DNA of 41,385 bases, taken from assembly GCA_034439735.1 (NCBI GenBank), contig JAWXAX010000069.1, positions 1-41,385 of the forward strand, given 5' to 3'. Both the position numbers and the translations under genes were made by a program. The notes beneath the pieces are model-generated. The model saw only the letters and a program-made list of their open reading frames with translations. It did no database searches and was not told the origin of the DNA. This stretch comes from Rhodothermales bacterium (GTDB lineage: Bacteria > Bacteroidota > Rhodothermia > Rhodothermales > JAHQVL01). Shown piece after piece: positions 1 through 41,385 of this stretch; position 1 is the stretch's first letter; each line of letters opens with the position of its first letter.

Positions 1-115
1 ACATAATCCGCCTCCCCGAGCGCCGACACCTGATTCGTCGTCGACACCGCGATCACCCGTGCTCCCGCCGACTTCGCCGCCCGGATCCCCGCCGGCACTC
101 GATGACGTCGTAGAT
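1..115 (-). pseudogene. Fragment of HAD phosphatase gene (copy A), cut by window edge
   Basis: On the minus strand, bases 1-98 match the intact HAD phosphatase gene at 6360-6457 with about 11 mismatches by eye (near 89% identity). They encode the stretch AGIRAAKSAGARVIAV followed by STTNQVSALGEADYV. Just upstream of this (about 98-110) the motif that reads VIEDAPAG in the intact gene is broken: about four bases are missing, giving VIE followed by a frame change, and similarity fades beyond about 115. The 3' end runs off the left edge of the window, so how this copy ends is not visible. It is a remnant, not a working enzyme. Confidence 0.7.
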
Positions 116-452
116 CTACTGCCCCCTTTGCCAGTCCTCAGCCCCTTGCTTGATAAAGTGCCCCGGTCTCGACGCCACGCTCGCCGCTACCGGCCGGTCT
201 TGTACCGGGGATGCCCGGCGTCGCTTCGCGCATTCCCCCATGCTTCCGGCAACACCCGTTCTTCATTGCCGGCTGGCGACACGTTCCGCCGGCACACGTC
301 TTTGCTCTACAGTATGGCGTGGGCTATGTCCGTTGGTATGACCTCACATGTCGACAGTGCAGGGCACCCGCCGGCAGGCCCGGGAGTTTTTTCAGTTTTT
401 ACAGGCTCCTACGCGCGCGCGCGGGCAGTTATTCCGCCCGTAGACGGATTTT

Positions 453-683
453 TCAGGCGGCCGGCTTTTGGTTTGTTATCATGCCGGACAGTATGCCCGT
501 CTTCATGGCGAGGGCCTCCTTGGGCAAGATTCCTTCGCCTTCGATGCCGGCCTTGGCCTTCAGCATGAGGATGAATTTCTGCCCGTAGAGGTACCAGGGC
601 GCACCCACCTTCGCCCATTCCTCCCGCTCCACGAAGACGCCCGAGACAACCCGCTGGCGCATGCCGGCGAAGTGCTCCGCCAC
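453..683 (-). CDS. Possible small hypothetical protein or gene relic
   Basis: A 76-codon frame from a GTG start, with protein-like composition (mixed aromatic, charged and hydrophobic residues; stretches such as VFVEREEWAKVGAPWYLYGQ and ALAMKTGILSGMITNQ). Upstream in the same frame, past a TGA at 699-701, another short protein-like stretch (VYSVFFYRLLKDEARGFDRF) can be read, ending at a second stop near 783. The two pieces may be parts of one gene interrupted by stops. I do not recognise a family. The surrounding first kilobase otherwise looks degraded, so a relic is as likely as a living small gene. Confidence 0.25.
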   Translation of the reverse strand: MAEHFAGMRQRVVSGVFVEREEWAKVGAPWYLYGQKFILMLKAKAGIEGEGILPKEALAMKTGILSGMITNQKPAA

Positions 684-965
684 GGAAAGCCCGGGCTTTC
701 ACGCGAAGCGGTCGAAGCCACGCGCCTCATCCTTGAGCAGCCGGTAAAAGAAGACGCTATAGACCCGGGAAAGGAGAGACGGTCAAAGAGCTGTGTTAGC
801 CAGATTGTGAGCGGGCGCTACGGGGAATCGTCTTGCGAAATTCTAGCGCTCGGCGCGATCGAGGCCGGCAAGGCCTTGTTTTCCCAGGGCTTCGGCGAGG
901 CACGCGAAGAGCCCCGAAGAGGGGCGCGAAGGTGGCGAAGCCCTTGCGGAGGCACTGCAGTTCAC

Positions 966-999
966 ACCCGAAGGGTCTCCAAGACCCTTCGGGTTTTTT
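966..999 (+). terminator. Strong intrinsic terminator-like hairpin
   Basis: A 13-bp perfect stem (arms 966-978 and 982-994) with a 3-base loop is followed on the + strand by a run of six T. The arm sequence acccgaagggtct recurs in the hairpin at 23471-23503. No clear + strand gene ends just upstream, so it may serve a lost gene or belong to a repeated palindrome family. Confidence 0.6.
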
Positions 1000-1123
1000 C
1001 ACGTCTGTGGGTTTAAGGTGCACAGGTAAATTATCTGTTTGGGCATAACTTTTCGGGGCATCTGGAATATATTAACGCTTAATTACACTCTTAACAGCGC
1101 GAAAATATCGATCCCACCCTGAA

Positions 1124-1402
1124 ATGTTTGACTGGGACCCAACCAAGAACCAGGCTAACATTGAAAAGCACGGGATAAGCTTTTCGCAGGCAGAGTCGAT
1201 ATTCAGCAATGAGCCGTTATTGATTGAGCCGGACACCCGTAAAGACTACGGTGAGGACAGGCACAATGCTTTTGGTCTACTCGGGGAGATAGGGCTGATC
1301 GCGGTCGGGTTTACCTTCCGAGAGGACCAGATCAGAATTTTTACGGCTCGACCAGCCAGTAGGCAAGAAAGGAGGAAATTTAATGAAGCGATTCGATCGT
1401 GA
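1124..1402 (+). CDS. brnT: BrnT-family ribonuclease toxin
   Basis: This 92-residue protein has the BrnT hallmarks. The N-terminus is FDWDPTKNQANIEKHGISF, the family's WDPxKxxxNxxKHGxxF signature. A central RHNAFG sits in the strand bearing a catalytic arginine in known BrnT proteins, and the C-terminus IFTARPASRQERRKFNEA matches the usual basic tail. BrnT is a RelE-fold RNase that slows translation and is neutralised by BrnA. The length is typical and the frame intact. The stop lies 20 bases inside the downstream brnA-like gene, so the two are co-transcribed and probably translationally coupled. The upstream 120 bases are AT-rich compared with the neighbourhood and would carry the autoregulated promoter, but I cannot point to a defined operator. 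Confidence 0.88.
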   Translation: MFDWDPTKNQANIEKHGISFSQAESIFSNEPLLIEPDTRKDYGEDRHNAFGLLGEIGLIAVGFTFREDQIRIFTARPASRQERRKFNEAIRS

Positions 1403-1727
1403 ACTCAGAATCGACGAAATAGAGGCGATGTCTGACGATGACATTGATTTTAGTGATTTGCCAGATACAGGCGACACCCTTGCTGAAGGCTGGTTCGTTG
1501 CGCGGGGGGGGCTAAAGGATGTGTTATCTCGTCTTTCTTCTTCGCAGTCGGAGACCGTTCAACCGTATACTCTTTCGCCGGCAAAAGCCAATCGGCGGTT
1601 CGTGCATATTGCCTCGAAGCAGTTCGATGAAGAACGTGGCGTGCGATTCGTGGCAGGTCGCCATGGAAAGTCTTCCTTCGTCTCTTGGAATACGCGTTCG
1701 AGTCGGCAAGGAATAGCTACCGGGTAA
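1383..1727 (+). CDS. BrnA-like antitoxin with atypical C-terminus
   Basis: The start is supported by a good Shine-Dalgarno (aaggagg, about 1369-1377) lying within the end of brnT. The first 32 residues resemble the BrnA N-terminal arm that wraps the toxin, notably IEAMSDDDIDFSDLPDTGD. In BrnA proteins a ribbon-helix-helix DNA-binding segment (typically an ISLRLD strand followed by helices) should follow, but I cannot find it in this or either other forward frame. Instead, after an eight-G run at 1504-1511, the sequence continues as 75 unfamiliar residues up to GIATG. The protein may neutralise BrnT without binding DNA, be a chimera, or be decayed. Position and overlap with brnT make the antitoxin role likely for the N-terminal part only. 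Confidence 0.6.
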   Translation: MKRFDRELRIDEIEAMSDDDIDFSDLPDTGDTLAEGWFVARGGLKDVLSRLSSSQSETVQPYTLSPAKANRRFVHIASKQFDEERGVRFVAGRHGKSSFVSWNTRSSRQGIATG

Positions 1728-1728
1728 G

Positions 1729-2190
1729 ATGACAAAAGCAATTTGGGCGGTTTTGTGCAAGAAAGCCATTATCGACAGGGATACAAATGACTTGTCACTA
1801 GTCGATGTTATTTCGGGCATCAACCTGAACGTTCCGATAGATGTGCCTGGCCCTTTCGGCGTCAAGTTGGACAGTATGATCGTAAGCCTTTGGATCAATG
1901 ACACCGACCAGGAAGTGGTTGAGGAGGTAAAGCTTTATTATAAGCCTGTTGGAGGAAAGGAGCGTGAGGTGTCTTATAAAGAGATCGTTCTTAAACCCAA
2001 CTCATTTCATCGGTGGATCGTGCGACTGAGCGAGGGTGAATTCGAAGCAGAAGGGATGCACGCATTCATAATCAAACAAAAGGCGGCTCGTTCGGGAAAG
2101 TGGACTCAAGTATTATCAACGCCCTTTGTAGTCACATTCAACCGAAGTGAGGAAGCAGAGGTGTTTGTCAAGCAGAATCCGCAAGAGTAA
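1729..2190 (+). CDS. Small hypothetical protein, DUF6941-like
   Basis: An intact 153-residue frame opening with MTKAIWAVLCKKAIIDRDTN and continuing LSLVDVISGIN. This opening (a self-contained statement such as KAxWAxLCxxAIxDxxxNxLSLxDVI) recalls the small beta-rich DUF6941 family of unknown function; that assignment is from memory and unverified. The rest is predicted beta-rich (alternating hydrophobic strands such as DSMIVSLWI and HAFIIKQK). No signal peptide or membrane segment. It starts one base after the brnA-like stop and may share the transcript. Codon use is less GC-rich than the chromosomal genes further right, which fits acquisition by transfer. Confidence 0.65.
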   Translation: MTKAIWAVLCKKAIIDRDTNDLSLVDVISGINLNVPIDVPGPFGVKLDSMIVSLWINDTDQEVVEEVKLYYKPVGGKEREVSYKEIVLKPNSFHRWIVRLSEGEFEAEGMHAFIIKQKAARSGKWTQVLSTPFVVTFNRSEEAEVFVKQNPQE

Positions 2191-2227
2191 GGTCATGTAG
2201 GTTTTGCGTTACACGATAGGAATTACC

Positions 2228-2304
2228 CTCCATCGGAACCCTGAACCCGGCTGGATCAACCGCCATGGCAATGTCCTGTAAACGGCCAACTACGTAAGGC
2301 GCCA
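2228..2304 (-). pseudogene. Fragment of HAD phosphatase gene 3' end (copy B)
   Basis: The minus strand encodes YVVGRLQDIAMAVDPAGFRV, matching the last residues of the intact HAD phosphatase at 6284-6940 (YVVGRLVDIAVAVSPEGFRV). Nucleotide similarity is roughly 70% by eye, so this copy is older or came from a different relative than copy A at the window edge. Similarity stops abruptly on the high-coordinate side just before the small gene at 2313. No start or catalytic motif is present; this is a 3' stub only. Confidence 0.7.
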
Positions 2305-2312
2305 CAATTACC

Positions 2313-2510
2313 ATGAATACGAGCGACTTCGAAGGCCTTAAGGAAAGCGTTCGCCAGATGTTGGCGATCGAACGAGAGGAAGCAGTCCCCGCGCGGAAAC
2401 ACATCTACCAGGGCAACATGCTGATTCGCATCGAGGAGAACGACAACGAAGTGTGGAGCCTCGAATCCGCCGGCCAGGCGATGCCTACTCTTCAAGATCG
2501 GGTGATTTGA
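2313..2510 (+). CDS. Small antitoxin-like hypothetical protein
   Basis: A 65-residue frame whose beginning, MNTSDFEGLKESVRQMLAIE followed by REEAVPARKHI, resembles the N-terminal arm of small helix-turn-helix antitoxins (patterns like GLxExxxxAxAxxRGExxPSR). The expected HTH does not follow; instead there is IRIEENDNEVWSLES. No toxin gene is adjacent. The ATG lies only about ten bases from the HAD stub (copy B), so the gene sits exactly at a module boundary. It may be a truncated antitoxin or an unrelated small protein. Confidence 0.35.
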   Translation: MNTSDFEGLKESVRQMLAIEREEAVPARKHIYQGNMLIRIEENDNEVWSLESAGQAMPTLQDRVI

Positions 2511-2766
2511 CGCGGGGCCGGTGGACGTCATGCCACATCTCCTATCCCTGGACCCATCTGGCCAGGTCTCGGGGTACGCAGTGACCGTAGGTACCGGCTT
2601 GGGTTCGATGGCTGGCGAAAGCCCGCGCGTGTTGTGTGAGTGAACGATTTGCCATGGTGCATTTAGCCTGAAAGGGCGTCTGAGACAGATCGGAATTTTC
2701 CAAGCAGGCGCATGTCCCGAAGTGTTATATTCTTTCGCTCTCTCTTACGTACGTCTTCCCCAGCCC

Positions 2767-3535
2767 ATGAAGACCTATCCCGTCCTCTTCCTCAGCGGCG
2801 TCTCGGCCGAGTTCGCCTCGTTCCGGGAGGCGGCGGCGAACGTGATCGAGATGAAAGAGTGCCACGCCATCAACCAGCCCGGCTTCGCGACAGACCACCG
2901 CGAGGTGGAGCAGATGCTGCGGAGTAAGCTCAAGGACGCCGAGGCGGTCGTGCACCTCGTGGGGTTTCGTTACGGCGTGGAGCCCAACGTGCCGGATGCC
3001 TTCGCTCCGCGCTGCTCATCACCCAGATGGAGTTTTACATCGCGCGGGAGATGGGCATTCCGGTGTACGTCTTCCTCGCGAAGGACGAACATGTCCGCGA
3101 CGCGCCGGCTGAACACGAACTCCCGGAGACCCCGGAACTGACCGCTCTCCAACGAGCCCACCGCGAGGTTGTCCAGAGCACCAACCACATCTACTACGAG
3201 TTCGCCGGCAAGGAGGAACTCTGCCGGCTCGTCGCGCAGATCCCGCCGGTTGTTGCCGCTGGCTTTCGGGTGGACATTGATCAGATCATCCGGTTCGCGC
3301 CGGCCGAACTTGTCGGACGCGAATGCGAACTCGCCCTGCTGGACGAGGCCTGGGAGCAGACCCGGAAACATGAAACGTCCCGCCCCCGCGTGCTGACGTT
3401 TGTCGCGCTCGGCGGAGAAGGGAAAACCTCGCTGATCGCGAAGTGGTTGGCCGACATGGCTTCGCGTGACTGGCCCGGCTGCGAGGCGGTGTTCGCGTGG
3501 TCGTTTTACAGCCAGGGCAGCCGCGACCAACATGC
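2767..3535 (+). pseudogene. Frameshifted, truncated DUF4062-STAND NTPase
   Basis: From ATG 2767 the frame gives MKTYPVLFLSGVSAEFASFR, a DUF4062-type start, and RYGVEPNVPDAF. Around 3005-3018 the reading shifts by one base: the continuation (TQMEFYIAREMGIPVYVFLA) is in the frame opening at 3027. It then reads LVGRECELALLDEAWEQ and VALGGEGKTSLIAKWLA, a Walker A P-loop of a STAND-type NTPase, and VFAWSFYSQGSRDQ. After about 3535 the protein ends because the sequence becomes the antisense of an hsdM remnant. The sensor/repeat region that normally follows the NTPase is missing. STAND proteins with such N-termini are frequent in anti-phage and conflict systems; this copy cannot be functional. Confidence 0.8.
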
Positions 3536-4440
3536 GGCGTCGTCGAACACCTTGCTCACCACCCGCTCCTTCGTCTGCCCATCGATCGGGATCAATCGGG
3601 TTTCCCCATCGCGGAAGCCGCCGTGGATCCGGGTGATGTCGCCGATCTGGTCGGTCTCCCTTTCGTCCCTGTCGCCGATCTTGTTGCGCTTGTTGCCCAG
3701 GCTCTTGCGCATCTTGACGTACATGTAGCGCGCGTCGATCAGCTGCACCTTGCCCTTGCGCCTCGGCTCCTTCCGGTTCGTGAGGACCCAGATGTAGGTC
3801 GAGATCCCCGTGTTATCGTCTTCACGACATGGCTCCGGCGCAGGTCTTCTTCCGGGGAGAGGAGCAGGTTGACCATAAGTTTGATCACCTCGCGCGGCGT
3901 GAAGTGCTCCCCGGCTTCCTCGTTGGCCTGCTCCGAGCCGATCCGGATCAGTTCTTCGAAGATGTAGCCCATCTGCACATTGTCGATCCGCTCCGGGGAG
4001 AGGTCGATCCCTTTAAAGGCTTTGATGACCTCAAAGAGCAGATTCTTCCCCGCCATGATCGCAATCTGCTGATCGAACTTGAAGCTCTCCATGATCTCCC
4101 GCACGTTGGGGGAGAAGGCGTTCATGTAGGCGTTAAGGTTGGGCGCGAGCTGGTTGGGGTCGTCGAGCAGGCGCGGGAAGTCGAGCCGCGAGAGGTTGTA
4201 GAACGGCCGGCCGGTCACCTTACAGAGCAGGCTGTGGACGACGGAATCCGGCTTGTCCTTCACCCGATCGTATTCCACCAGCACGGCGGCGTGTGTCGGC
4301 GCCAGGATGGAATCGAAGCGGCGAAGGACCGTGAGGGGGAGGATGACCTTGCGGTATTCGTTCCGTTTATAGGGTCCGCGCAGGAGGTTGCAGATGGCCC
4401 AGATGAAGCCGGCGATCTGGGAGTGGGTTTCGGTGGACAT
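3536..4440 (-). pseudogene. hsdM: Type I restriction methylase with catalytic core deleted
   Basis: The minus-strand start at 4440 gives a normal HsdM N-terminus (QIAGFIWAICNLLRGPYKRN, VILPLTVLRRFDSILAPT) and the segment GYIFEELIRIGSEQANEEAG followed by EHFTPREVIKLMVNLL. After HVVKTI the expected DPACGTGG SAM-binding motif and the NPPF/NPPY catalytic motif are absent. In a shifted frame the sequence resumes directly at NTGISTYIWVLTNRKEP, then GKVQLIDARYMYVKMRKSLG and ERVVSKVFDDA, all C-terminal HsdM features. Roughly 170 codons appear deleted, and the 3' end is cut near 3536 where it meets the STAND remnant. No hsdS or hsdR is nearby. It cannot methylate DNA. Confidence 0.85.
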
Positions 4441-4769
4441 GCAGGTGGGAAGTGGGATAGAATGAGGTCTCTACGATAACCTGTCGTCCGGTTATGTGCA
4501 ACTGCCGGAGAGCAATGGAGCGCCGCGTAGCGACGCTGTATGATAGTCCCCGTCTTTTAGCTAGGCGGCACTTTCAGGAAGGGGGCACGCGGCGAAGCGG
4601 ACCGTCCCCCTTAAAAACCTGGGCCTTGATGACCTCCGGGTTTTGCCGTTGCGAGGAGAAGAGGCCACACATGCGTTTTTGTCTCTTCTGTTGTCTGAAG
4701 TGGTTATTTGGGCTATCTTGTATCCAGAACTTTTATTAACGTGTTGCGTAAATCAAAATACCTCCACCC
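4441..4769. other. Gene-free gap
   Basis: No convincing gene. A small inverted repeat (ataacc/ggttat, 4476-4481 and 4490-4495) lies about 35 bases upstream of the hsdM relic start and could be a leftover operator. The 3' half (about 4680-4769) is AT-rich and is the likely promoter region of the HigB/HigA-like operon that follows. I see no defined -10/-35 pair that I would stand behind. Confidence 0.3.
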
Positions 4770-5120
4770 TTGGATATCACCTTCCCAGACAACAAGCTGA
4801 AACGAATCTGCTCCGAGGAGAAGTGGGGCATTCGGCAACTGGGTCCAAGATGCGCCAAGATCTTACGAACACGAATGGCGGATCTGCAGGCAGCTGTTTT
4901 TCTTGAAGACCTGCGCTTCTTGCCGGGACGTTACCACGAGCTAAGGGAGAACAGGGCAGGTCGAATTTCGGTTGACCTCGAACACCCATACCGACTCTTA
5001 TTCGTTCCTGCGAATGAGCCGATTCCATTAAAGGCTGATGGGGCCCTGGACTGGAGCCGCGTCACTGCTGTTCACATTATTGAAATCGAAGACACTCACA
5101 ATAGGAAAAACCGCAGGTAG
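4770..5120 (+). CDS. HigB/RelE-like toxin (killer-protein family)
   Basis: 116 codons from a TTG start; no better start exists without losing the first strand DITFPDNKLKRICSEE. The sequence follows the HigB/killer-type RelE fold: an N-terminal KLKRIC helix, the GPRCAKILRTRMADLQAA helix pair, LRFLPGRYHELRENRAGRIS (the family's LPGxxHxLxGxRxGxxS segment), DLEHPYRLLFVPAN, and the C-terminal strand VTAVHIIEIEDTHN. These RNases cleave mRNA on the ribosome. It lies two bases upstream of the HTH-peptidase antitoxin gene and is surely co-expressed with it. Lower GC than the chromosomal neighbours. Call rests on family pattern and pairing; the exact subfamily is not settled. Confidence 0.83.
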   Translation: MDITFPDNKLKRICSEEKWGIRQLGPRCAKILRTRMADLQAAVFLEDLRFLPGRYHELRENRAGRISVDLEHPYRLLFVPANEPIPLKADGALDWSRVTAVHIIEIEDTHNRKNRR

Positions 5121-5122
5121 CC

Positions 5123-6229
5123 ATGGGTAACGATTTTAATCCTGACTATGTCGTTCCGCCGGGCTCAACCTTATCGGATTTGCTCGAGGAACGCGGGATG
5201 TACCAGGCCGAATTAGCGGGTCGTATCGGTCTATCCACAAAGACTTTAAATGAAATCATCAAAGGGAAAGCGCCAATCACACCTGAGACGGCTCTTCACC
5301 TTGAGAACGTATTCGGTGTTCCTGCCCGATTCTGGAATAACCGCGAGGTGCTGTACAGGGAAGCCATTGAGCGCGTAGAGGAACGAGAACAGATTCTGCA
5401 ACATGCTGAATGGGTCCGATCCTTTCCGTATAAACAGATGGCCCGACTGTTCTCGGAATATCTTGAGGATGTTGATGGTCGCAGTCAAGATGCCGTATAT
5501 CGACAAGGGCGCTCGTTGTTGACGTTCTTTGGGCTGGGTACACCTGAGCAATGGAACGAAATATGGCTGAATCCCAAGGTGGCTTTCAGAAAATCACTTG
5601 CCTTCTCAAGTGATCCCAAGCCCATATCGGCATGGTTGCAGTACGGTTTGCGCAAAGCAGACGAGATGAAGGAGGTGAATCCGTACGATCGGACAACCTT
5701 TGTGGCGGCATTGAGGCAAATTCGTACTATGACACGCGAATCTCCTGAATCGTTTGCGCCGCGGATGCAACAGCTCTGTGCCGAGTCAGGCGTCGCTATT
5801 GTCTTTACACCTCAGATTGATGGTGCGAAAATTTCTGGGGCTACTCAGTGGGTACGCCCTGAACTCGCACTGATTCAACTCAGCCTCCGGGGAAAAACGA
5901 ACGACAAGTTCTGGTTCACGTTTTTCCATGAATCTGCCCATATCCTGCTGCATGGAAAGAGAGAGGTGTTTCTCGAAGGCAGTGAGGACGATCAAGAGGT
6001 TGAGAAAGAGGAGGAAGCAAACGAGTGGGCAAGTGCTTTTCTGATTCCTTCAAAGCGACTTTCGGATTTTATTGTAGGCGCAGACTATAGTTTAGATGCA
6101 GTCAAGAGATTTGCCGATGTACTCGAAATAGCACCTGGTATTGTCGTCGGTCAGTTGCAGCATAAGGGCATTTTAGGATATAACCAGCTGAACGATCTGA
6201 AGCAGAAATTTGCATGGGTCAATAAGTGA
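5123..6229 (+). CDS. HigA-type antitoxin with XRE HTH and ImmA/IrrE peptidase domain
   Basis: The 368-residue protein begins with a HigA-style XRE helix-turn-helix (residues about 10-70: PPGSTLSDLLEERGMYQAEL, GRIGLSTKTLNEIIKGKAPI, ALHLENVFGVPARFW). A long helical linker follows, then an ImmA/IrrE-family zinc metallopeptidase domain with the HExxH motif in FFHESAHILLHGKR (about residue 273) and a downstream acidic EEEANEWASAFLIP that normally supplies the third metal ligand. The HTH should repress its own operon by binding upstream of the toxin. The peptidase may control turnover or sense stress, as in ImmA of ICEBs1; that role is inference. Gene order toxin-then-antitoxin with a two-base gap is the HigBA arrangement. 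Confidence 0.87.
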   Translation: MGNDFNPDYVVPPGSTLSDLLEERGMYQAELAGRIGLSTKTLNEIIKGKAPITPETALHLENVFGVPARFWNNREVLYREAIERVEEREQILQHAEWVRSFPYKQMARLFSEYLEDVDGRSQDAVYRQGRSLLTFFGLGTPEQWNEIWLNPKVAFRKSLAFSSDPKPISAWLQYGLRKADEMKEVNPYDRTTFVAALRQIRTMTRESPESFAPRMQQLCAESGVAIVFTPQIDGAKISGATQWVRPELALIQLSLRGKTNDKFWFTFFHESAHILLHGKREVFLEGSEDDQEVEKEEEANEWASAFLIPSKRLSDFIVGADYSLDAVKRFADVLEIAPGIVVGQLQHKGILGYNQLNDLKQKFAWVNK

Positions 6230-6283
6230 ACCTATTTATGCGGCGACGACATCATCGGGATTTCAGGGATTGGGCTTCACCTC

Positions 6284-6940
6284 CTATCCCCCCAACCTCA
6301 CCGACACCCTGAACCCCTCCGGACTCACGGCCACGGCGATGTCCACCAGCCGGCCCACCACATAATCCGCCTCCCCCAGCGCCGACACCTGATTGGTCGT
6401 GGTCACGGCGATCACCCGTGCCCCCGCCGTCTTGGCCGCCCGAATCCCTGCCGGCGCGTCTTCGATCACGATGCAGTGCTCCGGAGCCAGGCCGAGCTTC
6501 TCGGCCGCCAGCAGGTATGGGTCGGGCGCGGGTTTGCCGTTTTTTACGTCGTCCACCGTCACCAGCGCATCGGGAATGGGCAGGCCGAGGAAGTTGAGAC
6601 GCGAAAGGGTTAGCGTCCTGAATGAACTGGTGGCGATGCCCCAGCGGCCCGCCGGCAAGCCGGCCAGCAGCGCATAGGCGCCTTCGTAGGTTTTGAGGTC
6701 GTCCATGTCATCGGCCGCCCACTCCTCGAACACCTTCGACTCGGCCGCCGCATCCAGGTGAGGCGCTACCGCCGCCACGGTGCGGACCGGCGGCAGGCCG
6801 TGATGGATGGCGGCAATGTGCTCGAACGACACCTGGTTCAAATCAGCCCAGCGTTTCCAGTGTCGGTTGGACACCACATCGGAATCGATCAGCACCCCGT
6901 CGAGGTCGAAGATGAGGCCCTGGCAATGGAGTTCGGTCAT
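6284..6940 (-). CDS. HAD-superfamily sugar-phosphatase / beta-phosphoglucomutase-like
   Basis: 218 residues with every HAD motif. Motif I is FDLDGVLIDSD (nucleophile Asp and acid/base Asp), motif II lies in GIATSSF (Ser/Thr), motif III is the Lys in KNGKPAPDPY, and motif IV is VIEDAPAG. The helical cap between residues about 15 and 85 places it in subfamily I (beta-phosphoglucomutase, glycerol-3-phosphatase and deoxyglucose-phosphatase-like enzymes). The acceptor Asp+2 pattern DLDGV fits either phosphatase or mutase, and substrate cannot be read from sequence. It is cytoplasmic. Two partial copies of its 3' region lie at 1-115 and 2228-2304. It is divergent from the alcohol dehydrogenase gene at 7255. 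Confidence 0.88.
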   Translation of the reverse strand: MTELHCQGLIFDLDGVLIDSDVVSNRHWKRWADLNQVSFEHIAAIHHGLPPVRTVAAVAPHLDAAAESKVFEEWAADDMDDLKTYEGAYALLAGLPAGRWGIATSSFRTLTLSRLNFLGLPIPDALVTVDDVKNGKPAPDPYLLAAEKLGLAPEHCIVIEDAPAGIRAAKTAGARVIAVTTTNQVSALGEADYVVGRLVDIAVAVSPEGFRVSVRLGG

Positions 6941-7254
6941 AGGGACGTTGTCGGTTTGGGGGTTTCTGTGATGTGCCGGGCGGAATAGCCGTCATACTCG
7001 AACAGGCAGAGGAAGGTGTCCAAGAGCAAAAAGAAACCCCGACCGGGGGAATACAAGGTCGGCTGAGACCTCCAGGAGGAAAGACACCGCTGAGGCCAAA
7101 CCCGGTGGGTCTTCAAGGCCCTTCTGATTGCACGCACTCATCTTAATCTAACGGCTTCATCCACCACGGAACACCAGCTCGCAGGGTATCGTAGTCTCCT
7201 CCCTTCCCAGTGCAATGAGAACGGGATCTCACCCACACCACCGGAGCACTACCT
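6941..7254. promoter_or_regulatory. Divergent intergenic region
   Basis: This 314-base gap separates the start of the minus-strand HAD gene from the plus-strand alcohol dehydrogenase gene and must hold both promoters. It contains a ccccgaccgggg palindrome near 7036-7047. Read on the minus strand, that palindrome is followed by a T-rich stretch and so looks like a weak terminator, with no minus-strand gene to serve. No clear promoter elements were identified. Confidence 0.3.
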
Positions 7255-8265
7255 ATGACTGTCAACGCCTATGCGGCCCAGGAGGCCGGCGCACGTCTCG
7301 AGCCGTTTACCTTCGAACTCGGCCCCCTTCACCCGAACGAAGTCGAGATCGATGTCTCTTTCTGCGGCATCTGCCATTCGGACCTCTCGATGCTCCACAA
7401 CCATTGGGGCATGACGCAGTACCCGTTCGTCCCGGGGCACGAAGCGATTGGCGCCGTTCGCGCGGTAGGAAACCGCGTTTCGCATGTCAAGGTAGGTCAG
7501 ACGGTCGGCATCGGTTGGGCCTCGGCGTCGTGCATGCATTGCGAGCAGTGTATGTCCGGCAACCATAACCTGTGCCCGAAAGGCGAGTCGACCATCGTCG
7601 GGCGGTATGGCGGGTTCGCCGACAAGCTCCGCTGCAGCGCGGAGTGGGCTGTACCACTCCCCGACGGCATCGACGCGGCCAAGGCCGGTCCCCTGTTCTG
7701 CGGCGGCATCACGGTGTTCAGCCCGCTCGTCGAGTTTGATGTAAAACCGACGGATCGCGTCGGCGTCATCGGCATTGGCGGCCTGGGGCACCTGGCGCTG
7801 CAGTTCATGAACAAATGGGGATGCGAGGTAACGGCTTTCTCCAGCAACCCGGCCAAGGAAGAGGAGGCGCGAAGCATGGGAGCCCACCACGTCGTCAACT
7901 CCCGAAATCCTGAGGCCATTTCCGCTATTGCGGGCACGCTTGATCTGATTCTGGTCACCGTGAATGTGGCTATGGACTGGGGCGCGTACCTTGCCGCGCT
8001 GCGGCCCAAAGGCCGGCTCCATTTCGTGGGCGCGGTTCCTGAACCGATTTCAACCGGCGTCTTCCCGCTCCTGATGGGGCAGAAGCAGATCTCCGCCAGC
8101 CCGATCGGGAGCCCGGCAACCACCGCGAAAATGCTGGAGTTCTGCGCCCGCCACACCATTGCGCCGGTCACGGAGATGTTTGGCCTTTCGGAAGTCAACG
8201 AGGCGCTGGAGCATCTGCGTGACGGCAAGGCGCGCTACCGGATCGTGCTGGACGCGTCCCGCTAA
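7255..8265 (+). CDS. Zinc-dependent NAD(P) alcohol dehydrogenase (cinnamyl-ADH/YahK-like)
   Basis: 336 residues, medium-chain dehydrogenase family. Catalytic zinc ligands are in CGICHSDL and PGHEAIG. The structural zinc lobe has four cysteines in CMHCEQCMSGNHNLC. The Rossmann motif GIGGLGHLALQF (about residue 177) is followed by FSSNPAKEEEA, a Ser/Asn-rich loop more usual for NADP-preferring enzymes. It reduces aldehydes to alcohols or the reverse; the CHSDL and NHNLCP signatures place it with the broad-range aldehyde reductases such as YahK and plant CADs. It is alone in its transcription unit, with a hairpin terminator about 65 bases after the stop. Length and both domains are complete. Confidence 0.9.
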   Translation: MTVNAYAAQEAGARLEPFTFELGPLHPNEVEIDVSFCGICHSDLSMLHNHWGMTQYPFVPGHEAIGAVRAVGNRVSHVKVGQTVGIGWASASCMHCEQCMSGNHNLCPKGESTIVGRYGGFADKLRCSAEWAVPLPDGIDAAKAGPLFCGGITVFSPLVEFDVKPTDRVGVIGIGGLGHLALQFMNKWGCEVTAFSSNPAKEEEARSMGAHHVVNSRNPEAISAIAGTLDLILVTVNVAMDWGAYLAALRPKGRLHFVGAVPEPISTGVFPLLMGQKQISASPIGSPATTAKMLEFCARHTIAPVTEMFGLSEVNEALEHLRDGKARYRIVLDASR

Positions 8266-8330
8266 CGCAGGCTGCCGCGGCGCGGTGTATTGTACATCGG
8301 AAGTCGCCGGGAAACGTGATCATCTATCAA

Positions 8331-8362
8331 CCTCGGGGGATGGACGCCCCCGGGGTTTTTTT
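8331..8362 (+). terminator. Intrinsic terminator after alcohol dehydrogenase gene
   Basis: A nine-base stem (cctcggggg with cccccgggg, one G-U pair) and a seven-base loop are followed directly by seven T. It lies about 65 bases downstream of the dehydrogenase stop. Confidence 0.75.
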
Positions 8363-8563
8363 GTAGGGTGGGGATGGGGCATCGCCCTGACAGATCAGTG
8401 AGCGCTAGGCCGCGTCGTGCAGCTCTTACGAAGCGCGCCGGCTCACGCGAAGTATTCGCGGAACGCGTGATGGCTCCTCACCGTCGTCAATCTCAACCCT
8501 ATTGTACTCCTAAGCGCAATAGTCGACCTTATTCCAATCGATCCCCCTGAGCCCCTCGCACCC

Positions 8564-9313
8564 ATGCAACACTCCCTGCTCCTCGCGACTCTTTTCCTGC
8601 TCTCGACCGAGGCCTTTGGCCAGGCCGAACCCTTCATCCCCAAACAGAGCGATCGACCCGAGGCGCTCGCCGGCGACGAACCCGGTTTCGTGTCGATCTT
8701 CAACGGCCGCGACCTTGACGGGTGGGAGGGCAACGATACCCACTGGCGCGTGGAAAATGGCGCGCTCGTCGGCGAAATCACGCCGGAGACGCTGGTCAAG
8801 AGTAATACCTTCATCATCTGGCAGGGTGGCCAGCCGGAAGACTTCGAACTGAAACTGGAGTACCGGATCACGGAACGAGGCAACAGCGGCATCAACTATC
8901 GGAGCATCGTCATCCCGGATCCGGTCACGCCCGACAATGCGTTCTCGATGCGAGGATATCAGTGCGATATCGACGGACCGCTCCGGTACACCGGGAATAA
9001 CTACGAAGAAAAAGGCCGGCTTTTCCTGGCCCTCCGCGGACAACTCACGCATGTAGTGGGCGGTCGGACGCCGGTCCTCCTATCCCAGATCGGCGACAAT
9101 GAGGAAATCGCCGGTGGGGTGACCGCCGGCTGGAACGCCGTCCACCTCATCGTCCGCGACAACACCCTAATCCACATGATCAACGGCCAGGTAATGAGCG
9201 TCGTGGTCGACGACGACCCGAGCCGGCCAACGGATGGCCAGATCGCTGTCCAGGTGCATGTAGGCCCTCCCATGAAGGTCGAGTACCGCAATATCAGGCT
9301 GAAAACCTACTAG
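8564..9313 (+). CDS. Secreted DUF1080 (3-keto-glycoside hydrolase-like) protein
   Basis: 249 residues. A signal peptide (HSLLLATLFLLSTEAFGQ) is followed by a DUF1080 concanavalin-like beta-sandwich. Diagnostic segments are FVSIFNGRDLDGWEG, WRVENGALVGEI, FELKLEYRITERGNSGINYR, YQCDIDGP and the C-terminal HVGPPMKVEYRNIRLK. In characterised relatives this fold hydrolyses 3-keto-glycosides or binds carbohydrate. The protein should be periplasmic or exported. It neighbours a cytochrome c/beta-propeller protein and a ThuA-like protein, and all three are family types that often occur together in sugar-degrading Bacteroidota and Planctomycetota. No oxidoreductase that would make the 3-keto substrate is visible in this window. 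Confidence 0.85.
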   Translation: MQHSLLLATLFLLSTEAFGQAEPFIPKQSDRPEALAGDEPGFVSIFNGRDLDGWEGNDTHWRVENGALVGEITPETLVKSNTFIIWQGGQPEDFELKLEYRITERGNSGINYRSIVIPDPVTPDNAFSMRGYQCDIDGPLRYTGNNYEEKGRLFLALRGQLTHVVGGRTPVLLSQIGDNEEIAGGVTAGWNAVHLIVRDNTLIHMINGQVMSVVVDDDPSRPTDGQIAVQVHVGPPMKVEYRNIRLKTY

Positions 9314-9339
9314 GAGAGCGCGCCGCAACGCATCCTGCG

Positions 9340-10560
9340 TCAATTCACCCGATCCTGAATCGTCACCTCACCCAGCCGATTCGAGCTGCTCTGGTGGATC
9401 AGCAGCTTCCCATCCTGCGTCACCCACACGTGGCGGACGATCCCGACGCCGGACGGAATCTCCCAGCTCTGGAAGCTCTCGGTGTCGGGATCGAACCGGA
9501 CGAGGGCGTCGGGGCGCATGCCGGACTCGTTGTACCAGATCTTGTCGTCGATCACGGCCATCGCGTACGGATGGGCCTCCGGCCCGCTCGGGGAATCCCA
9601 CTCTTTAATCTCTCCCGTCGCAGGATTCAGCCGGCCGATCTTCCCCATCGTCGAATTTCCGTACCACACCATCCCATCGCTCGTTAGCCCCAGCCGGCGG
9701 ATGCGCGAGCGCTCGTCGGGCACGGGGTAATACCGCACCTCCATCGTCTCCGGATTCAGGGCGCCGAGTTTGTTCGTGCCGTTGTAGGCCACCCAGAGCG
9801 TGCCGTCCTGGGCCACCTGAATGCCGTACGGCCGCGGCTCGGTATCGATCTCGGTCAATTCGCCGGTGGTGGGGTCCAGCCGGCCAATCATGCCGGCGCC
9901 CTGCGAGGTGAAATACAACTTCCCGTTCGGGTGGAAGATAGCCGAGTGCGGGTCCCGGCCTCGGGTTTTGTATTCAGTGATCGCGCCGGTCTTCGGGTCG
10001 AGCTTCCCGATCGTCGCGTTGCTATTGCCGGTGTACCAGATATTCCCGTCCTGATCGGGCACGATGCTGTGCGGCCGGGCCGTCGGCGGGAGGGGGTACT
10101 CGCGCATCTCCCCGGTCGCGGGATCCAGCCGGCCCACCAGGCTCGCCCACATCCCCGTCCACCAGTACGATCCGTCCGGCGCCTCGATCGGGTCGCGCGT
10201 GCGCTGGCCGAGCGTCGGGGTGACCCACTCTTTGATATCGATCTCCACAGGGCCGTCGATCAGCGTCGGCTGCCGGCCGGGTTTTTCGGGGAAATGGGTG
10301 GCCAGATAGGCCGCAATCGTATCCGCCTGCGCCTTCGGCAGGGTGATCATCGTCGAGATGACTTCGTTCCAGCGTTCGGGCGTATCGTAGCCGGCGGCGC
10401 CCACGATATTCGCCGGGGTATGGCAGGCCACGCAGGCCGCCTCGACAAGCGCCTTACCGGGGCCCGCGGGTAGTTCGACGGTGCGGCCCGGTTGCGCGAA
10501 TACTACCTGCGTGGTCAGACCCAGGGACAGGAGAGTGGCAATAACGATTGTTGACTTCAT
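9340..10560 (-). CDS. Exported cytochrome c / virginiamycin-B-lyase-like beta-propeller
   Basis: The ATG at 10560 gives a clean signal peptide (MKSTIVIATLLSLGLTTQVV then FAQ); an upstream ATG at 10593 would add 11 residues. The mature N-terminus is a small c-type cytochrome-like domain with one haem site (CVACHTP, about residue 43) ending near FPEKPGR. A six- or seven-bladed beta-propeller of the Vgb/SMP-30 type follows, with repeated blade signatures such as GRLDPATGEMREY, GKLDPKTGAITEY and GRLDPTTGELTEI. Vgb propellers bind or cleave large ligands, but the catalytic His/Glu set of Vgb is not assigned here. The haem domain suggests periplasmic electron transfer. It is convergent with the DUF1080 gene (27-base gap) and divergent from the ThuA-like gene. 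Confidence 0.8.
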   Translation of the reverse strand: MKSTIVIATLLSLGLTTQVVFAQPGRTVELPAGPGKALVEAACVACHTPANIVGAAGYDTPERWNEVISTMITLPKAQADTIAAYLATHFPEKPGRQPTLIDGPVEIDIKEWVTPTLGQRTRDPIEAPDGSYWWTGMWASLVGRLDPATGEMREYPLPPTARPHSIVPDQDGNIWYTGNSNATIGKLDPKTGAITEYKTRGRDPHSAIFHPNGKLYFTSQGAGMIGRLDPTTGELTEIDTEPRPYGIQVAQDGTLWVAYNGTNKLGALNPETMEVRYYPVPDERSRIRRLGLTSDGMVWYGNSTMGKIGRLNPATGEIKEWDSPSGPEAHPYAMAVIDDKIWYNESGMRPDALVRFDPDTESFQSWEIPSGVGIVRHVWVTQDGKLLIHQSSSNRLGEVTIQDRVN

Positions 10561-10841
10561 ACTGTTGGAAACGAGTTCTTTCTGGTTGATCATCCCATGG
10601 AGGACACCTTCGCGCCTCCAGCACCCATACGGTAACGCGATACGCTCCTATCGCGCAAGCGGTTCGCCACAATCCCCTCTGGGCGCGCGATAGGTCGTAC
10701 GCAGGCCGAATAATTCTCGGCATCCGCCTGTTGTGACTTACCCGGAGTTTTACGTCTTTTCTTCGATCGGCCGGCAGCGATGTCGCCGGCCTGGCCGGGC
10801 AACTCCTTTTCATCCCAACCTTATCTTCTTGCGAGCGCATC

Positions 10842-11588
10842 ATGAAAACGCTGATCGTTTGTATTACTGGCCTCCTTCTGCTGGGCTTGAGCGGGCAAAG
10901 GGCATCGACGGATCGGCCGGTGGCCGACAAAAAGGCGCTGGCTATTCTGGGCGATTTCTGGCATGCCGTCGCGCCATTACACGGCGCCATCGTGATGCAG
11001 ATGGAAGAACGTGGCTATGCAACGGATATCGTGCTCGATTACAACGTTCCGTTCGATAAGCTGGCGGAGTACGACCTGATCGTGATGAGCCGTTATGCCG
11101 TCGACGACCACCGGAAACTCAAGGAAAAGGAAACGGATTCACGAAAATACGGCTGGATGACGCCGGCTCAGGAAGAGGCGATCGAGGCCTATGTATCGAA
11201 TGGCGGCCATTTATTCTTGCACCACGACGGTATTGGCTTTTACCCCAAAGACGGCGCCATATCGCGTCTGGCCAAGGCCTACTTCATCATGCACCCGCCG
11301 GCGACGACGATCACCGTGGTGCCCACCGGGAACTACGCCGGCCTCAACAACGGCGTCGAACCATTCATCATAAAGGACGAGGAATATAAGCTGGAAATCG
11401 ACTCGTCGGCGACCAATGTCTTCATGCAGAGCTTCTCGCCGGAGAATGGTCGATTCTTCCAGGGTTGGGCACACGACTATGGCCAGGGTAAGGTGGTTGT
11501 CTTCGTGCCAGGGCACGATCGCTACACCCTCGTACTGCCTATGGTCCGGCGGAGCATCGGCAACATTCTGGATTCGTTTGGGCGATAG
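10842..11588 (+). CDS. Secreted ThuA-like protein
   Basis: 248 residues with a hydrophobic N-terminal signal (LIVCITGLLLLGLSG). The core is the glutamine-amidotransferase-like fold of the ThuA/trehalose-utilisation family: LAILGDFWHAVAPLHGAI, EYDLIVMSRYAV, AIEAYVSNGGHLFLHHDG, TTITVVPTGNYAGLNNG, QGWAHDYGQGKVVVFVPGHD and a terminal YTLVLPMVRRSIGNIL helix. The usual ThuA signature GGGLVxLH is represented by NGGHLFLHHDG. The biochemical activity of the family is poorly defined; it is tied genetically to sugar oxidation pathways. No catalytic cysteine triad of true amidotransferases is seen. Confidence 0.8.
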   Translation: MKTLIVCITGLLLLGLSGQRASTDRPVADKKALAILGDFWHAVAPLHGAIVMQMEERGYATDIVLDYNVPFDKLAEYDLIVMSRYAVDDHRKLKEKETDSRKYGWMTPAQEEAIEAYVSNGGHLFLHHDGIGFYPKDGAISRLAKAYFIMHPPATTITVVPTGNYAGLNNGVEPFIIKDEEYKLEIDSSATNVFMQSFSPENGRFFQGWAHDYGQGKVVVFVPGHDRYTLVLPMVRRSIGNILDSFGR

Positions 11589-11606
11589 GCGATAGCCGCT
11601 ACAAGG

Positions 11607-14600
11607 TCACTCAACCTTCACCATCGTCCGCACCTGCGCCGGCCCGGACGCGGTGCTCAGGCGCAGCACGTACATCCCGTTGGGCAGCGAGGCGCCATCC
11701 CACCGGACTTCATGATAGCCGGCCGGCTGCGCGCCGCGCACGAGCACATCTACTTCACGTCCGAGCACGTCGAAAACCGCGAGCTCGACGTCTTCATACT
11801 CTGTCAGACTGTACGCGATGGTCGTCGACCGCGCGAAGGGATTCGGATAGGCCGGAGCGAGTTGGAAGGTCTCGGGCGCGACGGTGGCCTGGTGGTCCTC
11901 GACAAACGCGTCGGAGCCGATGAGCACCTGGTAGCCGGCGGCGGAGGCCGCGAGCGTCACCGTTGGCCGGGCGTGTAAGTCGGTCAACTCGCCCGTGGCG
12001 CGGTCCATGAGGAATACCCGCTGATCTTCGAACGCCGCCAGCCCTTCGGCCGAGAACGCGATACGCTCGCCGGGTGAGGCGTGCAGCATGAGGTCGAACG
12101 CGGCGCCGTCGACGATTTCGGGGCGGGCTTCGAGGGCGAAATCGCCATACGGGGTGTCAAATGCCGGCTTGAGCGCCAGCGCTAGGCCGGAGAACGCCTG
12201 GCGCGGCGCGTACTGGTCGAGTCGGTCCAGCACGCTCATCGCCTCCTCGCTCAGGTAGATCTCGGCCGACGCGGCGAGACTGTCGGTGGCGGCGACGAGA
12301 CGGAGCGTCCGGGCAGCCGGTGCGGCGGCCAGGCGCTTCGGAGCGCCGTCGGTCTTGCCCAGATTGGCGTAGAGGCCGGGGAACGGCAGTTGCATCGTCT
12401 GGGCGACGGTTTGGTCGTTAAAATAGTAGTAACCCTTATACGGCTCGAGCACCGTGGCCTCGCGGAAGGCGCCGTCGAAGGTCCATAATTTGGCCGTCGC
12501 CGGCATCGATGGGTTCAGGGCGCGGACCGTTTCCCAGGGCAGGGGGAGCAGGTAGGGCGAGCCGATGAGGTTCCAGCCGGCCTGCAACCGCAGGTCGTAC
12601 GTTCCATCGCGGTCCAGATCCACCGTACTTACCGTCTGTTCAGGGACCTCGCCGGCATTTCGGGCGAGCATCCAGAACGCCCGGCCCGGCCGGAAGCGGA
12701 AGAGGGTGGAACCATTAAATTCCTCGAAAAAGTTGGCAGCCTGCCCGTTGTCGCGGTAGATGTTCCAGTCCTCCCGTTGTTCGCCGTCGAGTACGCTTGA
12801 TGTGTTGAGGTCGACATCTCCCGGCACGCTGTACAGGCGATAGCCGAGGCTGTCGAGCCGCGGGCCAAACGGCAGGTCGGCGCCGAGCTGGTACGACGAC
12901 TGGTAGGTGGTGAACGACTGCACGGGGCCGGTAGTCTTGCCGGCGCTGTTCTCCGCCGTAACCCGGAAGAGGTACGTCACGCCCTCCGCGAGGTTGCTCA
13001 CAGTCGTCGCGATCGGGATTTCCACACCCACGATGGGTTGAGGCGTGGCGAGGACAGCGGACTCATTGACGGCGTCCCGGCCGTATTCAAACGTTACCGA
13101 GGTCGGGCTCCCGTTGGAATTGACCACGGCCTCGAACGTGTACGAGGTCGGCGTGTTGATTTCGATCGATTGGGACTGGAGGACGGCCACCGAGCTGGTG
13201 TTGTCCACCATCAGGCTGAACAGCTGCGTCGCGCTCCCCTGCGAGTTGGCGGCCTGAACGGAGACGTTGAACGATCCGGTGGCCCTGGGCGTCCAGCTGA
13301 TGACGCCGCTTGCGTTGTCGATCGTCATGCCGGAAGGGTTGGCAAGTAGTGTAAACGTAGGCGTGGGATTGCCGGCGGCCACCACGGTATAGCTGTACGG
13401 CGCATCGACGATCGTCTGCGTGATCGGGGTCGAGGTGATCGATGGCGCCGCCAGGCGCTCGCCCACCGCGATTGAAAAGGGCTGGCTGATGGTGCCCTGG
13501 GAGTTGGTGGCGTCGACGATGACGTCGTACGAGCCGGCGTTGCCTGGCGTCCAGGAGATGACGCCGGTGGCGGACTGGATGGTCATGCCCTCCGGCGCGG
13601 TCTGCAGGGCATACGTGGGCACCGGGTTGCCAACGGCGTCTACGTCATACCGATAGGCCTGGTTGACCGTGGCGGTCTCGACCGGGGTTGATGCAAATTC
13701 CGGACTCGCCAGGCTCTGGCTGACGTTGATAGAGAATAACTGCGAGGCGCTGCCCCGTGGGTTATTCGCGCGGACGGCCACGTTGAAGGTGCCCGTCGCG
13801 TTCGGCATCCACGCGATGAGACCGCTCTCGGCGTTGATCGTCATGCCCTCGGGTGCGTTCGTCAGCTGGAACGTCGGCGACGGATTGCCCGTGGCTTCGA
13901 GGTCGTAGGTGTACTCCTGGCCCACGAAGGTCTGGGTGGATGGGGTGGAGGTAATCGTTGGCGCGGATAACGGTTCACTGACTTCGATGTCGAACGACTG
14001 GGTGTCGTTGCCGACGGAGTTCGAAGCTTCCACGGTCACGGCGAACTCGCCCGCCTCTGCAGGCGTCCAGTCGATTACGCCATTGGCGGCGTTGATCGTC
14101 ATGCCGGCAGGCGCGGTGGAGAGGCCATACACCGGGTTCGGGTTGCCGGAGGCGTTTACGTTGTAGCTGTAGTTCTGGCCGACAGTCGCATTGCGGATGG
14201 CGTTGGAGGTGATGCCCGGCGCCACGAGCGGCTCGCTGGCCTGGATCGTGAAGGACTGCACATCCTCACCCTGCGAATTGCTCGCCAGAATCGATACATT
14301 GAATGAGCCGGCCGCCGCCGGCGTCCAGGCGATCTGGCCGGACGTGGCGTTCAGTGTCATGCCGGGCGGGCCGTCGGTGAGGGCGAACGTGGGGGTTGGA
14401 TTGCCCGTTGCATTGGCGTCGTAGCTGTAGTTCTGCCCCACCGTGGCCTCGAGCCCGGGGCTCGACGTGAAGTTCGGCTCTCCCAGCGGCAGGCTTACCG
14501 ATATGGTGAACGACTGCTGGTCGCTACCCTGTGTGTTTGTTGCCCGAACGGAAACGTCATACGTTCCAACGGTGTCCGGCGTCCATGCGATCAGGCCGGA

Positions 14601-15320
14601 CGTGGCGTCGATCGTCATGCCGGTCGGCGCATCGTCGAAGGCATACGTGGGGGCGGGGTTGCCGTTAGCCTCGACGTCGTAACTGTACGACTGCCCGAGG
14701 ACGACCGATGTGACGGCGGTGGACACGATCTCCGGCGGCGCAAACGCATCCGCCACCGTGATGGTGAAGGACTGGGTCGTGGCGCCGGCTGTGTTCGATG
14801 CCTCGATGACAACATCGAAATCGCCGACGATTTCAGGCGTCCACTGGATGAGGCCCGTCGTCAGATCGATGGCCATCCCAGTCGGGGCGGTCGTGAGCGT
14901 ATACTCAGGCTCGGGGACGCCGGTGGCGTTGACGTCGTACAGATACTCGACCTTCGCGCGGGCCGTGGTTACGGCCGTCGAGGTGATGACGGGGGGCTCG
15001 TTCGAGTCGCTGACGACAAGCACATATTCCTGCGTATCCGAACCCAGCAAGGCGCTTGCTGTAACGCTGATGTCGTAACTCCCTTTTTTTTTCGGAACCC
15101 ACCGTATGATGCCGGTCAGCTCTTCGATGGTCATCCCCTCCGGCGCCTTGTCCAGCTCATACTTTGGCAGATTCGTGGCATCGACATCATACACGTACTC
15201 CACGCCGGCCGTCGCCGTCGTAATCGGCTCTGAAGTGATCTCCGGGCCGAATTGCGCCCGAGCATTCGTAACGCTCAGGGTGAATAGTACGAAAGCCACG
15301 AGGGCTCCTTTCCAGATCAT
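11607..15320 (-). CDS. Large surface protein with eight Ig-like repeats and T9SS sorting domain
   Basis: Starting at ATG 15320 (a GTG at 15359 is the alternative) the protein has 1237 residues: a signal peptide (MIWKGALVAFVLFTLSV, cleavage after ARAQ), then eight tandem repeats of about 86 residues (residues 25-708). Each repeat is built like putative-Ig (He_PIG/cadherin-like) modules, with cores YSYDVEATGNPTPTF, APxGMTI, GxIxWTP and VxAxNSxGxxTQSF. A fibronectin-III-like segment (about 709-820) is followed by a region with WNLIGSPYLLPLPWETV. The C-terminal sorting domain is AYPNPFARSTTIAYSL, VFDVLGREVDVL and NGMYVLRLSTASG. It should be exported through the type IX system and anchored at the surface or released. 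An A9 run in the coding strand (15084-15092) encodes KKK in repeat 1. Confidence 0.88.
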   Translation of the reverse strand: MIWKGALVAFVLFTLSVTNARAQFGPEITSEPITTATAGVEYVYDVDATNLPKYELDKAPEGMTIEELTGIIRWVPKKKGSYDISVTASALLGSDTQEYVLVVSDSNEPPVITSTAVTTARAKVEYLYDVNATGVPEPEYTLTTAPTGMAIDLTTGLIQWTPEIVGDFDVVIEASNTAGATTQSFTITVADAFAPPEIVSTAVTSVVLGQSYSYDVEANGNPAPTYAFDDAPTGMTIDATSGLIAWTPDTVGTYDVSVRATNTQGSDQQSFTISVSLPLGEPNFTSSPGLEATVGQNYSYDANATGNPTPTFALTDGPPGMTLNATSGQIAWTPAAAGSFNVSILASNSQGEDVQSFTIQASEPLVAPGITSNAIRNATVGQNYSYNVNASGNPNPVYGLSTAPAGMTINAANGVIDWTPAEAGEFAVTVEASNSVGNDTQSFDIEVSEPLSAPTITSTPSTQTFVGQEYTYDLEATGNPSPTFQLTNAPEGMTINAESGLIAWMPNATGTFNVAVRANNPRGSASQLFSINVSQSLASPEFASTPVETATVNQAYRYDVDAVGNPVPTYALQTAPEGMTIQSATGVISWTPGNAGSYDVIVDATNSQGTISQPFSIAVGERLAAPSITSTPITQTIVDAPYSYTVVAAGNPTPTFTLLANPSGMTIDNASGVISWTPRATGSFNVSVQAANSQGSATQLFSLMVDNTSSVAVLQSQSIEINTPTSYTFEAVVNSNGSPTSVTFEYGRDAVNESAVLATPQPIVGVEIPIATTVSNLAEGVTYLFRVTAENSAGKTTGPVQSFTTYQSSYQLGADLPFGPRLDSLGYRLYSVPGDVDLNTSSVLDGEQREDWNIYRDNGQAANFFEEFNGSTLFRFRPGRAFWMLARNAGEVPEQTVSTVDLDRDGTYDLRLQAGWNLIGSPYLLPLPWETVRALNPSMPATAKLWTFDGAFREATVLEPYKGYYYFNDQTVAQTMQLPFPGLYANLGKTDGAPKRLAAAPAARTLRLVAATDSLAASAEIYLSEEAMSVLDRLDQYAPRQAFSGLALALKPAFDTPYGDFALEARPEIVDGAAFDLMLHASPGERIAFSAEGLAAFEDQRVFLMDRATGELTDLHARPTVTLAASAAGYQVLIGSDAFVEDHQATVAPETFQLAPAYPNPFARSTTIAYSLTEYEDVELAVFDVLGREVDVLVRGAQPAGYHEVRWDGASLPNGMYVLRLSTASGPAQVRTMVKVE
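13197..15248 (-). repeat. Eight tandem about 258-bp repeats encoding Ig-like modules
   Basis: The repeats have an amino-acid period of 86 (first copy 82), giving a near-constant 258-bp period at DNA level. Copies 3-7 share long stretches with the pattern VGQxYxYDxxATGNPxPT. The first copy is the most divergent (LPKYELDKAPEGM instead of the NPxPT form). Confidence 0.85.
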
Positions 15321-15359
15321 CCGATGGGATGGGTTATGAGGCAACGAAGGGACAGACAC

Positions 15360-15855
15360 GTCATCTCAAAAAAAGACAACATGCATCGTTTTGGGACATT
15401 GCCCAATGGCGCAGGGACACCTTCGGCGCATCGACAAAGAACCGGGCTGGGCCGGAAAAATACATGGAGGGCCGTAGAGGCCGATGGGGGCTGAAAGGCC
15501 GGATACCCCTCCATCGTTCGAGCGTCTTCGCCTTATATTGGCAAGAATAGTGCCACGGGGTAGGCCGGCGGGGCGCTCGAACCGGCACGCTGGGTGCGGC
15601 AGGCAGGCGTCGCCTGATCGATTTTCTCGTTCAGTCCAGCCAGCCGAGCGTCCTTATCGTCTTAAGCCTTTCCCAGTACCGCATGCATGATGATATCCTC
15701 GTTCTGGTTGATGTGAGGTACGGCTATCAAGATACTGCATACCGGGGAGGGGTCTTCACAGATCAACGCCGCAATGCCTGTCGGCGAGGTGTTCAATAGT
15801 GTGTCCTTGTATGTCCTACACTTCGGCCGGGTAACGCGTCATTTCGATGGGGTCC
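15360..15855. other. Gene-free gap
   Basis: About 500 bases with no supported gene. It must contain the promoter of the leftward repeat protein. The right end leads into the damaged start of the GH44 relic. No terminator, RNA or mobile-element end was recognised. Confidence 0.4.
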
Positions 15856-15862
15856 TTCTGTA

Positions 15863-16146
15863 GCTGAGCGGCGTGCGCTGGTACTCGCCCTCTTGCTGCT
15901 CACTGGCTGCGACGGCGCGCCCGATTCGACGCCCGATCCTGAGGTGGAGGTCGTCGCCGAAGTATCCGTAACGATCGATGTCGATGCCGGACGGTTGCCC
16001 ATCAGCCCGCTGATTTACGGCACCAATCAGGACATGGACGGCGTCACGTGGTCGATTCGGCGTATGGGGGGCAATCGGATGATGGGATATAACTGGGAGA
16101 ACACCTATTCCAACGCCGGCAGCGATTTTCAACATTCGAGCGATCG
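15863..16146 (+). pseudogene. Truncated GH44-type glycoside hydrolase
   Basis: The frame encodes a lipoprotein-like signal (RRALVLALLLLTGC then DGAPDS), a short linker, and VSVTIDVDAGRLPISPLIYG, then TNQDMDG, RRMGGNRMMGYNWEN and SNAGSDFQHSSD. These match the N-terminus of glycoside hydrolase family 44 (endoglucanase/xyloglucanase), where the pattern RLGGNRxTGYNWEN with SNAGSDWxHSSD is typical. No ATG or GTG precedes the signal peptide in frame; only a TTG inside it (15893) is available. Similarity stops at about 16146 and the remaining 400 or more residues, including the catalytic glutamates, are absent. Clear evidence of a lost enzyme. Confidence 0.75.
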
Positions 16147-16342
16147 GTTCGTCGCTTCTTTTTTTAAACTACGGGCGGGGGAAGCCACGTCGAGCCGCTT
16201 GAAGCCGTCCATCTCGTGCTGGAATGATGAAATGATGCCGTAGAGCGTCGCGGCATGAAGGATGGGCCGGCTCCCCACCCCGAGAAGCCGGCCCGCGGTC
16301 GATCCTGCTCGACCGATAATCGAGTGTAGGTGTGGACGTGTG

Positions 16343-17554
16343 TTACTTCGCCAGTGCGAGCGTGCGACTCGTCTCGAAGGTTTCTCCCAACACCCGAAGC
16401 ACATACCGACCGCTCGCGAGGCGCCCGGCGTCGAACGAAAAGACGTGCTCTTCGTTCGCGCCGAGCACACCGTCCTGTATCATGGCGACAGAACGACCGA
16501 GGAGGTCGAAAACCTCAATCCGAACGCGCTGAGATTCAGCCAGGGTAAGCTGAAAGGCTGTTGTTGGGTTGAATGGGTTCGGGTATATGCCAGAGAGTAT
16601 ATAGGCGTCGGGGAGCCGGGAGGCGACGCGCTGCGGCGCGCTGGATTCGGGGAAGTGGGGGCGGAGGTCGAAGATGCCCAGCAGGAAGTGATCGCCGGCC
16701 GTGACCGGTGTGCCGGGGATCGGCAGAATGGGCACACCCGGGTTGATGCCGTGTGTTTGTTTATCAACATGGACGACGACGGCCAGGAAGGCGACCGGGA
16801 GCGGGCTACGCACCAGCATCGGCCGGCCGTCGGCAACCAGTTGCTGAAATCCGGTTTCGAGGTCGAAGTGCCGGAGGAACGAAGCGCCTACGGACTGGAC
16901 CGTCGGCGACGTGGCGCAGCAAAGCGGCTGCTCGACGCCGCTGCCGGCAGGGGCGTCCGTCTGGTTGGTGATCACGAGGTCGTTGCGCAGCGGCCCCGTG
17001 TGGGGCAGGAGCGGATTATAGTCCAGCTCCACGGTTAATTGCGCTTTGCCATTCGCGTTGATTTCGAACTCGTTGGGCTCCGGTCCGAGGCCCTCGGTGT
17101 AGCCGGCGGAAGTCGGCGCCAGCGGGGCCGACACGCCGGCGATCGCAGGCTTGCCCGGGGCGATCGGCGCAAAGATCGGGTGCGGCGCGGGCCCGCCGGG
17201 GAAATAGTAGGACGTCCAGACCGTGATCACGAGCTCCGGATCGACGCCCTCCAACTCGATGGCCACACGGGTCGTACCGTCGGGGCGGACGTTGAAGCGA
17301 GCCGTGCCGGAGGGCGCCGGCGAGACAAATTCCGGGGCGATCCCCACCGGGAGGATACAGGGCGGCGGCGGCCCGACACCGGGCTGCCCCCCCGGCGCGG
17401 GCGGCGGCGGGAAGCAGGTCATGTCGACCGAAAACCGGGTGGCGCTGCCCTCCTGGCCGGCGACGGGCGAGGCGCATGGGATAAACAAGATAAACACGAA
17501 GCAAATGACGGAGGTAAGGACGCGTCGGAAACGCGTCGCATCGAGGTGCGACAT
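16343..17554 (-). CDS. Secreted protein with T9SS C-terminal sorting domain, function unknown
   Basis: 403 residues. The N-terminal signal (VLTSVICFVFILFIPCASPV then AGQ) is followed by a proline/glycine-rich stretch with two cysteines (MTCFPPPPAPGGQPGVGPPP then CIL). The central region has predicted beta-strands (GTTRVAIELEGVDPELVITV, KAQLTVELDYNPLLPHTG), a CC pair (QPLCCATSP) and HFLLGIFDLRPHFPES. The last about 85 residues form a type A sorting domain: SGIYPNPFNPTTAFQLTLAE, VRIEVFDLLGRSVAMI, LASGRYVLRVLGETFETSR. I do not recognise the middle domain. It is exported to the outer membrane or beyond. The gene is divergent from the kinase gene across a 400-base gap. Confidence 0.8.
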   Translation of the reverse strand: MSHLDATRFRRVLTSVICFVFILFIPCASPVAGQEGSATRFSVDMTCFPPPPAPGGQPGVGPPPPCILPVGIAPEFVSPAPSGTARFNVRPDGTTRVAIELEGVDPELVITVWTSYYFPGGPAPHPIFAPIAPGKPAIAGVSAPLAPTSAGYTEGLGPEPNEFEINANGKAQLTVELDYNPLLPHTGPLRNDLVITNQTDAPAGSGVEQPLCCATSPTVQSVGASFLRHFDLETGFQQLVADGRPMLVRSPLPVAFLAVVVHVDKQTHGINPGVPILPIPGTPVTAGDHFLLGIFDLRPHFPESSAPQRVASRLPDAYILSGIYPNPFNPTTAFQLTLAESQRVRIEVFDLLGRSVAMIQDGVLGANEEHVFSFDAGRLASGRYVLRVLGETFETSRTLALAK

Positions 17555-17962
17555 AGTAGGTCAGGGGTAGTGTGGAAGAGTATCCGGCACGGCGATCTGC
17601 ATGTACCGGGGGGCTTTCGTAATTAAAGACTTGCTTACTTAGATGAAAGGGCACCCGCAAATTAGTGCGGTCAGTACGCGTGCGAAAGAGCGGAAAGCCG
17701 CATTGTGGCCACGGTCATATGCCCGGCAAAGCCCCCGGAATCCCCCGCATGAAGGCGCGCCCTACGGATGGGCCGGCCTCCCGTTTCCTCGCACGCTCGG
17801 GTGCGACTTTTTGCGGGAAAGGGGTTTATATGCCGTCCGGGTCGTAATTTTGGGTCGAAATCACTCCCCGAAAGTCCTCTGTTATTTCTCGCCTGGTGCC
17901 CCTACATCCATGCACGGGATGTAGGGATCCGCCAGGCCTCCAAAGGTATTGGTTCGACCTCG
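17555..17962. promoter_or_regulatory. Divergent intergenic region before the kinase gene
   Basis: About 400 bases separate the starts of the minus-strand secreted protein and the plus-strand kinase. The kinase frame is open upstream to 17768, but that extension lacks protein character and the ATG at 17963 starts the recognisable N-terminus, so this stretch is treated as noncoding. No defined operator or promoter is claimed. Confidence 0.35.
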
Positions 17963-20746
17963 ATGAATACACCCGATTGGACCCGACTCGAGTTTGTGTT
18001 CGAGAAGGCGCTTACCCTGAAGGGGGAGGAGCGGGTGCGTTATCTCGACACCATGTGCGCCGGCGACACGGCCCTGCGCGCCGAGCTGGAAGGGATGCTT
18101 ACGGCGTACGAGGCCGCACCCGGATTTTTCTCTGGCATGCGTCAGCACGTGCCGGGGCAGGGAGCACCGTCGGGGCCGCGGCGCGGGTATGTGCAGGCGG
18201 GGGATCGCATCAACCAGTACGTGATCGAGCGCGAACTGGGCGCCGGCGGTATGGGGGTGGTCTACCTCGCCCGCGACACGCGGCTCGATCGACTGGTCGC
18301 CCTCAAGTTTTTGCCGATGATCCGGCGGGGCGACGAAGAGCTATCGCGGCGCTTCCTGCAGGAAGCCCGGGCGGCCTCGCAGCTCGATCACCCGAATATC
18401 TGCACGATCTACGAGTTCAACGAGTCGGCGGAGGGTGAGCATTTTATCGCGATGGCCTACTACGACGGGGAGACGCTCAAGGCCAAGCAGGTGCGCACGG
18501 TCGCGTACGAGCAGGCGCTGGAGATGGCCCTTCAGATGCTCCGCGGCCTGGCGCACGCACACGAAAAAGGCATCGTGCACCGCGACATCAAGCCAGACAA
18601 CCTGCTCGTTACCGCCGGCGGAGTGGTGAAGGTGCTCGATTTTGGCCTCGCCAAGATGCAAGGCGTCGATCTTACCCGCACCGGGATGACGATGGGCACC
18701 GTGGCGTACATGTGCCCCGAACAGGCGCGTGGAGGCGTTGTCGACGCGCGCTCGGACATCTGGTCCGCCGGCGTCGTGCTGTACGAATTGCTGACGGGCG
18801 AGCGCCCTTTCCGGGGCGACTACGATCAGGCTGTCATCTACAGCATCCTCAACGAAGACCCCGCGCCGCCATCGTCTCACCAGCCGGAGTTGTCGCCAAC
18901 GCTGGACGCCATCGTCCTTCGGTGCCTTGCGAAAGATCCGGACCAGCGGTATCCCCGGGCCGCCGAAGTGCTGGAGGCTATCGTCGCGCTGGATCAAACG
19001 GGCACGCCGGCGCCTCCGCTGGACGCCGCAATCCCCGTAATGCGTTCATGGCTATCGTATCGGAGGTATATCCTGGGCGCTCTGGTGGTTGCCGTGGCGG
19101 CTCTTGGCGGGTGGTGGATGATGAAAGGCGAACGCGTGCTGTCGGAGACGGGCACCACACGGCTGGCCGTACTCCCGTTTGTCAATATGGGCGCCGATTC
19201 AGCGCTCGTAAACGGTCTGGAGTTCACGGTCACCAGCAAGCTCACCCTCATGCAGCGTTTCGATGGCACCTTGTCCGTAGTGCCATCGGGCGATTTGCTC
19301 GCGGATGGGGTCGTTTCGGCCGAGGCCGCGGCCGAGCGGCTGGACGCCACGCTGGCGCTCGGTGCGAGCGTCCGGCAGCGCGGCGCCGGGTTGTTGCTTA
19401 CGCTCCAGCTCATCGATGCGCCGGCGAACCGCGTGCTCGACTCGCGCGTGCTCGAGGTATCAAACGCCGAGATGGGGCAGTTGGATGATCGGATCGTTGA
19501 AAGTCTAGCCGGCCTGCTCGACGTGCAACTCAACGACGAGACGCAGGCGTTCCTCTCGACCGGCGCTTCGCGCAATGCGCAGGCCTACAACGACTATACG
19601 CGCGCCCGCGGGTACCTCCAGCGCTACGAAGATGCCTCGAATATCGATGCGTCGATTGGCCTCTTCAAGCTGGCGGTAAAAGAGGATACCACGTTCACGC
19701 TGGCGTATGCCGGCCTCGGCGAAGCGAACATCCTCAAATATGAGCTGGACAACCGCCGGCAATGGCTCGACGAAGCCATCCAGTACGGCCGGCGCGCCAT
19801 CGAACTGGATGAAGAACTGGGTCCGGTTCGTCTCACCATGGGCATGATCTACCTCAAAACCGGCGATTACCCCGAGGCGGAACGCCAGTTCTTGCGGGCC
19901 TTTGTACTCGATGACACAAACGCCGAAGCGCCCTATCAGCTGGCCCGGGTGTACGACCTGATGGGTGAGCCGGCGAAGGCAGAGGAGTTTTTTCTGCGCG
20001 CCATCCGTCTCGCGCCGGATCAGTGGCTCTACGCCAACGGCCTCGGTAATTTCTATAACTGGCAAGGCCGGCATGAGGAGGCCATCCCCCTGTACCAGAC
20101 GGTCATTCGGCTTCGCCCGAAAAACCCGTGGGGATATAATAACCTGGGCGTCCAGTATCAGGCGCTGGAGCGCATCGACGATGCGCTGGAGAGTTATCGC
20201 CAGGCGGCTCGTGCAAACCCCGCCGCCGCCGAACCGACCGCGCTTGCCCTATACAACATCGGCACCATTCATTACCTCCGGGACGACTTCGCCGAGGCGC
20301 GCCGGCAATTCCGGGGTTCGGTGGACTTACTGGATACCGATCTGGATGTGTGGCAGGACCTTGGGAGTGCCTATCACTGGCTCGGCCGCGCGGATAGTGC
20401 GCGCGTCGCCTGGGAGCGCGTCGTCGACCTGGCCGGCAAGCGACTGGATGTCAACGCCGTCGATCACTGGGCGCTGTGGAATCAGTCCTTTGCGCTGGCC
20501 CGGCTCGGCCAACGCGCGCAGGCGTTCGACGCGTTGAACCGATTTCTGGCCCTGGAGGGGGCCACGCCGACCACCTGGCTCAACGCGGCCAAGTGTTACG
20601 AAGCGCTGGGCGACCGCGACCGCGCGATCGACTTTATCCGCCAGGCCCTCGAGGCGGGCCTGGCGCCGAAGCGAATTGAGGCCTCGCCCTGGCTGGATGA
20701 TCTCCGCCGCGATCCCCGGTATACGGCATTAGCCGGCGCTTACTGA
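17963..20746 (+). CDS. Membrane Ser/Thr protein kinase with TolB-like and TPR domains
   Basis: 927 residues. The kinase domain is at about 80-345: ELGAGGMGVVYLARD (P-loop), VALKFL (Lys), HEKGIVHRDIKPDNLLV (catalytic Asp), VLDFGLAK (Mg-binding DFG) and SDIWSAGVVLYELLTGERPF. The activation-segment anchor reads MCPEQARG; most bacterial kinases have MSPEQARG. One membrane span (YILGALVVAVAALGGWWMM, about 368-386) links to an exported TolB/FlgO-like domain (RLAVLPFVNMGADSALVNGL; SKLTLMQRFDGTLSVVPSGD). About seven or more tetratricopeptide repeats follow, up to the C-terminus. The first 80 residues (TRLEFVFEKALTL, LRAELEGMLTAYE) match a short N-terminal domain usual in this kinase group. It likely senses an envelope ligand through the TPRs and signals by phosphorylation inside. 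Confidence 0.9.
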   Translation: MNTPDWTRLEFVFEKALTLKGEERVRYLDTMCAGDTALRAELEGMLTAYEAAPGFFSGMRQHVPGQGAPSGPRRGYVQAGDRINQYVIERELGAGGMGVVYLARDTRLDRLVALKFLPMIRRGDEELSRRFLQEARAASQLDHPNICTIYEFNESAEGEHFIAMAYYDGETLKAKQVRTVAYEQALEMALQMLRGLAHAHEKGIVHRDIKPDNLLVTAGGVVKVLDFGLAKMQGVDLTRTGMTMGTVAYMCPEQARGGVVDARSDIWSAGVVLYELLTGERPFRGDYDQAVIYSILNEDPAPPSSHQPELSPTLDAIVLRCLAKDPDQRYPRAAEVLEAIVALDQTGTPAPPLDAAIPVMRSWLSYRRYILGALVVAVAALGGWWMMKGERVLSETGTTRLAVLPFVNMGADSALVNGLEFTVTSKLTLMQRFDGTLSVVPSGDLLADGVVSAEAAAERLDATLALGASVRQRGAGLLLTLQLIDAPANRVLDSRVLEVSNAEMGQLDDRIVESLAGLLDVQLNDETQAFLSTGASRNAQAYNDYTRARGYLQRYEDASNIDASIGLFKLAVKEDTTFTLAYAGLGEANILKYELDNRRQWLDEAIQYGRRAIELDEELGPVRLTMGMIYLKTGDYPEAERQFLRAFVLDDTNAEAPYQLARVYDLMGEPAKAEEFFLRAIRLAPDQWLYANGLGNFYNWQGRHEEAIPLYQTVIRLRPKNPWGYNNLGVQYQALERIDDALESYRQAARANPAAAEPTALALYNIGTIHYLRDDFAEARRQFRGSVDLLDTDLDVWQDLGSAYHWLGRADSARVAWERVVDLAGKRLDVNAVDHWALWNQSFALARLGQRAQAFDALNRFLALEGATPTTWLNAAKCYEALGDRDRAIDFIRQALEAGLAPKRIEASPWLDDLRRDPRYTALAGAY

Positions 20747-21045
20747 CCCCCTACCTTGCCGGAGCCGTCGCCACCGGTTGCGCCGCGTGCGCCGCATTCG
20801 GCCTCGATGTCGCCGGCCAACGAGGTGAAGCTGAAATCTCCGGAGGCGCCGGCCAGAACGGAAAGTGAGGTCGAGGCGCCGGCCGGGAGCGCGTAGCGTT
20901 CCGCCCCAAAAATGGATTCAGGATCGATGCAGAGGACAATCGGCTGAGCGCCAGCATGGAAAACAACTGTGTCGCCGATCTGGATCGTAATCGTGGCCGG
21001 TGTCGGGTTGCCGGCGCTGTCAAAGTGGATAGTTATGGTAGCCAT
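20740..21045 (-). CDS. Small beta-rich hypothetical protein
   Basis: 101 residues from ATG 21045 (MATITIHFDSAGNPTPATIT then IQIGDTVVFHAG), with an extension upstream open but not protein-like. The arrangement of strands, including GDTVVFHAG, and a small single-domain size recall a cupredoxin-like fold, but the usual His/Cys copper ligands are not convincingly placed. Two cysteines are present (LCIDPES and AECGARG), and the tail is Gly-rich. No signal peptide. Its 3' end overlaps the kinase stop by seven bases, tail to tail. Function unknown. Confidence 0.55.
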   Translation of the reverse strand: MATITIHFDSAGNPTPATITIQIGDTVVFHAGAQPIVLCIDPESIFGAERYALPAGASTSLSVLAGASGDFSFTSLAGDIEAECGARGATGGDGSGKVGGQ

Positions 21046-21379
21046 GCAGGTAGGGTTGATGACGCGCAGTAGCGCGCGTGTAGTGTGGTGTGGACAATAG
21101 AGCCACACCTCTTGGTGGGCAACGGGCTCAACACGAATCGGTGGGACGGTCGAGCACGTGACGAAAGATATACATGTGGCCGACAAAGTACAGGCCCCGG
21201 AAGGCCTTAAGCAGACGGAATTCCCCTCATTTTCCGGGTTTTAAGCCGCAATGAGGGACGTGAAGCCTCATTTGATCCATCGGTATCCGCACGCGGCAAC
21301 GAAGTGGGATGACTTTTTGTACGAGCGACAGGGTGTACAGCGACTACCGATGCCATCTCTCCGCACCATCCAACGTACC
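21046..21379. other. Gene-free gap, divergent
   Basis: About 330 bases between a minus-strand small gene and a plus-strand lipoprotein gene. The frame of the lipoprotein gene is open upstream to 21251 but that extension would bury its signal peptide, so it is treated as leader. No clear regulatory element. Confidence 0.35.
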
Positions 21380-22042
21380 ATGAAAGCACCACTTTTTGTC
21401 TTCCTCCTCGGCAGCCTGATGGGCAGCCTCATCGGCTGTGCTCCCAGTGTGCGAACGACCTCCGCGCAGGCGCCGGCATTTGATCTTCGGGCCGGCGAGC
21501 CGGCGCCCGAGTTCTCGGTATACGACTCTCAGGGCGAGCGCCAGACCCTCCAGCAGTATCGCGGGTCTTATGTCGTCCTGGAATGGACCAACCTGGCGTG
21601 CCCGCAGGTGGACATCCGGTATGACACCGGGTACCTCCCGAAGCTACAGCAGGCGTACACCACTCGGGGGGTCGTCTGGCTCTCCGTCATTTCTTCGGCC
21701 ACGGGCCGGCAGGGGAGCGCGCCTCGCGACCGCATGAATGCCCTCCTCGCCAAACGGGGCGCGGCGCAGACGGCGGTCCTGCTGGATGCGGACGGGGCCG
21801 TCGGCCATGCCTACGGGGCTCGCGTCACGCCACAGGCGGTAGTGGTGAATCCAGACGGGTTGATTGTGTATTCGGGCGCGCTGGATGATCAACCCAAAGC
21901 AACGGAGGAAAGTCTGTCGCAGGCCGTCAATTATGTCGCGCAGGCCCTTGAAGATGCGCTCGGCGGACGGGCTGTCGCTGTGCCTCGCACTGAACCCTAT
22001 GGCTGTGATGTGCGGTACTCCCGTGCCCGAGACAACCAATAG
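21380..22042 (+). CDS. Redoxin (AhpC/TSA-like) lipoprotein
   Basis: The ATG at 21380 begins a lipoprotein signal (LFVFLLGSLMGSLIGC), giving 220 residues; the upstream start at 21251 is rejected because it puts 43 residues before the signal. The domain is thioredoxin-fold: GEPAPEFSVYDSQGERQTLQ, YVVLEWTNLACPQVDIRY (one Cys where resolving-cysteine enzymes have CxxC), VVWLSVISSA, TPQAVVVNPDGLIVYSGALD. The C-terminal signature TEPYGCDVRYS matches KPYGCSVKY in a group of peroxiredoxin-like redoxins. It likely acts as a thiol-dependent peroxidase or reductase at the periplasmic face of a membrane. Confidence 0.8.
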   Translation: MKAPLFVFLLGSLMGSLIGCAPSVRTTSAQAPAFDLRAGEPAPEFSVYDSQGERQTLQQYRGSYVVLEWTNLACPQVDIRYDTGYLPKLQQAYTTRGVVWLSVISSATGRQGSAPRDRMNALLAKRGAAQTAVLLDADGAVGHAYGARVTPQAVVVNPDGLIVYSGALDDQPKATEESLSQAVNYVAQALEDALGGRAVAVPRTEPYGCDVRYSRARDNQ

Positions 22043-22416
22043 GGGTATCGCCGGCGGAGTCTCATAAATGAAAACCCGGCTTGCTGGGGACAGGCCGGGC
22101 TTTCGCGGAGATTGGATACCCGCATAGCTAAGACAACTTTATGGTAGGCGATTTAAATAGAAAAGGCAAGATTCGGGTTGTGGCCCTCAAGCTTACTATA
22201 GTTTGAAGATCGAATCGAAAATAAAAAAGCGCTTTCGCCAAATAAAATAAATTCCAGCGAGGATGCGTGCGGGCGGCGAGTTACGGGTTGGCACCTGGTT
22301 TGTAGTCCAATTTACCGCCCTCTTTTGTAGCATGTCGGCTTAAACGCCTTGCCGCTAGTCAGTAGGGGCTCTGTAGAGACAACTGTTGTTATCCCCCACC
22401 TCTTACAGGCAATCCT
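22043..22416. other. AT-rich gap with possible weak terminator
   Basis: About 370 bases without a gene. A short hairpin (cccggc at 22075-22080, gccggg at 22094-22099, then cttt) follows the redoxin gene and may terminate it weakly. The stretch 22135-22260 is markedly AT-rich (ttaaatagaaaaggcaag, aaaataaaaaagcgcttt), which suits a promoter region or a foreign insertion scar. Confidence 0.35.
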
Positions 22417-22722
22417 ATGATGAAGAACGACCACGCATCCCGGATGCGGGATCAGATTATTGCGATGCGCGATGCATCGATCGGAGCGTTGGAGGCGGCT
22501 CGCCGCCGCTATGAGGCGTTGAAAACGCAAACGGAGCAAGTATCCATCAACTATGTGTATGGACGCGCGCCGCGCGCCATGGTACGCACGGTCACCGAGC
22601 AGTTTCTGGCCGCGGAGTCTGCGTTGAACGATGCGGCGGCCAGGGTTCGAGTCAATCAACAGGCGCTGGACGCCATGGCGACTCGCTCTCGCGGCCGAGC
22701 CCGGCGCGACGTTCTGGTTTGA
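22417..22722 (+). CDS. Small coiled-coil hypothetical protein
   Basis: 101 residues from an ATG-ATG pair, mostly predicted alpha-helix with heptad-like hydrophobic spacing (RDQIIAMRDASIGALEAARR; LAAESALNDAAARVRVNQQA). Tail basic (RSRGRARRD). No signal peptide, membrane segment or motif I recognise. Codon use resembles the chromosomal neighbours. It is followed after 36 bases by a convergent DUF502 gene. Confidence 0.5.
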   Translation: MMKNDHASRMRDQIIAMRDASIGALEAARRRYEALKTQTEQVSINYVYGRAPRAMVRTVTEQFLAAESALNDAAARVRVNQQALDAMATRSRGRARRDVLV

Positions 22723-22758
22723 ACTTCCGTGCACGGTATCAACCGGTCCTAGTTAGCA

Positions 22759-23445
22759 TCAGACGATAGACGTGACCTCCTTCTCCTCCTCAGATTTGCG
22801 CGATTGGTCTTTGCGGGTGAACGGGATCTCTTTGCGGCTGACCGCGCCGCCGGAGATGATAAATGCCATGGCTTCGTCAACCGTCCAGTCCGTCGGAGTA
22901 AGCATCTCGACCGGGACGATTTCCAGGTAGCCGGAAGTTGGATTCGGGGTAGTGGGGACGTAGACGGCGGCGAGTTCGCGCCCGGTGCCTTTTTCGCGCA
23001 GCGTCCGGGTGACGAGGCCGACGGATTTCATGTCGGCGTGCGGGAAGTCGATCAACACCACCCGCTGCGTGCTGCCGGGCTTGGTCTGCAGGAGATCGAG
23101 CAGCTGTCGGGTGGAGCTGTAGATCGTGTTGACGAGCGGGATGCGGGTGATGAGAGACTCGAAGAGCGCCAGCAGCCGCTGCCCGATGACGCGCCGCGCC
23201 AGGGCTCCGACGAACAGGATGAGCAGGATGGTGCCGAAGAGGGCGACCAGCGTCATCACACTCGGCTCATTGAGCCAGTAGAACATCTCCGGCTCGGATG
23301 TCGCGATGCCGTTCAAGATGGGCTCGACGAGCGGCTTGCTGATGTCTGAGAGGAGCCCGAATACAAACTTGAACACGATCCAGACGAGCCAGATCGGCAG
23401 CAGGGTGAGCAGGCCGGTGAAGAAGAAGTTTCTAAGTCGTTTCAT
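22759..23445 (-). CDS. DUF502-family integral membrane protein
   Basis: 228 residues with two membrane helices: LRNFFFTGLLTLLPIWLVWI (residues about 4-30) and VMTLVALFGTILLILFVGAL (about 63-85). The conserved DUF502 block follows: ITRIPLVNTIYSSTRQLLDL, QRVVLIDFPHADMKSVGLVT, AAVYVPTTPNPTSGYLEIVP, MLTPTDWTVDEAMAFIISGG. The tail is highly charged (RKDQSRKSEEEKE). The family is widespread in bacteria, with no agreed function, and sits in the inner membrane. Start is chosen because MKRLRNFFF directly precedes the first helix. A strong hairpin of the gacccgaagggt family lies upstream. Confidence 0.88.
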   Translation of the reverse strand: MKRLRNFFFTGLLTLLPIWLVWIVFKFVFGLLSDISKPLVEPILNGIATSEPEMFYWLNEPSVMTLVALFGTILLILFVGALARRVIGQRLLALFESLITRIPLVNTIYSSTRQLLDLLQTKPGSTQRVVLIDFPHADMKSVGLVTRTLREKGTGRELAAVYVPTTPNPTSGYLEIVPVEMLTPTDWTVDEAMAFIISGGAVSRKEIPFTRKDQSRKSEEEKEVTSIV

Positions 23446-23775
23446 GTAGCTATAGGACTGCCTGGGCCGAAGACCCGAAGGGTTTTGGAAACCCTTCGGG
23501 TCTCGCGCGGTCGGGCTTTAACGTAGAAGACACATTCTGGACGAGATTTGTACCCTGCCGGCGCATTTTTTTCCGACACTTCACATCCGCCGCTCCAGAA
23601 TAGCTCCCAAATCGGTGCCAGATTCGTCCCATCCGGGTGCGGGTATCGACCGTTCGGCGGCTAGAATCGACGCCGTCACGATCTTGCGCCACCCTTTTGC
23701 CGGCGTTTGCCAATTCGACAGGCAGCGATTAAGTTCTCGTGGACTTCGATGGGTCCACGTTGATACCTCAAACCA
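23446..23775. other. Divergent gap containing a perfect palindrome
   Basis: 330 bases between the DUF502 start and the NCS1 permease start, holding the promoter of the rhamnose/lactate operon. A perfect hairpin lies at 23471-23503 (see separate entry). No Bacteroidota-type promoter was identified with confidence. Confidence 0.4.
23471..23503. repeat. Perfect intergenic hairpin, gacccgaagggt family
   Basis: Two 15-base arms (23471-23485 and 23489-23503) around a 3-base loop, perfectly complementary. The core gacccgaagggt is shared with the hairpin at 966-994. There is no T-run on either side, so it is not a standard terminator. Confidence 0.7.
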
Positions 23776-25170
23776 ATGGCCGCACCTTCCGTCGCCGAAC
23801 GTCTCGACGCCCTGTACGAATTCGATCGAGAGCCCGTGTCATCGGATCGCCTCCAGGGTCCCACTAGCTTCATCGGCATCTACGCCGGCGAACATGTCGC
23901 CGGCACCGAGTTCGTTATCGGGCCTCTGTTTGTGGCGCACGGCGTCGCCGCGGTGGATTTGTTTCTGGGACTGCTGGTCGGCAATCTGCTCGCCGTGCTT
24001 AGCTGGGCGTTCATCACGGCGCCCATCGCCACCCGCACCCGGCTGAACCTGTACTGGCAGCTGCGCAAAATCGCCGGCCCCTACCTGCTGTTCGCGTACA
24101 ATATCGTGAACGCGCTCATGTTCTGCTTCCTCGCCGGCTCGATGATCTCCGTCGCGGCGACGGCCGTCGGGCTACCGTTCGGGATGGATATGCCGAGTTT
24201 GAACGACGTGTACCCGAACTCAGTCGGCTGGGTGGTGGTTGTGTTGCTCGTTGGCGCCGTGGTGACCGTGCTCGCCATCCTGGGTTTTGAGAAAATCGCC
24301 TGGTTCTCGAAAATTGCGGCGCCGTGGATGTTTCTGGTCTTCATCGCCGCCGGCGTCGCCGTCCTTCCCCAACTCGGAGTGACGTCGTTCAGTGAGTTCT
24401 GGACTGTGGCAAACGATAAGATCTGGACCGGCGTGCCGCAGGCCGGCCGCGTTCACTTCACGTTCTGGCATGTCCTCTTTTTTGCCTGGTTCTGCAACAT
24501 GGCGATGCATATCGGGATGGCGGATATGACGCTCCTGCGCTACGCAAAATCGTGGAAATATGGATTTTTGAGTGCCTTTGGCATGTACCTCGGCCACTAT
24601 GTCGCCTGGATCGCCTCGGGCATTCTGGTGGCGCTCGCCATTCAAAACGGCGGCGAAGTGGCGCCGGGCCCGATTGCCTTCCTGGGCGCCGGAGTCGCGG
24701 GCGCCATCTGTGTGATCATCGCCGGTTGGACGACCGCCAACCCGACGATTTACCGCGCCGGCCTCGCCCTGCAGACGATCAGCCCCAACTGGAAACGATG
24801 GAAGGTGACGCTGGCTGTCGGCGTCATCACGACGATCGCAGCGCTTTTTCCCGCCATCATGATGCAGCTGCTGGATTTCGTGGCGCTGTACGGCCTCGTG
24901 CTGATGCCAATGGGCGCCGTCATCTTTGCCGATTACTGGATCCTGCCGCGCCTCGGCCTCCGGCAGAACTTCGCGGAATGGAAGGGGCTGGCGTTCAGCT
25001 GGCCGGCGGCGGTGAGCTGGGGAGGCTCCCTGCTTATCTGCTTCCTCCTCCCGATAGAGATCTTCTTCAAAGGCCTGCCCGGCTGGTTTATCGCTACGAT
25101 TCTCTACATCGGACTCTGTCGGGTCCAGCAGCAGCGGACATCCACCCGAACCATCGAACAACCGGTATGA
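23776..25170 (+). CDS. NCS1-family permease (cytosine-permease-like)
   Basis: 464 residues with about 12 membrane helices. Recognisable segments are SFIGIYAGEHVAGTEFVIGP, LFLGLLVGNLLAVLSWAFIT, APIATRTRLNLYWQLRKIAG and a long C-terminal helix array ending WFIATILYIGLCRVQQQ. The pattern of an early gap followed by GLxxGNLLAVLSW and TRTRLNLYW fits the NCS1/cytosine permease family, which moves nucleobases and related compounds with sodium or protons. Here it is first in the rhamnose/lactate operon, so sugar import is the contextual guess; the family does not usually carry sugars. Its stop overlaps the next gene by 4 bases. Confidence 0.8.
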   Translation: MAAPSVAERLDALYEFDREPVSSDRLQGPTSFIGIYAGEHVAGTEFVIGPLFVAHGVAAVDLFLGLLVGNLLAVLSWAFITAPIATRTRLNLYWQLRKIAGPYLLFAYNIVNALMFCFLAGSMISVAATAVGLPFGMDMPSLNDVYPNSVGWVVVVLLVGAVVTVLAILGFEKIAWFSKIAAPWMFLVFIAAGVAVLPQLGVTSFSEFWTVANDKIWTGVPQAGRVHFTFWHVLFFAWFCNMAMHIGMADMTLLRYAKSWKYGFLSAFGMYLGHYVAWIASGILVALAIQNGGEVAPGPIAFLGAGVAGAICVIIAGWTTANPTIYRAGLALQTISPNWKRWKVTLAVGVITTIAALFPAIMMQLLDFVALYGLVLMPMGAVIFADYWILPRLGLRQNFAEWKGLAFSWPAAVSWGGSLLICFLLPIEIFFKGLPGWFIATILYIGLCRVQQQRTSTRTIEQPV

Positions 25171-25340
25171 AACCCATCGCCAAACTTGTTTCGCTGGCGG
25201 CCCTGGCGCTGACCGTCGTGCCGGCCTTCCTCGTATTCGCCGGCTCGCTTTCCTGGGATCGACACGCGTGGCTGATGTTGGTCGGTACCGTGCTCTGGTT
25301 CGTGAGCGCGCCGCTGTGGATGAAACAATCGGAAGCGTGA
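25167..25340 (+). CDS. 57-residue two-helix membrane peptide
   Basis: ATG overlaps the permease stop (ATGA), so the two are translationally coupled. The peptide has two hydrophobic helices, LVSLAALALTVVPAFLVFAG and WLMLVGTVLWFVSAPLWM, joined by SLSWDRH. No known domain. Position directly behind the permease and one base before rhaI suggests a small accessory subunit or stabiliser of the transporter. Confidence 0.7.
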   Translation: MKPIAKLVSLAALALTVVPAFLVFAGSLSWDRHAWLMLVGTVLWFVSAPLWMKQSEA

Positions 25341-25341
25341 T

Positions 25342-26625
25342 ATGCTACAGCCCGACGTTGTCGCACGGCAGAACGCCATCCTCCAGCAGGCCCACGAGGC
25401 CGACATCCGCCATCTCGGTGAGCAACTCGCCCGGCGTGGGGCCGATTTAGACCACGTCATCGAGGCGGTTCGCCAGTTCGAAGTCGCCATCCCGTCCTGG
25501 GCGCTCGGTACCGGCGGCACGCGCTTCGGCCGTTTCCCCGGTGCCGGCGAGCCGCGGGATATCTACGAAAAGATGGAGGACATCGCCGTCATTCAGCAGT
25601 TGATGCGGACCTGTGGTAAGGTGTCACTCCATATCCCGTGGGACGAGCCCGACGACGCGGCCGCCCTGAAGGCACACGCCGGCTTGCTCGGCCTCGGGTT
25701 CGACGCCGTCAACTCGAACACCTTTCAGGACCAGGCCGGCCAGGCGCATAGCTACAAGTTCGGCTCGCTGTGCCACACGAGCGCCGATGTCCGACACCAG
25801 GCCATCGAGCACCACCTGCACGTCATCGAAGTGGGGAAGACGCTCGGGTCCGACGCCATCACGGTGTGGCTCGCCGATGGAAGCAACTACCCGGGGCAGG
25901 CGCATCTGCGCAAGAGCTTCGAGCGGACGCTGGATGGATTGCAGACCCTTTACGCCGGCCTGCCCGCCGACTGGCGGCTGTTCACCGAGCACAAGCCGTA
26001 CGAGCCGGCGTTTTACTCGACTGTCGTGCAGGACTGGGGCTCGTCCTACCTCCTCGCCTCGGCCCTCGGCCAGCGCGCGTTCTGCCTCGTGGACCTCGGG
26101 CACCACCTGCCCAACGCGAATATCGAGCAGATCGTGGCCCGCCTCATCGGCGCCGGCAAACTCGGCGGCTTCCATTTTAACGACTCGAAATACGGGGACG
26201 ACGACCTCACGACTGGCTCCATCCGGCCCTACCAGCTCTTCCTCGTGTTCAACGAACTGGTGGATGCCGCGCGCGACCGGGTGCCGAACTTCAAGCCGGC
26301 GTACATGATCGACCAGAGTCACAACCTGAAGGACCCCATCGAGGCCCTCCTCCAGAGCGTGCAGGAACTCCAGCGCGCCTACGCCAAAGCACAGCTCGTG
26401 GACCGCGAGGCGCTGGACGGCTATCAGGAGTCGAACGACGCTTTGATGGCGGAAATGACGCTCAAGGCGGCCTTCGAGACCGACGTGCGGCCGCTCATCG
26501 CGGAAGCCCGCCGGCGCAACGGCGGCGCCCTCGACCCGATTCGCACATTCCGGCACTCGGGGTACCGCGAGGCTGTCGCCGAGTCCCGCTACACCGCCGC
26601 CTACATGCCGCCGCAAAGCCTGTGA
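25342..26625 (+). CDS. rhaI: L-rhamnose isomerase (Pseudomonas stutzeri type)
   Basis: 427 residues of the xylose-isomerase-like TIM-barrel family, subtype RhaI. Metal and substrate ligands are visible in FTEHKPYEPAF (Glu), FCLVDLGHHLPNANIEQI (Asp, His) and FHFNDSKYGDDDL (His, Asn, Asp). The N-terminus has FEVAIPSWALGTGGTRFGRF, a signature of this subtype. It converts L-rhamnose to L-rhamnulose, the first catabolic step. The C-terminal tail IRTFRHSGYREAVAESRYTA is also typical. The start follows the stop of the small membrane peptide by a single base. Complete and in frame. Confidence 0.93.
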   Translation: MLQPDVVARQNAILQQAHEADIRHLGEQLARRGADLDHVIEAVRQFEVAIPSWALGTGGTRFGRFPGAGEPRDIYEKMEDIAVIQQLMRTCGKVSLHIPWDEPDDAAALKAHAGLLGLGFDAVNSNTFQDQAGQAHSYKFGSLCHTSADVRHQAIEHHLHVIEVGKTLGSDAITVWLADGSNYPGQAHLRKSFERTLDGLQTLYAGLPADWRLFTEHKPYEPAFYSTVVQDWGSSYLLASALGQRAFCLVDLGHHLPNANIEQIVARLIGAGKLGGFHFNDSKYGDDDLTTGSIRPYQLFLVFNELVDAARDRVPNFKPAYMIDQSHNLKDPIEALLQSVQELQRAYAKAQLVDREALDGYQESNDALMAEMTLKAAFETDVRPLIAEARRRNGGALDPIRTFRHSGYREAVAESRYTAAYMPPQSL

Positions 26626-26628
26626 AGG

Positions 26629-26714
26629 GGTTTAAGGTTTGAGGTTCTCGGTTTAAGGTCGTGTGTGGAGGTCGTTGCGACATCCCTTTTCATTTTTCCC
26701 TTTTCATTTTTCCC
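26629..26714. repeat. Short direct repeats between rhaI and rhaB
   Basis: Two kinds of repeat fill this gap. GGTTTAAGGT-type units occur at 26629-26660. Two exact 14-base units (cccttttcattttt) occur at 26684-26697 and 26698-26711, directly before the probable TTG start of rhaB. No gene or terminator. Confidence 0.7.
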
Positions 26715-28121
26715 TTGCCCTCCCCCCCCACGTACCTTGCATTTGATCTGGGCGCCTCCAGCAGCCGGGCTGTTCTGGGCATCTGGGACGGGGATCACAT
26801 GCGTCTGGAGGAGGTGCACCGCTTCGTCACCCCGATCGTCGAAGCGGGGGAGCGGTTATACTGGGACCTGGAGGCGATCGAGCGCGAACTCCACGCCGGC
26901 GTGCTCCGCGCGCTGGGGATGACGGACCGGCTGCGCTCCGTTTCGGTCGATGCCTGGGGGGTGGATTACGTGCCGCTCGACGCCTCCGGCCGGCCGTTGC
27001 GCCGGCCGTTTTGTTACCGCGATCCACGGACGAACGGGGTGATGGAGCGGGCGTTCGGCGTCGTCCCGAAGGCCGATATTTACCGTCAGACGGGCATCCA
27101 GTTTTTGCCGTTTAACACCCTTTACCAGGTGCTTGCCGACCGCGAGGCCGATTCCGAGGCGCTCCGCTGGGTCCATCGCCACCTGTTTCTGGCGGATTAT
27201 CTGCATTACCGGCTATGCGGAGTGGCCGTCACCGAGTTGTCGATCGCCAGCACGAGTCAGATGATGGACGTATCTACTCGTCGATGGGCCGCGCCGATGA
27301 TGGCTGCGTTTGGTCTCTCCGCCGGCCAGTGGACGGACATCGTGCCCTCCGGGACGATACTCGGCCCGCTCCATGCCGCGCCGGGCGTTCAGGCGATCGC
27401 CACCTGCTCACACGATACCGGCTGCGCCATCGCGGCGGCGCCGGCGACACCGTCATCCGGGCGATGGGCCTACATCAGTTGCGGGACGTGGTCGCTGCTC
27501 GGTGTAGAACGGACGACTCCACGGCCGACGGTCGCCGCCCGCGAGGCCGGGTATACCCATGAGGCCGGCGTCGACGGCACCATCCGGTTTCTGAAAAATC
27601 TGACCGGTCTCTGGTCGCTCCAGGAGTGTATGCGGGAGTGGGCCGAGGCTGGCGATGGCATCGGATGGCCGGCGTTGATCGAAGCCGCGCGTGCGGAAGG
27701 GCCGGCGCCGTCGCTGATCGACCTGGAAGACGCTCGGTTTCTGGCGCGGGGCGGGATGGAAGCGCGGCTGCGCGGCTGGCTGCGCGAACACGGAGCGCCG
27801 CAGCCGGCTTCGCGCGGCGCGCTGGCGCGTATGGTGCTCCAGAGCATCGCCGAAAGTTATCGCCGGGCGCTGGCCGATCTGGAAGCTGTGCTCGGCGAAA
27901 CCATCGACACCCTCCATCTATTCGGTGGAGGTGCGCAAAATACGCTACTTTGCACGCTGACGGCCGCCGCCTGTAGCCGCCGCGTCGTGGCCGGCCCCAC
28001 CGAGGCGACCGTGTTGGGCAATGTGCTCATCCAGGCGCGCGCCGTGGGCGATTTGCCGGCCGGCCTCAGCCTGCACGAAGCCGCCGCGCGCTCTTCGGAC
28101 CTCGTGGAATACGGGCCATGA
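26715..28121 (+). CDS. rhaB: Rhamnulokinase
   Basis: FGGY carbohydrate kinase. From the TTG at 26715 it has 468 residues, with the ATP phosphate motif YLAFDLGASSSRAVLG right at the N-terminus. A GTG at 26661 would add 18 residues read through the direct repeats and is less likely. Other motifs are VSVDAWGVDYVPLDASGR (substrate Asp), CSHDTGCAIAA, WAYISCGTWSLLGVE and the C-terminal LHLFGGGAQNTLLCTLTAAA. It phosphorylates L-rhamnulose at O1. Codons 3-5 include an eight-C run (26722-26729), which would be a weak point for frame slippage. rhaEW follows after about 30 bases. Confidence 0.9.
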   Translation: MPSPPTYLAFDLGASSSRAVLGIWDGDHMRLEEVHRFVTPIVEAGERLYWDLEAIERELHAGVLRALGMTDRLRSVSVDAWGVDYVPLDASGRPLRRPFCYRDPRTNGVMERAFGVVPKADIYRQTGIQFLPFNTLYQVLADREADSEALRWVHRHLFLADYLHYRLCGVAVTELSIASTSQMMDVSTRRWAAPMMAAFGLSAGQWTDIVPSGTILGPLHAAPGVQAIATCSHDTGCAIAAAPATPSSGRWAYISCGTWSLLGVERTTPRPTVAAREAGYTHEAGVDGTIRFLKNLTGLWSLQECMREWAEAGDGIGWPALIEAARAEGPAPSLIDLEDARFLARGGMEARLRGWLREHGAPQPASRGALARMVLQSIAESYRRALADLEAVLGETIDTLHLFGGGAQNTLLCTLTAAACSRRVVAGPTEATVLGNVLIQARAVGDLPAGLSLHEAAARSSDLVEYGP

Positions 28122-28151
28122 ACGGCCTCCGCCCCAACGAACCCAACCACC

Positions 28152-30314
28152 ATGCAAAATCTCTGGGACGACGCCGTCGCCGATCGCCTCGACCCCGTAG
28201 GCCGGCTCGTCTATCGCTCGAACCTATTGGGCCAGGACTGGCGGATCACGAACACCGGCGGCGGCAACACCTCCGCGAAGCTGATGGAGAGAGACCCGAT
28301 GACCGGGCATACCGTCGAGGTCCTCTGGGTCAAAGGCTCCGGCGGCGATCTGCGTACGGCGAAGCGTGAGCATTTTGCCTCGTTGTATCAGGATCGACTA
28401 ATCGCTCTACAGGCCATCTATGCCGGCCTCACCCCGCGCGGCCCGAAGACGCCGGCGGAGGATGCGATGGTGGACATGTACCGCCACTGTACGTTTAACC
28501 TGAACCCACGCGCCTCGTCGATCGACACGCCGCTTCACAGCTTCGTGCCCCACAAACACGTCGATCACACACATCCCGTGGCCTGCATCGCGCTGGCCAC
28601 GGCCGAGAACGGGCCGGCGCTGACCCGCGAGGTGTATGGCGACGACGTGATTTGGGTCGATTGGCAGCGGCCCGGATTCGAACTTGGCCTGACGTTGCAA
28701 GACGTCTGCCGTCGGCACCCGAACGCGCGGGGCGTCATGCTCGGCGGCCACGGCCTCATCAACTGGGCGGAGGACGATCGCGCCTGTTACCGGCTGAGCC
28801 TGGAGCTGATCGAGAAGGCGGCCGCGTTTCTGGCCGCGCGCGACAAGGGTCAGGCCGTGTTCGAGGGGGCGAAGTATCCGTCGATGCCGGCGGCGGTTCG
28901 GGAAGATACACTGGTCGGCCTGCTGCCGTGGCTGCGCGGGCGTCTGGGGCAGGAACAGCGGATGATCGCTACGGTGGAGGCTTCGCCGTCGGTGCTGGAA
29001 TTCGTCAACTCCGCCGCCGCGTCGCGCCTCGCGGAGCTGGGCACCTCGTGCCCGGACCACTTTCTGCGGACGAAGATCAAGCCACTGTACATCGATTGGA
29101 ATCCCCACGCCGAGTCGCCCGGCGATCTCCATAAAAAACTCGACGCCGGCATCGCCGCGTACCAGGCCGATTACGCGGCCTATTACCAGGCTTGCAAGCG
29201 GTCCGACTCGCCGGCGATGCGCGGCGGCAGTCCTACGGTGGTGCTCATTCCCGGGCTGGGCATGATCGCCTGGGGGAAAACGAAGAGCGAATCCCGCGTA
29301 ACGGCCGAGTTTTACACCTGCGCCATTGAAGTGATGCGGGGCGCCGAGGCTGTGGATACCTACACGGCCCTGCCACGCCAGGAGGCGTTCGACATCGAAT
29401 ACTGGGCGCTGGAAGAGGCCAAGCTGCAGCGGATGCCGCGGGAGCAGGAGCTGTCGCGGCGGATCGCGATCGTGTTCGGCGCCGGCAGCGGCATCGGCAA
29501 GGAATCGGCCGGCCGGCTGGCCGCGGAGGGCGCCGTCGTGGTGGCGGTGGACCTGCAGCAGGAAGCGGCGGACCAGACCGCTCGGGAGATTCTCGCCCGG
29601 GTGGGAGCCGGCATCGGGGTGGCCGGCACCGGTATCTCCGGATGCGGCGACGCGATCGGGCTGGCGGCCGACGTGACCGACCGCGACGCGGTGGCGGCGG
29701 TGCTCCGACAGGTCGTGCTGGCCTATGGCGGGCTGGACATCGTCGTGTTTACCGCGGGGCTGTATGTCGCACCTGACGCACAGGGACGGGTAGCGGATGG
29801 GGCCTGGATGAAGACCTTCGCCGTCAACACAATGGGGCCGAACATCGCCGCCGAGGAGGCCGCCGGCATCTGGCGGGCGCAGGGGCTGGCCGGCAGCATG
29901 GTCGTCACCACCAGCGTCAACGCCGTCGTCGCGAAGCGCGGCAGCATCGCCTACGATACCAGCAAGGCTGCGGCCGACCACGTCATCCGCGAGCTGGCCA
30001 TCGAGCTCGCGCCGCTGGTGCGGGTGAACGGCGTGGCGCCGGCCACGGTAGTCGCCGGCAGCGCGATGTTTCCGCGGGACCGCGTCATCGCCTCGCTCAT
30101 CAAATACGGCATCGCCTGGAGCGACGCGGAGACGACCGAGGCCCTGCGCGATAAACTCGCGGCCTTCTACAGCCAGCGCACCCTCACCCGCAAAGCCATC
30201 ACCCCCGCCGACCAGGCGGAAGCCATCTTCCTCCTCGCCAGCGACCGGCTCGCAAAAACCACCGGCCAGATCGTCAATGTGGATGGCGGGCTGGCAGAGG
30301 CTTTCCGCCGCTAA
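28152..30314 (+). CDS. rhaEW: Rhamnulose-1-phosphate aldolase / lactaldehyde dehydrogenase fusion
   Basis: 720 residues in two domains. Residues about 1-430 are a class II aldolase: ITNTGGGNTSAKL, LWVKGSGGDLRT, HSFVPHKHVDHTHP (zinc histidines) and GVMLGGHGLINW. Residues about 440-720 are a short-chain dehydrogenase: VFGAGSGIGKESAG (NAD site), VTTSVNAV, YDTSKAA (Tyr and Lys) and IVNVDGG. This fused type cleaves rhamnulose-1-phosphate to DHAP and L-lactaldehyde and oxidises the latter to L-lactate. The product feeds the lactate oxidation genes immediately downstream. The hydrogen donor/acceptor (NAD or NADP) is not settled by the motif alone. Complete and in frame. Confidence 0.9.
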   Translation: MQNLWDDAVADRLDPVGRLVYRSNLLGQDWRITNTGGGNTSAKLMERDPMTGHTVEVLWVKGSGGDLRTAKREHFASLYQDRLIALQAIYAGLTPRGPKTPAEDAMVDMYRHCTFNLNPRASSIDTPLHSFVPHKHVDHTHPVACIALATAENGPALTREVYGDDVIWVDWQRPGFELGLTLQDVCRRHPNARGVMLGGHGLINWAEDDRACYRLSLELIEKAAAFLAARDKGQAVFEGAKYPSMPAAVREDTLVGLLPWLRGRLGQEQRMIATVEASPSVLEFVNSAAASRLAELGTSCPDHFLRTKIKPLYIDWNPHAESPGDLHKKLDAGIAAYQADYAAYYQACKRSDSPAMRGGSPTVVLIPGLGMIAWGKTKSESRVTAEFYTCAIEVMRGAEAVDTYTALPRQEAFDIEYWALEEAKLQRMPREQELSRRIAIVFGAGSGIGKESAGRLAAEGAVVVAVDLQQEAADQTAREILARVGAGIGVAGTGISGCGDAIGLAADVTDRDAVAAVLRQVVLAYGGLDIVVFTAGLYVAPDAQGRVADGAWMKTFAVNTMGPNIAAEEAAGIWRAQGLAGSMVVTTSVNAVVAKRGSIAYDTSKAAADHVIRELAIELAPLVRVNGVAPATVVAGSAMFPRDRVIASLIKYGIAWSDAETTEALRDKLAAFYSQRTLTRKAITPADQAEAIFLLASDRLAKTTGQIVNVDGGLAEAFRR

Positions 30315-30324
30315 GCGGCGGAAA

Positions 30325-30414
30325 GGGTTGCAGGTTGGCAGGTTACAGGTTCTTTAGACTGATTCCGTGCGCCATGTCATAGTTTGCTTTCAATAACCTG
30401 CCAACCTGCAACCC
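30325..30414. repeat. Perfect 21-bp inverted repeat between rhaEW and lutA
   Basis: Arms 30325-30345 and 30394-30414 are perfectly complementary, enclosing a 48-base loop. The arms contain the word ttgcaggttggcagg and its complement. The structure sits ten bases after the rhaEW stop and could form an RNA stem within the operon transcript. It lacks a T-run, so it is not a plain terminator. Confidence 0.8.
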
Positions 30415-30473
30415 GCCCACCTGCAACCTGCCCACCTGCAACCTGCCCACCTGCAACCTGCCCACCTGCAACC
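30415..30473 (+). repeat. Four 15-bp tandem repeats abutting the lutA start
   Basis: The unit gcccacctgcaacct occurs at 30415, 30430, 30445 and 30460 (the last copy one base short), and ends exactly at the ATG of lutA. The unit length is a multiple of three and leaves the upstream frame open, so an in-frame extension reading PPATC repeats is possible but not protein-like. Confidence 0.85.
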
Positions 30474-31214
30474 ATGACCGTCGCACTCTTCGTCCCCTGT
30501 TACATCGACCAGTTTTACCCGCAGGTCGCGGTGGCGACGCTGACGCTGCTCGAGCGGCTGGGCTGCGAGGTGGCGGTGCCGGCGGGGCAGACGTGTTGCG
30601 GGCAGCCGCTGGCGAATGCGGGGTTCGAGGCGGAGAGCCTCCCGATCATGCGCCGGTTCGCGGGCACGTTCGACGGATTCGACTACATCGTCTCACCCTC
30701 CGGGAGCTGCATTTTGCATGTCAAGGAGCACTACACCCGCCTCGGCGATCCGGCCCTCATCGAGCGCCTCCACGACAGGACCTTCGAACTCTGCGCCTTC
30801 CTGACGGACGTCCTCCTGGTCGACCGCCTGGATGCCCGGTTTCCGCACCGCGTGGGGATCCACGAGAGCTGCCACGGGCTGCGCGGGCTCCGGCTCGGGA
30901 AAAGCTCGGAGCGCAACGAGCCGGCGTTCAGCAAGCCGCGCCGGCTGCTGGAGATGGTGGATGGGATCGAGCTCATCGACCTGGACCGGTCCGACGAATG
31001 TTGCGGCTTCGGCGGCACCTTCGCGGTGAACGAAGAGGCCCTCTCCGTAAAGATGGGGCGCGACCGGTTGCGCGACCACGAGCGCCACGGCGCCGAAGTG
31101 ATCACCGGCACCGATATGTCCTGCCTGATGCACCTCGAAGGCCTCGGCCGGCGTGAAAAACGGCCGCTGCGGTTTGTTCATATTGCTGAAATACTGGCAG
31201 GAGCGGGTGATTAG
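30474..31214 (+). CDS. lutA: L-lactate oxidation complex subunit LutA (LldE-like)
   Basis: 246 residues from the ATG at 30474. The earlier open frame from 30384 merely reads through tandem repeats. It is a two-CCG-domain protein: VALFVPCYIDQFYPQVAVAT and AGQTCCGQPLANAGFEAES in the first half, IHESCHGLRGLRLGKSSE and DECCGFGGTFAVNEEALS, then GTDMSCLMHLEG, in the second. The cysteine sets bind an iron-sulfur cluster. LutA with LutB and LutC oxidises L-lactate to pyruvate in B. subtilis and relatives. Its place after rhaEW fits oxidation of the lactate made from rhamnose. Confidence 0.9.
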   Translation: MTVALFVPCYIDQFYPQVAVATLTLLERLGCEVAVPAGQTCCGQPLANAGFEAESLPIMRRFAGTFDGFDYIVSPSGSCILHVKEHYTRLGDPALIERLHDRTFELCAFLTDVLLVDRLDARFPHRVGIHESCHGLRGLRLGKSSERNEPAFSKPRRLLEMVDGIELIDLDRSDECCGFGGTFAVNEEALSVKMGRDRLRDHERHGAEVITGTDMSCLMHLEGLGRREKRPLRFVHIAEILAGAGD

Positions 31215-31293
31215 CGATTAGACGATTAGCGATTAGCGAATAGCGAATAGCGATTACACGATTAGCGGTTTGGCATCGACCATCGACCATCGA
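31209..31293. repeat. Heptamer repeats between lutA and lutB
   Basis: Units of the form gattagc/gaatagc run from 31209 (overlapping the lutA stop codon) to about 31267, then catcgac is repeated three times at about 31274-31294. An AT-rich stretch with repeated cattttgccctt/cattttacattttg words leads to the lutB start. No gene or terminator. Confidence 0.8.
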
Positions 31294-31347
31294 CTATTGC
31301 CCCAGCCATTTTGCCCTTTACATTTTACATTTTGCCCTTAATCCCCC

Positions 31348-32718
31348 ATGTCACACTCCGAAGCCGCCGCCCGATTTCTTGCCGACGAGGCCCGCACAGA
31401 CTGGCACGATGCGTCGCTCTGGTTTGTCCGCGAGAAGCGCGACCGGGCGAGTGGGGTCGTGGGGGAGTGGGAGGCCTTGCGAGAGCGGGCGTCGCGGATC
31501 AAAGAGCATACGCTGACGCATCTGGACACATATCTCGAGCAGTTTGAGCGGCAGGCGCTGGCGAACGGGGTCCAGGTGCATTGGGCGAAGGATGCCGCCG
31601 AGCACAACCGGATCGTTTTGGAGATCCTCCAGCGGCACGGCGTACAGCGGTTGGTGAAGAGCAAGTCCATGCTCACGGAGGAGTGCCATCTCAACCCGTA
31701 TCTGGAGCGGGCCGGCGTGGAGGTGGTGGACACCGACCTCGGCGAACGGATCGTGCAACTGCGGGACGAGCCGCCGAGCCACATCGTCCTGCCGGCGATC
31801 CACCTGAAAAAGGAAGACATCGGGGTGCTGTTTCACGAGAAGCTGGGCACGGAAGCCGGCGCGACGGACCCAAAGTACCTCACCGAGGCGGCACGACAGC
31901 ACCTGCGGACGCGTTTCCTGGCAGCTGAAGCGGCCATCACGGGCGTGAATTTCGCTGTGGCGGAGACGGGCGGGTTCGTCGTCTGCACCAACGAGGGGAA
32001 CGCAGATCTCGGCGTGCACCTGGCGAAGGTGCACATCGCCTGTATGGGGATCGAGAAGCTCATCCCACGCTCGGACGACCTGGGGGTGTTCACCCGGTTG
32101 CTGGCGCGGAGCGCCACCGGTCAACACCTCACCGTCTATACATCCCACTTCATCCGCCCGCGGCCGGGCGCCGAGTTGCATGTCGTGCTCGTGGACAACG
32201 GCCGGACGGAGCAGTTGAGCCGGCCGGACTTCTGGCGCTCGCTGAAGTGTATTCGCTGCGGGGCGTGCCTCAACACGTGCCCCATCTACCGCCGCAGCGG
32301 CGGGCACAGTTACGACGCCACGATCCCTGGCCCCATCGGCGCGATCCTGTCGCCGGGGCAGGATCTCATGAAACATAGCAGTCTCCCGTTCGCCTCCACG
32401 CTGTGCGGTTCGTGCAGCGATGTGTGCCCGGTCAAGATCGACATCCACGAGCAGCTGTACCGGTGGCGGCAGATCGTTGTACGGGCCGGCCACGTGCCGG
32501 CCAGCAAGAAGCTGGGGATGCGGATGGGCGGCTGGGTGCTGCGGAGCGCGGGCCGGTTCGCCTGGGCGGGCGCGCTGGGGCGCCGGGTGATCCGGTTCAC
32601 GCCGGCCTGGCTCACGCGGCGGCTGCCCTGGGGGCGGGACCGCGAGTGGCCGGCGCCGGCGAAGCAGCGGTTTCAGGCGTGGTATAAAGCAAACAGGCCG
32701 CAGGGAGGCACCCCATGA
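31348..32718 (+). CDS. lutB: L-lactate oxidation iron-sulfur subunit LutB
   Basis: 456 residues. The N-terminal two thirds is an LUD-type domain (VHWAKDAAEHNRIVLEILQR; KSMLTEECHLNPYLERAGVE; ETGGFVVCTNEGNADLG). The ferredoxin-like part has one complete 4Fe-4S motif CIRCGACLNTCPIYRRSGGH and a second cysteine set LCGSCSDVCPVKIDIHEQLY. The C-terminus is a cluster-linked helical tail. It is the central electron-carrying subunit of the LutABC lactate dehydrogenase. The last codon region overlaps lutC by 4 bases, so those two are tightly coupled. Confidence 0.92.
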   Translation: MSHSEAAARFLADEARTDWHDASLWFVREKRDRASGVVGEWEALRERASRIKEHTLTHLDTYLEQFERQALANGVQVHWAKDAAEHNRIVLEILQRHGVQRLVKSKSMLTEECHLNPYLERAGVEVVDTDLGERIVQLRDEPPSHIVLPAIHLKKEDIGVLFHEKLGTEAGATDPKYLTEAARQHLRTRFLAAEAAITGVNFAVAETGGFVVCTNEGNADLGVHLAKVHIACMGIEKLIPRSDDLGVFTRLLARSATGQHLTVYTSHFIRPRPGAELHVVLVDNGRTEQLSRPDFWRSLKCIRCGACLNTCPIYRRSGGHSYDATIPGPIGAILSPGQDLMKHSSLPFASTLCGSCSDVCPVKIDIHEQLYRWRQIVVRAGHVPASKKLGMRMGGWVLRSAGRFAWAGALGRRVIRFTPAWLTRRLPWGRDREWPAPAKQRFQAWYKANRPQGGTP

Positions 32719-33293
32719 GCAGTCGTGAAACCATCTTGCAGGCGATCCGGGCGCACAAGCCGGCCGGCGTGCCGCGTCCTGAATCCCCTGCGATCACCTC
32801 GTCGGATCCGGAAACCCTCGTCGCCGCCTTCGAAGCGATGGTTCAGGCGATCGGGGGACGTGTCGAGCGCACAAGCCGCGCCGGCGCGGCGGACGCTGTC
32901 GCCCGCGCCTACCCCGACGCCCGGGTGGTGGCTTCGGCCGTGGCCGGGATAGCCGGGACCGTCAGGCTGGAGGAAGTGGGTGATCCACACGACCTCGCCG
33001 GCCTCGATCTGATGGTGCTGGAGGGGGACTTGGGGGTGTCCGAAAACGGAGCCGTGTGGGTCTATGAACATCAGATGGTGCACCGCGCCGCGCCGTTTAT
33101 TGCGCAGCATCTGGCGATCGTGCTCGACGCCGGCCGCCTCGTGCCCGACATGCACGCCGCCTACGCGGCCGTCCGGACGGACATCGAGGGCTTCGGCGTC
33201 TTCATCGCCGGACCGTCGAAGACGGCCGACATCGAGCAATCGCTGGTGCTGGGCGCGCATGGACCGCGGAGTCTGCTTGTTGTGCTGGTGTAG
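32715..33293 (+). CDS. lutC: Lactate utilisation protein LutC (LUD domain)
   Basis: 192 residues of the LUD fold: RETILQAIRAHKPAGVPRPE at the N-terminus, PDARVVASAVAGIAGTVRLE in the middle, LDLMVLEGDLGVSENGAVWV, and a C-terminal IEGFGVFIAGPSKTADIEQS followed by GAHGPRSLLVVLV. These are family signatures; the GPSKTADIE segment is especially diagnostic. It completes LutABC. The start is the ATG that overlaps the lutB stop. The next gene follows after a short gap and is a separate function (aldose epimerase), though it may still be on the same transcript. Confidence 0.9.
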   Translation: MSSRETILQAIRAHKPAGVPRPESPAITSSDPETLVAAFEAMVQAIGGRVERTSRAGAADAVARAYPDARVVASAVAGIAGTVRLEEVGDPHDLAGLDLMVLEGDLGVSENGAVWVYEHQMVHRAAPFIAQHLAIVLDAGRLVPDMHAAYAAVRTDIEGFGVFIAGPSKTADIEQSLVLGAHGPRSLLVVLV

Positions 33294-33356
33294 GTGGCGG
33301 ATTTCATCCGCGTACCGTACCATGACGCCTCAGTCCATGCTCATATCCCCACGCCC

Positions 33357-34511
33357 ATGAACGTCTCCACGCTCCGCATAGCCGCCCTGGTCGCCGGCGG
33401 TCTGTTGTTCGCCAGCTGCAAACCTTCCGACGATATGCCCGCCGCCGATCTCCCTAAAATCCTAAGCACCTCGTTTGGCACGACCCCGGAGGGCGCCAGT
33501 GTCGGTCTGTATACCCTCATGAATACGAGCGGTATGGAAGTGACGCTCACGGCGTACGGGGCCATCGTGACGTCCATCAAAGCGCCCGATCGGGAAGGAC
33601 ACTACGCCGAAGTGACGCTCGGGTACGACAATCTGGAGGCCTACCTCGCCGGCAGCCCGTTTTTCGGCGCCGTCGCGGGGCGATACGCCAACCGCATCGG
33701 CAACGGTCAGTTTTCGCTGGATGGCACCGTATATACGCTCGCCAAAAACAACGGCCCTAACAGCCTCCATGGTGGTATAAAAGGGTTCGACAAACAAATC
33801 TGGTCCGCCAACCCGATCGAGAACATGAACGGGGTGGGGATCGAGTTTACCTACGCGAGCGCCGACGGCGAAGAAGGGTATCCGGGCCGGCTCGACGTTC
33901 GGATCACGTATACGCTGTCCAACGACAACACCTTGCGCATCGACTACGAGGCGCGGACGGACAAGCCGACGGTTGTCAACCTCACGAATCACACCTATTT
34001 CAACCTGAAGGACGCCGGCAAGACGTCGATCCTGGGCCACGAGGTTCGCCTCAACGCAGACCGCTACACCCCGATCGACGCGACGCTCATCCCGACCGGT
34101 GAGCTCGCGCCCGTGGCTGGCACGCCGTTCGACTTCACGACGCCCCATACGATCGGCGAGCGGATCGATGCCGACGATACACAGATCGCCTACGGGATGG
34201 GCTACGACCACAACTTCGTGTTGAACCGGGAAGGGGAGGGTCTGCAACTCGCCGCGGAAGTGTACGAGCCGACCACCGGCCGCGTCCTCCAGGTCCACAC
34301 CACCGAGCCGGGCGTCCAGTTCTACACCGGCAACTTTCTCGACGGATCCTTCGTCGCCCCGGACGGCGCCCCGTATGCGCGGAGGACGGGCTTCTGCCTG
34401 GAGACGCAGCATTTTCCGGATTCGCCTAACAAGCCGGATTTCCCCTCGACTCGCCTCGACCCCGGGCAGGTCTACCGCAGTTCAACCACCTTCACGTTCT
34501 CGGCCCGGTAA
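33357..34511 (+). CDS. galM: Aldose 1-epimerase (galactose mutarotase) lipoprotein
   Basis: 384 residues from ATG 33357, with a lipoprotein signal (IAALVAGGLLFASC). A GTG at 33294 would place 21 residues before the signal and is rejected. The mutarotase core has LTAYGAIVTSIKAPDREGHY, VTLGYDNLEAYLAGSPFFGA, AGRYANRIGNGQF, NGPNSLHGGIKGFDKQIW (catalytic His), VNLTNHTYFNL (catalytic His region), MGYDHNFVLN, and the C-terminal YTGNFLDGSF and FCLETQHFPDSPNKPDFPST with the catalytic Glu. It interconverts alpha and beta anomers of hexoses in the periplasm, which would help sugar uptake. Confidence 0.93.
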   Translation: MNVSTLRIAALVAGGLLFASCKPSDDMPAADLPKILSTSFGTTPEGASVGLYTLMNTSGMEVTLTAYGAIVTSIKAPDREGHYAEVTLGYDNLEAYLAGSPFFGAVAGRYANRIGNGQFSLDGTVYTLAKNNGPNSLHGGIKGFDKQIWSANPIENMNGVGIEFTYASADGEEGYPGRLDVRITYTLSNDNTLRIDYEARTDKPTVVNLTNHTYFNLKDAGKTSILGHEVRLNADRYTPIDATLIPTGELAPVAGTPFDFTTPHTIGERIDADDTQIAYGMGYDHNFVLNREGEGLQLAAEVYEPTTGRVLQVHTTEPGVQFYTGNFLDGSFVAPDGAPYARRTGFCLETQHFPDSPNKPDFPSTRLDPGQVYRSSTTFTFSAR

Positions 34512-34617
34512 ACGCGCGCGCCTCCGGTTCTTGTTCGTCGCCGTGCCGTGATGTAACGACAGCACATCGTCACATCACGGCATGTCAACACCGAGAACCT
34601 ATCGCAGAGGGCCATTC

Positions 34618-35613
34618 ATGAACGTATTTGTCACCGGTGGAGCCGGCTATATTGGAAGCACCGCCGTTCGAGATCTGGTCGACGCTGGCGATCGTGTCGT
34701 CGTGTACGACAACCTGTACCAGGGCCACCGCGCTGCCGTCCACCCTTCGGCCGTGTTTGTAGAGGGCGACCTGGCGGACCGAGCGCTGCTCGACGCCACC
34801 CTGGCGGCGCACCGGCCGGACGCCATCATGCACTTCGCCTCGCACACGCTCGTCGGCGAGTCCATGGAAAAGCCGTTCCTGTATCTCGGAGACAACGTCC
34901 GAAACGGGTTGAACCTGCTGGAATGCGCCGTGAAGCATGGCGTGGGCAAGTTTATCCTGTCCTCCACCGCCAATCTGTTCGGCGCCGCCGAGGTCATGCC
35001 CATCGAACCCGATGCGCCGATCGTGCCGGGAAGCCCCTACGGGGAGTCGAAGTTTATCCTGGAGCGCATGCTCCACTGGATGGATCGGGTATACGGGATG
35101 CGGTTTGCGGCGCTCCGGTATTTCAACGCGTGCGGGGCGGTGTCGCCCGATCACGGCGAGGATCACACGCCCGAGACCCACATCATCCCGATCGTCCTGC
35201 AGGTGGCGCTGGGGCAGCGCGAGGAGGTGGTCATTTATGGGACCGATTACGACACGCCGGACGGGACGTGCGTGCGGGATTACGTCCACATCAAGGACCT
35301 TTCGCAGGCTCACATCCTGGCGCTCCGGGCCCTGGATGCGGGGAGCCGGACGTACAACCTCGGCAACGGCAGCGGTTTCAGTCTGCTCGAGGTGATCGAA
35401 GCCGCGCGGGAAGTGACGGGGCACCCGATCCCGGTCCGCTTTGGTGCCCGGCGCCCCGGCGACCCGGCCACGCTGATTGCCGACAGCGCCCGGGTGCGCC
35501 GCGAGCTGGGGTGGAAGCCCGAGTATCCCGAGTTGAAGCAGATCCTGGAGAGCGCCTGGGCCTGGCACAAAGCCCACCCCCACGGCTTCGAGGAACGGGC
35601 AGTCGCGGCGTAG
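34618..35613 (+). CDS. galE: UDP-glucose 4-epimerase
   Basis: 331 residues from ATG 34618 (the upstream ATG at 34582 adds 12 residues before the nucleotide motif). It is an extended short-chain dehydrogenase: [20 protein letters not shown] (NAD site GGxGxxG), [43 protein letters not shown] (Ser), [12 protein letters not shown] (Tyr and Lys), [26 protein letters not shown] and [18 protein letters not shown]. It interconverts UDP-glucose and UDP-galactose, supplying galactose for exopolysaccharide or LPS. It lies about 100 bases after the mutarotase and 96 before the antiporter. Confidence 0.92.
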
Positions 35614-35709
35614 TGTCGGGTTCGACACGGGTATCTGATAATTGTGTATTATAGGGGGGGCCGTCCGGCTGGACCTGTCCGTTCAACCGTTATTCTAACC
35701 CCCGTCGCC

Positions 35710-38058
35710 TTGACTGTAGAGCAGATTCTTTTTGGGATAGTGAGTGTATTCGTGCTCGGTTTCGGAGCCCAGTGGCTCGCCTGGCGAATCCGCGTGCCTT
35801 CGATTCTACTGCTCTTGCTAATCGGGTTTATAGCCGGCCCGCTGACGGGCTTTTTGTCGCCGGCCTCGCTTCAGGGCGAGTGGGTTTTTGCCTTTGTGTC
35901 GTTATCGATCGGCGTCATCCTGTTCGAGGGCGGGCTGGGGCTTCGGGTGCGTGATCTACGCGAAGTCGGGACAGCTGTCGTGAGCCTGATCACGATCGGA
36001 GTGTTTATCACCTGGGTGCTTGCAAGCCTGGGCGCGCATTACATAGCCGGCTTCGAGATCGGCCTGTCCATTCAGATTGGCGCCATCCTGACCGTTACGG
36101 GCCCCACGGTGGTCATCCCCCTGTTGCGGCATGTGCGGCCGAGCGGTAGGGTGGGGATCATCGCACGCTGGGAGGGCATCACCATCGACCCAATCGGCGC
36201 ATTGCTGGCGGTTCTCGTGCTCGAAGCGATCGTTTTGCTCAACGGCGCCGAGGCCGATCGAGTGAGCGAGGCCGTTCTGGAGGCGTTATCCGGTCTCTTT
36301 AACGTGCTCTTTGTGAGCCTGGGCGTAAGCATCACGGGTGCTGCGATGATGCTGGTGGTATTACGCCGGCGGTTGGTGCCAGACTTCCTGCTCAATCCCT
36401 TTGCGCTTACGCTGGTCCTGGCGACCTTCGAGCTTTCGAACATACTCCAGGAAGAGTCCGGGTTGCTGACGTCGACCCTGATGGGGATTATGCTGGCGAA
36501 TCAACCGTATGTCTCGGTTCGTCGCATTGTCGAGTTCAAAGAGGATCTTCAAGTGGTGCTCATCGCTTCGCTGTTTATCCTCCTCAGTGCCCGGCTGGAA
36601 ATCGGCGCTCTGGCTTATATCGATTGGCGGGCGATCCTTTTCCTGGGTTTTCTGATTCTCGTGGTCCGGCCGGCCGCCGTCTTCGGCTCCCTGATCCACT
36701 CCCGATTCGGATGGCGGGAGAAGGTATTTCTGTCGTGGCTGGCGCCGCGCGGCATCGTGGCGGCGGCGGTGGCCTCGCTTTTTGCTTTTCGATTGGAGCC
36801 GATTTACCCGGAGGTCATCGATGCCCTGGTCCCCATTGTATTTCTGGTTATCGTTGGCACTGTGACCGTCTACGGGTTGACGTTGAGCCCCCTCGCCCGT
36901 TACCTGGACCTGGCGCAGCCGGCGCCGCAGGGGTTGCTCATCCTGGGCGCCAATGCGTGGAGCATCCGTCTGGCGAAACTCGCGGAGGCGCACGGGCGGA
37001 GTGTGCTGGTCATTGACGCCAATGCCGGCTCCGTTGAACAGGCGCGCGCCCAGGGCGTTCGCGCCCAGGTCGCCGATGCTCTGTCTGACACCGCATTCGA
37101 CGAACTCGATCTGGGCGGCATCGGCAAATTGCTGGCGATGACTCCCAATGACGAGGTCAACTCCCTGGCGTCGATCCATTTCTCCGAGGTGTTCGAACGC
37201 GCGGAAGTATTTCAGCTTGTCTCGAAGAACTCGGATCACGAAGAGCGGCACAGTCTGTTGCCCCTTCATCTCCGCGGCCGGCCCCTGTTCGCCGACGGTG
37301 CGGATCACGCGACCCTTACCCAACGCCTGATGCAGGGAGGAGAATTGCAGGCATTTGCGCTGGAGGAGTCGACGGACTATGAGGCGCTGATGGCGGAGTA
37401 TGGCGAGGCACTCATCCCGTTGCTGCTGCTCAAGAAGGTATCCCGGGTGGAGGTGTATGTTGCCGGTGAGACGCGTACCCCGGAGAAGGGCGATGTCTTT
37501 GTTGCATTTTTGCCCCCTCCCCGGAGGGAGGATGAAGTAAACGACGAACACGTATATGTCGAGATGGTGCGCTCCGCCGGCATCGTCGATCTTGCGGACG
37601 CCCCGTCCCTGGCGTACGTGTTGGAGGAGGTCGCCGGCCGGCTGGTCAAACGCCTCTCGATCGACGAGCCCGACCTGCTTCGGGGCCTGAGTGAAGGGAT
37701 TCGATTGGGCGCCACCCCCCTGGTGCCCGGCGTCGCGTTGCCGCATGCGCGTATTCCCCACATCGACCGTCCCCAACTCATCTTGTTACGCTGTCGAGCC
37801 GGTGTTCGCATCCGTTACGATGAGATGAAGGCCGACTCGGACGCCCCGATACCCGACGGCGAGACCGAACCGATCCGTGCCTTCCTCTTTCTTGTGACAC
37901 CGCTGGACCGCCCGGGGCAAAACCTTCGGATTCTGGCGCACCTCGCCGGCCAGATGGAACGGTCGGGTTTTCTCGCGGACTGGATGGAAGCGAACGATCC
38001 GGATGCGCTCCGCGCCCTTCTCTTTCGGCAGACGGACAACCCGCTCGTGCGGCGTTAA
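35710..38058 (+). CDS. CPA1 cation/proton antiporter fused to RCK and PTS EIIA domains
   Basis: From TTG 35710, 782 residues (a GTG at 35644 is possible). The N-terminal about 400 residues form a 12-helix CPA1/NhaP-type antiporter: VPSILLLLLIGFIAGPLTGF, GVILFEGGLGLRVRDL, GAILTVTGPTVVIPLLRHVR, RWEGITIDPIGALLAVLVLE. A Rossmann RCK/TrkA-N-like domain follows (LLILGANAWSIRLAKLAEAH; VLVIDANAGSVEQARAQGVR). The last about 150 residues are a PTS EIIA type-2 (PtsN-like) domain with the phospho-His site PGVALPHARIPHIDR. It should exchange sodium or potassium for protons. The EIIA part suggests control by phosphorylation, or binding of a nitrogen-PTS signal; no HPr or EI gene is visible here. Confidence 0.85.
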   Translation: MTVEQILFGIVSVFVLGFGAQWLAWRIRVPSILLLLLIGFIAGPLTGFLSPASLQGEWVFAFVSLSIGVILFEGGLGLRVRDLREVGTAVVSLITIGVFITWVLASLGAHYIAGFEIGLSIQIGAILTVTGPTVVIPLLRHVRPSGRVGIIARWEGITIDPIGALLAVLVLEAIVLLNGAEADRVSEAVLEALSGLFNVLFVSLGVSITGAAMMLVVLRRRLVPDFLLNPFALTLVLATFELSNILQEESGLLTSTLMGIMLANQPYVSVRRIVEFKEDLQVVLIASLFILLSARLEIGALAYIDWRAILFLGFLILVVRPAAVFGSLIHSRFGWREKVFLSWLAPRGIVAAAVASLFAFRLEPIYPEVIDALVPIVFLVIVGTVTVYGLTLSPLARYLDLAQPAPQGLLILGANAWSIRLAKLAEAHGRSVLVIDANAGSVEQARAQGVRAQVADALSDTAFDELDLGGIGKLLAMTPNDEVNSLASIHFSEVFERAEVFQLVSKNSDHEERHSLLPLHLRGRPLFADGADHATLTQRLMQGGELQAFALEESTDYEALMAEYGEALIPLLLLKKVSRVEVYVAGETRTPEKGDVFVAFLPPPRREDEVNDEHVYVEMVRSAGIVDLADAPSLAYVLEEVAGRLVKRLSIDEPDLLRGLSEGIRLGATPLVPGVALPHARIPHIDRPQLILLRCRAGVRIRYDEMKADSDAPIPDGETEPIRAFLFLVTPLDRPGQNLRILAHLAGQMERSGFLADWMEANDPDALRALLFRQTDNPLVRR

Positions 38059-38327
38059 GAATCCCCGGTGGGCGTCGATGTTTAAAGGGTAACGCGCCGG
38101 GTTCCCCTGACACGCCGTAAGGGGATTCGCGACATCGCGGTTCGGAAAATCCGCACATCCCAGACGAGAGTCACCCGTCCGGTTCCTCCGCTCCGATTTG
38201 TTTGATTGGATGACAGATCGTACATGTGGAGACTGGCGTTTGGATTTCGTATTGGCATGACCATTGACGGTACCTCCGCTACCATGCCGAAGCGAACCGC
38301 GCCGAACCGTTTTTATTGCTTGTTCCC

Positions 38328-39698
38328 ATGTCCCATTCGATGAACAACGTACTCGCTGTCGTTTTGTGCGGCGGAGCCGGCACGCGGCTCTTCCCACTGA
38401 CGGCCACGCACGCAAAGCCGGCTATTTCCCTTCTGGGAAAATATCGCCTTGTAGATATCCCGATTACGAACTGCTTGCGCGCCGGCATCAACCGGATCTT
38501 TGTGCTCACCCAATTTAATTCGGCGAGCCTGCACCGTCACATCGCGGACACGTACCGGTTCGATACGTACGACGAACGTTTCGTCTCTATCCTCGCCGCC
38601 GAGCAGACGCCGGAATCGACCGACTGGTACAGGGGCACGGCCGATGCGGTTCGGCAGGTGCTGCACCACCTGGACAATCACACGGGAAACCAGGTGTTGG
38701 TGTTGTCGGGGGATCAGATTTATGACATGGACTTCGACGCCCTCTTTCGCCACCACCTGCAGCGCGAGGCCGATGTGACGGTCGCCACGACGCCCGTGAC
38801 GGCCGAGGAGGCAACCGAGTTTGGGATCATGCAGATCACGGACGACGACGCGATTTCGGTGTTTCGCGAGAAACCCACACCCGCGCAGCTCACATCCCTG
38901 GCCAGCCCGGTGCCCGAGGCGTTACATCGCGCCGGCCGGCGGTATCTGGCGTCCACGGGCATCTACCTGTTCGACAAACAGGTGCTCCGCCGGCTGTTGA
39001 CGGACGACTCCGGCCGCCACGATTTTGGCAAACACATCATCCCGGACGCACTCGGAAAATGGCGCGTCGTCAGCTACCCGTTCGAGGGGTACTGGAGCGA
39101 CGTAGGCAGCATCCGCTCCTACCACGCCGCCAACCTGGCGATGGCCCAGTCGCGGCCGTCGTTCGACTTTGTCACGTCCTGCCTCTACATGCGGACGCGT
39201 GCGGAAGCGTTACCGCCGGCGCGTATCCTCGGCTCACTCGTGCATGATGCCATCATTTGCGAGGGCTCAACCGTCTCGAATGCGCGCCTGTATCGCAGCG
39301 TGCTGGGTGTCCGCTCCATCGTTGGCGACAGGAGCACGCTCAAGAACACGGTGATGATGGGGGCCGACTACTTCGCGCAGGGGCCCTCGCGCGGGATGCG
39401 CCATGTCAACGCACCCGATCGGCCCGGTGTGGGGGAGGCCTGTTATATCGAGGGCGCCATCCTGGATTCGAATGTGAGTATTGGCAACGGGACGGTCATC
39501 GCGAACGAGGATAACGTGCAGGAAGGCGAAGGGCCCAATTATTACATCCGCGACGGCATCATTGTCATCCCCCGAAACGCCATTGTACCCGAGGGGTCGA
39601 TAATCGGGGCGACGCATCTTCCCATTCAGATTACTCGCATGCCGGCGGAGTTCACCCGCCCCGTCGTCGCGGCGGTCGGTCTTCATGCGCCGGTGTGA
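38328..39698 (+). CDS. glgC: Glucose-1-phosphate adenylyltransferase (ADP-glucose pyrophosphorylase)
   Basis: 456 residues from ATG 38328. The nucleotidyltransferase half has VVLCGGAGTRLFPLTATHAK, AISLLGKYRLVDIPITNCLR, WYRGTADAVRQVLHHL, VLSGDQIYDMD, FREKPTP and FEGYWSDVGSIRSYHAANLA. The C-terminal half is a left-handed beta-helix (ILGSLVHDAIICEGSTVSNA; NSRLY-like and GVRSIVGDRSTLKNTVMMGA) ending in the YYIRDGIIVIPRNAIVPEGS segment. It makes ADP-glucose for glycogen synthesis and is usually under allosteric control. A 270-base gap precedes it with no gene; a hairpin at 39726-39756 follows. Confidence 0.92.
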   Translation: MSHSMNNVLAVVLCGGAGTRLFPLTATHAKPAISLLGKYRLVDIPITNCLRAGINRIFVLTQFNSASLHRHIADTYRFDTYDERFVSILAAEQTPESTDWYRGTADAVRQVLHHLDNHTGNQVLVLSGDQIYDMDFDALFRHHLQREADVTVATTPVTAEEATEFGIMQITDDDAISVFREKPTPAQLTSLASPVPEALHRAGRRYLASTGIYLFDKQVLRRLLTDDSGRHDFGKHIIPDALGKWRVVSYPFEGYWSDVGSIRSYHAANLAMAQSRPSFDFVTSCLYMRTRAEALPPARILGSLVHDAIICEGSTVSNARLYRSVLGVRSIVGDRSTLKNTVMMGADYFAQGPSRGMRHVNAPDRPGVGEACYIEGAILDSNVSIGNGTVIANEDNVQEGEGPNYYIRDGIIVIPRNAIVPEGSIIGATHLPIQITRMPAEFTRPVVAAVGLHAPV

Positions 39699-39725
39699 TG
39701 TCCCTATGCCACCCGGTTCTGAAGC

Positions 39726-39756
39726 GACCTTTGGGGCCACCAAGACCCCAAAGGTC
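39726..39756. terminator. Hairpin between convergent genes
   Basis: An 11-bp perfect stem (gacctttgggg with its complement) around a nine-base loop lies between the glgC stop and the 3' end of the coiled-coil gene. It could end transcription from both sides, though no long T-run follows. It has the same layout as the hairpins at 966 and 23471 but a different arm. Confidence 0.5.
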
Positions 39757-39779
39757 TGCTTCCGTCGGAAAGAGGCGAG

Positions 39780-40079
39780 TTACTCGCCGGTAGGCGGGGC
39801 GTCTGTTTTCTTGAGCTTGTCAACCAGCTTTTCGGCGCCGGCTTTCATCTCGGTGAAGTTCTCCTCCATCTCATCCTTCAGCTCTTCCCACTTCTCCTCG
39901 CCGGATTCGCGCACCTTGTCCAGCTTTACTTTGAGGGCTTCGCGCTTGACCTCCAGTTCTTTGGCCTTCTCGGCGAGGTCTTCTTTCAATTCTCCGGCTT
40001 CCTCGACAAGCTTGTCCTTGGTCTTGTCGAACCAATCGAACAGTTTGCCGGCTTTGTCCAAAAAGTCTTGTTTTTCCAT
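39780..40079 (-). CDS. Highly charged coiled-coil hypothetical protein
   Basis: 99 residues, almost all Lys, Glu, Leu, Ala and Asp, with a continuous heptad-like pattern (KAGKLFDWFDKTKDKLVEEA; EKAKELEVKREALKVKLDKV; EEKWEELKDEMEENFTEMKA). It starts with MEKQDFLDKAG and ends with KTDAPPTGE. It has no signal or membrane segment. Such proteins resemble apolipoprotein-like or stress-protective helices; the function is unknown. Its start lacks a strong ribosome site. It is convergent with glgC. Confidence 0.7.
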   Translation of the reverse strand: MEKQDFLDKAGKLFDWFDKTKDKLVEEAGELKEDLAEKAKELEVKREALKVKLDKVRESGEEKWEELKDEMEENFTEMKAGAEKLVDKLKKTDAPPTGE

Positions 40080-40267
40080 GATCGTGATGGGTTTCAGGGT
40101 GGCAGTGTACAGGTAGGCCTGGCATTACCGGCCATGATGGATATTATGAACGCGATTCGCTCGTGTGGGTCGGATGCGTGGGCGAAAACTACGTGATAGC
40201 GGGCAAAAAAGATACGAGTCGGCGGTATTCTCGCCGTCTCACCTTCTGATCATCAAGAAGGTCATCC

Positions 40268-41284
40268 TCAAGAATGGGAATACAGTGCGGGGTCGCGCCG
40301 CCAGGACTGCAGCTCTTTCATATAATTGGCCCGCTCAAACGCCGAAGGCTCCTTGACGTGGCGCTGGCTCATACTGCCGCGCATCTGGAGGATCGATTCG
40401 TATTCGTGGAGGGTCATCCAGTGCTGGAGTTCATCGAGGACGACGGCGATGCGGTCGATGCCATGCTGGAGCAGCTCGGAGGCCATCATGGTCACATTCG
40501 CGCCGGCCATGACGCCTTTCAGCACGTCCTCGAAGGTGTGGACGCCGCTCGTGATGGCAAAGTCCACGGGGACGCGCCCGTACAGGATGGCCACCCAGCG
40601 GAGCGGGAGGCGGAGTTCGCCGGACGTGCTGAGCACGAGGTGCGGGCGCACCTCCAGCGCCTCGAGGTCCATGTCGGGCTGATAAAACCGGTTGAACAGC
40701 ACCAGTCCGTTTGCGCCGGCGCCGGCGAATTGCAGCGCCATGTGGGCCATCGAGCTAAAGTACGGCCCGAGCTTGACGGCCAGAGGAATGGAGATCGTTT
40801 CGCGGACGGCGCGCACGATGTCCAGATACCGCGCCTCGACCTCGGCCCCCGTCTGGTCCGGATCGGTGGCGACATAGTAGATATTCAGCTCCAGCGCATG
40901 CGCGCCGGCCTGCTCGATCTCCCGGGCATACCGCACCCAGCCTCCTGTCGAAATTCCGTTCAGGCTCCCGATGATCGGGATCTCCACCGCCTCGCGCGCC
41001 TTTCGAATCTTCTCCAGATACTGATCGGGCCCGACATGGTAGGCGTCCGCCTCGGGAAAATAACTCAGCGCCTCGGCGAAGCTCTCGGTGCCGTAGTCGA
41101 GGTAATGATCCAGCCGATGGCTCTCTTTCGTCAGCTGCTCCTCGAAGAGGGAGTGCATGACCACCGCCGCCGCGCCGGCGTCCTCCAGCCGGCGGATGCC
41201 GGACAGGTGCTCGGACAGCGGCGAGGCCGACGCCACGATGGGGTTTTTGAGCGAGAGGCCGAGGTAGGAGGTGGATAGATTCAT
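40268..41284 (-). CDS. Dihydroorotate dehydrogenase-like flavoprotein
   Basis: 338 residues from ATG 41284 (an upstream start at 41365 would add 27 residues with no protein character). TIM-barrel of the DHOD/PyrD family: [136 protein letters not shown] and [15 protein letters not shown]. The active-site base that is Cys or Ser in true DHODs is not clear (the NIYYVATD region lacks NxSCPN), so this is the DHOD-like group that often accompanies pyruvate-ferredoxin oxidoreductases. Likely FMN-dependent, substrate unknown. Confidence 0.82.
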
Positions 41285-41385
41285 AAGGTTGGCCGTCTGT
41301 AGGGACGCGATACATCGCGTCCGTGTATCGTTTTCGCGGATGGGGTCCGCGTATCCAGGGGACATATAGAGACACGAGGTATCGT

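Follow-up and report, generated by a model that had tools for sequence, protein, structure and literature searches.

How does L-rhamnose enter a cell whose rhamnose operon carries a single transporter gene, and one related to the NCS1 family? CodB, the cytosine permease, and Mhp1, the hydantoin permease, belong to NCS1 (TC 2.A.39), and RhaT is an L-rhamnose:H+ symporter of the DMT superfamily. The question is raised by a 41,385-nucleotide stretch of Rhodothermales DNA (the window), a single contig from a genome of 5.1 Mb, in which a sequence-only reading had proposed an NCS1-type permease and a 57-residue membrane peptide as a rhamnose importer. We put a probability of about 75% on the following answer: the permease is the operon's L-rhamnose importer, an NCS1-fold symporter that is probably Na+-coupled, with the two-helix peptide as its accessory subunit.

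A rhamnose operon with one transporter

The cluster runs from the permease through the peptide, rhaI, rhaB, rhaD and lutABC to galM (Table 1). No second transporter was found in it, and the description of the permease as the operon's sole transporter holds for this whole set of genes. The permease is present in a single copy in the window's genome. Its ORF shares the four bases ATGA with that of the peptide, as had been noted from the sequence, and rhaI starts one base past the peptide stop. An inverted repeat, cccgaaggg...cccttcggg, lies at 23468-23495 of the window in the gap 5' of the permease and resembles a terminator of one of the flanking genes.

Table 1. Genes of the rhamnose cluster, with positions in the window and the evidence for each.
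Feature	Position	Strand	Evidence
Permease, NCS1-related, 464 aa, 12-TM LeuT/NCS1 fold	23776..25170	+	ORF, model, fold, co-occurrence
Two-helix membrane peptide, 57 aa	25167..25340	+	Profile homologs, spacing, dN/dS, fused homolog
rhaI, L-rhamnose isomerase	25342..26625	+	TIGR02629, 649 bits (cut-off 646.75)
rhaB-like rhamnulokinase (FGGY)	26661..28121	+	FGGY_N/C; TIGR02627 E 4e-118, below its cut-off
rhaD, bifunctional rhamnulose-1-phosphate aldolase / short-chain dehydrogenase	28152..30314	+	NF006189, 1063.7 bits (cut-off 634); TIGR02632, 975.7 (cut-off 567.75)
lutA-like CCG-domain subunit, L-lactate oxidation	30384..31214	+	PF02754; LdhH/GlcF-like
lutB-like iron-sulfur subunit	31348..32718	+	TIGR00273, 410.8 bits (cut-off 444.8, not reached); LUD domain
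lutC-like ORF	32715..33293	+	Position; homologs adjoining LutB in related loci
Aldose 1-epimerase (GalM-like) ORF, cluster end	33294..34511	+	Named from sequence reading alone

Fold and family of the permease

The permease was modelled from an alignment of 63 homologs (pLDDT 87.5, pTM 0.87). In fold comparison, the best match to the model was CodB (Z 37.7, 392 residues aligned, rmsd 2.8), followed by Mhp1 (Z 31.7), with the next family at only 25. The likeness to CodB and Mhp1 covers almost the entire chain, at 17% sequence identity. Alignment of the permease profile with CodB and two NCS1 homologs by HHalign gave a probability of 97.3 (E 2.5e-11), and TIGR00800 matches 7 of the 63 family members, the best of them at E 3e-13. 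The NCBIfam matches of the window permease itself, to cytosine permease and CytX, are weak (41 and 38 bits, where the cut-offs exceed 300).

The Pfam NCS1 model, PF02133, matched none of 30 family members at E<=1 and none of the permease places in 29 genomes. The window permease is without any Pfam match, including to the RhaT family (PF06379). Searches of the PDB with the permease sequence and profile returned nothing, not even CodB or Mhp1, which were matched only in the fold comparison and by HHalign. The label "NCS1-type" in the sequence-only reading is thus true as regards fold and remote homology, but does not extend to recognition by PF02133. Because Pfam's model misses the permease, annotation pipelines may leave it nameless or label it as a cytosine permease.

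Substrate and Na+ sites

In CodB, cytosine is sandwiched between Trp108 of TM3 and Phe204 of TM6, and this aromatic pair (TM3 Trp, TM6 Phe/Trp) has been described as conserved across all NCS1 proteins (PMC9379551). We looked in the permease for these substrate residues of cytosine and hydantoin carriers and did not find them matched. In the HHalign alignment, the Trp108 column corresponds to Leu119 (63 of 63 homologs) and the Phe204 column to Ala243 (61 of 63), an assignment to be read with the reservation that the alignment of TM3 and TM6 is possibly shifted by about one turn and that a nearby invariant residue, W238, remains structurally possible as an aromatic. A Trp was also sought at positions 113-122, and none was present in the 63 homologs. 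The loss of the stacking aromatics, which is good evidence short of a structure, speaks against a nucleobase as cargo and is in keeping with a polar one. Since the aromatic pair was tested for and not found, we do not file the family as canonical NCS1; judged by its alignment, it is probably an NCS1-related sister family with an NCS1/LeuT-fold-like mechanism.

The Na+ of CodB is held in part by Thr278 and Thr279 (PMC9379551). These residues of the Na2 site in TM8 align with T319 and T320 of the permease, which are invariant in the 63 homologs, and CodB Tyr285 likewise has an equivalent in the alignment. With the Na2 site intact, the permease is probably Na+-coupled. Further invariant polar residues lie at the TM1 break (E39, H40, T44, and E45), in TM3 (N112), and in TM6 (N241 and H245).

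The 57-residue peptide and its link to the permease

To place the pair in a wider context, we used two collections: the best-scoring 80 of 500 homologous loci, which describe the side of the family nearest the window, and a fixed set of 296 Bacteroidota genomes. The sources of the loci are titled Rhodothermales, KSB1, Aminicenantes, Vicinamibacteria, Gemmatimonadetes, Ignavibacteriae, Calditrichota, and Neomarinimicrobiota, together with many Bacteroidota.

No family in Pfam or NCBIfam fits the peptide, in keeping with the earlier statement that it belongs to no known family. When 47 of its homologs were compared with Pfam, only scattered chance-level matches were obtained, and no curated family of small transporter subunits was among them. 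A profile built up from the peptide of the window matched in 19 of the 29 loci L031-L059, which are neighbour loci in 28 related genomes, and among the best 80 of 500 loci the peptide is near the permease in 76. It lies directly 3' of the permease on the same strand in 71 of those, with the exact 4-base overlap in 33 of the 71 and a spacing of -8 to +44 bases in 68. Two of the four loci lacking the peptide are contigs that end shortly past the permease (L112 and L124). The median dN/dS of the peptide is 0.10 over 16 close pairs, indicating purifying selection. From its recurrence, its position after the permease and this dN/dS value, the peptide is a genuine gene and no chance ORF. Its consensus core reads SxxGLxLTIxPSxLVFxGxIxxxxxKxLMxxGTxLWFxxAPFWM.

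Among the 296 genomes, all 22 strong peptide matches fall in permease genomes and none elsewhere. The seven permease genomes without a strong match form two branches, a Flavobacteriaceae-type branch and one of permeases of about 572 residues; in a quick tree of the family, long branches make the deep joins unsure. Permeases of the Flavobacteriaceae type sit in rhamnose loci from which the peptide is absent (L052, L054-L056, and L196-L210), which shows that it is not universally required. Several of these loci carry an FMN-type L-lactate dehydrogenase-like gene in place of LutABC.

The permeases of about 572 residues (L057-L059, L175, and L182-L194) have an extra C-terminal segment with two hydrophobic helices. 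The profile of this segment and that of the peptide match over their whole length (HHalign probability 91.6, score 38.8, P 8e-7), whereas 81 controls, comprising 21 windows taken along the permease alignment and 60 profiles with shuffled columns, reached at most 2% and a score of 16.2. A class-wide search for further fused permeases returned, besides the query, only unfused ones; the fused ones were found by the family search. Such a natural fusion argues for a physical association of peptide and permease. A mannitol/polyol dehydrogenase adjoins the fused permeases in 14 of 14 loci checked, so this sister branch, too, has the look of a sugar carrier, and its members are likely polyol importers. 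In one fused locus (L057), a PfkB kinase follows.

We also modelled one relative (L070) as a continuous chain in which translation passes the permease stop and runs on into the peptide (pTM 0.82). The peptide forms two helices in this model, with pLDDT of about 81-89, and the linker is disordered, which is compatible with docking. In a VIA-align comparison of the fused model, no listed match spans the peptide helices, a result that says nothing about novelty.

The peptide could instead be a separate small membrane protein of rhamnose operons, such as a RhaI partner or a general membrane factor, and no subunit of the permease. Of the related genomes in the same class, nine suit this view, since their peptide adjoins RhaI and RhaD separates it from the permease, as does the rhamnose-linked clade that has no peptide. 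However, the peptide follows the permease also where RhaI is not nearby, no strong match occurs apart from the permease in the 296 genomes, and its relative is fused to permeases that adjoin a polyol dehydrogenase; we regard this explanation as unlikely. The partnership suggested by the sequence-only reading is supported by exclusive co-occurrence and by the fusion in a sister clade, but not for the rhamnose-linked clade that lacks the peptide. We propose that the peptide is a two-helix accessory subunit, translationally coupled to the permease, which it would bind directly.

Linkage to rhamnose genes and replacement of RhaT

We then considered the genes around the permease. Called permease ORFs from other genomes were available in 79 of the best 80 of 500 loci, and 55 of these adjoin rhamnose-catabolic or alpha-L-rhamnosidase genes. 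A core rhamnose gene (RhaI, the unrelated isomerase RhaA, RhaD, or the FGGY kinase) lies at most six genes away in 40 of the 79, and in 15 further loci a GH78 or GH106 alpha-L-rhamnosidase is the sole rhamnose link. The remaining 24 are without rhamnose genes nearby; 13 of them have six or fewer neighbours visible and 11 have ample context. The permease-peptide pair occurs beside rhamnose genes and not beside purine genes. Of the two observations that would have told against the sequence-only reading, matching substrate-site residues and a place beside purine genes, neither was made. A regulator of the GntR type, with a domain resembling sugar-binding ones, is found near the permease in 22 loci (for example L101 8842-9891 and L107 8783-9832), and may be a rhamnose regulator.

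The set of 296 Bacteroidota genomes contains the permease in 29, RhaI in 49 and RhaT in 28. RhaI is present in 27 of the 29 permease genomes, compared with 22 of the 267 others (p 1e-22, a significance inflated by kinship), and the two permease genomes without RhaI have only the polyol-linked fused form. The 49 RhaI genomes divide into 25 with the permease only, 20 with RhaT only, two with both, and two with neither (Fisher p 3e-9); because genomes share descent, the Fisher p-values are too small. Within one mixed family of the sample (f26), the permease is found in two genomes and RhaT in six, and both in none. The RhaT model is absent from the window's genome, while control genomes score positive. 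Seven ABC sugar-binding proteins of that genome are weakly RhaS-like, all far under the RhaS cut-off, and could be alternative rhamnose carriers.

The replacement of RhaT by the permease among RhaI genomes provides strong independent support for the importer reading. Together with the linkage to rhamnose genes, it upholds the earlier proposal on genomic grounds, and we infer that rhamnose is the substrate of the permease.

A related compound could be the cargo instead: a rhamnoside, another 6-deoxyhexose such as L-fucose, L-lyxose, or a product of the pathway (L-lactaldehyde, L-lactate, or 1,2-propanediol). Some neighbourhoods point this way. The permease-peptide pair adjoins a fucose/arabinose-isomerase-like gene in an Ignavibacteria locus (L074 4506-6005) and a class II aldolase in a KSB1 locus (L081 8286-9701), hinting at sugar substrates other than rhamnose, and some permease homologs may carry other sugars. 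Two homologs lie close to a RhaT-family gene (L109 11570-12706 and L125 4572-5624), as exceptions to the replacement pattern, and LutABC is a frequent companion of the cluster. Against this, permease and RhaT interchange among RhaI genomes, the rhamnosidase is the sole rhamnose neighbour in some loci, and loci such as L087, L092, and L122 have RhaI with no LutABC nearby. Taken together, we assign a related cargo a low probability. It is very improbable that the permease carries nucleobases or allantoin in the ordinary way and adjoins rhamnose genes by chance: it has the NCS1 fold and a remote similarity to the CodB and CytX models, but its link to rhamnose genes recurs in several phyla and already disfavours this explanation, both stacking aromatics are lost in the alignment, and the Pfam NCS1 match is absent.

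A model for rhamnose uptake and comparison with known systems

With the permease as rhamnose importer, the pathway would run as follows. Alpha-L-rhamnosidases would free L-rhamnose, which the permease would take up by alternating access, with Na+ at the Na2 site as the probable driver and with the nucleobase-stacking aromatics presumably replaced in its binding site. RhaI, RhaB, and RhaD would turn the sugar into L-lactaldehyde and L-lactate, and LutABC may oxidise these products. The peptide, co-made with the permease through translational coupling, likely stabilises, inserts, or tunes it. From genome comparisons, permease and peptide appear to form the rhamnose import route in many Bacteroidota and neighbouring phyla. 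We also consider it fairly probable that they belong to a large NCS1-derived family, spread over several phyla, that moved from nucleobases to sugars and polyols. Its main branch would carry rhamnose and its fused branch a mannitol-like polyol, and the family would work with a dedicated two-helix subunit that is either separate or fused.

The permease resembles CodB and Mhp1 in its fold, its profile homology, the threonine pair of the TM8 Na2 site, and the equivalent of CodB Tyr285. Unlike them, it has invariant Glu39, His40, Thr44, and Glu45 at the TM1 break, lacks the TM3 Trp and the TM6 Phe/Trp in the alignment, is linked to sugar genes, and comes with a small partner. Our search of the open-licence literature found no earlier report of NCS1 with rhamnose, a sugar, or mannitol. 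If our reading is right, NCS1-type carriers would gain a new class of substrates and, as far as that literature shows, their first accessory subunit, and the NCS1 scaffold would prove convertible from flat aromatic bases to sugars.

With RhaT, the permease shares the proposed role and the operon position, and the two substitute for each other among RhaI genomes, although their families are unrelated. Known rhamnose carriers are RhaT, the rhizobial ABC system RhaSTPQ, and the MFS protein RhaY, and a 2013 survey of rhamnose transporters names no NCS1 protein (PMC3870299). RhaSTPQ and RhaY likewise serve rhamnose uptake and adjoin rha genes (PMC3870299), but they belong to other transporter classes, and no RhaS scores above its cut-off in the window's genome. 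An importer of the kind proposed here would account for the way in which many Bacteroidota and related phyla that lack RhaT and degrade rhamnose-rich polysaccharides take up the sugar.

For the peptide, the closest parallel is SGLT2, a LeuT-fold sugar carrier for which single-helix MAP17 is a required auxiliary subunit (PMC10803289). Both cases would pair a LeuT-fold sugar carrier with a small auxiliary membrane subunit. MAP17 has one TM helix, compared with two in the peptide, and the kinship is one of analogy only. If the peptide is indeed a subunit, the pair would offer a simple bacterial model of how a LeuT-fold sugar carrier works with a small subunit.
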